DNA of 47,848 nucleotides from the NCBI GenBank assembly GCA_945888515.1, contig CAMDAD010000024.1, positions 1 to 47,848 of the forward strand, given 5' to 3'. The DNA comes from Akkermansia muciniphila. Its GTDB lineage: Bacteria; Verrucomicrobiota; Verrucomicrobiia; Verrucomicrobiales; Akkermansiaceae. The notes beneath the pieces were generated by a model, which made no database searches, was not told where the DNA came from, and saw nothing but the letters and a program-made list of their open reading frames with translations. A program made the translations under genes and the position numbers. Shown piece after piece: positions 1 to 47,848 of this stretch; the stretch's first letter is position 1, and each line of letters opens with the position of its first letter.

Positions 1-95
1 TTACGGTCATCGTGTTTTAAGATGGCGGCATGGAACTCTTTTTTTGAGATGTCGATTCCCAGACTGTATTCGATGGTTGATTGTGTGCTTTGCAT
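1..95 (-). CDS. IS110-family transposase, N-terminal fragment (cut by window edge)
   Basis: The reverse strand from the ATG at 95-93 reads MQSTQSTIEYSLGIDISKKE and then FHAAILKHDDR up to the window edge. The GIDISKKEFHAAIL segment is the first beta strand of the RuvC-like (DEDD) domain of IS110-family transposases, and the Asp at residue 15 would be the first catalytic acid. These enzymes move their element by an RNA-guided recombination rather than by DDE chemistry. The frame runs off the window, so it is unknown whether the element is whole. No Shine-Dalgarno sequence precedes the ATG. The family assignment rests on 31 residues but the motif is characteristic. Confidence 0.8.
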   Translation of the reverse strand, partial: MQSTQSTIEYSLGIDISKKEFHAAILKHDDR

Positions 96-460
96 GTGTT
101 ACTTCTGCTTTGGTTTGAGCCACCAATAATAAGCCTTGTGGAAGCATACAGCTGATAACCTGACTCGTGATGCGGACTCGAGATCCAAGATGCGGTTCGG
201 TTTTTAACAGCATGCGAGAGAGGCGGAGTCCAGTCTGACCCTCGGGATTAAATCCTTGGTGATGTCCTAATTCGGTTTACTCCGCTTCTCCCACAAGCAA
301 GGTGGGTGGACATGCTAACAGATGCTGTCAACCTGCCCGGAACGAATCATACGAGTCTTCGGGGGCAGTCCGAGCATGGCAACATGTTAGATTATTTGAT
401 GAAAATTGGTAAGCGTTCTATGAAGCGCCTCTAGTCATAAAAGTCATAGATACTAACCTG
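96..460 (-). mobile_element. IS110 left end, long non-coding region upstream of the transposase
   Basis: No plausible coding sequence lies between the transposase start at 95 and lutB at 662, about 565 bases. In the IS110 subgroup (as opposed to IS1111) the long non-coding end lies 5' of the transposase and encodes the bridge RNA. The right boundary given here is a guess: IS110 elements have no clear terminal inverted repeats, and the only landmark I see is a direct repeat AGTCATA-AA-AGTCATA at 434-449. The remainder up to about 600 is probably flanking DNA and holds a terminator-like hairpin at 570-594. Confidence 0.55.
205..375 (-). ncRNA. Candidate IS110 bridge RNA (structured core)
   Basis: Read on the minus strand, the region can fold into several stems. 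Bases 279-290 pair with 218-229 over 12 positions with one mismatch (222/286), enclosing a 49-base internal loop that itself holds a small hairpin (245-255). CCCAC/GTGGG pairs at 290-294/302-306 around a 7-base loop. CTGCCC/GGGCAG pairs at 333-338/363-368. A 6-bp stem joins the CATGCT and AGCATG segments that flank this hairpin. Successive stems with large internal loops upstream of an IS110 transposase match the known layout of bridge RNAs, whose loops recognise target and donor DNA. The ends, the strand and the identity of the guide segments are inference. Note that mismatch 222/286 would be a G-U wobble on the plus strand, so a plus-strand RNA is not excluded. Confidence 0.5.
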
Positions 461-569
461 CGGCACTTATAACTACGACGAGTCATTCAGACGAAACTGG
501 CAACCCGGCCGCAGAACCGAGCCAACTGCTCAAGACCGATGACCTTGGTCGCACTGTAGTGCCCCTTCC

Positions 570-594
570 AAAGGATCGTCCTTTTTCTTTTTTC
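570..594 (+). terminator. Terminator-like hairpin upstream of lutB
   Basis: AAAGGA (570-575), loop TCG, TCCTTT (579-584), followed by a T-rich run to 593. The form is that of a Rho-independent terminator reading rightward, but the stem is short (6 bp) with few GC pairs. No plus-strand gene precedes it in the window, so it would end a transcript that came from a now displaced neighbour or an unannotated RNA. Confidence 0.35.
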
Positions 595-614
595 TTGGCT
601 GTCACACTCTCCGA

Positions 615-642
615 TTTCCATTTGCGGAAACTGTGCTAGGTT
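615..642 (+). promoter_or_regulatory. Possible lutB promoter
   Basis: TTTCCA at 615-620 and TAGGTT at 637-642 are 16 bases apart, about 20 bases before the lutB ATG. The -10 element is the same hexamer as in the candidate promoter of the ROK kinase gene (38207-38212). The -35 match is weak. Confidence 0.3.
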
Positions 643-661
643 TCCCGCAGCTCATAAAACC

Positions 662-2047
662 ATGCACCAACTGATCGACTCCTACGCGCAGGCCATTTCC
701 GATGAAAAGCAAGCAGCCGTCATCGATGGCTCCGCGGCCGGCACGGAAAAGCGCTACAAGGTTCTGTTTCACGACTACCAGAACCCGGATGCCCTGCGCC
801 GCCTCGCGGGCAAGATCAAGGATCACACACTACATCATTTGGAGGAATACCTACCGAAAGCCGAGGCCGCGCTGAAACAAAATGGCGCCCATGTCCACTT
901 CGCTGATTCCGCAGACGATGCCAAGGCGACGATTTTGGAAATTCTCCGCTCGCACGAAGTCACGCGCCTCACGAAATCGAAGTCGATGGCGGCGGAAGAA
1001 ATCCACCTCAATCCCTACTTGATCGAAAACGGCATCGAGTGCCTAGAATCGGACCTCGGCGAGTTCATCATCCAGCTCGATGACGATGAGCCCTCGCACA
1101 TCGTCAAGCCCATCATCCACAAGAACCGCCGGGACATCGCCAAAACATTTCTGCGCGAAGGCATCGCTAACGATTACAACGACGACCCGCAAACCATCAC
1201 CCACCGCGCCCGCTACCACCTGCGCGAAAAATACATGGAAGCCCAGGCCGTCATCACCGGTGCGAACTTTGTTTCGGCGGAATCCGGACGCCTCGTGCTG
1301 GTGACAAACGAAGGCAATACCCGCTTCGGCATGGCACCAGTGGATGTGCACATCGCCTTAGTCGGCATCGAAAAAATCGTGCCCACCGATCGTGACCTCG
1401 GCGTTTTCCTGAATTTGTTAGGTCGCTCCGCCACCGGCCAGCAGCTCACCGTTTACACAGAGTTCGTTAAAGGACCGAAGTCTCCTACCCAACCCTCTGG
1501 TCCCACCAACATGCACGTGGTGTTCATGAATAATGGCCGCACAGAAGTGCTGGAATCGAAATGCCGCGAAATTTTGCGCTGCATCCGCTGCGGTGCCTGT
1601 CAGAATGTTTGCCCGGTCTATCGCCAAGCATCGGGCCACGCCTACCGCTCGCCCTACGGCGGTCCGGTGGGTGCCGTGCTATCGCCACTGCTCTTCGGCG
1701 ACCGCTTCCCCGAACTCGCCGATCTCCCCAAGGCCTCGTCGCTCTGTGGAGCCTGCAACGAGGTCTGCCCCGTGGATATTCCAATTCCCGACTTACTCCT
1801 ACGCCTGCGCGACAAAGCGAAACAAGAAAAAGTTTACTCCCCCGGAGCACTACCGATGAGTCCCTTCGCCACGCTCGCCACCTCACCGTCCGTCTGGCGC
1901 ACCGCCATGAACATGAGCAAAGCGATGAATCATTTGCCCATGCATATGACCCCGCTCAAGCCGCTCCAAGAGTGGCTCAACCAGCGCACACTCCCCGCTT
2001 GGAAAGGCGGCGACTTCCGCAAGTGGATGGAAAAGCGCCAGAAGTAG
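662..2047 (+). CDS. lutB: LutB-type iron-sulfur protein of lactate oxidation
   Basis: 461 residues, close to the usual LutB length. The N-terminal two thirds is the LUD (DUF162) domain. The C-terminal part carries two 4Fe-4S motifs of the ferredoxin type: Cys307, Cys310, Cys313, Cys317 (CIRCGACQNVCP) and Cys362, Cys365, Cys369 (CGACNEVCP). In the family, LutA, LutB and LutC form a cytoplasmic L-lactate oxidising complex that passes electrons to the quinone pool. Here neither lutA nor lutC is next to the gene: upstream lies the IS110 end and downstream an intergenic region and the convergent hrpA. The partners may be elsewhere or lutA may have been separated by the insertion. The start ATG has no Shine-Dalgarno sequence. 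Confidence 0.9.
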   Translation: MHQLIDSYAQAISDEKQAAVIDGSAAGTEKRYKVLFHDYQNPDALRRLAGKIKDHTLHHLEEYLPKAEAALKQNGAHVHFADSADDAKATILEILRSHEVTRLTKSKSMAAEEIHLNPYLIENGIECLESDLGEFIIQLDDDEPSHIVKPIIHKNRRDIAKTFLREGIANDYNDDPQTITHRARYHLREKYMEAQAVITGANFVSAESGRLVLVTNEGNTRFGMAPVDVHIALVGIEKIVPTDRDLGVFLNLLGRSATGQQLTVYTEFVKGPKSPTQPSGPTNMHVVFMNNGRTEVLESKCREILRCIRCGACQNVCPVYRQASGHAYRSPYGGPVGAVLSPLLFGDRFPELADLPKASSLCGACNEVCPVDIPIPDLLLRLRDKAKQEKVYSPGALPMSPFATLATSPSVWRTAMNMSKAMNHLPMHMTPLKPLQEWLNQRTLPAWKGGDFRKWMEKRQK

Positions 2048-2091
2048 TCCGTGGCGGTGGCATCTTTCTCCCGGCCAATCAGATGACAGAG

Positions 2092-2121
2092 GAAAAAATC
2101 AAAATCAAAATCAAAAATCCT
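2092..2121. repeat. AAAATC microsatellite-like tract
   Basis: After the lutB stop the sequence AAAATC is repeated about four times in a row (AATCAAAATCAAAATC core), followed by a TCCTC-rich stretch. Hexamer tracts of this kind can gain or lose units by slippage. No gene covers it. The rest of the 2048-2317 gap holds the imperfect repeat at 2181-2251 and nothing else I can name. Confidence 0.5.
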
Positions 2122-2180
2122 CTATCCTCAATCGTCAATCTGCCTTTTACTTTTCCCTCAAACCTGCATTCTTCTTTCTG

Positions 2181-2251
2181 CTCTCTGTGGTGACACAGCT
2201 TCTTCAAAAATCGGTGCCTTCAGTGGACCTCAGTGTATCAGTGGTAAAAAT
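2181..2251. repeat. Degenerate copies of a TCAGTG/CTCTGTGGTGA-type intergenic repeat
   Basis: CTCTCTGTGGTGACACAG at 2181-2198 and three TCAGTG units between 2220 and 2243, ending in GTGGTAAAAAT. On the minus strand this reads ACCACTGATACACTGAGG, which resembles the ACCACAGAGACACAGAGG-type sequence I know from intergenic regions of several environmental phyla. The repeat has no assigned function; the match is from memory and by eye. Confidence 0.35.
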
Positions 2252-2317
2252 ACCTCTACTCGCCACACGAGACTGAAGCCGACGAGACGGGCGACGCTCC
2301 CTGAAAGGCTCTCCCTG

Positions 2318-5300
2318 TCACTCCAACCCCTCCCACGCCATCCGGATCTTCTTCTCGGAGATACTCCCCTTAACCGGAATATTCGGCGCGAAAAGCGAGA
2401 CACGGTATTCTAACAACATCCACCCCATCGGCCACAGCTCGCACCGCTGCGGCGCGCGCTTCCACGCATCAAACCAGCACTCCCACTGTTCCCGCACGCG
2501 TTCCATTTTTTCCAAATCCTTCTGAATCGGTAAGCTCTGCAAGCGATCGATGCGCATCTGGATCGCTTGCAAGTGACGAGGGTAATCGCACAAGGCCGCA
2601 TGCCCCGCGCGCCACGCAAATTGTTCACGTAACATCCATTGCAGTTGCTCTTCGATGTCTTGCGCCACCGCCGCAAGAAATTTCGATCCACGCTGCCGCC
2701 CACACCATTCTAACAGATTTGGCACTTGCGAGACAATCGCATCGAGCGCCTTGCCCACCGGGATAGCCGCCGCATGCCAGTCGCCGCGCGCTTTCTCCGC
2801 TGCACGCGAAAATTCCTCCGCATTCCGCGGCAAACAGCCTAGTGCCCCTTCCGCCGCGAGTTGCAACAGAGCCTCGAGCTTCGTGCCGCCCACACCGATG
2901 CGCGGCAACTCGACCCGCGCTGCCAGACCTAACGGAAATTTCTTGGTGAGATACGCCACCTGATCCGGTTGCGCCAGCATCAGCAAACGCACACATCCGG
3001 TGCGATGCGATTGTCGCGCCTGTTCCGCCTGATGAAAAGCCTGCACGCCGACGCTTTGTCCTTCATCAACGAGCGCGGGATAGGCATAGCCGCCCGTGCT
3101 TTCCACTCGCTCAGGGATCACCTCTATCGGCCAGGTTTTCGCGCCGCTGCACTGCCACTCTTCATTCGCATGCTCTTCCAACCGCTGGCGCAGGAGCGGC
3201 CTGAGTTTTTCGCGCATCTCCGCCAGATCGGTGCCCAGCAGGATTTCATTGCCGTCGTCATCGCAGACCCAGCATTTCACCTGCCACTCGGGCGGCAGCG
3301 CGCGCAGATCGATGTCCGACTCCGGCACACTGTAGCGCACACGCTTTTGCACTTGTTCGATCAAAGCCTGCACCAAGGTTTGATTCGGCAACTGATCCGC
3401 ATGAAGATCCACAAACCCACGCACAAATTCACTAATCGGCATACACGCCTTGCGCAGATCCTTCGGTAATGCACGCACCAAACATTCAACACGATCCGTT
3501 AGATAACCCAGCACCCCCCATTGCAGCGCGGCCTCGGGAAAATCCCAAAGCTGATCGATGTGCACGCCGATCGTGACACCATCATCGCGCTCGCCAGGTG
3601 CCATCGCATAATAGACGCTGTATTCCTGATCGCCCCAGGTGACCGTATCGGGAAAATCCGACAAGTCTTCTAACAAACTTTCCTCCCACACCACATCCGC
3701 TACTTCCACGAACAAGGTCTTTTCCTGCTCCATGCGCCACTGGTGAAAGGCCTTCGCCGTGCACATGCCTTGCGGGATCCTTTCATGAAAAAACGCAAAC
3801 ACCTGCTCCTCGCTCCAGAGGTAATCCGGACGTCGCATCTTCACTTCCATCAAACGCACCTCTTCACGCACTTGCTGCAAGCGCTGCAAGGACGGACACG
3901 CCGCTCGAATGCCACCACCAAGCAATCCTTCTCGAATAAACACCTCACGTGCGGCGGCAGGATCGATGCGCCCCCAGTGCACGGGCCGGTCTTTCACCAC
4001 CACCAAGCCACCGCACAGCACGGTTTCCTTGGCATACACCGCCCCCTGCTTTTCTTCCCAATACCCGTGACTGTAGCGATACGTGCATAGATGCGATGCC
4101 ACTTGCTCGACCCATGTCGGATCGATCCGTGCCATGCGCCGTGCCCACAGTCGCGTGGTCTCGACAATCTCCATGCCGATCACCCAGTCGTAGCGTTTCA
4201 CCGGAAACAAGCCCGACCCTGGAAACACAGCAAACGCGCCGCCACTCGCGCTGCGATAGACTTTTTCCTGCCCATCCCAGAGCGCGAATTGCCGTGGCAC
4301 CCCCGCGAGCAAGGACCGGTGCAACGGATCATACGCCGCCTGCCACTCAGCATCTCCCGATTCAAGGCGCAGCATCGGCGCAGGGATTTCCCAACGCAAT
4401 TCGCGTTTGCACAAATCTAACAATTCCTCATGAATGTTCGCCCATTCCATGGCGCGACGCATGTTTAGAAATGTCTCGTTGCAATACTTGCGCAGCGCAT
4501 TGCGCCGCCACTTGTCCTTTTCTTGAAAGCGTTGCAGGTCCAACCACAGGCGCAACAGTGAAAAAAAGTCCGACTGCGGATGCTTCCATCGGGCGTGCGC
4601 GGCATCAGCTTCTTTCTGTTTTTCGGCGGGTCTTTCGCGTGGGTCGCTACTCTCCAGCGCCGCGATCACTGGCAATAATTCTAACAAACACCGCTCATGG
4701 CTCGCCTCTAACAACATCCGCGCCAACCGCGGATCAACGGGCATGCGCGCCATCTGCCGCCCGGCCTCGGTGAGTTGCTTGTCCTTGCGAATCGCCCCGA
4801 CCTCGCGCAGCGTCCGGTATCCCTCCGACACGGCCTTCGTTGCAGGAGCATCGATCAAAGGAAACTCCTCAATCGACGGCAGACCTAACGAAATCATCCG
4901 CAGAATTACACCTGCCAATGAACTGCGACGGATCTCTGGATCGGTAAATTCTGGGCGTTCGGCGAGATCCTCTTCGTCATACAAACGCACACAAATTCCC
5001 TCCTTTACCCGACCGCATCGGCCCTTGCGCTGTCGCGCGCTCGCTTGGCTCACGGGCTCGATCTGCAAGCGCTGCACGCCCCGCGCCGGACTCCAGCGAC
5101 TCACCCGCGCAACACCAGAATCGACCACGCTCGTGATGCGAGGAATCGTCAGCGATGTCTCGGCCACGTTCGTCGCCAGAATCACCCGCCGCAAATTGCC
5201 TGGAGAAAACACTCGCTGTTGATCGCCCATGCTCAAGCGCGCGAACAAGGGTAAAATTTCCGTGCGAAAGTATCGTCGCCCTTCTAACGCATCCGCACAC

Positions 5301-6046
5301 TCGCGAATCTCTTTTTCCCCGGGCAAAAAAACCAACACATCGCCCACGGGATCGATGTCGCTGAGCCAATCCACTGCCCTCGCCACATGCTGCGGCAGTT
5401 CTTCCTCATCATTCGGCGGCAGGAAAAATTCGTCCACTCCATAGGTCCGCCCCTCCGCCTGAATGATTGGCACCTCCTGCCCACGGTCGCGGAAAAAATC
5501 CGCGAAGGCTCCCGCGTCAAGCGTAGCCGACGAAATCACTATTTTTAGCGCCGGCCTCTTTCGACGCAGCTCTTTCAGATAACCTAACAGGAAGTCAATA
5601 TTCAGCGAGCGCTCGTGCGCTTCATCGAGTATGATCGCATCATAACGCTTCAGCATCCGGTCCCCCTGCGTCTCCGCGAGAAGAATGCCGTCGGTCATGA
5701 ACTTTATGCGAGTCTGTGGCGAAATTTTTTCATCAAACCGCACCTGATACCCCACCAGTCCCCCGAGTGGTTGTTTCAGCTCCTCCGCCACCCGCTTCGC
5801 CACACTCACCGCAGCAATCCGCCGCGGTTGTGTGACGCCGATTAACCCCATCTTGTCGGCATAGATTTCGCGCAGGACCTCCGTGACCATCTTGGGCAAC
5901 TGCGTCGTTTTCCCCGAACCCGTCTCACTCACCACCACTACCACATCATGATCGCGCAGTGCCTGCATGATATCAGCACGCCTTGACACCACCGGCAACT
6001 CCGCTGGGTAATGCCACTCCATCTGCAACGACTCCTCCACAGCCAT
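2318..6046 (-). CDS. hrpA: ATP-dependent RNA helicase HrpA
   Basis: 1242 residues, near the usual HrpA length of about 1300. Helicase motifs are in order: Walker A ETGSGKTT (41-48), TQPRR (72-76), DEAH (141-144), SAT (173-175) and motif VI QRKGRCGR, followed by the HA2/OB region and the long DUF3418 C-terminus that separates HrpA from HrpB. DEAH/RHA helicases unwind RNA with NTP; E. coli HrpA acts on stalled or collided ribosomes and in fimbrial mRNA processing. The gene is the last of the long minus-strand series, 110 bases after argB, and converges with lutB. Ten of its TTA leucine codons that I located are followed by GA or GG (see findings). Confidence 0.95.
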   Translation of the reverse strand: MAVEESLQMEWHYPAELPVVSRRADIMQALRDHDVVVVVSETGSGKTTQLPKMVTEVLREIYADKMGLIGVTQPRRIAAVSVAKRVAEELKQPLGGLVGYQVRFDEKISPQTRIKFMTDGILLAETQGDRMLKRYDAIILDEAHERSLNIDFLLGYLKELRRKRPALKIVISSATLDAGAFADFFRDRGQEVPIIQAEGRTYGVDEFFLPPNDEEELPQHVARAVDWLSDIDPVGDVLVFLPGEKEIRECADALEGRRYFRTEILPLFARLSMGDQQRVFSPGNLRRVILATNVAETSLTIPRITSVVDSGVARVSRWSPARGVQRLQIEPVSQASARQRKGRCGRVKEGICVRLYDEEDLAERPEFTDPEIRRSSLAGVILRMISLGLPSIEEFPLIDAPATKAVSEGYRTLREVGAIRKDKQLTEAGRQMARMPVDPRLARMLLEASHERCLLELLPVIAALESSDPRERPAEKQKEADAAHARWKHPQSDFFSLLRLWLDLQRFQEKDKWRRNALRKYCNETFLNMRRAMEWANIHEELLDLCKRELRWEIPAPMLRLESGDAEWQAAYDPLHRSLLAGVPRQFALWDGQEKVYRSASGGAFAVFPGSGLFPVKRYDWVIGMEIVETTRLWARRMARIDPTWVEQVASHLCTYRYSHGYWEEKQGAVYAKETVLCGGLVVVKDRPVHWGRIDPAAAREVFIREGLLGGGIRAACPSLQRLQQVREEVRLMEVKMRRPDYLWSEEQVFAFFHERIPQGMCTAKAFHQWRMEQEKTLFVEVADVVWEESLLEDLSDFPDTVTWGDQEYSVYYAMAPGERDDGVTIGVHIDQLWDFPEAALQWGVLGYLTDRVECLVRALPKDLRKACMPISEFVRGFVDLHADQLPNQTLVQALIEQVQKRVRYSVPESDIDLRALPPEWQVKCWVCDDDGNEILLGTDLAEMREKLRPLLRQRLEEHANEEWQCSGAKTWPIEVIPERVESTGGYAYPALVDEGQSVGVQAFHQAEQARQSHRTGCVRLLMLAQPDQVAYLTKKFPLGLAARVELPRIGVGGTKLEALLQLAAEGALGCLPRNAEEFSRAAEKARGDWHAAAIPVGKALDAIVSQVPNLLEWCGRQRGSKFLAAVAQDIEEQLQWMLREQFAWRAGHAALCDYPRHLQAIQMRIDRLQSLPIQKDLEKMERVREQWECWFDAWKRAPQRCELWPMGWMLLEYRVSLFAPNIPVKGSISEKKIRMAWEGLE

Positions 6047-6156
6047 GCCTTAGCCGTTCTGATCACGATTGAAAAGAGGAACTTGGATGAGGGGATGAAA
6101 ACAGGGGCCGCAAAAAACACCTATCGTTAGCGATCTCAAGACTCTCCGCCCATCGC

Positions 6157-7035
6157 CTAGCGCGACACTTCAGTGCCGATTCCCTTTTCGGTAAAAATCT
6201 CTAACAATAACGCATGCGGTAGGCGTCCGTCGATGAAATGCACCTTGCGCACGCCGGCATTTAGCGCATCGAGCGCGCTCTTGATCTTGGGGATCATGCC
6301 ACCAGAAATGATACCATCGGCAATCATCGCATCGGCCTCGGCGCGGTTGACCGACTTGATCAAGGTCGATGGATCGCTCGGATCGCGCATCAAACCGGGA
6401 ACATCAGAGAGATACACCAACTTGGCTACCCGCAATTCCTTGGCCAATGCCGCCGCAGCAAGATCCGCGTTGATGTTGAGTGGTTTGCCGGTCGATAACT
6501 CCGCAGCCAGTGGAGAAATCACAGGCACGATGCCAGCATTGTGAGCTGACTCCATGCGACCCAACTGACAGCCCACCACCTCGCCCACGCGACCGATATC
6601 GACACGATTGCCATCTCTGTCAGTGACCTTCATTTTTTCGCCGAAGAACACATCCGTTCCGGGAATGCCCACGGCTTTACCACCGAACTCCCGAATCATC
6701 TTCACGAGGCCTGGATTGATTTCCTCTGATAAAACATTCTCCACTATCGAGATCGCCTCCTCCGTCGTAACGCGGAAACCGCCGACAAAACGAGCCTCCA
6801 AACCTGCGGCTTCCATGGCTGCTGAGATCGCCTTGCCGCCGCCATGCACTACGATGGGATTGATGCCTGCGACTTCGAGAAAAACAATATCTCGCATCAC
6901 CTTCGCCACCAACTCAGGATCCTCCATGGCAGACCCGCCCATTTTCACCAGCACCGTTTTACCACGAAACGCCTGCAAATACGGCAAGGCTTCGATCAGT
7001 GCTTCTGCTTTAGCGGTTGGGTGCGACAAACTCAT
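6157..7035 (-). CDS. argB: Acetylglutamate kinase
   Basis: 292 residues, normal for ArgB. It phosphorylates N-acetylglutamate in the second step of arginine synthesis. Family signatures: KMGGSAM near residue 31 (phosphate-binding Lys and Gly), VVHGGGK near 62-68 (substrate and ATP contacts), NINADLAAAALA near 193-204 and SGGMIPK near 245 (the Lys that contacts ATP). The gene follows the esterase by 48 bases and precedes hrpA by 110 bases on the same strand. No other arginine gene is near. The start ATG lacks a Shine-Dalgarno sequence. Confidence 0.97.
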   Translation of the reverse strand: MSLSHPTAKAEALIEALPYLQAFRGKTVLVKMGGSAMEDPELVAKVMRDIVFLEVAGINPIVVHGGGKAISAAMEAAGLEARFVGGFRVTTEEAISIVENVLSEEINPGLVKMIREFGGKAVGIPGTDVFFGEKMKVTDRDGNRVDIGRVGEVVGCQLGRMESAHNAGIVPVISPLAAELSTGKPLNINADLAAAALAKELRVAKLVYLSDVPGLMRDPSDPSTLIKSVNRAEADAMIADGIISGGMIPKIKSALDALNAGVRKVHFIDGRLPHALLLEIFTEKGIGTEVSR

Positions 7036-7083
7036 GCGGCACAGACAAACACAATTACCCTGAAAAAACCACTGTTTTTTCGA

Positions 7084-8214
7084 TCACTTCGGCGCCCTCA
7101 CCTCCAGAAGAGCGGTTGCGATCGTAGAAGGATCCGCTCGTTCACTGAGAGATTGCTCGATGGCTTTAGCACTGCGTGCGACCTTGCCTGAAAAGACATC
7201 CTTGTCATTCCAGGTCACTCGAACCTCTTTGTCTAGATTCAGCAGCGTGTCTGACAAACGCAGTGTCAGTTTCATCACATCTGTGGATGATAGAGAAATG
7301 TGCTGGCCCTCGCAACGAGCTTCGATCAGTTGTCCCGCCCTCGCTTGCGCGGGGTCCACCGAGAGCCAATACAAGCGCGGGCTGATGATATCATCCTGAT
7401 ACCAACTCACCGCCTTTGGCCAGGGTTGTCGAGTGAACTTCAACATCCATGGCACAGCAACGGCATCCTGACGGTTCATCCAATGTCCACATTCCGCATA
7501 AGATTTGAAAAAATGAACATACGAATTTGGGTTTACTTTTTCGAGTGTATCGAGTTTTTCCGCCCATTTCTGACAAATTTCATTGCGTTGATACGCCGCA
7601 TCCTTTCCACCCACCTGAAGAGAAAACGGTACGTTGCGGAGATTGATAGGATTCGCTTCATTCGGGTGCCCCGCCATCATGGCAGCGGATGCCCAACGGT
7701 CGGCCATCCGCGGACCAATCTGATAGACGCCATCACCACCTGCTGAATAGCCCATCACGTATACTTTGTCCGGATTGACGCCATGAAGCGCGATGCAATT
7801 GGCAATCAGACGATCGAATAAGCCGTCGATGTGACCCTCATGCCAAAGATTCCACGTGTTGGTGGGAGCACGCGGCGCGATGTAAAGAGATCCCTCGGGC
7901 TCATAGAGTCGGATTTGATTTTGCCATTGGCCATCGTTGACCTGAGCAGTCGTGCCGCCACCACCGTGCAGTGAGATCACCAAGGGCCGACCGCCCTCCG
8001 GTGCCGCACCGATCTCGCGCACAAGCAAACGCATGGTTTTATCGCCGATCACGATCTCTTTTTTTTCCATTTCGGCGGCACGAGTCTGACGAAGTGTGGC
8101 GAGCGTTTGCTCCCATTGCTTCTTCACTATGGCCTCAGCATCTACTCGACTGAGAAAGGATTCCTCGGCATGACTGGCTAAACAAAATAACAAGAAAAAG
8201 ACGATGGATTTCAT
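7084..8214 (-). CDS. Secreted alpha/beta hydrolase (PHB depolymerase-like esterase)
   Basis: 376 residues from the ATG at 8214, chosen because it opens a clear signal peptide (MKSIVFFLLFCLASHA) and forms an ATGA overlap with the upstream gene. The domain has an oxyanion motif SLHGGGG, the nucleophile elbow GYSAGG, an Asp in GGKD and a His in CGHW, so a full Ser-Asp-His triad is visible. The fold class matches the LpqC/PHB depolymerase or feruloyl-esterase-like hydrolases. The substrate cannot be read from sequence. It is the last of four overlapping or abutting genes from metG, so it is probably co-translated with the GYF/RDD membrane protein. Confidence 0.75.
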   Translation of the reverse strand: MKSIVFFLLFCLASHAEESFLSRVDAEAIVKKQWEQTLATLRQTRAAEMEKKEIVIGDKTMRLLVREIGAAPEGGRPLVISLHGGGGTTAQVNDGQWQNQIRLYEPEGSLYIAPRAPTNTWNLWHEGHIDGLFDRLIANCIALHGVNPDKVYVMGYSAGGDGVYQIGPRMADRWASAAMMAGHPNEANPINLRNVPFSLQVGGKDAAYQRNEICQKWAEKLDTLEKVNPNSYVHFFKSYAECGHWMNRQDAVAVPWMLKFTRQPWPKAVSWYQDDIISPRLYWLSVDPAQARAGQLIEARCEGQHISLSSTDVMKLTLRLSDTLLNLDKEVRVTWNDKDVFSGKVARSAKAIEQSLSERADPSTIATALLEVRAPK

Positions 8215-9068
8215 GGTGATTGTTTTGATTGAGGAACTGCGGTTTCGAGCCACTGTGCTTGTTCGGGAAACATTTCGCGGAAAAGCGCGCGCGATACAGG
8301 CTCAAGAACGAGCCCGCTGACGTTGAGAATCGTGAAGGTCACCATGGCGTAAACAACCCAGCGCCATGCAGAAATGGACAGCATCATGACGCGTATGCCC
8401 ACGGCGCCATCCCACAGCGCCGCCCCGTGCTTGCGCACAAACCACCACGAAAAACCGTGACACAAAGGCAACAATAGCGGATGGCTCATGCCCATGCCCA
8501 TGAGATACACGCGGATCGAACGGAGCAAGCTAAGCCCCACCGGAAGCGCGCTAGCATCAGCACGCAGCACACGGAGTCCTAACATGGCTTTGCCCGGCGT
8601 AGTGCCCCAAGCGTGGATCATCGCGGCCTCGATCAAAAGCCACACGATCATCATCGTATAGTTGAACCAAAAGCTCATCATCAATGACTTCAAATCCGAT
8701 CCGGAAAGTTGGAATGCGCACATGTAGCACGAGGACCACAACAACATATCGAACCAACGGGCAAAAAAACGTCGAATGAGAAGCGCCGTTTTTTCCTGCA
8801 TCGTGGTAGCAGGAATCTGCCAATGCGCGGTGCTGGGCGGAGCGGTGCTGTCGATGACCACGGCTGGCAAAGGCGGTGGCGTGGGCGACTCCGCTTGAAC
8901 GCAGCTCTCGGAAAATTGTGGTATGGTCGAGAGTGGTTGCCACTCTTTCATGCCCTCGATCCAGCCAAAAGTTTCTGGATTGAGATCTCCCGATTCGAGG
9001 CGTCGCGCGATTTGTGCGATGTCAAATGGTCCGGACTTTTCGCCGTCGATGATGATCCAGGTTCTCAT
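8211..9068 (-). CDS. GYF_2-RDD domain membrane protein
   Basis: 285 residues. Residues 1-50 (WIIIDGEKSGPFDIAQI, then GWIEGMKEW) form a GYF_2 (DUF4339) domain, a small module thought to bind proline-rich peptides. After a Pro-rich linker (around 60-85) comes an RDD domain with several transmembrane segments; the conserved RWFDMLLWSS and TTPGKAMLGLRVLR stretches are visible. RDD proteins have been linked to ion transport, but the role here is unknown. The gene begins 3 bases after lolC and overlaps the esterase start by ATGA. Confidence 0.8.
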   Translation of the reverse strand: MRTWIIIDGEKSGPFDIAQIARRLESGDLNPETFGWIEGMKEWQPLSTIPQFSESCVQAESPTPPPLPAVVIDSTAPPSTAHWQIPATTMQEKTALLIRRFFARWFDMLLWSSCYMCAFQLSGSDLKSLMMSFWFNYTMMIVWLLIEAAMIHAWGTTPGKAMLGLRVLRADASALPVGLSLLRSIRVYLMGMGMSHPLLLPLCHGFSWWFVRKHGAALWDGAVGIRVMMLSISAWRWVVYAMVTFTILNVSGLVLEPVSRALFREMFPEQAQWLETAVPQSKQSP

Positions 9069-9071
9069 AAG

Positions 9072-10688
9072 TTAGATATTTCGCAGCGATCTGGCCGCAT
9101 CACTGCGCGAGGCAAAATAGGCAGGAACAAACGACGCAAGCATGCACAGCAGCAAACCCATGCATCCGATCAATACCTGCTCGCGCCAGTCCATGTAAGC
9201 GGGTAGCACCTTGAAGCCGGTGAGTCGAGCAGAGAAAGGATCGAAACCAAGTTGGCGCAGCACTTCTTGCAGAGAACCTCTGCCATGGATCACCAGACGC
9301 CCCAGCACCACACCCAGCACCGATCCAGCCACCCCGAGAATCGTGCCTTGATAGAGGAAAACACGCATGATCTGACCGGGAGTCGCACCGAGGGCTTTCA
9401 TCACTCCGATTTCCTTTTTTTTCTGAATTGTCACCGTGAACATCACCGCCATCATCGAAAACGCAGAAATGAGGACGATGAAACTGAGCACAAAATACAT
9501 CATCACTCGCTGTTGGCTGATGAGCGAAAAAAACTGTGCGTATTGATCTGCCCAAGTGAAAACCATCCAGCCCGATTCCAATTCCGGCAGCACCTGAGCC
9601 ACATAGGCATCCGCTTGATAGGCATCATCGATGCGCAGCGCTACACCTTGCACGCCCTCGCCCAATCCCGACAGCCCCTGCGCCAGCGGCAAGGGCACAA
9701 ACAAATCCGGCATCTTCACCATTTGCGAGGCTTGAAAGACGCCGACAATCTCCACCTCGCGCGGCAAGATGATGCCTTTAAGATTCTTTAAAACATCGGC
9801 ATCCAGTTGATCTTTTTCAGCCGTCCATAGCGTATCGAGATGCTTCTGGAACTCGGCTTTGGTCCCATCGGCCATATGAAAAGTGTCCTTTGCGGTATCG
9901 TGCGTCGCACCGTCAAACAACTGCAGCATCCCGAGAATCGCACTTCGTTCGCTCTCGCGCACGTCTTCCGTTTCGTAAATCGGATAGAGTTGATTGAACA
10001 CATTTGCTTGCGCACGACTGAGAGTGAACCCTGCGGCATTCTCTTGCCATTGTTCACTCACCAATTCTCTCACGGCTTTCATGGAGTCGGCAAAACGCAC
10101 GCGCACCAAATCTTGCTCGGTGCTTTTATAAGCTTTGAGCACCTCTTGAAAGTTCCGAGTAGAATAGAGATTGATCTTATCTCCGAGTTGCCACTGGAAT
10201 TGATCCGCCATAAGGGAAGAAACTACCACCCGCGCATCCAAGCCCATGTCGGCGGTCGAACCAGGATAGTTTTCCAAGTCGAGTATTTCCTCTACCCCTT
10301 GCATCTGCACGGCATCATTCGAGTCCACTGCTTGGTAATTCACTGGACGTTGCAATTCTGACGAATCGAGCACGGCATTGTCCTCAATGTGCGGGTAGGA
10401 CGAAACCACGCCGGGAATTTGCTGCATGCGTTCGACGACCTTACCCCAGTCTTCGATCTCGCTCATTCGCTCCCCCGTCTCGCTGTATTGCAACAACAAG
10501 TGCGGGGAAAATCCGAGCAGCCTTTTTTTCTGCTCTCGCTCCAGTCCCGCATAAACTGCCATGACCACCACAAGCACCAATACTCCTAACAGAACTCCGA
10601 TCACCGAAATCATCGTGATGGAAGAAATCCAAGCACGGCGCGGATTAAGATAGCGCCAGGCAAGCATCAGGCTGAATGACTTTTTCAT
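9072..10688 (-). CDS. lolC: LolC/LolE-type lipoprotein-releasing ABC permease
   Basis: 538 residues, longer than the usual 400 of LolC/LolE, mainly through a larger periplasmic domain between the first transmembrane helix (about 24-48) and the three C-terminal helices. The N-terminus WRYLNPRR and the FtsX domain segment KKKEIGVMKALGATPGQIM are typical. In the family, two such permeases with ATPase LolD release outer-membrane lipoproteins from the inner membrane to LolA. The LolD-like ATPase is at 28593-29294, not adjacent. Only one permease is present, so it may act as a homodimer (LolF type). The start overlaps the metG stop by ATGA. Confidence 0.85.
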   Translation of the reverse strand: MKKSFSLMLAWRYLNPRRAWISSITMISVIGVLLGVLVLVVVMAVYAGLEREQKKRLLGFSPHLLLQYSETGERMSEIEDWGKVVERMQQIPGVVSSYPHIEDNAVLDSSELQRPVNYQAVDSNDAVQMQGVEEILDLENYPGSTADMGLDARVVVSSLMADQFQWQLGDKINLYSTRNFQEVLKAYKSTEQDLVRVRFADSMKAVRELVSEQWQENAAGFTLSRAQANVFNQLYPIYETEDVRESERSAILGMLQLFDGATHDTAKDTFHMADGTKAEFQKHLDTLWTAEKDQLDADVLKNLKGIILPREVEIVGVFQASQMVKMPDLFVPLPLAQGLSGLGEGVQGVALRIDDAYQADAYVAQVLPELESGWMVFTWADQYAQFFSLISQQRVMMYFVLSFIVLISAFSMMAVMFTVTIQKKKEIGVMKALGATPGQIMRVFLYQGTILGVAGSVLGVVLGRLVIHGRGSLQEVLRQLGFDPFSARLTGFKVLPAYMDWREQVLIGCMGLLLCMLASFVPAYFASRSDAARSLRNI

Positions 10689-12244
10689 GCGTCAGGCGGA
10701 GTGGCGGGCACGATGCGAGGAAAAACGGGACTCGGTTTTTGAATCACATGATCGTTTGGAACCAGCCCCCACGCCAACTCATCGATCTTGCGATCGAGCA
10801 GTCCGGGCAGGTCGATTTGTGCCGCGAGTTTCGCCGCCGCATCGGGTAGCACAGGCGAGAGCATCACCGCACAATGTGCGACGCTTTCCGCGAGATGATA
10901 GAGCACCGTCGCCACGCGTTGTTTTTTCTCGGGATCCTTGTTCATCTCCCAAGGCTTCATGCGCTCGGCGTAGATATTGCAATTCACCACATGGCGGTTG
11001 AGAGCTTCGAGACCTTTGGAAATGTCATAGGCATCCATGGCTTCCCGATAGAGATTGAGCGACTCCACCAAGCTGTGTTGTAGACCCAGATCCTCTTCTT
11101 CCAGTGGGAGATAACAATGCAATACCCCACTTGTGAATTTCTGGCTCATGTTCAGCGCACGATTGCACAAATTGCCAAGTTCGTTCGCGAGCTCGGTATT
11201 GAAAAGCATCACCAGTCGATCCAGATCAAAGTCACTATCCTTTCCGGTGCTGATGTCGCGGCACAAGTAATAGCGCAGGGCATCGACGCCGAAAGTATCC
11301 GCCAACTGATCGGGATCGACCACATTGCCGAGTGTCTTCGACATTTTTTCGCCGCGGATGTTCCACCAACCGTGCACCAGCAAGGTCGGCATTTCCTCAT
11401 TGCGGAAGCCCATCGCATGCAGCATGCAATACCAGTAAATGCCGTGTGCCGGGACCATGATATCCTTGCCGATGACGTGCACGACTTTTTCCCAGGTCGC
11501 CGCAAAATCCGGCAACGAGGGATCGAGATTACCATAACCGACAAAACTGATGTAGTTGATCAGCGCGTCAAACCAGACGTAGGTCACGTAGTCCGCATCA
11601 AAGGGAAACTCGATGCCCCAGCGCAAACGCTCTTTCGGGCGGGAAATGCAGAGGTCGATGCCACCATTCCGAGCAAGAGCATTGACCAACTCGGCCTTGC
11701 GGAACTGCGGCAAGATAACGTCGCTCTTCTCCAAAAAATCTACCAACCACTCCGTATGCTCGCTGAGTTTGAAATACCAGTTTTCCTCCTGAATCTCCAC
11801 GACCTCACCCCACTCCGCGCCGAAGTTTCCTTCCGCGTCACGATCGCGATCAGTGAGGAACTGCTCCTGGCGCACGGAGTAAAATCCGTTATACGCTTTT
11901 TTGTAGAGCTGTCCCTTTTCTTTAAGGTCGGTGAGAATTTTCTGCACGCAGGCCTTGTGGCGTGGATCAGTAGTGGCCGCCCAGCCATCATAATGCACGC
12001 CGATTTTTTCCCACAACGCTGTGAATCGTGCGGTGACTTTTTCGACGTATGCCTCTGGGCTTACCCCTTCTTTTGACGCCGTTTGCTCGACTTTTTGTCC
12101 ATGCTGATCCACACCAGTCAAAAAATACACCGGACGCCCGCACAGACGTTGGTAGCGCGCGATTACATCAGCGAGCACTTTTTCATAGGCGTGACCGATG
12201 TGAGGCGAGCCGTTGGTATAGTCGATGGCAGTGGTGAGAAGCAT
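10685..12244 (-). CDS. metG: Methionyl-tRNA synthetase
   Basis: 519 residues. Class I motifs: HIGH (in NGSPHIGHAYE, near residue 15-18) and KMSKT near residue 300, the variant of KMSKS. The insertion where many MetRS carry zinc-binding cysteines reads YSVRQEQFLTD, without the Cys pair, so this is a zinc-free form. The C-terminal tRNA-binding (EMAP-like) dimerisation domain is absent. The ATG follows the cyclophilin stop by 18 bases. The reach into lolC by an ATGA overlap couples a translation enzyme with envelope genes. Confidence 0.96.
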   Translation of the reverse strand: MLLTTAIDYTNGSPHIGHAYEKVLADVIARYQRLCGRPVYFLTGVDQHGQKVEQTASKEGVSPEAYVEKVTARFTALWEKIGVHYDGWAATTDPRHKACVQKILTDLKEKGQLYKKAYNGFYSVRQEQFLTDRDRDAEGNFGAEWGEVVEIQEENWYFKLSEHTEWLVDFLEKSDVILPQFRKAELVNALARNGGIDLCISRPKERLRWGIEFPFDADYVTYVWFDALINYISFVGYGNLDPSLPDFAATWEKVVHVIGKDIMVPAHGIYWYCMLHAMGFRNEEMPTLLVHGWWNIRGEKMSKTLGNVVDPDQLADTFGVDALRYYLCRDISTGKDSDFDLDRLVMLFNTELANELGNLCNRALNMSQKFTSGVLHCYLPLEEEDLGLQHSLVESLNLYREAMDAYDISKGLEALNRHVVNCNIYAERMKPWEMNKDPEKKQRVATVLYHLAESVAHCAVMLSPVLPDAAAKLAAQIDLPGLLDRKIDELAWGLVPNDHVIQKPSPVFPRIVPATPPDA

Positions 12245-12262
12245 GGCGAAAGGAGCAAACGA

Positions 12263-12817
12263 TTACTTTTTATCGAGGATGGAATTCCAATGTTCCAAAT
12301 TGTCTTTTTGCGCCTCGAACAGAGCCGTGGTGTCATCGTGGATGGTGATAGAAACGATCTTGTCGCCCACGCCGTTGAACTTGCAGCCCTGCTCACCGGT
12401 GTTGTTTTTGCCAGTGACGTTCTTCACCACATCGAGCGGCGAGCTTACCTCACCGAATACCGAGTGGCGGTTGTCGAGAAACGGCGTTGGGACTGTGGTG
12501 ATAAAAAACTGCGAGCCATTGGTGCCCGGTCCGGCATTCGCCATGGAGAATATGCCAGGCTTGTTGTGGCGCAGCTCGGGGTGGAACTCATCAGCGAATT
12601 TATAGCCGGGACCACCGCGTCCTGTTTCGGTCGGGTCACCGCCTTGTAGCATGAACCGATCGATCACGCGATGAAACGCGACGTTGTTATAATACCCGCG
12701 TCGGGCCAGATTGAGAAAATTCGCGCAAGTGATCGGAGCCTTCGATGCGAACAAAGTAGCGCGGATGTCGCCAGCGGTGGTGTGCAGAGTGATGGTAATA
12801 TCGGACATGACGCGCAT
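12263..12817 (-). CDS. Cyclophilin-type peptidyl-prolyl cis-trans isomerase
   Basis: 184 residues from 12817; the ATG at 12808 ([11 protein letters not shown]) is an equally possible start. The cyclophilin core is clear: [14 protein letters not shown] (with the catalytic Arg in FHRVI), [22 protein letters not shown], and [10 protein letters not shown]. There is no signal peptide, so it should act in the cytoplasm. A C-terminal extension of about 35 residues follows the domain. It lies between rex and metG on one strand and may be transcribed with them. Confidence 0.93.
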
Positions 12818-12879
12818 CCATAGCGCGGAATCACCGTTTGGACAATGGCGGATTTGCTTTTTTCGGATTCCGAGCCGGA

Positions 12880-13503
12880 CTAGCGGATGAAGTAACTGAG
12901 ATTTTCCAGTTCCGAGGCGAGATCGACACTATTGATGACAATCTCCTTCGGCACCTCCAGCACCGCGGGAGAAAAGTTGAGGATTCCTTGGATACCAGCG
13001 CGCACCAACCGATTGGTCACGCCCTGGGCAAATTCGGCGGGGACACAGAGAATCGCCAGTCGCACAGGATTTTCTAACAGAAACGTCTCCATTTCCTCTT
13101 CCAGAAACAATGGCGCCTTCACGCCCCGTTTGCGCGCCGCCGCGGGATCGGCGTCAAAGGCGGCCACGACCTCAAATCCTTCTTTTTGGAAGCCTTGGTA
13201 GCGTAACAATGCCGATCCGAGATTCCCTGCACCCACTAGGATCACGGGTTGTAATTTTTCCTGCCGCAGAGCATCGCGCAAGGCACTGGCGAGTGTTTCC
13301 ACTGGGTAGCCGAGACCACGTGTGCCCCATTGACCCAAGTAGGTGATGTCCTTGCGGAGTTGCGAGGGATTCACGCCCGCAGCCTTCGACAGAGTGCCGG
13401 AACTCACTGTTTGGATGCCGTTATCTGCCAGACGCTGCAAGCAGCGGTAATACGTCGAAAGGCGGTAGATGACCTTTTTCGGTATGGCATTTTTTTCCGA
13501 CAT
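12880..13503 (-). CDS. rex: Redox-sensing transcriptional repressor Rex
   Basis: 207 residues, typical for Rex. The N-terminal winged helix reads [12 protein letters not shown] and then [20 protein letters not shown]; the Rossmann fold begins at [14 protein letters not shown] (about 89-102), which binds NAD(H). Rex leaves its operator when NADH rises and so derepresses fermentative and respiratory genes. The C-terminal helix ([10 protein letters not shown]) mediates dimer contacts. The gene begins 20 bases after rpoD. I did not see a good TTGTGAA-TTCACAA Rex operator in this window. Confidence 0.95.
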
Positions 13504-13523
13504 GCGACAACGGCGGAAAAATG

Positions 13524-15479
13524 TTAGGCACCAGGCAGCTCGATAAAGCCTTCCAGTTTGCGGATCCGGGTGGGGTGACGCATCTTGCGCAGGGCCTTGG
13601 CCTCAATCTGACGAATCCGCTCGCGCGTGACCTGAAACTGACGGCCGACTTCCTCCAGCGTGCGCGAATAGCCGTCCTTGAGACCAAAACGCTGCTCCAG
13701 CACCTCGCGCTCGCGCTCGGTGAGGCTGTCGAGAACATCCTTAATTTTATCCTTCAGCATCGAGAACCCAGCCTCTTCCATCGGGTTGTCCGCGGATTTA
13801 TCCTCGATGAAATCACCGAAGGAAGTATCGTCGCTATCGCCCACGGGCGCTTGCAGCGAGATCGGTTGCTGTGCCATTTTGAGAACGGCACGAACACGCT
13901 CCACGGGAAGGTGAATTTCCTCGGCGATTTCTTCTGGGGAAGGCTCGCGGCCGTATTCCTGAACCAACTGCTTCTGCACGCGCATCAGCTTGTTGATGGT
14001 TTCGATCATGTGAACCGGAATACGGATCGTGCGGGCTTGGTCTGCGATAGATCGTGTGATCGCCTGACGAATCCACCAGGTGGCATACGTCGAAAACTTG
14101 TAGCCACGGCGATACTCGAATTTCTCGACCGCTTTCATCAAACCCATGTTGCCCTCTTGAATCAAATCGAGGAAAGAAAGGCCGCGGTTGGTGTATTTTT
14201 TGGCGATGGAAATCACGAGACGAAGGTTGGCCTCGACCATTTCTGTTTTTGCCTTGAGCGCCATCTTCATCCAGTGGCGCAAATTCGCATGCGCTTGATC
14301 GAAGGTATCAATCGTGTGCCATGCGTGCTGTTGCAACTCGCGCACAATGTTTTGCGTGGCTTTGTCTTCAGGATTCGTCTGGAATTTGCGACCGTATTTC
14401 CAAAATTTCTGCTGATATTCATCCACTCGCTCACAGAAGTCTTCCACAATTTTCTGTTTGAAATAAAACTTTATGTAGTGCCGATTTAGGTTGGCGATGT
14501 TTTTCACAAACTCCTCCTGAAGCTTTTTCAACCCACGAGGATTTTTTGCGGTGATTTGGCGGAACAAGTCATCGTTGTCCGCATGCAAGGTCTTGAGTTG
14601 CTCGCACAAACGAGGTAGGCCTTTCATGTAGCGCTCACGGCTCTCGATCTTCTTATCGAGAATGACGCGGTCAAATCGCTCTTTGCCTTTGATCAGTTTG
14701 TCGGCGAGATCCAAGTAGTCGACATGCATGAAGCCGAATTGATGCAAGTGCCGCGCCACTTCGATTTCTGCGTCCTCGATGCGCTTGCTGATCTCCACTT
14801 CCTGCTCGCGTGTCAGCAAGGGTACTTGCCCCATTTGCTTGAGATACATGCGCACAGGATCATCGAGAATGTCGAGCTTTTGCTCTCCTTTGCTGTCGTC
14901 CTCATCCAGCTCGCTTTCGTCACCGCGACGGTCTTTGAATCGGTCGACTTCAGAGGCATCGATGATATCGAATTCCATCGAGCGCAATTGCTCCATAATG
15001 GCCTCCACGTCATTGGGATCCACAATGTTGTTGGGCAGGATCTCGTTGATATCATCGTAGGTCAGATACTCCTGTTCCTTGGCAAGTTTGATGAGCTCGC
15101 GGATTTTCTCCTGGATTTCGGGAGTGTGGATTCTAGGCTTTTCCTTGCCTCCTTTTTTGCTGGGCTTCTTGGCTTCCACGGCAGGCTCGAGAGCTTTGGC
15201 CACAGGGACAGGAGACTTCGATGATGACTGGGGAGCTGTGGCTTTTTTCACTTCCGTTTTTTTCACCTCTACCTTTTTTACCTCCGCCTTCCGAGCGGGC
15301 GCAACAGCCACGGGCTTTTTGCTCGCGGCCTTGGTGGTAGGTTTCGACTTCGCAGTCGGCACCTTTTTACTGGGAGCTGCGACCACTTTCTTGGGTGCGC
15401 TTTTCTCCTTGGGAGTGGCTTTGGCGCCGGCTTTCTTGGTGGTTTGTGTCGGCTTGAGCGGTGCTTTTTTGGTTGCCAT
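13524..15479 (-). CDS. rpoD: Primary sigma factor RpoD (sigma-70)
   Basis: 651 residues from the ATG at 15479; an in-frame GTG at 15536 is less likely. Residues 1 to about 115 are Lys/Ala/Pro-rich with KKA, KKP and repeated VKK-EVKK units, like histone H1 tails. Region 1.1 follows, then region 1.2 ([17 protein letters not shown]), region 2 ([44 protein letters not shown]), region 3 and region 4 ([33 protein letters not shown]). The order and motifs are those of the housekeeping sigma factor. A near-consensus promoter lies at 15575-15603. Confidence 0.97.
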
Positions 15480-15547
15480 AAAGATGTATGATCCTGTCAA
15501 TCGATGAGTATGAGGGAATTTTTGGACAAAATTCACCTATGATAGGG

Positions 15548-15565
15548 GCTTGTCTTCAAACAAGC
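15548..15565 (-). promoter_or_regulatory. Hairpin in the rpoD mRNA leader
   Basis: GCTTGT and ACAAGC pair around a 6-base loop just downstream of the predicted transcription start (about 15568). It would form a stem at the very 5' end of the rpoD mRNA and might stabilise it. No riboswitch family is recognised. Confidence 0.4.
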
Positions 15566-15574
15566 GGGGTCGCG

Positions 15575-15603
15575 ATATTACATGCCGATGCAAGCCTTGT
15601 CAA
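15575..15603 (-). promoter_or_regulatory. Strong rpoD promoter
   Basis: On the minus strand TTGACA (15603-15598) and TAATAT (15580-15575) are 17 bases apart, matching the sigma-70 consensus in 11 of 12 positions. The predicted start near 15568 gives a leader of about 90 bases. The -35 box is one half of an inverted repeat TGTCAA-N6-TTGACA (15598-15615), which could be an operator. Confidence 0.75.
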
Positions 15604-15642
15604 CAAGTATTGACAGAAAAACAAAAATTCCCTCTGCCAGAT

Positions 15643-16416
15643 TCAGCGGGTTACGCCACGATGCGAATTCTCGATAAAATCCATCAGTTCCGCCACGTGC
15701 GGGTTACTGGCGGCGGAAGTAGCTTTCAGAGAACTGAGCGCGATCGTCATGTTGAGATCTTTTTTCAGAAACAACTTTTTATAAGCTGACTTCAATGCGC
15801 GGATGTCGTCCTCGGAAAATCCTCTGCGCTGCAGTCCCACTTGATTCAGACCGCGAGTCGTCGCCGGGTTGCCGTCTACGAGCATGAACGGCGGGATGTC
15901 CTGCACGATCTTCGAGCAGCCTCCCGTGATCGAATGCTTGCCGATGCGACAAAACTGATGCACTGCCGTGAGGCCCGAAATGATCGCATAGTCTTCCACT
16001 ACCACATGTCCGGCCAGCGTGCCATTGTTTGACATGATAATGTGACTGCCGAGCTGACAGTCGTGCGCGACGTGTGCATAGCACAAAAACAAATTGTGCG
16101 AGCCGATGCGAGTAGGGATTTCTTCGTGAGTGCCGCGATGTATCGTGGTATTTTCACGAAACACATTGTGATCTCCGATCTCAAGGTGGGTCGGCTCACC
16201 GATGTATTTCAGATCCTGCGTTTTACCACCAATCACCGCGAAGGGGAAAAATTCGTTATCAGCGCCTATGCGACACGGCCCCTCGATGACCACATGAGAA
16301 TGCAATACGCAGCGGTCGCCAAGCACGACGCCAGCACCAATCACGCAATACGGTCCGATGGCGACATCGGCGCCCAAAATGGCATCGGGAGAGATGATGG
16401 CTGTAGGATGGTTCAC
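15643..16416 (-). CDS. lpxA: UDP-N-acetylglucosamine acyltransferase
   Basis: 257 residues, as expected for LpxA. It transfers a 3-hydroxyacyl chain from ACP to UDP-GlcNAc in the first step of lipid A synthesis. The left-handed beta helix hexapeptides are visible (AIISPDAILGADVAIGPYCV), as is the conserved YAHVAHDCQLGSHIIMSN with the catalytic His, and GLNQVGLQRRGF before the helical C-terminus. The other lpx genes are not here. It lies 45 bases after the phosphoesterase gene. Its presence shows that the cell makes an outer membrane with lipid A. Confidence 0.95.
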   Translation of the reverse strand: MNHPTAIISPDAILGADVAIGPYCVIGAGVVLGDRCVLHSHVVIEGPCRIGADNEFFPFAVIGGKTQDLKYIGEPTHLEIGDHNVFRENTTIHRGTHEEIPTRIGSHNLFLCYAHVAHDCQLGSHIIMSNNGTLAGHVVVEDYAIISGLTAVHQFCRIGKHSITGGCSKIVQDIPPFMLVDGNPATTRGLNQVGLQRRGFSEDDIRALKSAYKKLFLKKDLNMTIALSSLKATSAASNPHVAELMDFIENSHRGVTR

Positions 16417-16461
16417 GGCAGGTAAAAAACGGTGCGTTGTCGGGTAGAGGAACTTTCCAGA

Positions 16462-17184
16462 TCACCTCCCGTCCGCAAGACGAGCGGCCAGCATCTCTGG
16501 CAAGCCCGCAGCGAGAATTTTCTGCTGCGTTTTGGCGATCTCATACTCAAGGCGACGGAAAACAACGAGGCGCGTCTCAATATCGTAGATCGCGTAACAG
16601 GAGCGCCAATCGCCATCTCGTGGCTGACCAACGGAACCGACATTGATAAAATATTTCGATCCCGCTTCGATCTGCACCGACTCCGCAGGCACTTCGTGAA
16701 CCTTAGAATCCTTCACATAAACCCGCGGCACATGGGTATGACCGTGAAAACAAACATGCGTGAACTGATAGGAAAAATTCGACATCGCATCGAAGCGATT
16801 GGTAACGTAATTCCAGTTTGCTGGTTGGTCGAGCGTGCTGTGAACGATGGTAAAATCAGATACCTGGCGCACCATCCGCAATTTGTGCAGCCACTCTCGC
16901 TGCTCTTCCGTCAATTGCTCACGCGTCCACATCAGCGCACTGGCGGCGGTGGGATTCATCGAATCCAGAGAATGACTCCCCGCAGCATCTTCATCGTGAT
17001 TTCCTTTCACCACAGGACAATTCAAGCCGCGCACGATTTCCAAACACTCGGCAGGATTGGCGTTGTAGCCGACCACATCTCCCAGGCAAACAAAGTCCGT
17101 GCAGCCTTGATCACGCGCATCGGCGAGGACAACCTCGAGGGCTTCGAGGTTGGCATGGATGTCACCGAAAAGAGCTACGCGCAT
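16462..17184 (-). CDS. Metallophosphoesterase (calcineurin-like)
   Basis: 240 residues from the ATG at 17184, where the fold begins directly with MRVALFGDIHANLEAL. The dinuclear metal motifs are GDIHAN, GDVVGYNANP, VVKGNHDEDA, and CFHGHTHVPRV, in the usual order. The family (YfcE/PrpE-like) hydrolyses phosphodiesters or phosphomonoesters; the substrate is unknown. It lies 89 bases after the TPR-like gene and 45 bases before lpxA. Confidence 0.85.
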   Translation of the reverse strand: MRVALFGDIHANLEALEVVLADARDQGCTDFVCLGDVVGYNANPAECLEIVRGLNCPVVKGNHDEDAAGSHSLDSMNPTAASALMWTREQLTEEQREWLHKLRMVRQVSDFTIVHSTLDQPANWNYVTNRFDAMSNFSYQFTHVCFHGHTHVPRVYVKDSKVHEVPAESVQIEAGSKYFINVGSVGQPRDGDWRSCYAIYDIETRLVVFRRLEYEIAKTQQKILAAGLPEMLAARLADGR

Positions 17185-17273
17185 GAATGGATAAGAGTTG
17201 CGAGGGAAAATGCAGGAAATCACCCGCATCTGTCGAGACAAACTATGTCCCGAAACCAAAAAAACCGGATCTT

Positions 17274-18164
17274 CTATGGCTTGAACTGACGTGATTGAAG
17301 CAGGGCGATGGCATGATCCACGCCAGAAGTAGGCAACGCTTCCGCATTGTTTTTTCGATAGGTGGTGAGCATGCGCAAGGCATCTTTGTCATTTTCAAAG
17401 CAGCGCTGCAACAGATCCGTTGTCGGCGGCGCGTCAGGCTGCATCCACTCAAGCACGAACAGCAAGCAGCAAAGCGTGTCAACACGATTGCCGTCACGGG
17501 CAAACAACTCGCGCGCCAGAGTCAAGGCTTCCTCACGTTTTCCTTCCACACGCGCTAAGCTGTAAAGCCAGGCCCGCGATTCATAATGTCGGGCCTGCCC
17601 AGACTTCCACGCTCGCTCGTAGGCCTCCGCCGACTTCGCATAGTCTGGGTATTTGCTCGGAGTGCCGTAGAACCTGCCCAAACTGGATAACAGCGTCCAG
17701 TCGTCGGGATTATTGACAATTCCCCTTTCCAGAAACGCCCGACCCCGCAGCACATACGCACGATGCAATGCCTCTTGCCGTGCCGCAGGTAACTCCCGAT
17801 TCTCCTTGTAATCCACCGCCGCATTGTAAGCCATGTGCCATGCACCCACTTCCCAGTAATACGAAGTGCGCGGCTGCAGGGCGACGATCAACTCGAACTG
17901 CTCTCCCAGCTTGATCCAATCTCGATTCTCAAACGATCCATACGCCGCCAAATTCAAAAATGTGGCCACCACCGAGCGCAAACCACCCAGCGCCACGGCC
18001 GCGCAGGTTTGCCCGATTTTCTCCTTCACCCCCACCTCCAACGGGCGGAATAGGAGTCCTTCCTCCTCAAATTCCCGCTGCGCTTGCTCTTCCCATGGCG
18101 ACTTCGCCCATCCGGCAAGCAGCAGAGTCAGGATCACTACTAAGATGTTGCGAACGAGTTTCAT
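17274..18164 (-). CDS. Exported TPR-like repeat protein
   Basis: 296 residues. The N-terminus MKLVRNILVVILTLLLAGWA is a signal peptide or membrane anchor. The rest is helical and alternates small and aromatic residues as in tetratricopeptide repeats (for example LLSSLGRFYGTPSKYPDYAKSA, SRAWLYSLARVEGKREEAL). No enzyme motif. It begins 3 bases after the ABC permease and so is likely translated with it, perhaps as an accessory periplasmic subunit of that transporter. I do not recognise a named family. Confidence 0.6.
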   Translation of the reverse strand: MKLVRNILVVILTLLLAGWAKSPWEEQAQREFEEEGLLFRPLEVGVKEKIGQTCAAVALGGLRSVVATFLNLAAYGSFENRDWIKLGEQFELIVALQPRTSYYWEVGAWHMAYNAAVDYKENRELPAARQEALHRAYVLRGRAFLERGIVNNPDDWTLLSSLGRFYGTPSKYPDYAKSAEAYERAWKSGQARHYESRAWLYSLARVEGKREEALTLARELFARDGNRVDTLCCLLFVLEWMQPDAPPTTDLLQRCFENDKDALRMLTTYRKNNAEALPTSGVDHAIALLQSRQFKP

Positions 18165-18167
18165 CGA

Positions 18168-19088
18168 TCAAAATTCCTTGTCCGAAAAAACAAACCAAGA
18201 GAGCAGGGTGTAAAGTATCACATAAAACAACGACAAACCCGTGAGGGTTCCCACGGCCGAAAGCGCGATCGACTGCCCTTGTATCGCTGCATCCGTGATG
18301 TTAAAGAGCTGGTAATTAGGAAATAACAGCGCCACGCATTTCATCAGGATACTCCCCCAAGTGGTCGTGCCTGCGGAGGCCGTCGCACGATAAAACTCCG
18401 CCGCGTCCGACTGAAAACTCCCTGCCAAATACGTCATGAATGACACCATGATCGTAAACAACGTGCTCGTGGAAAAAGTAGAGAGCAGCAGCGACACTGA
18501 GCCGATGATAGACGCTTGCAAAAAGATCGCAAAAACCCCGCCCTGCACCGACCATGTCACGCCCTGGGCGCGGATGTCCGCCTTCATGGACTCGATCGCC
18601 TGCGCGCTCCACTCGCGGGCCACCGCCATCTCCACTTGCTGATCTAGTAACATACTGGTGCGATATCCTAGCACCAGTGTCATCATTAGATTCATCAAAA
18701 ATAACGACACAAAAATCAAAAGCAACACACCAAGGAGCTTGCCAACGAGGTAATCGAGGCGTGGCACTGGTTTTGCCAAGATGGTATAAAGCGTGCGATC
18801 CTCGACATCCTTGGGCAACAAGAGAGCGGTGGCCGCGATGGCGAAGACCAGCGCGAATAACTTCATGATGCCCATACACCAGCCTTTCAGCAGCTCCAGT
18901 TCGCCCGTATACACCGCTTCCGGACCGCTGTATTGCGGGAGGTCGAGAAACTGCGCCACCAGAGCGATGACCGCAAAAATCATCAGGAAATAGAACACCT
19001 TCATCCGCACCAATTGCGTGAATGTGTTCAGAGCGATCACACTCACACGACGTGGTTGTAGCCATCGATTGCTTCGTTGCTTGCCCAT
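18168..19088 (-). CDS. ABC-2 type transport permease
   Basis: 306 residues from the ATG at 19088, which follows the ATPase stop by 4 bases; GGAGG lies upstream, one of the few Shine-Dalgarno-like sequences in the window. About six hydrophobic segments are seen, and the segment LPKDVEDRTLYTILAKPVPRLDYLVGK is typical of permeases of the multi-copper enzyme maturation (NosY-like) type. With the ATPase it forms a transporter of unknown substrate. A larger extracytoplasmic part lies between helices 3 and 4. Confidence 0.8.
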   Translation of the reverse strand: MGKQRSNRWLQPRRVSVIALNTFTQLVRMKVFYFLMIFAVIALVAQFLDLPQYSGPEAVYTGELELLKGWCMGIMKLFALVFAIAATALLLPKDVEDRTLYTILAKPVPRLDYLVGKLLGVLLLIFVSLFLMNLMMTLVLGYRTSMLLDQQVEMAVAREWSAQAIESMKADIRAQGVTWSVQGGVFAIFLQASIIGSVSLLLSTFSTSTLFTIMVSFMTYLAGSFQSDAAEFYRATASAGTTTWGSILMKCVALLFPNYQLFNITDAAIQGQSIALSAVGTLTGLSLFYVILYTLLSWFVFSDKEF

Positions 19089-19092
19089 ACGA

Positions 19093-19950
19093 TTACGCTT
19101 TCCCTCCCTTCGTTTCCTCCAAAAACAGACGCTCCAATGTTGTGCGTGGCTTGCCGGTGTGCACCAAACGCGCCGTTGCATCCTGAGCAATCAAGCGGGC
19201 CATCGCGGCAACCAATTCCGGACTGGCGTCCTCCATGATGATCTCGGTCTGATTTTCCACCGCGATCAAATCATCCAGCCGCCCCTCCTTCACCATCTTC
19301 CCTTGAAAAATGATACCCACCTGATCACAAACCTCCTGCACCTGCTCTAACAAATGAGAACACAAAAAAACCGTCTTACCGCGATCACGCAGCTGTAAGA
19401 TCAAATCACGTATCTGCCGCGAACCGATCGGATCTACGCCCGCAGTCGGCTCATCCAAAATCAACAAGCGCGGGTCCTGCACCAGAGCCTGTGCGAGACC
19501 GATGCGCTGCAGCATGCCTTTCGAATAACCACCGAGACGTCGGTGCCGCGCATGATGCAAATCGACTAGATCCAACAATTCATTCACTCGGTCATCCAGG
19601 GCCTTGCCACGAATGTCGCACAACTTGCCATAAAAACGCAGCGTCTCCGCGCCCGTCATGTGTTTGTAAAAATAGGGATTTTCTGGAAGAAACCCGACAT
19701 CATTGCGCGAATCAACTTTCAACGAATCTTGGCCGAAGATCGAGCAGGAACCCGATGTGGGAGCCACCAGTCCGAGCAAAGCCTTCATTGTCGTAGATTT
19801 CCCTGAGCCATTCGGCCCGATCAATCCATAGACCTCGCCGGCTTGGATTTGGATGGAAACATCATCGACCGCGCGGAACGGCTTTGCGCCCCGCAACGGA
19901 ATGCGGAAATCCTTAACCAAATGACGGATGTCAACTGCAAGTAAACTCAT
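19093..19950 (-). CDS. ABC transporter ATP-binding protein
   Basis: 285 residues. Walker A GPNGSGKST, the Q loop FLPENPYFYKHMTG, signature LGGYSKGMLQR, Walker B RLLILDEPTAGVD and the switch His in CSHLLEQ are all present. It resembles the CcmA/NatA-type ATPases that pair with ABC-2 permeases. The C-terminal 60 residues form a small domain after the nucleotide-binding core. It is the first gene of the ATPase-permease-TPR series; gspD's terminator lies upstream, so it probably has its own promoter in 19951-20056. Confidence 0.92.
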   Translation of the reverse strand: MSLLAVDIRHLVKDFRIPLRGAKPFRAVDDVSIQIQAGEVYGLIGPNGSGKSTTMKALLGLVAPTSGSCSIFGQDSLKVDSRNDVGFLPENPYFYKHMTGAETLRFYGKLCDIRGKALDDRVNELLDLVDLHHARHRRLGGYSKGMLQRIGLAQALVQDPRLLILDEPTAGVDPIGSRQIRDLILQLRDRGKTVFLCSHLLEQVQEVCDQVGIIFQGKMVKEGRLDDLIAVENQTEIIMEDASPELVAAMARLIAQDATARLVHTGKPRTTLERLFLEETKGGKA

Positions 19951-20056
19951 GCTGGGTGGCGTTACCTTACATCGGAAATACGAAGTTCACCAAACAAAAA
20001 TCTGAGAAATCCCGCGAACATCCTACGGCTTTCATCGTGGTAGCGCGCGCCGATTC

Positions 20057-20088
20057 CAAACAAAAGCCCGTGTGTCAACCACACGGGC
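20057..20088 (-). terminator. Rho-independent terminator of the gsp operon
   Basis: GCCCGTGTG (20066-20074) pairs perfectly with CACACGGGC (20080-20088) around a 5-base loop. On the minus strand it is followed by TTTTGTTTG. It lies 28 bases after the gspD stop and separates the secretion operon from the ABC operon. Confidence 0.85.
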
Positions 20089-20116
20089 CTGTTGTCATCG
20101 GGGTCGCCCGATCCGG

Positions 20117-22717
20117 TCATTTTTTGAAACGATCCCAGAAAGATGACTCACTCACCGGCTTGGCCTTGGGGGTCTTGTCGTAATCGATGTCTGGCGTTTG
20201 CAAAGAGACAGGATTGGAAACCTTCTGCGGTGCTGGCTCCGTTGATTTGTTCTCCTCGACCTCATCGATGGGTTTCAGCGGTAGCACACTCGGACCATCA
20301 AAGTCGCGGATTTTGCCCGACATTTCATAGCGGCGATCCATATCACGATTCGCGGCCTCCATGCTGCGCTCATCGCGGATGATTTTCGGCTGGATGAAAA
20401 TGATCAACTCGTTGCGAGTTTTCTTATCAGAAGTGGATGAGAACAGTTTGCCCAAGGCGGGAATCTGACACAAGATCGGCACACCCGAAATGGATTTGGT
20501 ATTTTCCTCCGTGATCAATCCACCCAGAACCACCGTTTGATCATTGGGAACCGTCACCGTAGTGAGCAATTCGCGATTGATGATGTCCGGCACTTCAAAT
20601 GCGTTGATGCCAGTTCCAATCTTCCGATTTTCCCCCACACCTTGACTCACCAAGGAAATCTGAAGAGTCACTTCATCCTGCGAATTCACCAGAGGTATGA
20701 CTTCCAGGGACAAGACAACATCACGGTATTCAATGTTCGTGCTTTGACCACCGCCGTTGAAGCCGCCATTGAAACTATTGGAAGGCACAGCGATTTGCTG
20801 ACCACTCGAAATAAAACCTTTTTGATTGTTTGCCGTGTAAATGGTAGGACGGGAAATCACGTTGAAGTCTCCGGTATTTTGCAATGCGGTAAGGAACCCA
20901 CTCACATTATCACCTAACTTACCGTATACGCCAAGTCCTCCGCCGGTGCTGCCGATGGTTAAGGGATTATTCGATAACAAATTGGGTGTCGCTGCATCAC
21001 CTGTGCCATCAAGCGGAATCAAACTACCGATAGAACCTGCTACATCATCATTTCCTAGTCGTTTGAACCAATCCACTCCGTATTGAAGATCATTACTCAA
21101 TGTCAATTGCCCGAACACCGTGGAAATCATCACCTGATCGGCTTTGACATCAATTTCATCTAGCAGATTATTGATGATTTCCACGCCGGCAGGAGGTCCC
21201 TGCACCACAATCGAGTTGGTGATATTATCAGCCACCAGCAGAGTTCTGCCGACGAGAACGGAAACAGGCTTGGAATCGACCTGTGGGGCGCTGAGGTTAT
21301 TGCTTCCGCCGGCACCGCCCCCCGCACCGCCGTTGCCGCCGAATTGATTGTTATTATTATTACCACCAAACTGATTAGTAGATGATCCGTTGCGACTCGA
21401 TGAGCCACTGCCTCCCGTGGTCGATGAGCCACGGCCAAGGCTCGTGCTAGTAGCGGCACGACCGCCGCCGCCCGAAGCTCCACCCGCGGAGGCAGCGCCA
21501 CCGAAGGCACGACTCAGGGCATCACTGGCCACATCCAGGAAATCACCCACGGCGAGAAACTTCAATTTGCGACGCAGGAAATTCCGCTGATCGGATGGCG
21601 TATCGAACTCCTTCACAAGGCTCTCGATAAAAACCAAATCCAGTGGACGAGCCATTACAAAAATACGATTCGTGCGTATATCTGGAACAATCTGGATCGG
21701 TGGTGCTTCGCCAGCGCCTGCGGAAGGCGAGCCAGCGGCCTGCGATGCACCGCCAGGAGCAGGCGGAGCACCTCCCTGGGTAACACGCTGCACGCCTGCG
21801 GAGGACTCGGCCGAGCTCTGCGCGGCAAAAATCTCATTCAGTGTCGCCGCCAGTTCTTCCACGTCGCCATACTGCACCTTGATGAATTTCGTTTCGATGT
21901 TCGAGGAGGGCACGTCGATCTTCGCCTGCAGTTCGATCAGCGCGCGGATCAAGGAAGTGTTTTCCGTGATGATGAGTGCGGAGGCGTTGGGAACAGCCAC
22001 CACCGAGCCGAAGCTATTGAATTGCGTGACTACAGTTTGAAAAACGCGCGACACTTCATCGGGCTTCATGTATTTCAACGTCATCACGTAGCGCACCACT
22101 TCATCCCCTTCCGGCAAAGCCAGCGGGCTGGTGACGAGTGGAATGTCGCCTGTGCCCGGCTTGGGACCTTGATTGGCGGTCGTCAGCTTGTCCCAGCCAT
22201 CGCCACCCGGGGCAAAAACAAAGCCGTGCATCAGACAGGCGGCCTTGAGCAAATCCTGTGCTTCCCCGTAAGTGATCGGCGGGGGCTGGACGAAATAAAT
22301 TTCCAGATCCTTCACCTCCGCCGTCATCACGACACGACGACCGGTGAGCTGGCGATAGACATAACCAAGACCCTCCGCATTTAGTTTCGGGAAATTGAAG
22401 GCAAATTCGCAAATGTCATTGGGGCTGGGAGCCTTCACCGCGCTATTTTTTTGTCCAGCAGGAACCGTAGGCAATTTGCCTTCTGGTGAAATGCCATTGG
22501 CTGAGGGGGAGGCCTCGGGGTCAGCTTTGGGCGGTGCCGGTGTAGTTGGCGTGCCGGGTGCTCCGGGCGGCAATACAGGCTGCGGCACAGGCACCGGAGG
22601 AGGTGCGGGCTGGGCATTGGTCTGCCCAGGTTGAGGCGTGACATTGGGCGTTTGCCCCACGACCCAGGCGAGCAGCAAAGCACCCAGAGCAGTGTAATAG
22701 AGATTGCGATTGGACAT
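20117..22717 (-). CDS. gspD: Type II secretion secretin GspD-like
   Basis: 866 residues. It has a signal-anchor N-terminus, a long Pro-rich linker (about 25-90), N0/N1-type domains (for example FNFPKLNAEGLGYVYRQLTG and VVRYVMTLKYMKPDEVSRVF), further N domains, and the C-terminal secretin barrel with VPNDQTVVLGGLITEE and VPILCQIPALGKLFSS near its end. Two low-complexity inserts are unusual: Ala/Gly/Pro-rich around 300-330 and Gly/Asn/Ser-rich around 405-475 with runs of Asn. The protein forms the outer-membrane channel. It is the last gene of the gsp operon. A type IV pilus PilQ role is less likely given the pseudopilin neighbours. Confidence 0.88.
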   Translation of the reverse strand: MSNRNLYYTALGALLLAWVVGQTPNVTPQPGQTNAQPAPPPVPVPQPVLPPGAPGTPTTPAPPKADPEASPSANGISPEGKLPTVPAGQKNSAVKAPSPNDICEFAFNFPKLNAEGLGYVYRQLTGRRVVMTAEVKDLEIYFVQPPPITYGEAQDLLKAACLMHGFVFAPGGDGWDKLTTANQGPKPGTGDIPLVTSPLALPEGDEVVRYVMTLKYMKPDEVSRVFQTVVTQFNSFGSVVAVPNASALIITENTSLIRALIELQAKIDVPSSNIETKFIKVQYGDVEELAATLNEIFAAQSSAESSAGVQRVTQGGAPPAPGGASQAAGSPSAGAGEAPPIQIVPDIRTNRIFVMARPLDLVFIESLVKEFDTPSDQRNFLRRKLKFLAVGDFLDVASDALSRAFGGAASAGGASGGGGRAATSTSLGRGSSTTGGSGSSSRNGSSTNQFGGNNNNNQFGGNGGAGGGAGGSNNLSAPQVDSKPVSVLVGRTLLVADNITNSIVVQGPPAGVEIINNLLDEIDVKADQVMISTVFGQLTLSNDLQYGVDWFKRLGNDDVAGSIGSLIPLDGTGDAATPNLLSNNPLTIGSTGGGLGVYGKLGDNVSGFLTALQNTGDFNVISRPTIYTANNQKGFISSGQQIAVPSNSFNGGFNGGGQSTNIEYRDVVLSLEVIPLVNSQDEVTLQISLVSQGVGENRKIGTGINAFEVPDIINRELLTTVTVPNDQTVVLGGLITEENTKSISGVPILCQIPALGKLFSSTSDKKTRNELIIFIQPKIIRDERSMEAANRDMDRRYEMSGKIRDFDGPSVLPLKPIDEVEENKSTEPAPQKVSNPVSLQTPDIDYDKTPKAKPVSESSFWDRFKK

Positions 22718-22735
22718 AAGAATGATGGGATGGTA

Positions 22736-23299
22736 TTAGCGACGTGAAGGGAGTTGAGGCGCATTCTGGCCTCCTGGGACTGTGGGAGGAACAAGCGTGC
22801 GAATGCGTGGCGCAGCACCGTTGTTACTGTCACCACGATCTCTGCCGGGCAGACCAGGCGGAAACCCAGGTGGTCGGTTTTGTTGCTTGTCCTGCCCTTG
22901 ATCTGGGGTCTTGACCGTGAGCATTTTTTTATCGAACGAGACGATGCCTTGCGAAGAACCGTAGCGCAATGTCACGGTGGTAGCGGTGTAGTCCATACCG
23001 CCATCTTGCACTTCCAGCACCTCAAACTCCGAGTGCATCCCGGGTTGAATGATGGTTTTTTCCTCGGGCTTTTTCTTGTTGAGCAAAATCACAAAATAGC
23101 CATCGGGAAATTTCGTCACGCCGCCCAGAGACCAGTCCTCGAGCGGATTGACCACAGGCACGATGTTGTTCACCGGCGGCGCGGGCGTGGTGAAGGGTGA
23201 ACTGGTATGCAGGGCCGTGTAGCGACTCGGGAGCGGCTTTTTCGGCGCACCTGCCCATAACGGCAAGGGCAAAAGACAGAGCAATACAAACGTTTTCAT
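22736..23299 (-). CDS. Periplasmic GspC/PilP-like linker protein (inferred)
   Basis: 187 residues from the ATG at 23299, where a signal peptide begins (MKTFVLLCLLPLPLWAGA). The middle (about 55-120) is a beta-rich domain reading WSLGGVTKFPDGYFVILLNK, then IIQPGMHSEFEVLEV, which resembles the HR domain of GspC or PilP. The C-terminus is Pro/Gly/Arg-rich and disordered. Its place between gspM and gspD suggests that it links the inner-membrane platform to the secretin. This is inference from position and pattern, not a clear family match. The sequence before the ATG is CCCTCCT, the opposite of a Shine-Dalgarno. Confidence 0.55.
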   Translation of the reverse strand: MKTFVLLCLLPLPLWAGAPKKPLPSRYTALHTSSPFTTPAPPVNNIVPVVNPLEDWSLGGVTKFPDGYFVILLNKKKPEEKTIIQPGMHSEFEVLEVQDGGMDYTATTVTLRYGSSQGIVSFDKKMLTVKTPDQGQDKQQNRPPGFPPGLPGRDRGDSNNGAAPRIRTLVPPTVPGGQNAPQLPSRR

Positions 23300-23307
23300 A
23301 GGAGGGC

Positions 23308-23853
23308 TTACGGATTGGTTGGAAGCGGGACAAACCACTGATCGAATGTCACGATGCAATCGATTTTTGAGTCGTCCTCGCGGTTGGGGCTCATGGTGAT
23401 CTCCGATATCACGCGGAAATCGCTGGGGGAATGCATCCGGTCAAACCAGGAATACAGATTGCGCTCTTCACCAGTGACGGTGAACTTCACCTGAGCAAAC
23501 TTGTAGCGGCGCACCTGCTCCGATTCGATCAATCGGTCCGGCAAAATATCCATTTTCTTGACCGTCATGCTCGCGCGACTCGCCTCGGACGAAGCGAGTG
23601 CCTGGAGCTTGGTGGGCACCAGTTCGCTTGCCTGCGGCTCAGGCTCGTGCTGTGCCAGCCAGTCGATCTCGTCCATGATGCTGTCACGGGATGCCAGAAA
23701 CAGTTGCCCCTCGCGCAATGCGGTCTCCGCGGCTTTGCGATCAATGCCGATTTGCACGCGCTTGTTCTCGAAGGACTTGTAGCCCCACAAGGATAGCAGA
23801 ATGACGCCGGCGGCGCCAAACAGCAGTAGCAATTTTCTCTCTCGTTCAGACAT
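23308..23853 (-). CDS. gspM: GspM/PilO-like platform protein
   Basis: 181 residues: one transmembrane helix near the N-terminus (about 8-24, LLLLFGAAGVILLSLWGY), a coiled-coil-prone stretch (30-65) and a C-terminal alpha/beta domain (RYKFAQVKFTVTGEERNLYSWFDRM) of the ferredoxin-like type found in GspM and PilO. With GspL it should form the inner-membrane assembly platform. The gene lies 86 bases after gspL and 8 bases before the GspC-like gene. Confidence 0.7.
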   Translation of the reverse strand: MSERERKLLLLFGAAGVILLSLWGYKSFENKRVQIGIDRKAAETALREGQLFLASRDSIMDEIDWLAQHEPEPQASELVPTKLQALASSEASRASMTVKKMDILPDRLIESEQVRRYKFAQVKFTVTGEERNLYSWFDRMHSPSDFRVISEITMSPNREDDSKIDCIVTFDQWFVPLPTNP

Positions 23854-23939
23854 GAAGGACGGTCAAAAGGGTTCTCTCGATGAGTAAAACCGCCATTCGG
23901 ATTTTCTGTGTGCAATCGCAGGAAACATGGCAAAACATT

Positions 23940-25184
23940 TTACTGTTGTTCTTGGGGTACGGCACCTTGGAGGACAAACTCCGTGCCTTTGCTAGTATTG
24001 TTCGGGGGGGGGGAATCGAACTTAAACCGTGTCAACTCATCACTTTTGTTGATGGCAAAACTGAATTGACCGATGGATTCGGGTTTATTTGTCACCCCTT
24101 TGATACGGATTTCATTGCTATTGATCTGCGCTTCGGTGAGTCTAACGACCCCTTTGGGCATAGGCATACAGCGAGTGATGCGATACAAGGTCTCCACCGG
24201 CCATTGCTCCTCGTCCACGACAGGCCCCAGCTCTCTCCACTTGACTTTGTGTTCATTGAACGCCTCGCGCTCAGGCTCGATCGCCTTAGCCGCCAGCACC
24301 AGTTTGTTTGTCTCGCTGATATCCTGCCACAAAGTCCACCCCGCCCAACCGATCAGGCTCAACACGGCAGACGCAGCCATGGCTCCCGCTATCATGATTT
24401 GGCGGCGTTTGGCCGTCTCACGACGTTGCGCATGAACGTCTGCCGGCAGGAGTTTGCAGTCCGTCGCGGGCACGGCGGGATCGGGGCGTTTGGTGACTAC
24501 CACCGAGAAGTCGAAGGCATTCTGAAGCGCGCCTGCTTCACCGAGCTCACCCGCTGGATGCCAGACCTGGGCACTGCGCGGTGTGAACGCAATGCCTTGA
24601 AAGGTCAACTGCACCAACGCCAAACGCACATCGCGCAACAAGGCTTCATCAGGATGGTCGGCGTCGTTCGAAGTCGACTGCGCGTAGAGCAATTTGCCCT
24701 GTTCGTAAAAGGCGAAGACCCACTGGCCGAGTTCCTTCCAGAAGGCAATACCATCGCCTTCATAGGCAAAAGCGCGCGGTGCGTAATCGAATTCTTTCGG
24801 GCTGCGCTGCGGCAGTTCCCCCTCTTCCGGAGCACGCAGCACCACGGTGGTGAGCACGGCGCTTTCCTCCCCTTTCTCCATCACAAAATAATCGATCAAC
24901 TGCCCCGCGCCAGGATCTGTGCGGATGCCCATCCGTTCACTGTGCATCTGCGCCAGATCCGCAAACAGGTTTTCATCCGCCGTGGTGGTCTTAAAAGGCA
25001 TCACCGTGGCATCCTTGACAGGGAAAAAATACATCACGTCCAGCGCGGGCAAGGTCGCAATCTCCCCTGCGACACGAGCGTCGGTGATTTCCCTACGCTC
25101 GAATCCCGCAGCGGGTGTCCCCTCCCACAGCTCCCATCCGGAAACTCCCGGAATCAAAATGACAATATCTCCCTTATTACTCAC
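23940..25184 (-). CDS. gspL: GspL-like inner-membrane platform protein
   Basis: 414 residues, GTG start at 25184 overlapping the gspK stop (GTGA). Residues 1 to about 255 form a cytoplasmic domain related in outline to the actin-like domain of GspL/PilM; a transmembrane helix lies at about 262-282 (MIAGAMAASAVLSLIGWAGW); a periplasmic domain follows. GspL binds the ATPase GspE and GspM in the family. Near the end a run of ten C bases (24004-24013 on the plus strand as G) encodes SPPP; one base lost or gained would change the last 20 or so residues. Assigned by order and topology more than by motif. Confidence 0.72.
   Translation of the reverse strand: MSNKGDIVILIPGVSGWELWEGTPAAGFERREITDARVAGEIATLPALDVMYFFPVKDATVMPFKTTTADENLFADLAQMHSERMGIRTDPGAGQLIDYFVMEKGEESAVLTTVVLRAPEEGELPQRSPKEFDYAPRAFAYEGDGIAFWKELGQWVFAFYEQGKLLYAQSTSNDADHPDEALLRDVRLALVQLTFQGIAFTPRSAQVWHPAGELGEAGALQNAFDFSVVVTKRPDPAVPATDCKLLPADVHAQRRETAKRRQIMIAGAMAASAVLSLIGWAGWTLWQDISETNKLVLAAKAIEPEREAFNEHKVKWRELGPVVDEEQWPVETLYRITRCMPMPKGVVRLTEAQINSNEIRIKGVTNKPESIGQFSFAINKSDELTRFKFDSPPPNNTSKGTEFVLQGAVPQEQQ
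24004..24013. repeat. G10/C10 homopolymer in gspL
   Basis: Ten consecutive G on the plus strand (C on the coding strand) lie inside codons for Ser-Pro-Pro-Pro near the C-terminus of GspL. Tracts of this length are prone to slippage in replication and also to sequencing error. Confidence 0.95.
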
Positions 25185-26155
25185 GGTACTACTTCTTCGA
25201 TTTTCTCTAAAATGGCTGGCCTGCCCGTGCGGTTGCGCATCACGAGCACGATCCTTCTTTTGGTATCTCCGGCTTGCCCCACACTTTCGATGCGAGTCGT
25301 GCCATCATTCGCCGCGAGGCGAGGCGTCACTACCTGAGCGTAAAATTCCGGCACACGCAAGATTTGAAACACAGTATTGCCTCCTTGTCCACCATTGAGA
25401 CTCTGAAAAGGCGCGTCGTCATCGGTGCCGCGCACGCCATCGGGTCCCCGCACGATTTCCACCAAAGTATTCGCATCCTCCAGATTGCACTCCGCCGCCA
25501 GTGTAATTTTTTCCGCGCTCGCCTCGTTGATGTCCAGCCCGCCCGCACTCCAGATGGTGAACCAATCCCGCCAGTCAGGCTTGCATTGCTCCACCAATTC
25601 CATACCACGGACCAAGCGCATTTCATCGAGCGTATAAAACGGTCGATTGAATGGCTGATTGATGCGTCCCAGCTCCTCGTAGTATGAGCGCTCTGCGCCA
25701 TTGAGTTGCTCTTCGTCATTCGAGTCCACCCAATCGAGCATGGCATCGGCAATGTCCTGCGCTGCGTCCTCATCAATACCCCAAGAAAGGAAAATCTGCT
25801 TCAGAAGGTTTTTATCGTTGGTATTGAGCAACATGTAATTGATGTTGAAGCGCTCGCCTTCGGAGCGCAAATCCACCCGATAACTGGTGCCGTCTTCACC
25901 GGTCATCTGGAGAAGCGGGTCATCGCGTTTCACCACCGGATTCGCTCCTACCGCAATGCCCATTTCCGCGGCTTGTCGGGCGCGGAAACCATTGATCTGC
26001 GAGTCAGCCACATCGAGCTCAAACGACAACAACTGAATCGCCGTGAGTGAGGCAAAGGCCAATACCGCGATCAGCCACAACACCGCAATCAGAGCCATGC
26101 CGCGCGGATGATTTTTCCGCGAGCAGGAGCTCGTTTTTTTTGTATTTCCTCTCAT
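25181..26155 (-). CDS. gspK: Minor pseudopilin GspK
   Basis: 324 residues. The prepilin-like N-terminus reads RGMALIAVLWLIAVLAFASL, without the Glu at position 5 of the mature chain, which is the hallmark of GspK. The long globular part contains the INYMLLNTND and DWVDSNDEE stretch typical of the T2SSK domain, and a helix-hairpin-helix-like part (INEASAEKITLAAECNLEDA). GspK caps the pseudopilus tip with GspI and GspJ. The start overlaps the gspJ stop by ATGA and the stop overlaps the gspL start. Confidence 0.9.
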   Translation of the reverse strand: MRGNTKKTSSCSRKNHPRGMALIAVLWLIAVLAFASLTAIQLLSFELDVADSQINGFRARQAAEMGIAVGANPVVKRDDPLLQMTGEDGTSYRVDLRSEGERFNINYMLLNTNDKNLLKQIFLSWGIDEDAAQDIADAMLDWVDSNDEEQLNGAERSYYEELGRINQPFNRPFYTLDEMRLVRGMELVEQCKPDWRDWFTIWSAGGLDINEASAEKITLAAECNLEDANTLVEIVRGPDGVRGTDDDAPFQSLNGGQGGNTVFQILRVPEFYAQVVTPRLAANDGTTRIESVGQAGDTKRRIVLVMRNRTGRPAILEKIEEVVP

Positions 26156-26973
26156 CGGCCGCCTCCTCCCCCTGTATTGCTGTTATTTCCGCCCCCGATC
26201 ATTCCACCAGGGATCGTGATTGTGCCATTCCCCTGACTTCCTGGAACTCCGTCACCACCTTGACCACCCTGTCCGCCTTGACCCACTCCTTGTTGAGGCG
26301 CTGGACCGACGCCACGGATGACCGCGTTCGGGCTCACTTTGGGGACAATCCAGAAAACTTGCTTCATCTCATCGCCATAGGCCCCCTGAGCCGTTACGAG
26401 TTCCAGTTGCAAGGGCAATCGGCCTTGGAAATCCCAGTCCTCTTGCCAGTCCATGGTCCTGCCATCCAGCGCACGCCACTCAAAAAACCGCAGGCCCTCC
26501 ATTAAAATCACCTCGGCAAAAGGCTCCTCGCGCGAGGCATCCTCGATGTTTTCCGGATCAGAAAGAATGGGATTTTCGTAGTAACGCATCACCACATTGA
26601 TAAAACCATCGCGGCGTTTGACCCCGGCAATTTCCACAGCCTTAGCGATGCGCTCCACGCCGCCCCAGGTGAACGCCAACGGAACGTTCTGCAAAACCAG
26701 CGTATACTCATAGGGCTGCATGCCCTTGGTATACATCAGCTCCATGCGGGTATTTCCCGGCAGCGAGGTGAGCTGCATTTTCATCATGTCGAAAAAGCTC
26801 TCGCGCAAGGTGTTTTCTGACTGCTGGCGATTGATGCCATTGGCCAACTGGATATTCGCAGTCGCCAGAAACGCGCACGAGATGATCAGCGCCGCCATCA
26901 ATCCAAGCGCGATCACGACTTCGATCAACGTGAAGCCCCGAGGAGATGATGGTTTGTTGCGGGCCAAGTTCAT
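26152..26973 (-). CDS. gspJ: Minor pseudopilin GspJ-like
   Basis: 273 residues from the ATG at 26973, chosen because it overlaps the gspI stop by ATGA and puts the prepilin motif RGFTLIEVVIAL at residues 12-23, cleaved after Gly with Glu at +5. The middle part is beta-rich, and the last 50 residues are Gly/Gln/Asn-rich (GQGGQGGQGGDG and similar), an unusual tail for GspJ. Position between gspI and gspK supports the name. Confidence 0.82.
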   Translation of the reverse strand: MNLARNKPSSPRGFTLIEVVIALGLMAALIISCAFLATANIQLANGINRQQSENTLRESFFDMMKMQLTSLPGNTRMELMYTKGMQPYEYTLVLQNVPLAFTWGGVERIAKAVEIAGVKRRDGFINVVMRYYENPILSDPENIEDASREEPFAEVILMEGLRFFEWRALDGRTMDWQEDWDFQGRLPLQLELVTAQGAYGDEMKQVFWIVPKVSPNAVIRGVGPAPQQGVGQGGQGGQGGDGVPGSQGNGTITIPGGMIGGGNNSNTGGGGGR

Positions 26974-27386
26974 GGTTGATACATTCGTCCATAGCGCCAA
27001 GTCACAGCGGTGCGGCTCAATTCCGTATTTCCTTGAAAAAAGTATGCCGTCACCGTGATGCGCCACATGTCTTGGAGCAATTGTCCGTCGACATTTTCCA
27101 TCTCTTCCATTTTTTCATACAGAGTCACAATTTCCATCTCGCGCTCTTCCAGTTTTTCACTCGTCTCACCTTCCTCTAAGACAGGGATCGAAATCGCGGC
27201 ATCGAGCGAGCTTTGCAGCATCCGCGTGACCTGCATCTCGCGCGCTGCCATGTCCGAGGCATCCGCCGCATTTTGCAACGCGAGCGTGAAACCCGTGGCC
27301 GCTAGGGCAAAAATACCCATCGCCAGCACCACCTCCAACAAGAGGAAGCCGCGCGCGGGTCGGTGGGTAGTAGAAAAAATTCTCAT
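26970..27386 (-). CDS. gspI: Minor pseudopilin GspI-like
   Basis: 138 residues. Prepilin motif ARGFLLLEVVLAMGIFAL at about residues 11-28, with Glu at +5 after the Gly cleavage site. The short globular part (about 100 residues) fits GspI. The start overlaps the gspH stop (TAATG), and the stop overlaps gspJ (ATGA). Confidence 0.82.
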   Translation of the reverse strand: MRIFSTTHRPARGFLLLEVVLAMGIFALAATGFTLALQNAADASDMAAREMQVTRMLQSSLDAAISIPVLEEGETSEKLEEREMEIVTLYEKMEEMENVDGQLLQDMWRITVTAYFFQGNTELSRTAVTWRYGRMYQP

Positions 27387-27970
27387 TAGCGGGCCTCCAT
27401 ACTGCTATCTTGCACACTCGCCGAGAGCGGGTGAAATTCCATCTCCATCCAGCCATCCTCAAAATCCACTCGCACGCCCATAGGCTCGCAAATGCCATTC
27501 GGATCAAACCGCCAAACCTGCGGGTCATTGCCCCGCATCGGCACCCAGTTACTCGAACCCCATCGCCGCACTGATAGCGCGAAGTTGTCAAACGCAAGCG
27601 TATCGCGAACCGGACTGAACCTCGGAGCGGGTCCACCCGCGTTCAAGGCCTCCGCCTCCCAATCCTGACGCTCCTGTAACTGGTCATCAGTGTAGCCAGC
27701 CTCCACCAGAGGACTGAGGCGGACCGACTGCTCAAAAAACGTGATAGCGTAGGGCGTCTGTTGCACCATCGCGATACTACGGGCACGTTTGGCGAGGAGC
27801 TCCATATCACCTTTCACCCCCTTGAGCTGTCGCTCGGAAGAAGTGGTGATAAACAAAGTCATCGCTCCTCCCAGCGCCAATCCCACCAATGCCAGCACGA
27901 TCACCATCTCCAACAAAGTGAATCCGTTCGCAGAGCGGCGGTTCACGATGGGATGAGAGATGGTGTTCAT
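27386..27970 (-). CDS. gspH: Minor pseudopilin GspH-like
   Basis: 194 residues. Prepilin motif NGFTLLEMVIVLALVGLAL near residues 15-33. The globular part is beta-rich as in GspH. It begins 18 bases after gspG. The exact name within the H/I/J set is by gene order. Confidence 0.82.
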   Translation of the reverse strand: MNTISHPIVNRRSANGFTLLEMVIVLALVGLALGGAMTLFITTSSERQLKGVKGDMELLAKRARSIAMVQQTPYAITFFEQSVRLSPLVEAGYTDDQLQERQDWEAEALNAGGPAPRFSPVRDTLAFDNFALSVRRWGSSNWVPMRGNDPQVWRFDPNGICEPMGVRVDFEDGWMEMEFHPLSASVQDSSMEAR

Positions 27971-27988
27971 AGAAACCTCACGATGCGA

Positions 27989-28429
27989 TCAATCCTGGCT
28001 GGATTTGTCGTCTTCCGTTCCCAATTGCGTATCTTTGCCCTTGGTCACCAATTCAAATTCAGAAGCCACCTTGCTACCGGGAAAGCGATAAATGTATTCC
28101 TCACCCCAAGGATCTCTCGGCACGCTATCAGCGAGGGCTGTCCAAGACTTCGGAACTGGCGAACCGCCCGGGCGATTGACCAGAGCCTTGAGTCCCTGAG
28201 CCGTAGAGGGATAAAAGCCGTTGTTGATTTTATACATTTTCAATACGCTACCCAGTGAGTTGAAGTCACCCTTTACGCGTTGGATGGCGGCTCCTTCGCC
28301 GACCTTGCCCATCACACCGATGGCGCCACCGATGATTAGACCGATGATGCCAAGCACGATCACCATTTCCAGCAAAGTAAAGCCACGGCGGCTGTTCTTG
28401 ATCCGATTTGTAACTGTTTGTGTTTTCAT
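27989..28429 (-). CDS. gspG: Major pseudopilin GspG
   Basis: 146 residues from the ATG at 28429, which places the prepilin motif RRGFTLLEMVIVLGIIGLI at residues 14-32. The globular part has the classic GspG landmarks: INNGFYPSTAQGLKALV, PRDPWGEEYIY and the C-terminal Ca-binding loop region (GKDTQLGTEDD). GspG subunits build the pseudopilus that pushes substrates through GspD. It is the first gene of the operon and is divergent from lolD. A TATACT -10-like hexamer lies upstream but the matching -35 is poor, so I do not call a promoter. Confidence 0.95.
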   Translation of the reverse strand: MKTQTVTNRIKNSRRGFTLLEMVIVLGIIGLIIGGAIGVMGKVGEGAAIQRVKGDFNSLGSVLKMYKINNGFYPSTAQGLKALVNRPGGSPVPKSWTALADSVPRDPWGEEYIYRFPGSKVASEFELVTKGKDTQLGTEDDKSSQD

Positions 28430-28592
28430 TTGTTTAAGTGAGTTTTGCGAATTTCGTTCGTCATAAGAAGTAACACCAGAGAAGGCACGTTTTGTCAGTA
28501 TAATTTGCAACGATTTGGGTTTTTTGTGAAATTTCCCACTGCCTCCATCGACTCACGCAGTCATTGCGGTTTCCGCCTGTTGGCGCAATGTT

Positions 28593-29294
28593 TTGCTTTC
28601 CCCTCGCTTACGTTCCTCCTATCATGTCCCTGTGCCTACTTTGATCGAAACCACCCATCTCACTCGCTCGTATCGCTTGGGGAAAAAAACGCTCACCGTG
28701 TTAGAGGGCGTCAATCTCTCCATCCAACGCGGGGAAAAAATCTTCCTCTGCGGACCCAGCGGTGCCGGCAAAACCACTCTGCTCTACACCCTCGCGGGCT
28801 TAGAAAGACCTCAGGCCGGACAGGTCGTCATCGATGGCATCGACCTCTACTCGCTCTCCCGCGCCGAGCAATCGCGCTTCCGCAATCAACGCATCGGTTA
28901 CATTTTCCAGAACTATCATCTACTCCCCGAACTCACCGCGCTCGAAAACGTCATGGTGCCCGGTGCCATCGCTGGAAAAAACCACCGCGACCAAGCACTT
29001 GCTGCATTGACCAAAGTAGGCCTCGCCGACCGTGCTGACCACCTCCCTGCCGAGCTCTCCGGTGGCGAGCAACAGCGTGTCGCTATCGCGCGCGCCATCG
29101 TCAATGAGCCAGACATTCTTTTTGCCGATGAGCCCACGGGAAATCTCGACTCACGAAATAGCATCGCCATTATGAATCTATTATTACAACTGGTCAGTGA
29201 AAAACGAACCACTTTGATCGTGGTGACGCATGACTCCGGACTGGCGACGCAAGGCGATAGAATCCTCACGATCAAGGACGGCGTGATTGCCTGA
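28593..29294 (+). CDS. lolD: LolD-type ABC ATPase
   Basis: Up to 233 residues from a TTG at 28593; a GTG at 28632 (220 residues, VPTLIETTHLTRSY) is a likely alternative and fits the family length better. Walker A GPSGAGKTT, the Q loop GYIFQNYHLLPELTALENVMVP, signature LSGGEQQRVAIARA and Walker B DILFADEPTGNLD match the LolD/MacB/FtsE class. It should power lipoprotein release with the LolC-like permease at 9072-10688. It stands alone between the divergent gsp operon and the convergent rplQ-rpoA pair. Confidence 0.88.
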   Translation: MLSPRLRSSYHVPVPTLIETTHLTRSYRLGKKTLTVLEGVNLSIQRGEKIFLCGPSGAGKTTLLYTLAGLERPQAGQVVIDGIDLYSLSRAEQSRFRNQRIGYIFQNYHLLPELTALENVMVPGAIAGKNHRDQALAALTKVGLADRADHLPAELSGGEQQRVAIARAIVNEPDILFADEPTGNLDSRNSIAIMNLLLQLVSEKRTTLIVVTHDSGLATQGDRILTIKDGVIA

Positions 29295-29310
29295 AACCGC
29301 CATTCGCCAA

Positions 29311-29340
29311 AAAGGCCGACTGCGCGAACAGTCGGCCTTT
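29311..29340. terminator. Bidirectional terminator between lolD and rplQ
   Basis: A perfect 12-bp stem (AAAGGCCGACTG, 29311-29322, with CAGTCGGCCTTT, 29329-29340) around a 6-base loop, with A-rich sequence on the left and TTTTGT on the right, so it can end both the lolD and the rplQ transcripts. Confidence 0.92.
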
Positions 29341-29364
29341 TGTCATAGGTGACAGTTTGTGCGA

Positions 29365-29775
29365 TTACGCTTCAGCAGTCGCTTCGGCTTCCACAGCAGG
29401 TGCTGGTTCTGCCTTGACGGCGACATCGCAGAACTCGATGTATGCCATAGGCGCAGCATCGGTCATGCGAGCACCCAGCTTCGTGATGCGGCAATAGCCA
29501 CCGGGGCGAGTCGCCGCTGCGGGAGCGACTTCTGCGAACAATTTTTGCACCACTTCCTTCTGACGCAGGAAAGCGATCGCTTGGCGGCGTGCGTGAAGAT
29601 CACCGCTCTTACCGAGCGTGACCATCTTTTCCGCTACCGGGCGGAGTGCCTTGGCTTTGCCCAAGGTCGTTTTGATACGTCCGTGCTCGATCAGGCTGCA
29701 AGCCAGGTTTGCGAGCAAGGAACGGCGATGCGCGGCGGTGCGCTTGAGTTTGGATTTACTGCTACGATGTCTCAT
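29365..29775 (-). CDS. rplQ: 50S ribosomal protein L17
   Basis: 136 residues. [20 protein letters not shown], with [19 protein letters not shown] after it, is the L17 signature at the N-terminus. The last 20 residues ([17 protein letters not shown]) are an Ala/Glu tail beyond the usual L17 domain. It follows rpoA by 43 bases, the usual order. Confidence 0.97.
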
Positions 29776-29818
29776 CGGAAATGTTCTTTATAGTTAGTGG
29801 ATCAGGGAAGCGGGTGGA

Positions 29819-30925
29819 TTAATCATCAAGGTTTTGCGCGATCAGATCGGCGAGGCCGACTTGCGATTCTTCTTCGCCACCAAGGCGAGGAGCGCGGAAG
29901 GCCACGGATGGACCGGAGTAGAGCGACGGGTCGAGGGACATGCCGAGGGACAAGCCCAACTCGACGAGTTTGTCCTTGATCTCGTTGAGCGACTTCTTGC
30001 CGAAGTTGCGATACTTGAGCATTTCCGCCTCGGTCTTCGTTGCCAATTGACCCACGGTAGTGATGTTGGCGTTGTTGAGGCAGTTGGCAGCGCGGACCGA
30101 AAGCTCGATCTCGTTGACGCTCATGCTGAGAAGTTTCTTCAGTGCGGCATTTTCCTCGGTGGATTCCGCAGGTGCGGCATCAAAGTTGACGAGGTTGTCG
30201 TCGTAGTTCACAAATACGTCGAGGTGATGACGGAGAATCGCAGAGGCCTGCAGCAGCGCATCCTGTGGAGTGATGCGACCGTCGGTCCAGATATCCAGCA
30301 CGAGCTTATCGTAGTCGGTCATTTGTCCCACGCGAGTGGTGTCCACTGCATACTTGACGCGGGTCACAGGCGAGAAAATCGAGTCGATGGCAATCACGCC
30401 GATCGCTTGATCCTTGCGCTTGTTTTCCTCGCCTGTGGCGAAGCCGCGGCCGACGCGCACCTCGAACTCGCAATCGAATTTGACCTTGCGATCGAGGGTG
30501 CAGATCAATTGATCTTTGTTCACAACTTCATACATGTTGTCGTCGATGATGTCACCAGCGGTGACCGGACCATCGCGCTCGACTTGGATTTTCAACACAC
30601 GAGGCTCTTTGTCGTGATGGAGGAACTTGACTTTTTTTAGATTGAGAATGATGTCCGTCACATCTTCGACCACACCGGGGAGGCTCGAAAACTCGTGTTG
30701 GACACCGGCGATGCGAACCGAAGTGATGGAGGCACCTTCCAGTGAGCCGAGGAGCACGCGGCGCAGGGAATTGCCCAGGGTGTGACCGTAGCCACGCTCG
30801 AAAGGCTCCGCAACAAACTGTGCGTAAACATCGGTGGCAGTGTCTTCGTTTTTGACAAGACGGTTTGGCAGCTCGAAGCGACCCAGCTGGGTGGCTTTTT
30901 TGACTTCTTCGGTTTCGTTTGACAT
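29819..30925 (-). CDS. rpoA: RNA polymerase alpha subunit
   Basis: 368 residues, slightly longer than the E. coli protein (329). The N-terminal dimerisation domain (GYGHTLGNSLRRVLLGSLEG and VEDVTDIILNLKKV) is followed by a linker and the C-terminal domain (LSVRAANCLNNANITTVGQLA, LKYRNFGKKSLNEIKDKL) which contacts UP elements and activators. In most bacteria rpoA follows rpsK and rpsD; here no ribosomal gene precedes it and the upstream gene is divergent. Confidence 0.98.
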   Translation of the reverse strand: MSNETEEVKKATQLGRFELPNRLVKNEDTATDVYAQFVAEPFERGYGHTLGNSLRRVLLGSLEGASITSVRIAGVQHEFSSLPGVVEDVTDIILNLKKVKFLHHDKEPRVLKIQVERDGPVTAGDIIDDNMYEVVNKDQLICTLDRKVKFDCEFEVRVGRGFATGEENKRKDQAIGVIAIDSIFSPVTRVKYAVDTTRVGQMTDYDKLVLDIWTDGRITPQDALLQASAILRHHLDVFVNYDDNLVNFDAAPAESTEENAALKKLLSMSVNEIELSVRAANCLNNANITTVGQLATKTEAEMLKYRNFGKKSLNEIKDKLVELGLSLGMSLDPSLYSGPSVAFRAPRLGGEEESQVGLADLIAQNLDD

Positions 30926-31031
30926 AGGGATGTGGAATGTGCCGGGTTACCCTCTGCTTGCGAGCATTACTGTGCCTCAGAGGAGGACAATCGAGAGGAC
31001 CAACGGCAGATAAACAGCTCGCGGGGCGGCG

Positions 31032-31060
31032 AATAAAGTGCATTTGCGCGAATTTGGCAA
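31032..31060 (-). promoter_or_regulatory. Possible rpoA promoter
   Basis: On the minus strand TTGCCA (31060-31055) and TTTATT (31037-31032) are 17 bases apart. This leaves a leader of about 100 bases before rpoA. A second TTGACA lies just upstream (31068-31073 region) but without a matching -10. Confidence 0.4.
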
Positions 31061-31187
31061 CTTCTTTTTTGTCAAATTTGCCGTTTGTGATGAAACTTAT
31101 GACACGAACTAACTGCTAGAAAATAAAATTAACCGTTGATACTTTGGCGAAATGTGCATATCAAAGCCCCGCAACCCATGCAATCCC

Positions 31188-31460
31188 ATGAGTAATTACA
31201 CATCCAGAAAAAACCTAACACGTTTCACCTACGACAACTCCGCCTTTCTTGGCTGGCGTTTGTATATCACCCGCAAGGGCAAGTCGTTTATCAAATACTT
31301 CTCTGATAAGCAGTATGGTGGACCGAAAGAGTCCCTTGCTGCTGCGGAGGCCGCACTCGCGGAACTCAAAGACTGCCTCGGTAAAGCCAAATTGGTGGAC
31401 GGTCAGTTCGCCGAGAGCACGGTCAAAAAAGGCATGAAGATTCTGAAGCCGAAAAACTAA
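31188..31460 (+). CDS. Small AP2-like protein
   Basis: 90 residues from the ATG at 31188; a start at 31152 would add 12. The core TYDNSAFLGWRLYITRKGKS, followed by FIKYFSDKQYGGPKESLAAA, has the pattern of three short beta strands and a helix with the W-R, GK, FSDK and YGG landmarks of bacterial AP2-like DNA-binding modules. Those are usually found as N-terminal parts of integrases or HNH nucleases; here the module stands almost alone with a basic tail (KKGMKILKPKN). Its role is unknown; DNA binding is inference. It ends 58 bases before the photolyase gene on the same strand. Confidence 0.55.
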   Translation: MSNYTSRKNLTRFTYDNSAFLGWRLYITRKGKSFIKYFSDKQYGGPKESLAAAEAALAELKDCLGKAKLVDGQFAESTVKKGMKILKPKN

Positions 31461-31518
31461 GCCCCTTGGCGGAAGTTTTACTTGCACGCTGTGGATTTAT
31501 CGCTTTGGTGCCCCCCCG

Positions 31519-32937
31519 ATGACACATTCTTTCCGCCTAGGCATTTACTGGTATCGACGCGATCTACGCATCACGGACCACCAGATTCTTCAAACCGCTT
31601 CGCAGCAATGTGAAGCGGTTTTGCCTTGTTATGTGGTTTCCACTTGGAAACACCAGCACGCGTGGACGGGATCGAACCGCCAGCAATTCCTCTGCGATTG
31701 CCTGCACTCGCTGGACGCGAATCTACGCACGCTCGGCAGTCGCTTATTGATCCGCCAGGGACAGGCGGAGGAAGCGCTGCGGCAATTGATCATCGATTCG
31801 GGGGCAGACGCCCTCTATTTCCAAAGAGATCCCGATCCCTTTGGAAAAGGGGCAGAGTCCGCCGTGGAGCGGATGTGTGCGGAACTGGGCGTTACCGTTC
31901 ATGCGATGCATGACGTCAGCCTCCACAGTCCCACGGAAATCCTCACTGGCGATCATCTTCCCTATCGGGTTTACACGCCCTACTCGAAAAATTGGCTATC
32001 CAAGCCCAAGGAAAAGCCCGTGGGCAAGCTGACACGATTGTCCACGCCCGATGGTCCAGCCTCGGACCCTTTACCCACACTCGCGACCTGGGGTCTGCCT
32101 GCATCCACTGCCAATCTCGTCCCTGCGGGAGAAAAAGCCGCCCGCCAGCGCTTCCGCGATGCCTTGCAGCATCGCATCGCCTCTTATGGGCAAAACCGCG
32201 ATATTCCATCACTGGATGGCACCACGCGCATCAGCCAAGATTTACGCTTCGGCCTGCTCTCGCTCCGCAGTATTTATGCCGCCACGCAACAAGCCATGCT
32301 GGATGCTCCCGCAGCGGCGCGAACGAATCACCACACTTACCTCAAGGAACTCGCTTGGCGCGAATTTTACTTTGCTATCCTGCATTTTTATCCGGAAGTG
32401 TTAGATTCGGAATTTGCCCCGCAATGGCGCGGTTTACCGTGGGATGAGCCGGATGAAAAACTGACTGCATGGCAATCGGGACGCACAGGATTTCCCATTG
32501 TCGATGCCGGCATGCGCGAGTTGTTAGCCACCGGTCACATGCACAACCGCGTCCGCATGATCGTGGCGATGTTTCTCACCAAAGACCTGCACTATGATTG
32601 GCGCCTTGGCGAAAGCTGGTTCATGCGTCATCTGGTCGATGGCGAGATCGCCTCGAACAACGGCGGCTGGCAATGGTCTGCCGGCACCGGAGCCGATGCC
32701 GCGCCCTATTTCCGCATTCAAAACCCGTGGTCGCAAACGCTGCGCTTCGATCCGCAGGGGCTCTACATCAAACGCTGGGTGCCGGAACTGGCGAACTGCG
32801 CGCCGAAGATGTTCCTCACAGCGCCTGCAGATGGCAGGCCGATCGCTCCAGACTACCCGCTACCGATCATCGATCACAACACCGAGCGGCTGCGCACGCT
32901 AGCGATTTTTCAGCATCACAAAACTCAGCAACGCTGA
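31519..32937 (+). CDS. phrB: Deoxyribodipyrimidine photolyase (class I)
   Basis: 472 residues, normal for class I CPD photolyases. The N-terminal Rossmann domain (IYWYRRDLRITDH) binds the antenna cofactor. The C-terminal FAD domain shows LKELAWREFYFAILHFYP, TGFPIVDAGMRELLATGHMH, NRVRMIVAMFLTKDL and WFMRHLVDGEIASNNGGWQW. The enzyme repairs cyclobutane pyrimidine dimers with blue light. Seven C bases directly precede the ATG and no Shine-Dalgarno is seen. It ends 4 bases before the convergent birA stop, with no terminator between. Confidence 0.95.
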   Translation: MTHSFRLGIYWYRRDLRITDHQILQTASQQCEAVLPCYVVSTWKHQHAWTGSNRQQFLCDCLHSLDANLRTLGSRLLIRQGQAEEALRQLIIDSGADALYFQRDPDPFGKGAESAVERMCAELGVTVHAMHDVSLHSPTEILTGDHLPYRVYTPYSKNWLSKPKEKPVGKLTRLSTPDGPASDPLPTLATWGLPASTANLVPAGEKAARQRFRDALQHRIASYGQNRDIPSLDGTTRISQDLRFGLLSLRSIYAATQQAMLDAPAAARTNHHTYLKELAWREFYFAILHFYPEVLDSEFAPQWRGLPWDEPDEKLTAWQSGRTGFPIVDAGMRELLATGHMHNRVRMIVAMFLTKDLHYDWRLGESWFMRHLVDGEIASNNGGWQWSAGTGADAAPYFRIQNPWSQTLRFDPQGLYIKRWVPELANCAPKMFLTAPADGRPIAPDYPLPIIDHNTERLRTLAIFQHHKTQQR

Positions 32938-32941
32938 GCTC

Positions 32942-33676
32942 TTAGCGAATGATGCGGATTTGGTCAGCCTGCATCAGGGCTTCGATGTTACCATCGCGCT
33001 CCACCAGCAACTCGCCGCGCGCGCCGATGCCCATCACATCCACCATCAGGGCCTCGTTTCCCAGCCAAAGCGAGACACGCTTCCCTCCGAGCGCGCATCG
33101 CTCACGCAATTGCTCTAACAACTCGGGGAAATCCCGCTCCGCGCGACTGGCGTGCGATTGGATAGACTGCGCGAGTTGCTCTAGCAAAAATCTCCGATCC
33201 ATCTCTTGACCGGTCTCGCGCAGCAAGGATGTCGCCGTATCAGCAATCTCCACGGGAAAGTCGGCTACGTTGACATTCAGTCCCACTCCGACGATGACCG
33301 CGTCATCGGTAGACTCCACCAGGATGCCCGCCATTTTTTTTCCGTCGAACAACACATCATTGGGCCATTTTACTTCGGCCGCGACGCCGTATTTTTCCAG
33401 TGTTTTCGCCACGGCCAAGCCAGCGATCAAGGCCAGCCTCGGCCAGAGCGCACGCGGCATGCTAGGCCGTAACACTTGTGAAAAAGCTAGGCCTTCCCCT
33501 GCTGGGCAAACCCACACCGCACCGCGCCGCCCGCGACCTGCTGTTTGCTCATCTGCGACCACCACACTGCCGGATGCCGCGCCCTCAACCGCCCACAAGC
33601 GCGCGACGTCATTGGTGGAATCGACAAGAGAATACCACCGCACTTCGATCCCATCAGCGCTGCGCCAGGATTTCAT
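32942..33676 (-). CDS. birA: Biotin-[acetyl-CoA-carboxylase] ligase
   Basis: 244 residues. The biotin-binding loop GRGRRGAVW, the catalytic stretch VKWPNDVLFDGKKMAGILVE and GVGLNVN are clear. The N-terminal winged helix of repressor-type BirA is absent, so this is a class I ligase that only biotinylates carboxylases. The start overlaps the nadC stop by ATGA. Confidence 0.95.
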   Translation of the reverse strand: MKSWRSADGIEVRWYSLVDSTNDVARLWAVEGAASGSVVVADEQTAGRGRRGAVWVCPAGEGLAFSQVLRPSMPRALWPRLALIAGLAVAKTLEKYGVAAEVKWPNDVLFDGKKMAGILVESTDDAVIVGVGLNVNVADFPVEIADTATSLLRETGQEMDRRFLLEQLAQSIQSHASRAERDFPELLEQLRERCALGGKRVSLWLGNEALMVDVMGIGARGELLVERDGNIEALMQADQIRIIR

Positions 33677-34524
33677 GATGAGACAAAATCCAAGGCCAGA
33701 TCCATCGCTTGCACCGAGTGAGTCAGCGCACCTACCGAGATAAAATCCACTCCCGTTTTTGCTATCGCCCGCACCGTTTGAAGAGTCACCCCACCGCTGG
33801 CTTCCAGCATCGGACGCGTGCGCATGCCACGCATTTCCACAGCCTGCCGCAATTCATCTAGCGACATATTATCTAACAAAATGTAGTCCACTTCCTCCAT
33901 CGTCAAAAAGGCACTCACTTGCTCCAACCGATCCGCCTCGAGCTCGACCTCGACATCAGGATGATCGGCTAGCAGTCGATGGATCGATTGGCGCAGTTCT
34001 TGCATGCCACCCTCGCTGACAAGATGGTTGTCTTTCACCATCACCCGATCATACAATCCCATGCGGTGATTGGTGCCGCCGCCGCTCACGACGGCAGCCT
34101 TTTCCAAGGCGCGCCAGCCAGGAGTCGTCTTGCGGGTATCCAAAATACGCGCCTGCGTGCCGTCCACGGCTTTCACGTATTCGTGTGTTTGCGTGGCAAT
34201 GCCGCTAAGCCGTTGCATAAAATTCAGCGCCGTGCGTTCTGCCGTGAGGATCGAGCGTGCGGCGCCGGAAATTTTCATAACAATGGCTCCCGGGGCCACG
34301 CGCGAACCGTCTTCGATCATCACACTAACCTCCAGACTCGCATCCACTTTGCGAAAGATGCCCTCAGCGAGCGAGGTTCCGGCGATCACACCGGCCTGAC
34401 GCGCCACCAGTAGCGCCGTGGCACGCCGATCGGCTGGCACAAAATACAACGCCGTGAGATCGCCAGTGCCGATGTCCTCTTCCAGCGCTTTCGCCATCAA
34501 CCAATCAGTGGAATCATCTGTCAC
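33673..34524 (-). CDS. nadC: Nicotinate-nucleotide pyrophosphorylase (quinolinate phosphoribosyltransferase)
   Basis: 283 residues, GTG start at 34524. Signatures EDIGTGDLTALYF, RTALNFMQRLSGIATQT, ARILDTRKTTPGWRALEKAAV and MVKDNHL are present. It converts quinolinate and PRPP to nicotinate mononucleotide in NAD synthesis. nadA and nadB are not in the window. The pairing with birA by ATGA overlap is common in several phyla. Confidence 0.96.
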   Translation of the reverse strand: MTDDSTDWLMAKALEEDIGTGDLTALYFVPADRRATALLVARQAGVIAGTSLAEGIFRKVDASLEVSVMIEDGSRVAPGAIVMKISGAARSILTAERTALNFMQRLSGIATQTHEYVKAVDGTQARILDTRKTTPGWRALEKAAVVSGGGTNHRMGLYDRVMVKDNHLVSEGGMQELRQSIHRLLADHPDVEVELEADRLEQVSAFLTMEEVDYILLDNMSLDELRQAVEMRGMRTRPMLEASGGVTLQTVRAIAKTGVDFISVGALTHSVQAMDLALDFVSS

Positions 34525-34646
34525 AGCTGAGTTGCTACTGAATCAGCACCAGAAAATCAAGTGGCAATTCAACAACACAAATGGAGCCAGTGCATGACAC
34601 AAAATACCCTTAAGAGACTCAAGAGCACATGATATTAGTTCACCCC

Positions 34647-35771
34647 ATGACGGACATCAACATTGCGATTGTCGGGCTCGGCTTCGGTGCCGAGTTCATT
34701 CCTATCTACCAGCGTCTCAAGGGCGTGAACATGTATGCCATTTGCCAACGCACCCGCTCGAAACTCGATGAGGTAGGCGATAAATTCAACATCGCCGTCC
34801 GCTACCAAGACTACGAGGAATTGTTGCGCGACCCGAACGTGCATGCCGTGCACATCAACTCGCCCATTCCCGATCACGCCGCTCAGACCATCGCTGCATT
34901 GAAAGCCGGCAAACACGTGGCCTGCACGGTGCCGATGGCGACCTCGGTCGAGGATTGCAAAACGATCGTCGATCTGGTGAAACAAACTGGCTTGAAGTAT
35001 ATGATGATGGAAACCGTTTGCTACGCGCGTGAGTTTCTCTTCATGAAAGAGCTCTACGACAAAGGTGAGCTCGGAAAAATCCAGTTTATCAAAGCATCCC
35101 ACCAACAAGACATGGAAGGTTGGCCAGGTTATTGGCCTGGTCTGCCACCGATGCACTACGCGACGCATTGTGTCGGCCCCATTCTCGGCCTCACGCGCGG
35201 CGAGGCTGAATATGTTTCCTGCTTCGGTTCGGGCACGATTCATGAGTCCATGCACGACTGCTACGGCTCACCATTCGCAGTGGAGACCGCTCACATCAAG
35301 TTCAAGGATAGCGATCTCTCCGCACATGTGTATCGATCGCTTTTCGATGTGGCGCGACAGTATCGCGAGTCCTTCGAGGTATACGGTCAGAAAAAATCGG
35401 TCGAGTGGCCGCTGATCGAACATCGCCCACTGGTCATGCATACGGCAAAAAAACCAGAGCCGGAAATTCCCGAGGAAGTCCCCTGCCCCGACTTCGCCCA
35501 CTACCTGCCCGAGGAAATCCAATTGTTCACGACCGGCGGCGTTTATGGTGGCGATCATGGCGAAGAGCATCTATCTTTCACCCAAGGTGCCGGTCACGGA
35601 GGATCCCATCCACATCTCGTCTATCAATTCGTGAAGATGCTGCAAAGTGGAGTCGACTCCTACCCGAATGCCATCGAGTCCGCTAACATCACTTGCACCG
35701 GAATTCTCTCGCACGAGTCCGCAATGAAAGGCGGCGAGATCATTCGCCTGCCCGAGTGGACGCATCGTTGA
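34647..35771 (+). CDS. Gfo/Idh/MocA-family oxidoreductase
   Basis: 374 residues from the ATG at 34647 (an in-frame ATG at 34629 would add six). The Rossmann fold opens with NIAIVGLGFGAEFIPIYQRL; the AGKHVACTVPMATSVEDCK segment is in the place of the EKP motif, with VPM instead of EKP, so the catalytic Lys is not in its usual context. The C-terminal domain includes GWPGYWPGLPPMHYATHCVGP with His residues that often line the sugar site. Such enzymes oxidise or reduce sugars, inositols or sugar-nucleotide groups with NAD(P). Substrate unknown. Flanked by divergent nadC and a stem-loop at 35803-35826. Confidence 0.85.
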   Translation: MTDINIAIVGLGFGAEFIPIYQRLKGVNMYAICQRTRSKLDEVGDKFNIAVRYQDYEELLRDPNVHAVHINSPIPDHAAQTIAALKAGKHVACTVPMATSVEDCKTIVDLVKQTGLKYMMMETVCYAREFLFMKELYDKGELGKIQFIKASHQQDMEGWPGYWPGLPPMHYATHCVGPILGLTRGEAEYVSCFGSGTIHESMHDCYGSPFAVETAHIKFKDSDLSAHVYRSLFDVARQYRESFEVYGQKKSVEWPLIEHRPLVMHTAKKPEPEIPEEVPCPDFAHYLPEEIQLFTTGGVYGGDHGEEHLSFTQGAGHGGSHPHLVYQFVKMLQSGVDSYPNAIESANITCTGILSHESAMKGGEIIRLPEWTHR

Positions 35772-35802
35772 GCCTGTGGCAGCACACGCGCCCTTGACTG
35801 TT

Positions 35803-35826
35803 CCGAAGCGCGCCCTTGCGCTTCGG
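35803..35826. terminator. Perfect stem-loop after the oxidoreductase gene
   Basis: CCGAAGCGC (35803-35811) pairs with GCGCTTCGG (35818-35826) around a 6-base loop. There is no T tract, so it may end transcription weakly, protect the mRNA end, or separate this gene from pxpBCA. Confidence 0.5.
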
Positions 35827-35901
35827 TAGCTAGCATCGCTGAGAATACCATGGCCTCTTTTTCCCCTTGCCGAATCAGGGGCGCTGCGAAAACATGCGGG
35901 T

Positions 35902-36564
35902 GTGTTTGATGCATCGACTGCCATACTCTCCACGCACGCCATCCGCTATGGCAGGGACGCGTGGCTCGTCGAGTTTGCGGAGGAAGCGGGCGACGAGTCC
36001 TTTGCCATCGCTGCGATGCTCCGTGAGCAACTGGAGAAACATCCTCCCCCACACCTGAGCGAGTTCTGCTTTGCCTACACTCGTGTATTGCTGGAATTTG
36101 CATCAGAACAATGCCCGACCCAGGCACCGGAATTTTTCTCAATGGAACAACGGCCCCATGCTGCGAGAAAACGGATCATCGAAGTTTGTTATGATGGCGA
36201 AGATTTGCAGCGAGTGGCGCAACACTGCCACTTGACGGTCGATGAAGTGATCGCAGTGCACAGCAGCGCGCGCTATCGAGTCCACTTTCTCGGATTTGCC
36301 CCCGGCTTTCCCTACTTGAGCGGGCTACCCGCACGCCTCAACACGCCGCGACTTGATTCTCCGCGCACCCGCATCGCTGCGGGATCCGTCGGCATAGGCG
36401 GAGCTCAGACTGGCATTTATCCGCTGCCGACGGCGGGTGGTTGGAACATCATCGGGCGCATGCAAGATCCGCTTTTCGACCCGTCCGCCCCGCTCGCCGA
36501 GTGCACTTTGTTGCGGGCGGGCGATGAACTAGAATTTCGCGCCGTGACCTCTTTTTCCCGATGA
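35902..36564 (+). CDS. pxpB: 5-oxoprolinase subunit B
   Basis: 220 residues from a GTG at 35902; no ATG fits, and the frame stays open further upstream. The family core GRDAWLVEFAEEA (the usual GD-ALLVEFG), HSSARYRVHFLGFAPGFPYLSGL, RIAAGSVGIGGAQTGIYPLPTAGGWNIIGR is clear. PxpB with PxpC forms the part of 5-oxoprolinase that activates or phosphorylates 5-oxoproline. In this clade the N-terminal 40 residues diverge. It overlaps pxpC by ATGA. Confidence 0.93.
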   Translation: MFDASTAILSTHAIRYGRDAWLVEFAEEAGDESFAIAAMLREQLEKHPPPHLSEFCFAYTRVLLEFASEQCPTQAPEFFSMEQRPHAARKRIIEVCYDGEDLQRVAQHCHLTVDEVIAVHSSARYRVHFLGFAPGFPYLSGLPARLNTPRLDSPRTRIAAGSVGIGGAQTGIYPLPTAGGWNIIGRMQDPLFDPSAPLAECTLLRAGDELEFRAVTSFSR

Positions 36565-37445
36565 GCGCTCCCCCCTTTTCCTCTCGCGCCCTCTTCCGCG
36601 TGATCCACGCGGGTGCCATGACAAGCCTGCAGGACCGTGGAAGACCCGGACTGAAAGCATGCGGCATTCCTTGCGGAGGAGCCATGGATCTAAATTCAAT
36701 CAATCGCTTGAATCAAATGTTTGATCAAGAATCGGATCTAGCTTGCTGGGAAATGCTTTGGGCTAGCCTGCAGGCGGAATGCCTGGGTGATTGTGTCATT
36801 GCTTACGCTGGCGATGCGCAAGGTTATGTCAATGAATGCGCCGTTGCCGCCGAGCGCACGATCACTATGCGTTGCGGCGATCGTCTTCGCTTTCAAGCAC
36901 GCGGACAGTCGCTCTGGACCTACCTCGGTGTCGGAGGTGGCTGGCATGGACCACAATGGTTCGGTAGTCAATCCGTCTGGCCAGACGGAGGCATGGGACG
37001 TTTGCTCAGAGATGGCGATATTCTGAGCGCGGCAGGAGCTCCGGCGTGGCAACTTCCGGAAGGTGTATCCGCACGCTTCCTGCGCGCCGAAAATTCGATG
37101 AGAAACTCACACTTCCGCGTGTTTAAGGGACCGCAGTGGCTAGCTTTTCCCGAGGCTGCGCGCGAATCATTTTTTCAGTCACCCTGGCGCATTTCCGAAC
37201 AGAGCAACCGCGCAGGCTTCCGTTTGGAAGGCCCTGCACTTTCCGTACCCGAAAAACAATGGATCAGCGAACCAATCGTAGTAGGATCGATCCAAGTTCC
37301 CGCCAATGGTCAACCGATTGTCCTTCTCAACGATGGCCCCACCGTTGGCGGCTACGCAAAAATCGCCGTTCTTCATCCCGATGATCTCAACCGTTTCCGG
37401 CAGTTTCCCCCCGGTTGCTTGATCACATTCTCGCTCCTCTCATGA
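36561..37445 (+). CDS. pxpC: 5-oxoprolinase subunit C (biotin-dependent carboxylase-like domain)
   Basis: 294 residues. The N-terminus FRVIHAGAMTSLQDRGRPGL, GAMDLNSINRLN and the SNRAGFRLEGPAL stretch are family landmarks of the KipA/PxpC group, whose fold resembles urea-amidolyase domains. The protein acts with PxpA and PxpB to hydrolyse 5-oxoproline (pyroglutamate) to glutamate with ATP. Both ends overlap neighbours by ATGA. Confidence 0.93.
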   Translation: MSAPPFSSRALFRVIHAGAMTSLQDRGRPGLKACGIPCGGAMDLNSINRLNQMFDQESDLACWEMLWASLQAECLGDCVIAYAGDAQGYVNECAVAAERTITMRCGDRLRFQARGQSLWTYLGVGGGWHGPQWFGSQSVWPDGGMGRLLRDGDILSAAGAPAWQLPEGVSARFLRAENSMRNSHFRVFKGPQWLAFPEAARESFFQSPWRISEQSNRAGFRLEGPALSVPEKQWISEPIVVGSIQVPANGQPIVLLNDGPTVGGYAKIAVLHPDDLNRFRQFPPGCLITFSLLS

Positions 37446-38161
37446 ATCACCCCGATCTGAATTGTGACCTCGGCGAGCACGAGACCATCACTACCACAGC
37501 CGCTATTATGGAATGCATCGGCTCCGCTAACATCGCCTGTGGCGGGCACGCGGGCACGAACGAGTCGATGCGACGCTGCATCGAACTCGCCCTGCGATAC
37601 AAAGTAAAAATCGGCGCACATCCGGGACTGAGTATCGATGGCGGACGGGGCCATCGTTTTCCCACCCCCGCGAAGCTCAAGAGCTTGCTGGATGAGCAAG
37701 TATTGCCGTTCCATGAGATGGTCGGCTCTCACGGAGGCGTCTTGCATCACATCAAGCTCCACGGCACTCTCTATCACGCTACCGATCAGGACGCTGAGCT
37801 GGCCGAAGCATATCTCGACTGGTGCGCTGAGCACATAGCCAGCAGTTTCCTTTACTGCCGGAGCGGCGCGGCTACCTCACAACTCGCAGCCAGCAAGGGA
37901 CGACCGCTCCGTAACGAGTGTTTTCTTGATCGCGCGTATGAGGCTGATGGCTCGCTGCGCGAAAGACAGCATGACGATGCCGTTTTTCATGAATTGTCTC
38001 AACTGAAGCATCGCCTAGAACTCTGGCGCGATCAGCAGGTACTGGAGGCAAGGAACGGCGAACATCTGGCGCTCGCATGCGACACCTTCTGCTTGCACAG
38101 CGATAGCCCGCAGGCGCTGGCATTTGCACGATTCACCAAGGAATTTTTTATGATCCATTGA
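37442..38161 (+). CDS. pxpA: 5-oxoprolinase subunit A (LamB/YcsF family)
   Basis: 239 residues from the ATG at 37442, which overlaps the pxpC stop (ATGA); earlier in-frame starts would run deep into pxpC. The N-terminus NHPDLNCDLGE, SANIACGGHAGTNESMRRCIELAL, KIGAHPG and VKLHGTLY (here IKLHGTLY) are LamB/YcsF signatures. It completes the pxpBCA set for recycling 5-oxoproline. Confidence 0.94.
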   Translation: MNHPDLNCDLGEHETITTTAAIMECIGSANIACGGHAGTNESMRRCIELALRYKVKIGAHPGLSIDGGRGHRFPTPAKLKSLLDEQVLPFHEMVGSHGGVLHHIKLHGTLYHATDQDAELAEAYLDWCAEHIASSFLYCRSGAATSQLAASKGRPLRNECFLDRAYEADGSLRERQHDDAVFHELSQLKHRLELWRDQQVLEARNGEHLALACDTFCLHSDSPQALAFARFTKEFFMIH

Positions 38162-38183
38162 TTTCTCGTTAGCCAATTTGTGC

Positions 38184-38212
38184 TTGCTGATGTAGCGTCT
38201 ATTTTCTAGGTT
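38184..38212 (+). promoter_or_regulatory. Possible promoter of the ROK kinase gene
   Basis: TTGCTG (38184-38189) and TAGGTT (38207-38212) are 17 bases apart. The predicted start, about 38219, leaves only about four bases before the ATG at 38223, so the mRNA would be almost leaderless. Confidence 0.45.
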
Positions 38213-38222
38213 TTTTCACTGT

Positions 38223-39170
38223 ATGACTGACACACTATTGGCGATTGGCATAGATTTTGGCGGCACCACCATTAAGATCGGAGTTCTTCATCAAAGCAAT
38301 TTGATCGATTCCGCTCCTCCTATCGGCACGCAGGACTTTGACGGTCCGGATGCGCTCATCGATGCCATGGCACGCGTGATCCACGAATTGCGCGAACGCC
38401 ATGCAGGGATCGCTGCGATTGGCGTGGGCATGCCCGGATTTGTCGATTTCGAAAATGGCATCGTGCATAATTTGACCAACGTCAGAGGCTGGGTAGAGAT
38501 CCCTCTTAAAAAACGATTGTCTGACATCACACATCTTCCTACCGTCGTAGAAAACGACGCGAACTGCATGGCTTATGCTGAGTGGAAATGCGGAGCCGGT
38601 CGCGGATTAAAGCATCTGATCGCCGTCACTATGGGAACAGGTGTCGGCGGTGGGCTCATCGTCAACGGGCAAATGGTGCGTGGAGCACGCTATGGGGCGG
38701 GAGAAATCGGACAAACCAGCATCGACTACCAAGGTCGTGCTGGTGCCTACGGAAATCGCGGTGCGTTGGAAGACTATGTCGGCAATAACGAAATTGCCGC
38801 CGATGCGCGCAATGCCTACGAAGCCCAAGGCATATATAAAAACATCAGCGATTGCTCGCCTGCAGCACTCTCCAGCGCGGCGCACAAGGGAGATCCCATC
38901 GCCTTGCAAATTTGGGATGATGTAGCGCGGAAGCTCGCCACCACGGTCATGAATTGCTGCTGGCTGCTCAATCCGGAAGCCATTGTCATTGGCGGCGGCG
39001 TAGCGAAAGCGGGAGACCTTTTGCTAGAGCCCTTGCGAAAGCACCTCTTCGCCCAGCTCTCTGGTCCCTTCAAAGACCATCTGAGCATCCTGCCCGCTCG
39101 CTTCGGATCGGAAGCTGGCATGGTCGGGGCCGCCACGCTAGCGCTCGAAGAAGCCGGTTACAGCTTCTGA
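38223..39170 (+). CDS. ROK-family sugar kinase lacking the zinc site
   Basis: 315 residues. The phosphate-binding start AIGIDFGGTTIKIGV, the catalytic Asp112 in VENDANCMAYAE, and the ATP-binding GTGVGGGLIVNG are those of ROK glucokinases. The zinc site is gone: GEIGQ has Gln164 where GEIGH has His, and the CxCGxxGCxE motif reads GAYGNRGALE (174-183), so all three Cys are replaced by Gly, Tyr and Ala. It may act on glucose or another hexose. Its own promoter is proposed at 38184-38212. Confidence 0.87.
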   Translation: MTDTLLAIGIDFGGTTIKIGVLHQSNLIDSAPPIGTQDFDGPDALIDAMARVIHELRERHAGIAAIGVGMPGFVDFENGIVHNLTNVRGWVEIPLKKRLSDITHLPTVVENDANCMAYAEWKCGAGRGLKHLIAVTMGTGVGGGLIVNGQMVRGARYGAGEIGQTSIDYQGRAGAYGNRGALEDYVGNNEIAADARNAYEAQGIYKNISDCSPAALSSAAHKGDPIALQIWDDVARKLATTVMNCCWLLNPEAIVIGGGVAKAGDLLLEPLRKHLFAQLSGPFKDHLSILPARFGSEAGMVGAATLALEEAGYSF

Positions 39171-39242
39171 TCCATTCCCGCGTCGGCACTATGACAGGTC
39201 TCTCGGAAAATACAAAAAAATCCAACTTTCCCCAGAAAATTC

Positions 39243-39270
39243 TTGCCCGAGCAGTGAAAGTATTTACATT
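39243..39270 (+). promoter_or_regulatory. Possible promoter of the Verru_Chthon A gene
   Basis: TTGCCC (39243-39248) and TACATT (39265-39270), 16 bases apart, with a leader of about 20 bases to the ATG at 39296. Confidence 0.4.
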
Positions 39271-39295
39271 GTGCTTGTAGACCTTCTTTTACCCT

Positions 39296-42200
39296 ATGAA
39301 GCTCATAAATCCCAAGTCATCCTCTTCCCAGGGGTTCACTCTCATTATCACGATCAGCTTGCTCGTGCTCCTGACGCTGGTAGCGATAGGTTTGCTATCA
39401 CTTTCTGCTGTGACTCTGCGTGGCAGTGCGCAAGCAGTTGCGCAACGCGTGGCGAAGGACAACGCTCGCATGGCCATGATCATCGCGCTGGGGCAGTTGC
39501 AGAAACATGCGGGCAGTGACACACGCGTCACTGCGGCAGCTGATATCGCCGGATCCAGCGGCGGAAACGTGGCCGCCGCAGGCGCAGTACCCGTGAACAA
39601 TAATTCAATTAACACTCTCAGCAAGGGCCTCACAGCGGTGCAAAACGGTTCACGATTCTGGACAGGCGTCTGGCAAAACCGCGATACCGCCGCACAAATC
39701 TCTACGCGAACCCCGTCGCCCTATTTAGTCCAGTGGCTCGTCAGCGGCAACGAAACCCGATTCGTCAATACCCCCACCGGAACGCACAATGGCTTTCTTC
39801 CCAACAATGCCACGATCGCAGTCAACGGCAGTGGTGTGATCGGCGATCCGAAACGTTCCGTCGTTCTAGCCGGAAAAAATACCGTCGGTGTGCCTGGTCC
39901 TACCACCATCGGCAACTACGTTTCCGCTCCCACGGTGGATGTTAGAACGAATGCGACCAATCTCACGACGGGACGCTATGCTTGGTGGGTGGGCGATGAG
40001 GGAGTCAAAGCCAAAATCAACATCCCGCAGCGAGTCACCGACAGCACGCAATACGCGGCCCTCAGCGCACAGCGGCGCGGCTGGGATTCGGTAGCCGGAT
40101 TTGGTGAATACCCCGCCCCTAATACTCCCGGAAACCTCAGCCTACCGCGTCTCGCCACGGTAGCGGAATCCAGCCTGCTCATGCCTGCTGTGGGCATCAA
40201 AACGGGAGGCGTTTCCCCTTTGCAAGCTGCCTTTCACAGCGCCACCGCCGACAGCTTCGGACTGCTTGTCGATACCCTCAATGGCGGCACCAAGGTAGAT
40301 CTGCATCGCATTCTGTCGGGCCCTCTGCCCACCTCTCGTGATTCCCGCCTGCCCACCACTTTCGCCAATTACCCCATTAGCAGACAAAATATCATTCCCA
40401 CCACCTTCGCCAGTAGCATGCGTGCTCCACGCTGGGATGCCCTCAAAGAATTTTATGATCGCGGCAGGAATCTTGCCTCCGATGGCAGCTTGCTGGTGAG
40501 AGCACCAACGGACAATTTCTCCGGTGCCATCGCCCCCATGATCACTGACTTCCGCATCCTCATGGGTGTGCGATTCGTCCCCACCGGAGCCGGTTACAAA
40601 GCGAACCCCTGCGGAAAAATCGCCATCGCCATCGCCAACCCCTACTCTACTCCCCTGCGCTGGACGAGCGATCTCGAAGTCGAACTGCGCAACTCGACAC
40701 CTCCCGGCAACCGTCCCTCACGGATCTGGAACTACTCGCGCGCCATTTTCATCAATGGCGACCCTGTGGAGGAAGCTGTGTTCAACAACGCGTTCTTCCG
40801 CATTCCCGCCAGCACCCTGCAACCGGGCGAGGCGAGATCCTACACTCTGGCCGGAGCCACCGTCCGCCCGGCTGGCACGGGAACCGCTCGTGTGGTGTGC
40901 CCACTCGCGCCCTTCAGCAGCGCCGCGCCCTTCGATTTCAACCGTTGCCTTGAGCTGGATCTAAACGTCGCACCGGTCGCGACCTTCAGCGCGTTCGACG
41001 TCCGCGAAAGCTGGCAAACCACCCAAGTCACGGTTGACATGAAACTGGCAAGCGGATCCAGCGCGCAGTCGCTCTGCCGCATCGAAGACTTGGAACTGGA
41101 CAATGGCTACTTTTCTCCCAACACCCGCAGCTTCCAAGCATCGGAATTGCCTCAACTCAGAAGTCCTGTTCCCCTGATGCTCTATAGCTTCCAAATCAGC
41201 CGCCCCGGCATCAATTACCTCGGCGATGGATTGATGCCCACCGGCTATGAAATGGGACAACGCTCTTCAACGATGCGCACCTTTTATGACTTCAATATGC
41301 ATGGCACCCGATTCTTTAAATCGATCGCCAGCTACAATCCCGCGCCGTTTTTTATGGAGAGCAACAACAGCATCGGACAACTGCCCACTGCCGCTCCCGG
41401 AGGAGACACCGGTACCGCGTTTACCCGCAATCTCGCTGCCACCAATCTTCCCTGGGGGCGTGATTTGCTCAGTGGCAGCCCACGCACCTTGCTTTTCACC
41501 TCACCCACTCAATTTACCTCACTGGCGCAGTTCCAGCATGCAGACCTGACAGGTGATGACATCGCCGCATCCATCGGTCACCAACCCGCCTATGCTGTCG
41601 GCAACTCCTACGCCAATCCCTATGTAAAACGCGCGCTCACCACGCAGTCCCGTACGGACTACAAATTGTTCGGCTTCCCCAACCCCAGTGCTGCAGCCAT
41701 GGTCAGGCGGAATTACTACGACATCGCCTACCTCTTGAACACATCTCTCTGGGATAGTTACTACCTGTCAGCTACACCGCAAAGTGGCTCTTCTTCCAAC
41801 TTTGGCAGCATTTCTGATAATCCCGCGTTTGTTGCCTACAATCCTAATACCAGCACGCTGAACGATCCCATCACTTCCGCTTCCCAACTACTGATCGACG
41901 GAGCTTTCAACGTCAACTCGACCGATAAAAATGCCTGGAAAGCCTTCCTCGGCAGCTCGAAACATTTTCGTCACCGCGTCGATACCGCTGCAAATCCAGG
42001 AGCCGCATTCCCTCGCAGCTTGGAACAGCTCAATACCTCCGCCAATCCCCCCACAGGCACCGCCGCAGATTCTTTTTCCGGATACCGCCGCCTTACGGAT
42101 TTGGAGCTCGACGCCCTCGCCACGGAAATGGTGCGCCAGGTGCGCCTGCGCGGCCCTTTCCTCTCGCAATCGCATTTCATCAATCGCTTCATTGGCGACA

Positions 42201-42817
42201 TCAATCGTCAACCGGTGCTCACCCGTAGCGGAGCTTTGCAAACTGCCATCGATGAGAGCGGCATCAACATCAACAACACTGCCACACGCTCCGCCTTCCG
42301 CAACATAGACCGCAACCTTGACCGTGTAACGTTGGCAGGACAATCCTCGGGTCACCCCCGCGCCGACCTGGATGGAGCTGACACCGGCAACCGCCCTCCA
42401 GATGCAGACAGTTCCGTTCCGGACTGGTCCTCCACCTCGCGGGACAATAACTTCGGCGCTGTCGCCAGTATCATCGCCGACCGCGAGATGTTCACGAGCA
42501 TGAAAAACGAACAAGGTTTCCGCTCGACAGCGATTCCTGGCTGGCTTACACAAGCCGACGTGCTGCAAGTGATCGGTTCCTCGATCTCTCCCCGCTCGGA
42601 TACCTTCCGCATCCGCTCCTACGGTGAGGCCCTGGATCCCGCAGGTAATCCGATCGCGAAAGCCTATTGCGAAGCGGTGGTGCAGCGCACTCCCGACTAC
42701 GTTGACCCCACGAACAATCCCACCGTTCGCGGTGCAGCTCTCACACCACTCAACCGCTTTTATGGACGCCAATTCAAAATCGTTTCCTTCCGCTGGCTCA
42801 CCGCGCAAGAAATTTAA
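39296..42817 (+). CDS. Verru_Chthon cassette protein A-like giant pseudopilin
   Basis: 1173 residues. The prepilin-like N-terminus SQGFTLIITISLLVLLTLVA (residues 11-30) lacks the Glu at +5, as in GspK and in the Verru_Chthon cassette A family, which is found in Verrucomicrobia. The motif LSLSAVTLRGSAQAVAQRVAK and then ARMAMIIALGQLQKHAG is what I know of that family, as is the end FKIVSFRWLTAQEI. The large extracytoplasmic part is rich in Asn, Thr, Ser and Pro without other known domains. The family's role is not established; a place in a pilus-like or secretion structure is inferred from the prepilin motif. The usual cassette partners B, C and D are not adjacent. Confidence 0.75.
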   Translation: MKLINPKSSSSQGFTLIITISLLVLLTLVAIGLLSLSAVTLRGSAQAVAQRVAKDNARMAMIIALGQLQKHAGSDTRVTAAADIAGSSGGNVAAAGAVPVNNNSINTLSKGLTAVQNGSRFWTGVWQNRDTAAQISTRTPSPYLVQWLVSGNETRFVNTPTGTHNGFLPNNATIAVNGSGVIGDPKRSVVLAGKNTVGVPGPTTIGNYVSAPTVDVRTNATNLTTGRYAWWVGDEGVKAKINIPQRVTDSTQYAALSAQRRGWDSVAGFGEYPAPNTPGNLSLPRLATVAESSLLMPAVGIKTGGVSPLQAAFHSATADSFGLLVDTLNGGTKVDLHRILSGPLPTSRDSRLPTTFANYPISRQNIIPTTFASSMRAPRWDALKEFYDRGRNLASDGSLLVRAPTDNFSGAIAPMITDFRILMGVRFVPTGAGYKANPCGKIAIAIANPYSTPLRWTSDLEVELRNSTPPGNRPSRIWNYSRAIFINGDPVEEAVFNNAFFRIPASTLQPGEARSYTLAGATVRPAGTGTARVVCPLAPFSSAAPFDFNRCLELDLNVAPVATFSAFDVRESWQTTQVTVDMKLASGSSAQSLCRIEDLELDNGYFSPNTRSFQASELPQLRSPVPLMLYSFQISRPGINYLGDGLMPTGYEMGQRSSTMRTFYDFNMHGTRFFKSIASYNPAPFFMESNNSIGQLPTAAPGGDTGTAFTRNLAATNLPWGRDLLSGSPRTLLFTSPTQFTSLAQFQHADLTGDDIAASIGHQPAYAVGNSYANPYVKRALTTQSRTDYKLFGFPNPSAAAMVRRNYYDIAYLLNTSLWDSYYLSATPQSGSSSNFGSISDNPAFVAYNPNTSTLNDPITSASQLLIDGAFNVNSTDKNAWKAFLGSSKHFRHRVDTAANPGAAFPRSLEQLNTSANPPTGTAADSFSGYRRLTDLELDALATEMVRQVRLRGPFLSQSHFINRFIGDINRQPVLTRSGALQTAIDESGININNTATRSAFRNIDRNLDRVTLAGQSSGHPRADLDGADTGNRPPDADSSVPDWSSTSRDNNFGAVASIIADREMFTSMKNEQGFRSTAIPGWLTQADVLQVIGSSISPRSDTFRIRSYGEALDPAGNPIAKAYCEAVVQRTPDYVDPTNNPTVRGAALTPLNRFYGRQFKIVSFRWLTAQEI

Positions 42818-43673
42818 GCGCTCGCTGTTTGCACTGATCGTCTCCATGGCGGCAGTATTTCCGATGCACGCCCAGGAAGCGAATGTTTCGATGAAAATCG
42901 ATCTTGTCTCTTGGGGTGATGCCATCGGCGGTCTCTCTCTCAAAGCGGGAGAAGGCGATGGCACCCTGGTGGCCATGCCGTTTCAGTATTCGAAACCCGC
43001 GAAGTATAGTGGTCCGCAGTTGATGGAAATCCACAAATCGGGCAATGGCGGCATTGCTCCCCGCCCTGAGCCCAGCGAGGAAGACAAAAAACACATGTCG
43101 ATACCGCTGATCATCAAAGAGGAAGCCGCCGATCCGTCTCAACCCAAAAGTGCTAAATCCGCCTTGCAGGTGGATTTGGAAAAACGCCGCCTAGAGAAAC
43201 CGACACTCGTCTGCCTCGTTCCTCTCCCCTCGAATTGCCGTCGTGCCACCGTGCTGCTCGCACCGGCAGAAGCGGGCACTTATCTCGCCTACGTCATCGA
43301 CGACGATCCGAGCAAGCTGCCCATGGGCCAGCTGCGCATTCACAACCTCAGCAACTACCCGATCGCTGTCCGCTGCAATGAAAAAGAGGCGAAAGAAATG
43401 AAAACCCGTGATACGATGCTGGTGGCCGCGCCACAGCAGCAGTGCCTTTACGAAATCGCCTGCAAAGACACGGATGAGTGGCGCATCGTCGAAAATAACA
43501 TCATTCCTGTCCGCGCGAATGAGCAAACGCAGATGATCATTCTCAAAAGCAAAAACCAATACTTCCTCTCAGCCGATGGTGCTGCGGGAAGCTTCCTGCA
43601 AACGGTCATACTGCGCCGTCTGCCCGCCGCTCCGGAGCCCGAGCCAGCACCTGCACCGGCTCCCGGCCCCTGA
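42762..43673 (+). CDS. Secreted protein of unknown function, partner of the Verru_Chthon A protein
   Basis: 303 residues from the ATG at 42762, which lies inside the last 56 bases of the previous gene; a start at 42846 would cut into the signal peptide. The N-terminus has a basic stretch and a hydrophobic core ending MHAQEA, a good signal peptidase I site. The mature protein is rich in beta strands and ends in a Pro/Ala/Glu tail (PEPEPAPAPAPGP). No family is recognised. The overlap suggests translation coupled to the upstream gene. Confidence 0.7.
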   Translation: MDANSKSFPSAGSPRKKFKRSLFALIVSMAAVFPMHAQEANVSMKIDLVSWGDAIGGLSLKAGEGDGTLVAMPFQYSKPAKYSGPQLMEIHKSGNGGIAPRPEPSEEDKKHMSIPLIIKEEAADPSQPKSAKSALQVDLEKRRLEKPTLVCLVPLPSNCRRATVLLAPAEAGTYLAYVIDDDPSKLPMGQLRIHNLSNYPIAVRCNEKEAKEMKTRDTMLVAAPQQQCLYEIACKDTDEWRIVENNIIPVRANEQTQMIILKSKNQYFLSADGAAGSFLQTVILRRLPAAPEPEPAPAPAPGP

Positions 43674-43705
43674 TCCACCACTGCCGCAATTGAGCGATTT
43701 CTTCA

Positions 43706-44800
43706 TTGATTATCGCGCCCACTTCCCCCACTCTCCCGCGCGTGACGCGCACCGACGACCTTCGCATTGCTGGAATCAATCCTCTGATTTCTCCCTCGAT
43801 TCTTGCTTACTACCTGCCTATGTCCGAGACAGCAGCGGAACTGGTGAGTTCCACGCGTATTGCCGCGGATCGCATTCTCAAAGGCGAAGATGATCGTATG
43901 CTGGTCGTCGTGGGGCCCTGCTCGATTCATGATCCGAAAGCTGCGCTCGAATATGCCGATCTGCTCAAGGCTCAGGCTCAACGACATGAAAAAGACCTGC
44001 TCATCATCATGCGCGTTTACTTCGAAAAACCGCGCACCACGGTCGGCTGGAAAGGCCTGATCAATGACCCGCATCTCGATGACTCGTTCGATATCAACCA
44101 CGGTCTGCGCGTAGCGCGCGGTCTTTTGTTAGAACTGGCGAATCGAGGCGTGCCGGCGGCCACCGAATTTCTTGATACCATTTCCCCGCAATACATCGCG
44201 GATCTCATCACTTATGGAGCCATCGGCGCACGCACTACGGAGTCGCAGGTCCACCGTGAACTCGCTTCCGGCTTGTCCATGCCAGTCGGCTTCAAAAACG
44301 GCACCGGCGGCTCAATCCAACTCGCACTCGATGCCATTCAGTCATCCTCGCGACCACATCATTTTCTCTCCGTAACGAAACAAGGCGTTTCTGGCATCGT
44401 TTCAACCAAAGGCAACGACTCCTGCCACGTGATCCTGCGCGGGGGTTCCAAGGGACCGAACTACGACGAAGCCAGCGTGCGCGATGTCGAGCATTCCTTG
44501 CTCGAACAAAAACTTCCCCCCTATATCATGATTGACTGTTCCCATGGTAATTCGATGAAGGACTTCCGCAATCAACCACTGGTGGTCAATGCCATTGCCA
44601 ACCAGATCGAAGATGGATCCCGCTGCATCGCCGCTTGCATGATCGAATCCAATCTCGTCGAGGGCGCTCAGAAGCTCGTGCCTGATCTGAAAAAACTCAC
44701 CTATGGGCAATCCGTGACTGACCAGTGCATCAATTGGCAGGACACGATAGAAGTGCTCGATCGTCTCGCCAAAGCCGTGCGCGCGCGCCGCGCACTCTGA
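43706..44800 (+). CDS. aroG: 3-deoxy-7-phosphoheptulonate synthase (class I)
   Basis: 364 residues from a TTG at 43706; there is no ATG ahead of the conserved TDDLRI segment, and a GTG at 43742 is an alternative. Signatures: VVVGPCSIHD, MRVYFEKPRTTVGWKGLINDP, GARTTESQVHRELASG, FKNGTGG, HVILRGG, and DCSHGNSMKD. The enzyme joins phosphoenolpyruvate and erythrose 4-phosphate in the first step of aromatic amino acid synthesis. It starts 32 bases after the secreted protein gene and abuts the methyltransferase gene. Confidence 0.95.
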   Translation: MIIAPTSPTLPRVTRTDDLRIAGINPLISPSILAYYLPMSETAAELVSSTRIAADRILKGEDDRMLVVVGPCSIHDPKAALEYADLLKAQAQRHEKDLLIIMRVYFEKPRTTVGWKGLINDPHLDDSFDINHGLRVARGLLLELANRGVPAATEFLDTISPQYIADLITYGAIGARTTESQVHRELASGLSMPVGFKNGTGGSIQLALDAIQSSSRPHHFLSVTKQGVSGIVSTKGNDSCHVILRGGSKGPNYDEASVRDVEHSLLEQKLPPYIMIDCSHGNSMKDFRNQPLVVNAIANQIEDGSRCIAACMIESNLVEGAQKLVPDLKKLTYGQSVTDQCINWQDTIEVLDRLAKAVRARRAL

Positions 44801-45562
44801 ATGTTAATGAACTCCTACCAGTCGCTCGAAGCCACACTACACGATGTCTTCTGGGCCAGCGAGGGCCCTTCGTTAGAGTGGCCGCTGCTGCGCAATTTCC
44901 TGCAAGCGCATCCCGGCAGAAGTCTGGAAATCGGCTGCGGCTCGGGGCGGTTGCTACTGCCTCTGCTCGACGAAGGTTTCACCGTGGATGGACTGGAACT
45001 TTCGCCTGAAATGGTAGATCTTTGCCGCCAACAATCCGCACACAGCGGGCTGATGCTATACCAGGGAAGCATGGACGACTGGGAAGCGCCGCAGCCCTAC
45101 GCCAGCGTGATGGTGCCTGCCTTCACCCTGCAACTTTCCCGCGATCCCGTAGCCGCGCTGCAACGCTTCGCCACCCTGCTCGATGACCACGGTGCGCTCT
45201 ACGTGAGCACTTTCACCCCACTCGCCGAAATCCTCGGTGAGCTACCAGAAAACGAATGGTATCCCGATCACCAGACGCTGCTTGCCGATGGTCAGCTCGC
45301 GACGATTCACACGATGCATCAGACCGATCCAGAAAAACAACTTCTCCACCGCCAGCATCGCTACGAGATCCACAACGACCAAGGCGAGCTAACCGCCAGC
45401 CACGAATCCAGCCAGCAACTCCACTGGTTCACCCGCGAGCAACTCAAGAAGCACCTGCAGTCCGCCGGCTTCATCATCGAAAAACAAATCCCCGATTTCA
45501 AACCAACCCGCAAGTCTCTCGCCCAAGCCCAAATCCTCTCGACCATCGCGCGGAAGGGGTAG
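44801..45562 (+). CDS. SAM-dependent class I methyltransferase
   Basis: 253 residues. SAM-binding motif I LEIGCGSGRLLLPLL (about 42-56), followed by VDGLELSPEMVDLC (acidic residue that binds the ribose) and QGSMDDW, is typical of Methyltransf_11/25 enzymes. The substrate is unknown. The ATG follows the aroG stop with no gap, so the two are co-transcribed. It converges with vapC, 18 bases away, with no terminator. Confidence 0.85.
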   Translation: MLMNSYQSLEATLHDVFWASEGPSLEWPLLRNFLQAHPGRSLEIGCGSGRLLLPLLDEGFTVDGLELSPEMVDLCRQQSAHSGLMLYQGSMDDWEAPQPYASVMVPAFTLQLSRDPVAALQRFATLLDDHGALYVSTFTPLAEILGELPENEWYPDHQTLLADGQLATIHTMHQTDPEKQLLHRQHRYEIHNDQGELTASHESSQQLHWFTREQLKKHLQSAGFIIEKQIPDFKPTRKSLAQAQILSTIARKG

Positions 45563-45580
45563 AGACTGGAAATCCACCAT

Positions 45581-45961
45581 TTACGCCCCGTTTTTTACAT
45601 AGGGCGTGATCACGCTTTCCAGCATCGTAAAATGCTTCGCATTCAGACTCGCCAGCGCCACCCGATGAGCAGACGCCGTGGCAGCAATCATACAATCCGC
45701 CAGTCCGTAACCGGTTCGTGCCCGGTAATCCCGCCGATACAGACCTGCTGTCTCCGCGATTTCCTGGGTCAACGGCAATACGACAAACGCAGAAATCATG
45801 CGCGAAAGTTTTGTGCGTTCCTCGCCCTCCCTAACGCCTTGGTATAGCTCGGCCACGCTCACGGCGGAGATCAATCCCTCGTCCATGTGCGATTCGAGAA
45901 ACGTGATCGCCGCTGGAAGACCTCTCAAGTAATCGATCAAAATATCCGTATCCACCAGCAT
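45581..45961 (-). CDS. vapC: VapC-type PIN-domain toxin
   Basis: 126 residues. PIN-domain acids are visible: Asp4 (LVDTDILIDYL), Glu38 (SVAELYQG) and Asp89 (LADCMIAATA). VapC toxins cleave tRNA or rRNA when free of the antitoxin. The start ATG is 2 bases after the vapB stop, with GAGG directly before it. Together they form a typical vapBC module. Confidence 0.92.
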   Translation of the reverse strand: MLVDTDILIDYLRGLPAAITFLESHMDEGLISAVSVAELYQGVREGEERTKLSRMISAFVVLPLTQEIAETAGLYRRDYRARTGYGLADCMIAATASAHRVALASLNAKHFTMLESVITPYVKNGA

Positions 45962-45963
45962 CC

Positions 45964-46191
45964 TCAGAATCGGTCAAAGTCTTCCCGCAAGTCTTTCAAC
46001 TCGATTTCTTGATCACTCCAAATGCCACGCGCCTCACGCAAGCGACTGAGTCGATCTTGAGGACCGAGGCGCAGGAGATACTGATCAATTGCCTCGCGGA
46101 TCACTTCACTCTGCTTGCGACCGGTATTCGCCGCAATCCGAGCGACCCCCTGTGCTTCTGCCGATGTGAGATAGATTTGCGTTCGCGTCAT
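45964..46191 (-). CDS. vapB: Ribbon-helix-helix antitoxin (VapB-like)
   Basis: 75 residues. MTRTQIYLTSAEAQGVARIA, continuing NTGRKQSEVIREAIDQYL, is a ribbon-helix-helix fold of the CopG type, with the DNA-binding strand at the very N-terminus. The C-terminal part (SDQEIELKDLREDFDRF) would wrap the toxin. The ATG at 46191 is the only possible start: an in-frame TGA lies two codons upstream. The predicted transcription start falls at this ATG (see 46190-46226). Confidence 0.9.
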   Translation of the reverse strand: MTRTQIYLTSAEAQGVARIAANTGRKQSEVIREAIDQYLLRLGPQDRLSRLREARGIWSDQEIELKDLREDFDRF

Positions 46192-46226
46192 ACATCATAA
46201 TGTATAAATTCTTGCATCGGCGTCAA
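46190..46226 (-). promoter_or_regulatory. vapBC promoter and operator
   Basis: On the minus strand TTGACG (46226-46221) and TACATT (46204-46199) are 16 bases apart. The -10 box lies in a perfect inverted repeat ATACAT-N4-ATGTAT (46190-46205) that reaches into the vapB start codon (46191-46189). RHH antitoxins bind such repeats to repress their own operon. With the start expected near 46192, the mRNA would be leaderless. Confidence 0.7.
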
Positions 46227-46237
46227 GTGCGGATTTT

Positions 46238-47308
46238 TTACGGTTTTTTGAACGCGTCCATCGCTGAGGCATTGCCGATCCAAGCGCCGAAATAGGGCCA
46301 CTCGGCCTTGTCGCGCCAGAGGAACAAAAAGAAGGGTTTATCATAGTAAAATTTGCGCGGCACCGTGCGTGGCAGTGGGGGCAAATCGCCAAATGGCTCG
46401 AGACCTGTCTCCGCATAAACACGCGCTTTCGCGCCTTTTTCTGTAAGTTCAAAATCCGTGCGTTGTTCCGCATGATAGATGGTCCAGGGGTCATCAGGTC
46501 CGCCGTAAAAACGCCCCGATTTCAACAAAGGCGCAAAATTTGTTTTATTGTGAAATTTTACATACGGTATTCTCAGATCATCATCTTTATGCAGACGCGC
46601 ATGTTCCAATGTGCCGTACTTTCCTGGCAACTTTTTCGCACGCCACTGGCGCAGTTGCTCACAAGCTTTTTCGAAAGTCACGGCTTCTTCCGGCAAATAC
46701 AGGACGACCGCATCATCTTCCTTGCTGAAGAGTTGCAGGGCGTGGCTTTTTTCTCCATACGATAGCACTTCAATCGTTTCATCATAACCATCCGATAGCT
46801 CTCCTCGCGTGCCGAAAAAATGCACCTTGGTCGATTTTTTGTCCGAGCCGACAAATTCCATCGGCACTTGCAGCGAGCGATGCAATGCCTTGGGGTATTC
46901 CAGATTGCGATTCAGCAAAGCCAACCCGATACGGGCCCGAAACCGCAGTTCCACATCAAACGCCCGGACCGGATCCCCGGTCATTTGCTTTGCCTCCGCA
47001 TTGGCACGATCCAACAATTCCCTCGTCGCTGGACCGCCCCAGGCTTTCCAATCAGACTTCGGCATGACCGCATCGGCATTCCATTGAAACGCATCCAATC
47101 GCGTCATCAACTCACTCGGCGGTTCAATCTTCTGTGGCATTCCCATGCCCCGATGCGTCTCATCCCATGCGGCCTGAAATAGCAAAGTCCATATCACAGT
47201 GTTCTCCACCTCGATCTTTTCCGCAGGATGCGCCACTGCGGATATTTCTCCCGCCCGCAGCGAAGCCGTCATGGCAGTGACGAGCATGCACAAACATATT
47301 GCGTTCAT
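46238..47308 (-). CDS. Secreted serpin-like protein (remote)
   Basis: 356 residues from the ATG at 47308, which opens a signal peptide (MNAICLCMLVTAMTASLRAG). The C-terminus resembles serpins: a hinge-like FELTEKGAKARVYAETG, a stretch of about 18 residues in the place of the reactive loop, and then YYDKPFFLFLWRDKAEWPYFGAWIG, which recalls the serpin strand with DRPFLFLIRD. An earlier LPEEA segment fits the LPDE of the family. The hinge is not the classic small-residue (Ala/Gly) type, so inhibitory loop insertion is doubtful. The length fits a serpin. This is by pattern only; it could be an unrelated lineage-specific protein. Confidence 0.45.
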   Translation of the reverse strand: MNAICLCMLVTAMTASLRAGEISAVAHPAEKIEVENTVIWTLLFQAAWDETHRGMGMPQKIEPPSELMTRLDAFQWNADAVMPKSDWKAWGGPATRELLDRANAEAKQMTGDPVRAFDVELRFRARIGLALLNRNLEYPKALHRSLQVPMEFVGSDKKSTKVHFFGTRGELSDGYDETIEVLSYGEKSHALQLFSKEDDAVVLYLPEEAVTFEKACEQLRQWRAKKLPGKYGTLEHARLHKDDDLRIPYVKFHNKTNFAPLLKSGRFYGGPDDPWTIYHAEQRTDFELTEKGAKARVYAETGLEPFGDLPPLPRTVPRKFYYDKPFFLFLWRDKAEWPYFGAWIGNASAMDAFKKP

Positions 47309-47420
47309 GATGCTGCTTGTAATGACACGATCAGAAAAAACAACACGATTTCTCCTCACTTCATACTTTCTATCTTCTCGCCATCGCATAGGGGTTTCAA
47401 ACCCCATCTTCTTAGCCCAC

Positions 47421-47457
47421 AAAAAAACCTCCCGTCGGACGAGCCCGCGGGAGGTTT
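47421..47457 (-). terminator. Terminator downstream of the IS1380-like transposase
   Basis: AAACCTCCCG (47425-47434) pairs perfectly with CGGGAGGTTT (47448-47457). Seven A bases at 47421-47427 give a U tract on the minus-strand transcript. It lies about 50 bases after the transposase stop. Confidence 0.88.
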
Positions 47458-47509
47458 GGCAATGAACCTAAAATCCGCAGTTGTAATGAAGATGGGAAGC
47501 GCAAGCGGG

Positions 47510-47848
47510 TCAGGTGGCGGGTAACGGATCGCTTTGAGTGGGGTCGAAGAGCAGCCATGGAGGAGATTTCCCCATGTTCAAACTCAACTGCGGTGCAGTT
47601 CGACCCAACCATTGTTCAAGTCTTTGGTAGGCTTGTTTGAGAAAGTTAGCGAACTTCCCGCCGACCGCCAGTTTGATGATTTTGCGCCGACCACTCAACA
47701 CTAACTTGGCAGGGATGAGCAGTAGTTCGTAGCGGCTTTTGATCGCTTCGGTGTGGCCTCCTTGGTTTTTGAGCACCCGCACGAAGAGACTCCACAGATT
47801 GTAGACCAGCAACAACATGCGCGCCGAACTCTGGCTCACCGCCGCCTT
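47510..47848 (-). CDS. IS1380-like transposase, C-terminal part (cut by window edge)
   Basis: 113 residues to the stop at 47510; the frame continues beyond the window. The pattern SSARMLLLVYNLWSLFVRVL, then RYELLLIPAKLVLSGRRKI, is the C-terminal helix region of DDE transposases of the IS1380 (DDE_Tnp_1) type. The catalytic acids are outside the window. The element boundary on this side is not identified, but the terminator at 47421-47457 probably belongs to the element. Confidence 0.7.
   Translation of the reverse strand, partial: KAAVSQSSARMLLLVYNLWSLFVRVLKNQGGHTEAIKSRYELLLIPAKLVLSGRRKIIKLAVGGKFANFLKQAYQRLEQWLGRTAPQLSLNMGKSPPWLLFDPTQSDPLPAT

What the first reader, a model, noticed from the sequence alone, without database searches (positions are those of the whole stretch)
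96..460. Structured non-coding end of an IS110 element: candidate bridge RNA
A 31-residue IS110 transposase start is preceded by several hundred bases without a gene. That stretch can fold into a 12-position stem with one mismatch (218-229/279-290) around a 49-base internal loop, a CCCAC/GTGGG hairpin (290-306), a CTGCCC/GGGCAG stem (333-368) and an enclosing CATGCT/AGCATG stem. Bridge RNAs of the IS110 group lie in just this place and use internal loops to pair with target and donor DNA. I do not know whether a bridge RNA from this lineage has been described.
Basis: partly seen in the sequence, partly recalled or inferred. Interest (0 to 1): 0.8.

Follow-up and report, generated by a model that had tools for sequence, protein, structure and literature searches.

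The report
Bridge RNA of an IS110 transposon
The stretch is the left end of a jumping gene of the IS110 family and looks like the gene of a guide RNA with one loop matching the joined ends of the element and another matching its insertion sites; it is a new example of a mechanism already described in 2024.

Summary
Window 96-353 (minus strand) is the 258-nt non-coding left end of an IS110-group element; the contig start cuts the transposase after 31 codons. Sister copies and empty sites in the same genome set the core CT at 354-355. The strand carries guides in the IS621 order: target guides (271-263, 243-235), then donor guides (196-188, 171-164). The left donor guide equals the element's right end; the right donor guide pairs with its left end; the right target guide pairs with the right flanks CT-GACCC. 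A covariance model trained only on four elements whose transposases are about 40% identical finds the window at 150-291 minus (E 3.7e-6). Those relatives carry other guides that fit other ends. Joined ends form a sigma-70-like promoter. Against: the window copy's left target guide matches its own target at only 4 of 9 positions and one donor-stem pair is broken, so this copy may work poorly; transcription was not tested. A clean new member of a known kind.

The parts
3..95 (-). first 31 codons of an IS110 transposase, cut by the contig start
   Evidence: 77% identical over 31 residues to the intact transposase of L014
96..353 (-). non-coding left end of the element (258 nt), template of the bridge RNA
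   Evidence: borders from copies at four contig ends and from empty sites
354..355 (-). core dinucleotide CT
   Evidence: comparison of left flanks, right flanks and empty sites
356..362 (-). left target in host DNA (CCGAAGA)
   Evidence: host flank, differs among copies
346..351 (-). -10-like box TATGAT; its -35-like partner TTGATT lies in the right end, so the promoter exists only in joined ends
   Evidence: none found in the linear window
290..306 (-). possible CCCAC/GTGGG hairpin before the target loop
   Evidence: sequence; not in the minimum-energy folds
279..290 (-). 5' arm of the target-loop stem
   Evidence: covariation
263..271 (-). left target guide, ATTAGGACA in this copy (C9: ATGAGGACT; G252: ACGAGGACT)
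235..243 (-). right target guide GAGGGTCAG, complementary to CT-GACCCTC
218..229 (-). 3' arm of the target-loop stem
208..215 (-). 5' arm of the donor-loop stem (GCATGCTG)
188..196 (-). left donor guide ACCGCATCT, identical to the right end plus core
164..171 (-). right donor guide AU-c-ACGAG, complementary to CT-CGTAT with one bulged base
   Evidence: register read by eye on the IS621 model
162..163 (-). handshake-type bases UC after the right donor guide, complementary to GA before the target core
   Evidence: read by eye on the model of PMC11208158
144..151 (-). 3' arm of the donor-loop stem; base 150 differs from C9 and G252 and breaks one pair

Best explanation
This is the left end of an IS110-group (IS621-like) insertion sequence that encodes a bridge RNA on the window's minus strand. 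The element excises as a circle; the joined right and left ends form a promoter that drives the RNA. The RNA binds the DEDD recombinase. Its target loop pairs with REP-like repeats (GCGAGGA-CT-GACCC) and its donor loop with the joined ends (ACCGCAT-CT-CGTAT). The recombinase exchanges strands at the two CT cores, which inserts the element in one orientation. Shown here: anatomy, guide matches, homology, covariation, catalytic residues in a close relative. Inferred from IS621: transcription, RNA binding, circle formation, strand exchange. The window copy itself may be weakened by changes in its left target guide and donor stem.
For: Four-guide ordered match scores of 30 (C9) and 31 (G252) are reached by 0 of 1000 dinucleotide shuffles each (best 26) and by none of 732 real stretches of the window contig (best 26). 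The window scores 29 (0 of 1000), or 27 if its left guide is held to its true place (4 of 9). Leaders of the 40%-identity group score 30 with that group's ends and 22 with ours; ours score 24-25 with theirs. Covariance model from that group alone hits window 150-291 minus, E 3.7e-6. Compensatory changes: 3 pairs in four relatives, 11 of 20 pairs in 15 aligned matches. Empty target sites in the same genome. Promoter across joined ends. Transposase of the close relative G252: IS621 8wt6 E 4.3e-55, ISCro4 9t56 E 8.9e-56, DEDD and serine residues kept, NCBIfam 'IS110 family RNA-guided transposase'.
Against: No transcript data. No Rfam match in 1-700. Folding energy of the window copy is ordinary (20 of 200 shuffles as good). 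The left target guide of the window copy matches its target at 4 of 9 positions. Among 13 elements the left guide fits its target from 0 to 6 of 7. L086 scores no better than 3 of 1000 shuffles. The complete transposase of this very element is not assembled.
Confidence: 0.93

Rival explanations
1. The region was a bridge RNA gene but this copy is now decayed, or is moved only by the RNA and enzyme of sister copies such as C9.
For: Against C9 (361 compared bases) the window differs in the left target guide (two places) and at a base that breaks a donor-stem pair. In the three copies with the changed guide (C24, C12, C19) the C9 guide would fit the target better: 6, 7, 6 of 9 against 4, 5, 5.
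Against: The changed guide is present in three of four copies, so it has been able to spread. Guides ending in CA recur in other lineages (G165, L094, L097, L098, L102).
Confidence: 0.35
2. The non-coding stretch is only an untranslated leader and promoter region, and the guide matches are chance or subterminal repeats of the ends.
For: The left donor guide is by nature a copy of the right end, and IS ends often hold internal repeats (general knowledge).
Against: Scores beyond shuffles and beyond 732 real stretches; the right target guide matches host DNA outside the element; the same layout with other letters in the 40% group; covariance-model hit.
Confidence: 0.03

Closest known systems
IS621 and its bridge RNA (Escherichia coli; PMC11208160, PMC11208158, passages read)
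   Same: RNA region in the left end; guide order; CT core; target in REP-type repeats; split right donor guide; handshake bases; promoter across joined ends; catalytic residues.
   Different: Different guides; right target guide of 7-9 nt instead of 4; one bulged base in the right donor guide instead of two; Akkermansiaceae host; left target guide of this copy does not fit at the second core base.
ISCro4 recombinase (PDB 9t56)
   Same: Best sequence match of the relative's transposase among solved structures (E 8.9e-56).
   Different: Its RNA was not compared here.
seekRNA of IS110 and IS1111 elements (PMC11187229, passages read)
   Same: RNA from the long non-coding region with short matches to both target strands; natural reprogramming noted there.
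   Different: IS1111 elements carry it downstream of the gene; here it is upstream, as in IS110.

Membership tests
IS110-group element with bridge RNA | DEDD recombinase with C-terminal Tnp domain | tested here: met
   Met in the close relative L014 (residue numbers assume the PDB chain is offset by 2 from the paper). The window holds only 31 residues.
IS110-group element with bridge RNA | long non-coding left end upstream of the gene, short right end | tested here: met
   258 nt against about 10-20 nt
IS110-group element with bridge RNA | donor loop matching the joined element ends | tested here: met
   left donor guide 9 of 9, right donor guide 7 of 7
IS110-group element with bridge RNA | target loop: right target guide matches right flank | tested here: met
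   7 of 7 to CT-GACCC; 5 of 7 right flanks are GACCC, 7 of 7 GAC
IS110-group element with bridge RNA | target loop: left target guide matches left flank | tested here: inconclusive
   C9 7 of 9, G252 8 of 9, but window 4 of 9 and C12, C19 5 of 9
IS110-group element with bridge RNA | conserved two-loop secondary structure | tested here: met
   outer donor stem of the relatives' model not kept in the window's clade
IS110-group element with bridge RNA | promoter across the joined ends | tested here: met
   consensus match only: TTGATT-16-TATGAT, 9 of 12
IS110-group element with bridge RNA | RNA is made, binds the recombinase and directs recombination | not testable with these tools
   needs experiment
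IS1111 group | long non-coding region downstream of the gene | tested here: not met
   the long region is upstream; subterminal inverted repeats were not searched for

The most novel reading that the evidence does not exclude
The copies with left target guide ATTAGGACA are a naturally retargeted or relaxed form. With a guide that does not pair at the second core base they rely mainly on the 7-9 nt right target guide, and have spread also to sites (CCGAAGA, CCAAGGA) outside the usual repeat. Guides ending in CA recur in other lineages, so the left guide's last core position may be dispensable in this branch.
Probability: 0.15. Interest if true: 0.5.

Novelty: new member of a known kind. Interest (0 to 1): 0.3.

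Why it matters
It extends the bridge RNA rules (guide order, CT core, split right donor guide, promoter across joined ends, REP-like target) to an Akkermansiaceae lineage in which sister copies and empty sites lie in one genome. That gives a comparative data point and a possible further programmable recombinase. It changes no concept.

Tried and rejected
Rfam scan of 1-700: no match. First border estimate (window 361) rejected: the BLAST match ran into shared target letters; empty sites moved the core to 354-355. An early reading of ACGAGTCAGG as complementary to the joined ends was corrected: GAC belongs to the target. The G249 match lies inside a long open frame and is taken as chance. The G248 copy has lost its left end and was not used. 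Alignment A1 of both clades misplaces the target loop and was not used for pair counts. In the 21-source model search, the cut leaders L003, L004, L015 and L016 and the more distant elements L027, L031, L034, L037, L045, L087, L088, L089 gave no match. A scan of named genomes with the L014 transposase confirmed only the two relatives already held. Literature searches: bridge RNA + IS110 + IS621 (4 papers), two of IS110, Akkermansia, bridge RNA (23 papers, 20 listed), seeker RNA + IS1111 (1 paper), IS110 + Verrucomicrobi + insertion sequence (5 papers). I saw no paper on a bridge RNA from this lineage in these listings; only three papers were opened.

Full report
Anatomy. The window is a whole contig (C24) of a genome of 3.36 Mb in 54 contigs. 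Two genomes of the same genus in the held set, G252 and G248, correspond to records titled 'Akkermansia muciniphila' MAG and 'Akkermansiaceae bacterium'. On the minus strand an IS110 transposase starts at 95 and runs off the contig. DNA 1-361 recurs at three further contig ends: C9 in full, C12 and C19 for about 150 bases, each with a different host flank. G252 holds an intact 337-residue transposase (L014 248-1261); G248 holds a copy whose left end is gone. Right ends were found at C33 (two) and C40, with a remnant in C6.

Borders and core. Left flanks of C24, C9, C12, C19 and G252 C115 all end in GACT before CGTATG (5 of 5). Of seven right ends (C33 twice, C40, C6, L014, L013, G252 C152), six read ACCGCATCT and the C6 remnant an altered form; all seven continue with GAC and five with GACCC. 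Exact copies of ATGTTACCNNGCGAGGAC without the element continue with TGAC. Seven places match GCGAGGACTGACCC with at most one mismatch, three exactly, against two for the reversed control. The simplest cut is GCGAGGA-CT-GACCC with core CT at 354-355. Two of these sites flank, as inverted repeats, a Y1_Tnp (IS200-like) gene on C12; near the copies on C8 and C43 I saw no such gene by eye, without a family search. I read the target as an interspersed REP-like repeat, as reported for IS621; that label is inference.

Guides. On the minus strand the leader holds, in the IS621 order: left target guide 271-263, right target guide GAGGGTCAG 243-235, left donor guide ACCGCATCT 196-188, right donor guide AU-c-ACGAG 171-164. 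The last pairs with CT-CGTAT with one bulged base where IS621 has two. The bases UC after it would pair with GA before the target core, and the A after the right target guide with the T before the donor core, as in the handshake scheme of PMC11208158 (read by eye). A score adding the best ordered matches to the four DNA partners gives 29 for the window, 30 for C9 and 31 for G252; 0 of 1000 dinucleotide shuffles of each reach it, best 26, and the best of 732 real stretches of the window contig is 26. In the window the score takes 6 of 9 for the left guide from another place in the leader; at the true place it is 4 of 9, which would make 27. C12 and C19 were not scored because their leaders are cut.

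Independent lineage. Leaders of three elements with 40%-identical transposases (L021, L022, L023) score 30 with that group's ends and 22 with ours; ours score 24-25 with theirs. The group's ends are a composite: left target from L022, right target from L024, right end from L021 and L023. The right flanks of L021 (CTTGGAT) and L023 (CTTGTTA) fit that group's right target guide at 4 and 6 of 7, counted by eye. L022 beats 1000 shuffles (best 27). L086, a decayed copy with stops, scores 27, reached by 3 of 1000.

Structure. In four relatives (L021, L022, L023, L086) the named helices pair in 99.1% of cells with compensatory changes in 3 of 30 pairs; 6 of 500 shuffles reach this, and slid controls pair 31-39%. 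A model from these four (R1) finds, in 108,645 bases, window 150-291 minus (27.6 bits, E 3.7e-6), L002 (E 4.9e-6) and L014 (E 5.4e-7), and one chance-level place elsewhere in the window (E 0.58). It matches 12 of 260 genomes of the family. On 15 matches fitted to the model, which leans the count towards it, 91.7% of cells pair and 11 of 20 pairs change on both sides, 8 of them in the 12-pair target stem; 0 of 500 shuffles reach the covariation score, 79 of 500 reach the number of further pair types. The outer donor stem of the model is not kept in the window's clade, which can use GCATGCTG/CAGTATGC instead.

Promoter. Joined ends give TTGATT-16-TATGAT (9 of 12) for this element, TTGAAT-16-TATGAT in G252 and TTGATT-18-TAAGAT (8 of 12) in L021 and L023; in L021 another place scores 8 as well. 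IS621 forms its promoter in the same way. The linear window 1-700 has none by the same kind of scan.

What does not fit. Against C9 the window differs at two places in the left target guide and at one donor-stem base. Its guide ATTAGGACA matches its own target at 4 of 9 positions and the targets of C12 and C19 at 5; the C9 guide would match these at 6, 7 and 6. Over 13 elements with a visible left flank, guide and target agree at 48 of 91 positions (core left out) against 36.1 for shuffled pairs, p 0.0009; for nine distinct elements 31 of 63 against 24.6, p 0.02; L093 and G165 do not fit (0 and 1 of 7). Guide registers in that table were set by eye. Left out of it: L021 and L023 (contig starts at the element), L095, L096, L101, L103 (no recognisable left border), G137 (leader cut). 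The left target guide is the weakest part of the case.

Verdict. This is a new member of a known kind. PMC11208160, PMC11208158 and PMC11187229 were seen as passages, not in full.

Noticed in passing
window 263-271; L003, L004, L016, L094, L097, L098, L102: Left target guides ending in CA instead of CT recur in several lineages, so the guide does not pair at the second core base; unexplained.
   Followed up: partly
L013 (G248 C3), about 2360-2440, minus strand: A 90%-identical transposase whose left end is missing: an apparently intact target (CCAAGGACTGACCCC) runs straight into the transposase start, so this copy has no bridge RNA.
   Followed up: no
L051 (C33), about 1384-1646: Two right ends of the element in tandem, the second truncated, next to each other at a contig end.
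   Followed up: no
L076 800-1900 (C12): A Y1 transposase gene flanked by inverted copies of the IS110 target repeat; one copy overlaps the gene's 3' end.
   Followed up: partly
L075 2780-2990 (C43): Two tandem copies of a 95-base unit, each containing the target repeat with GAGGCCTGACCC.
   Followed up: no
L086 (G404), leader: The 417-nt leader carries an inserted inverted repeat before the target loop.
   Followed up: no
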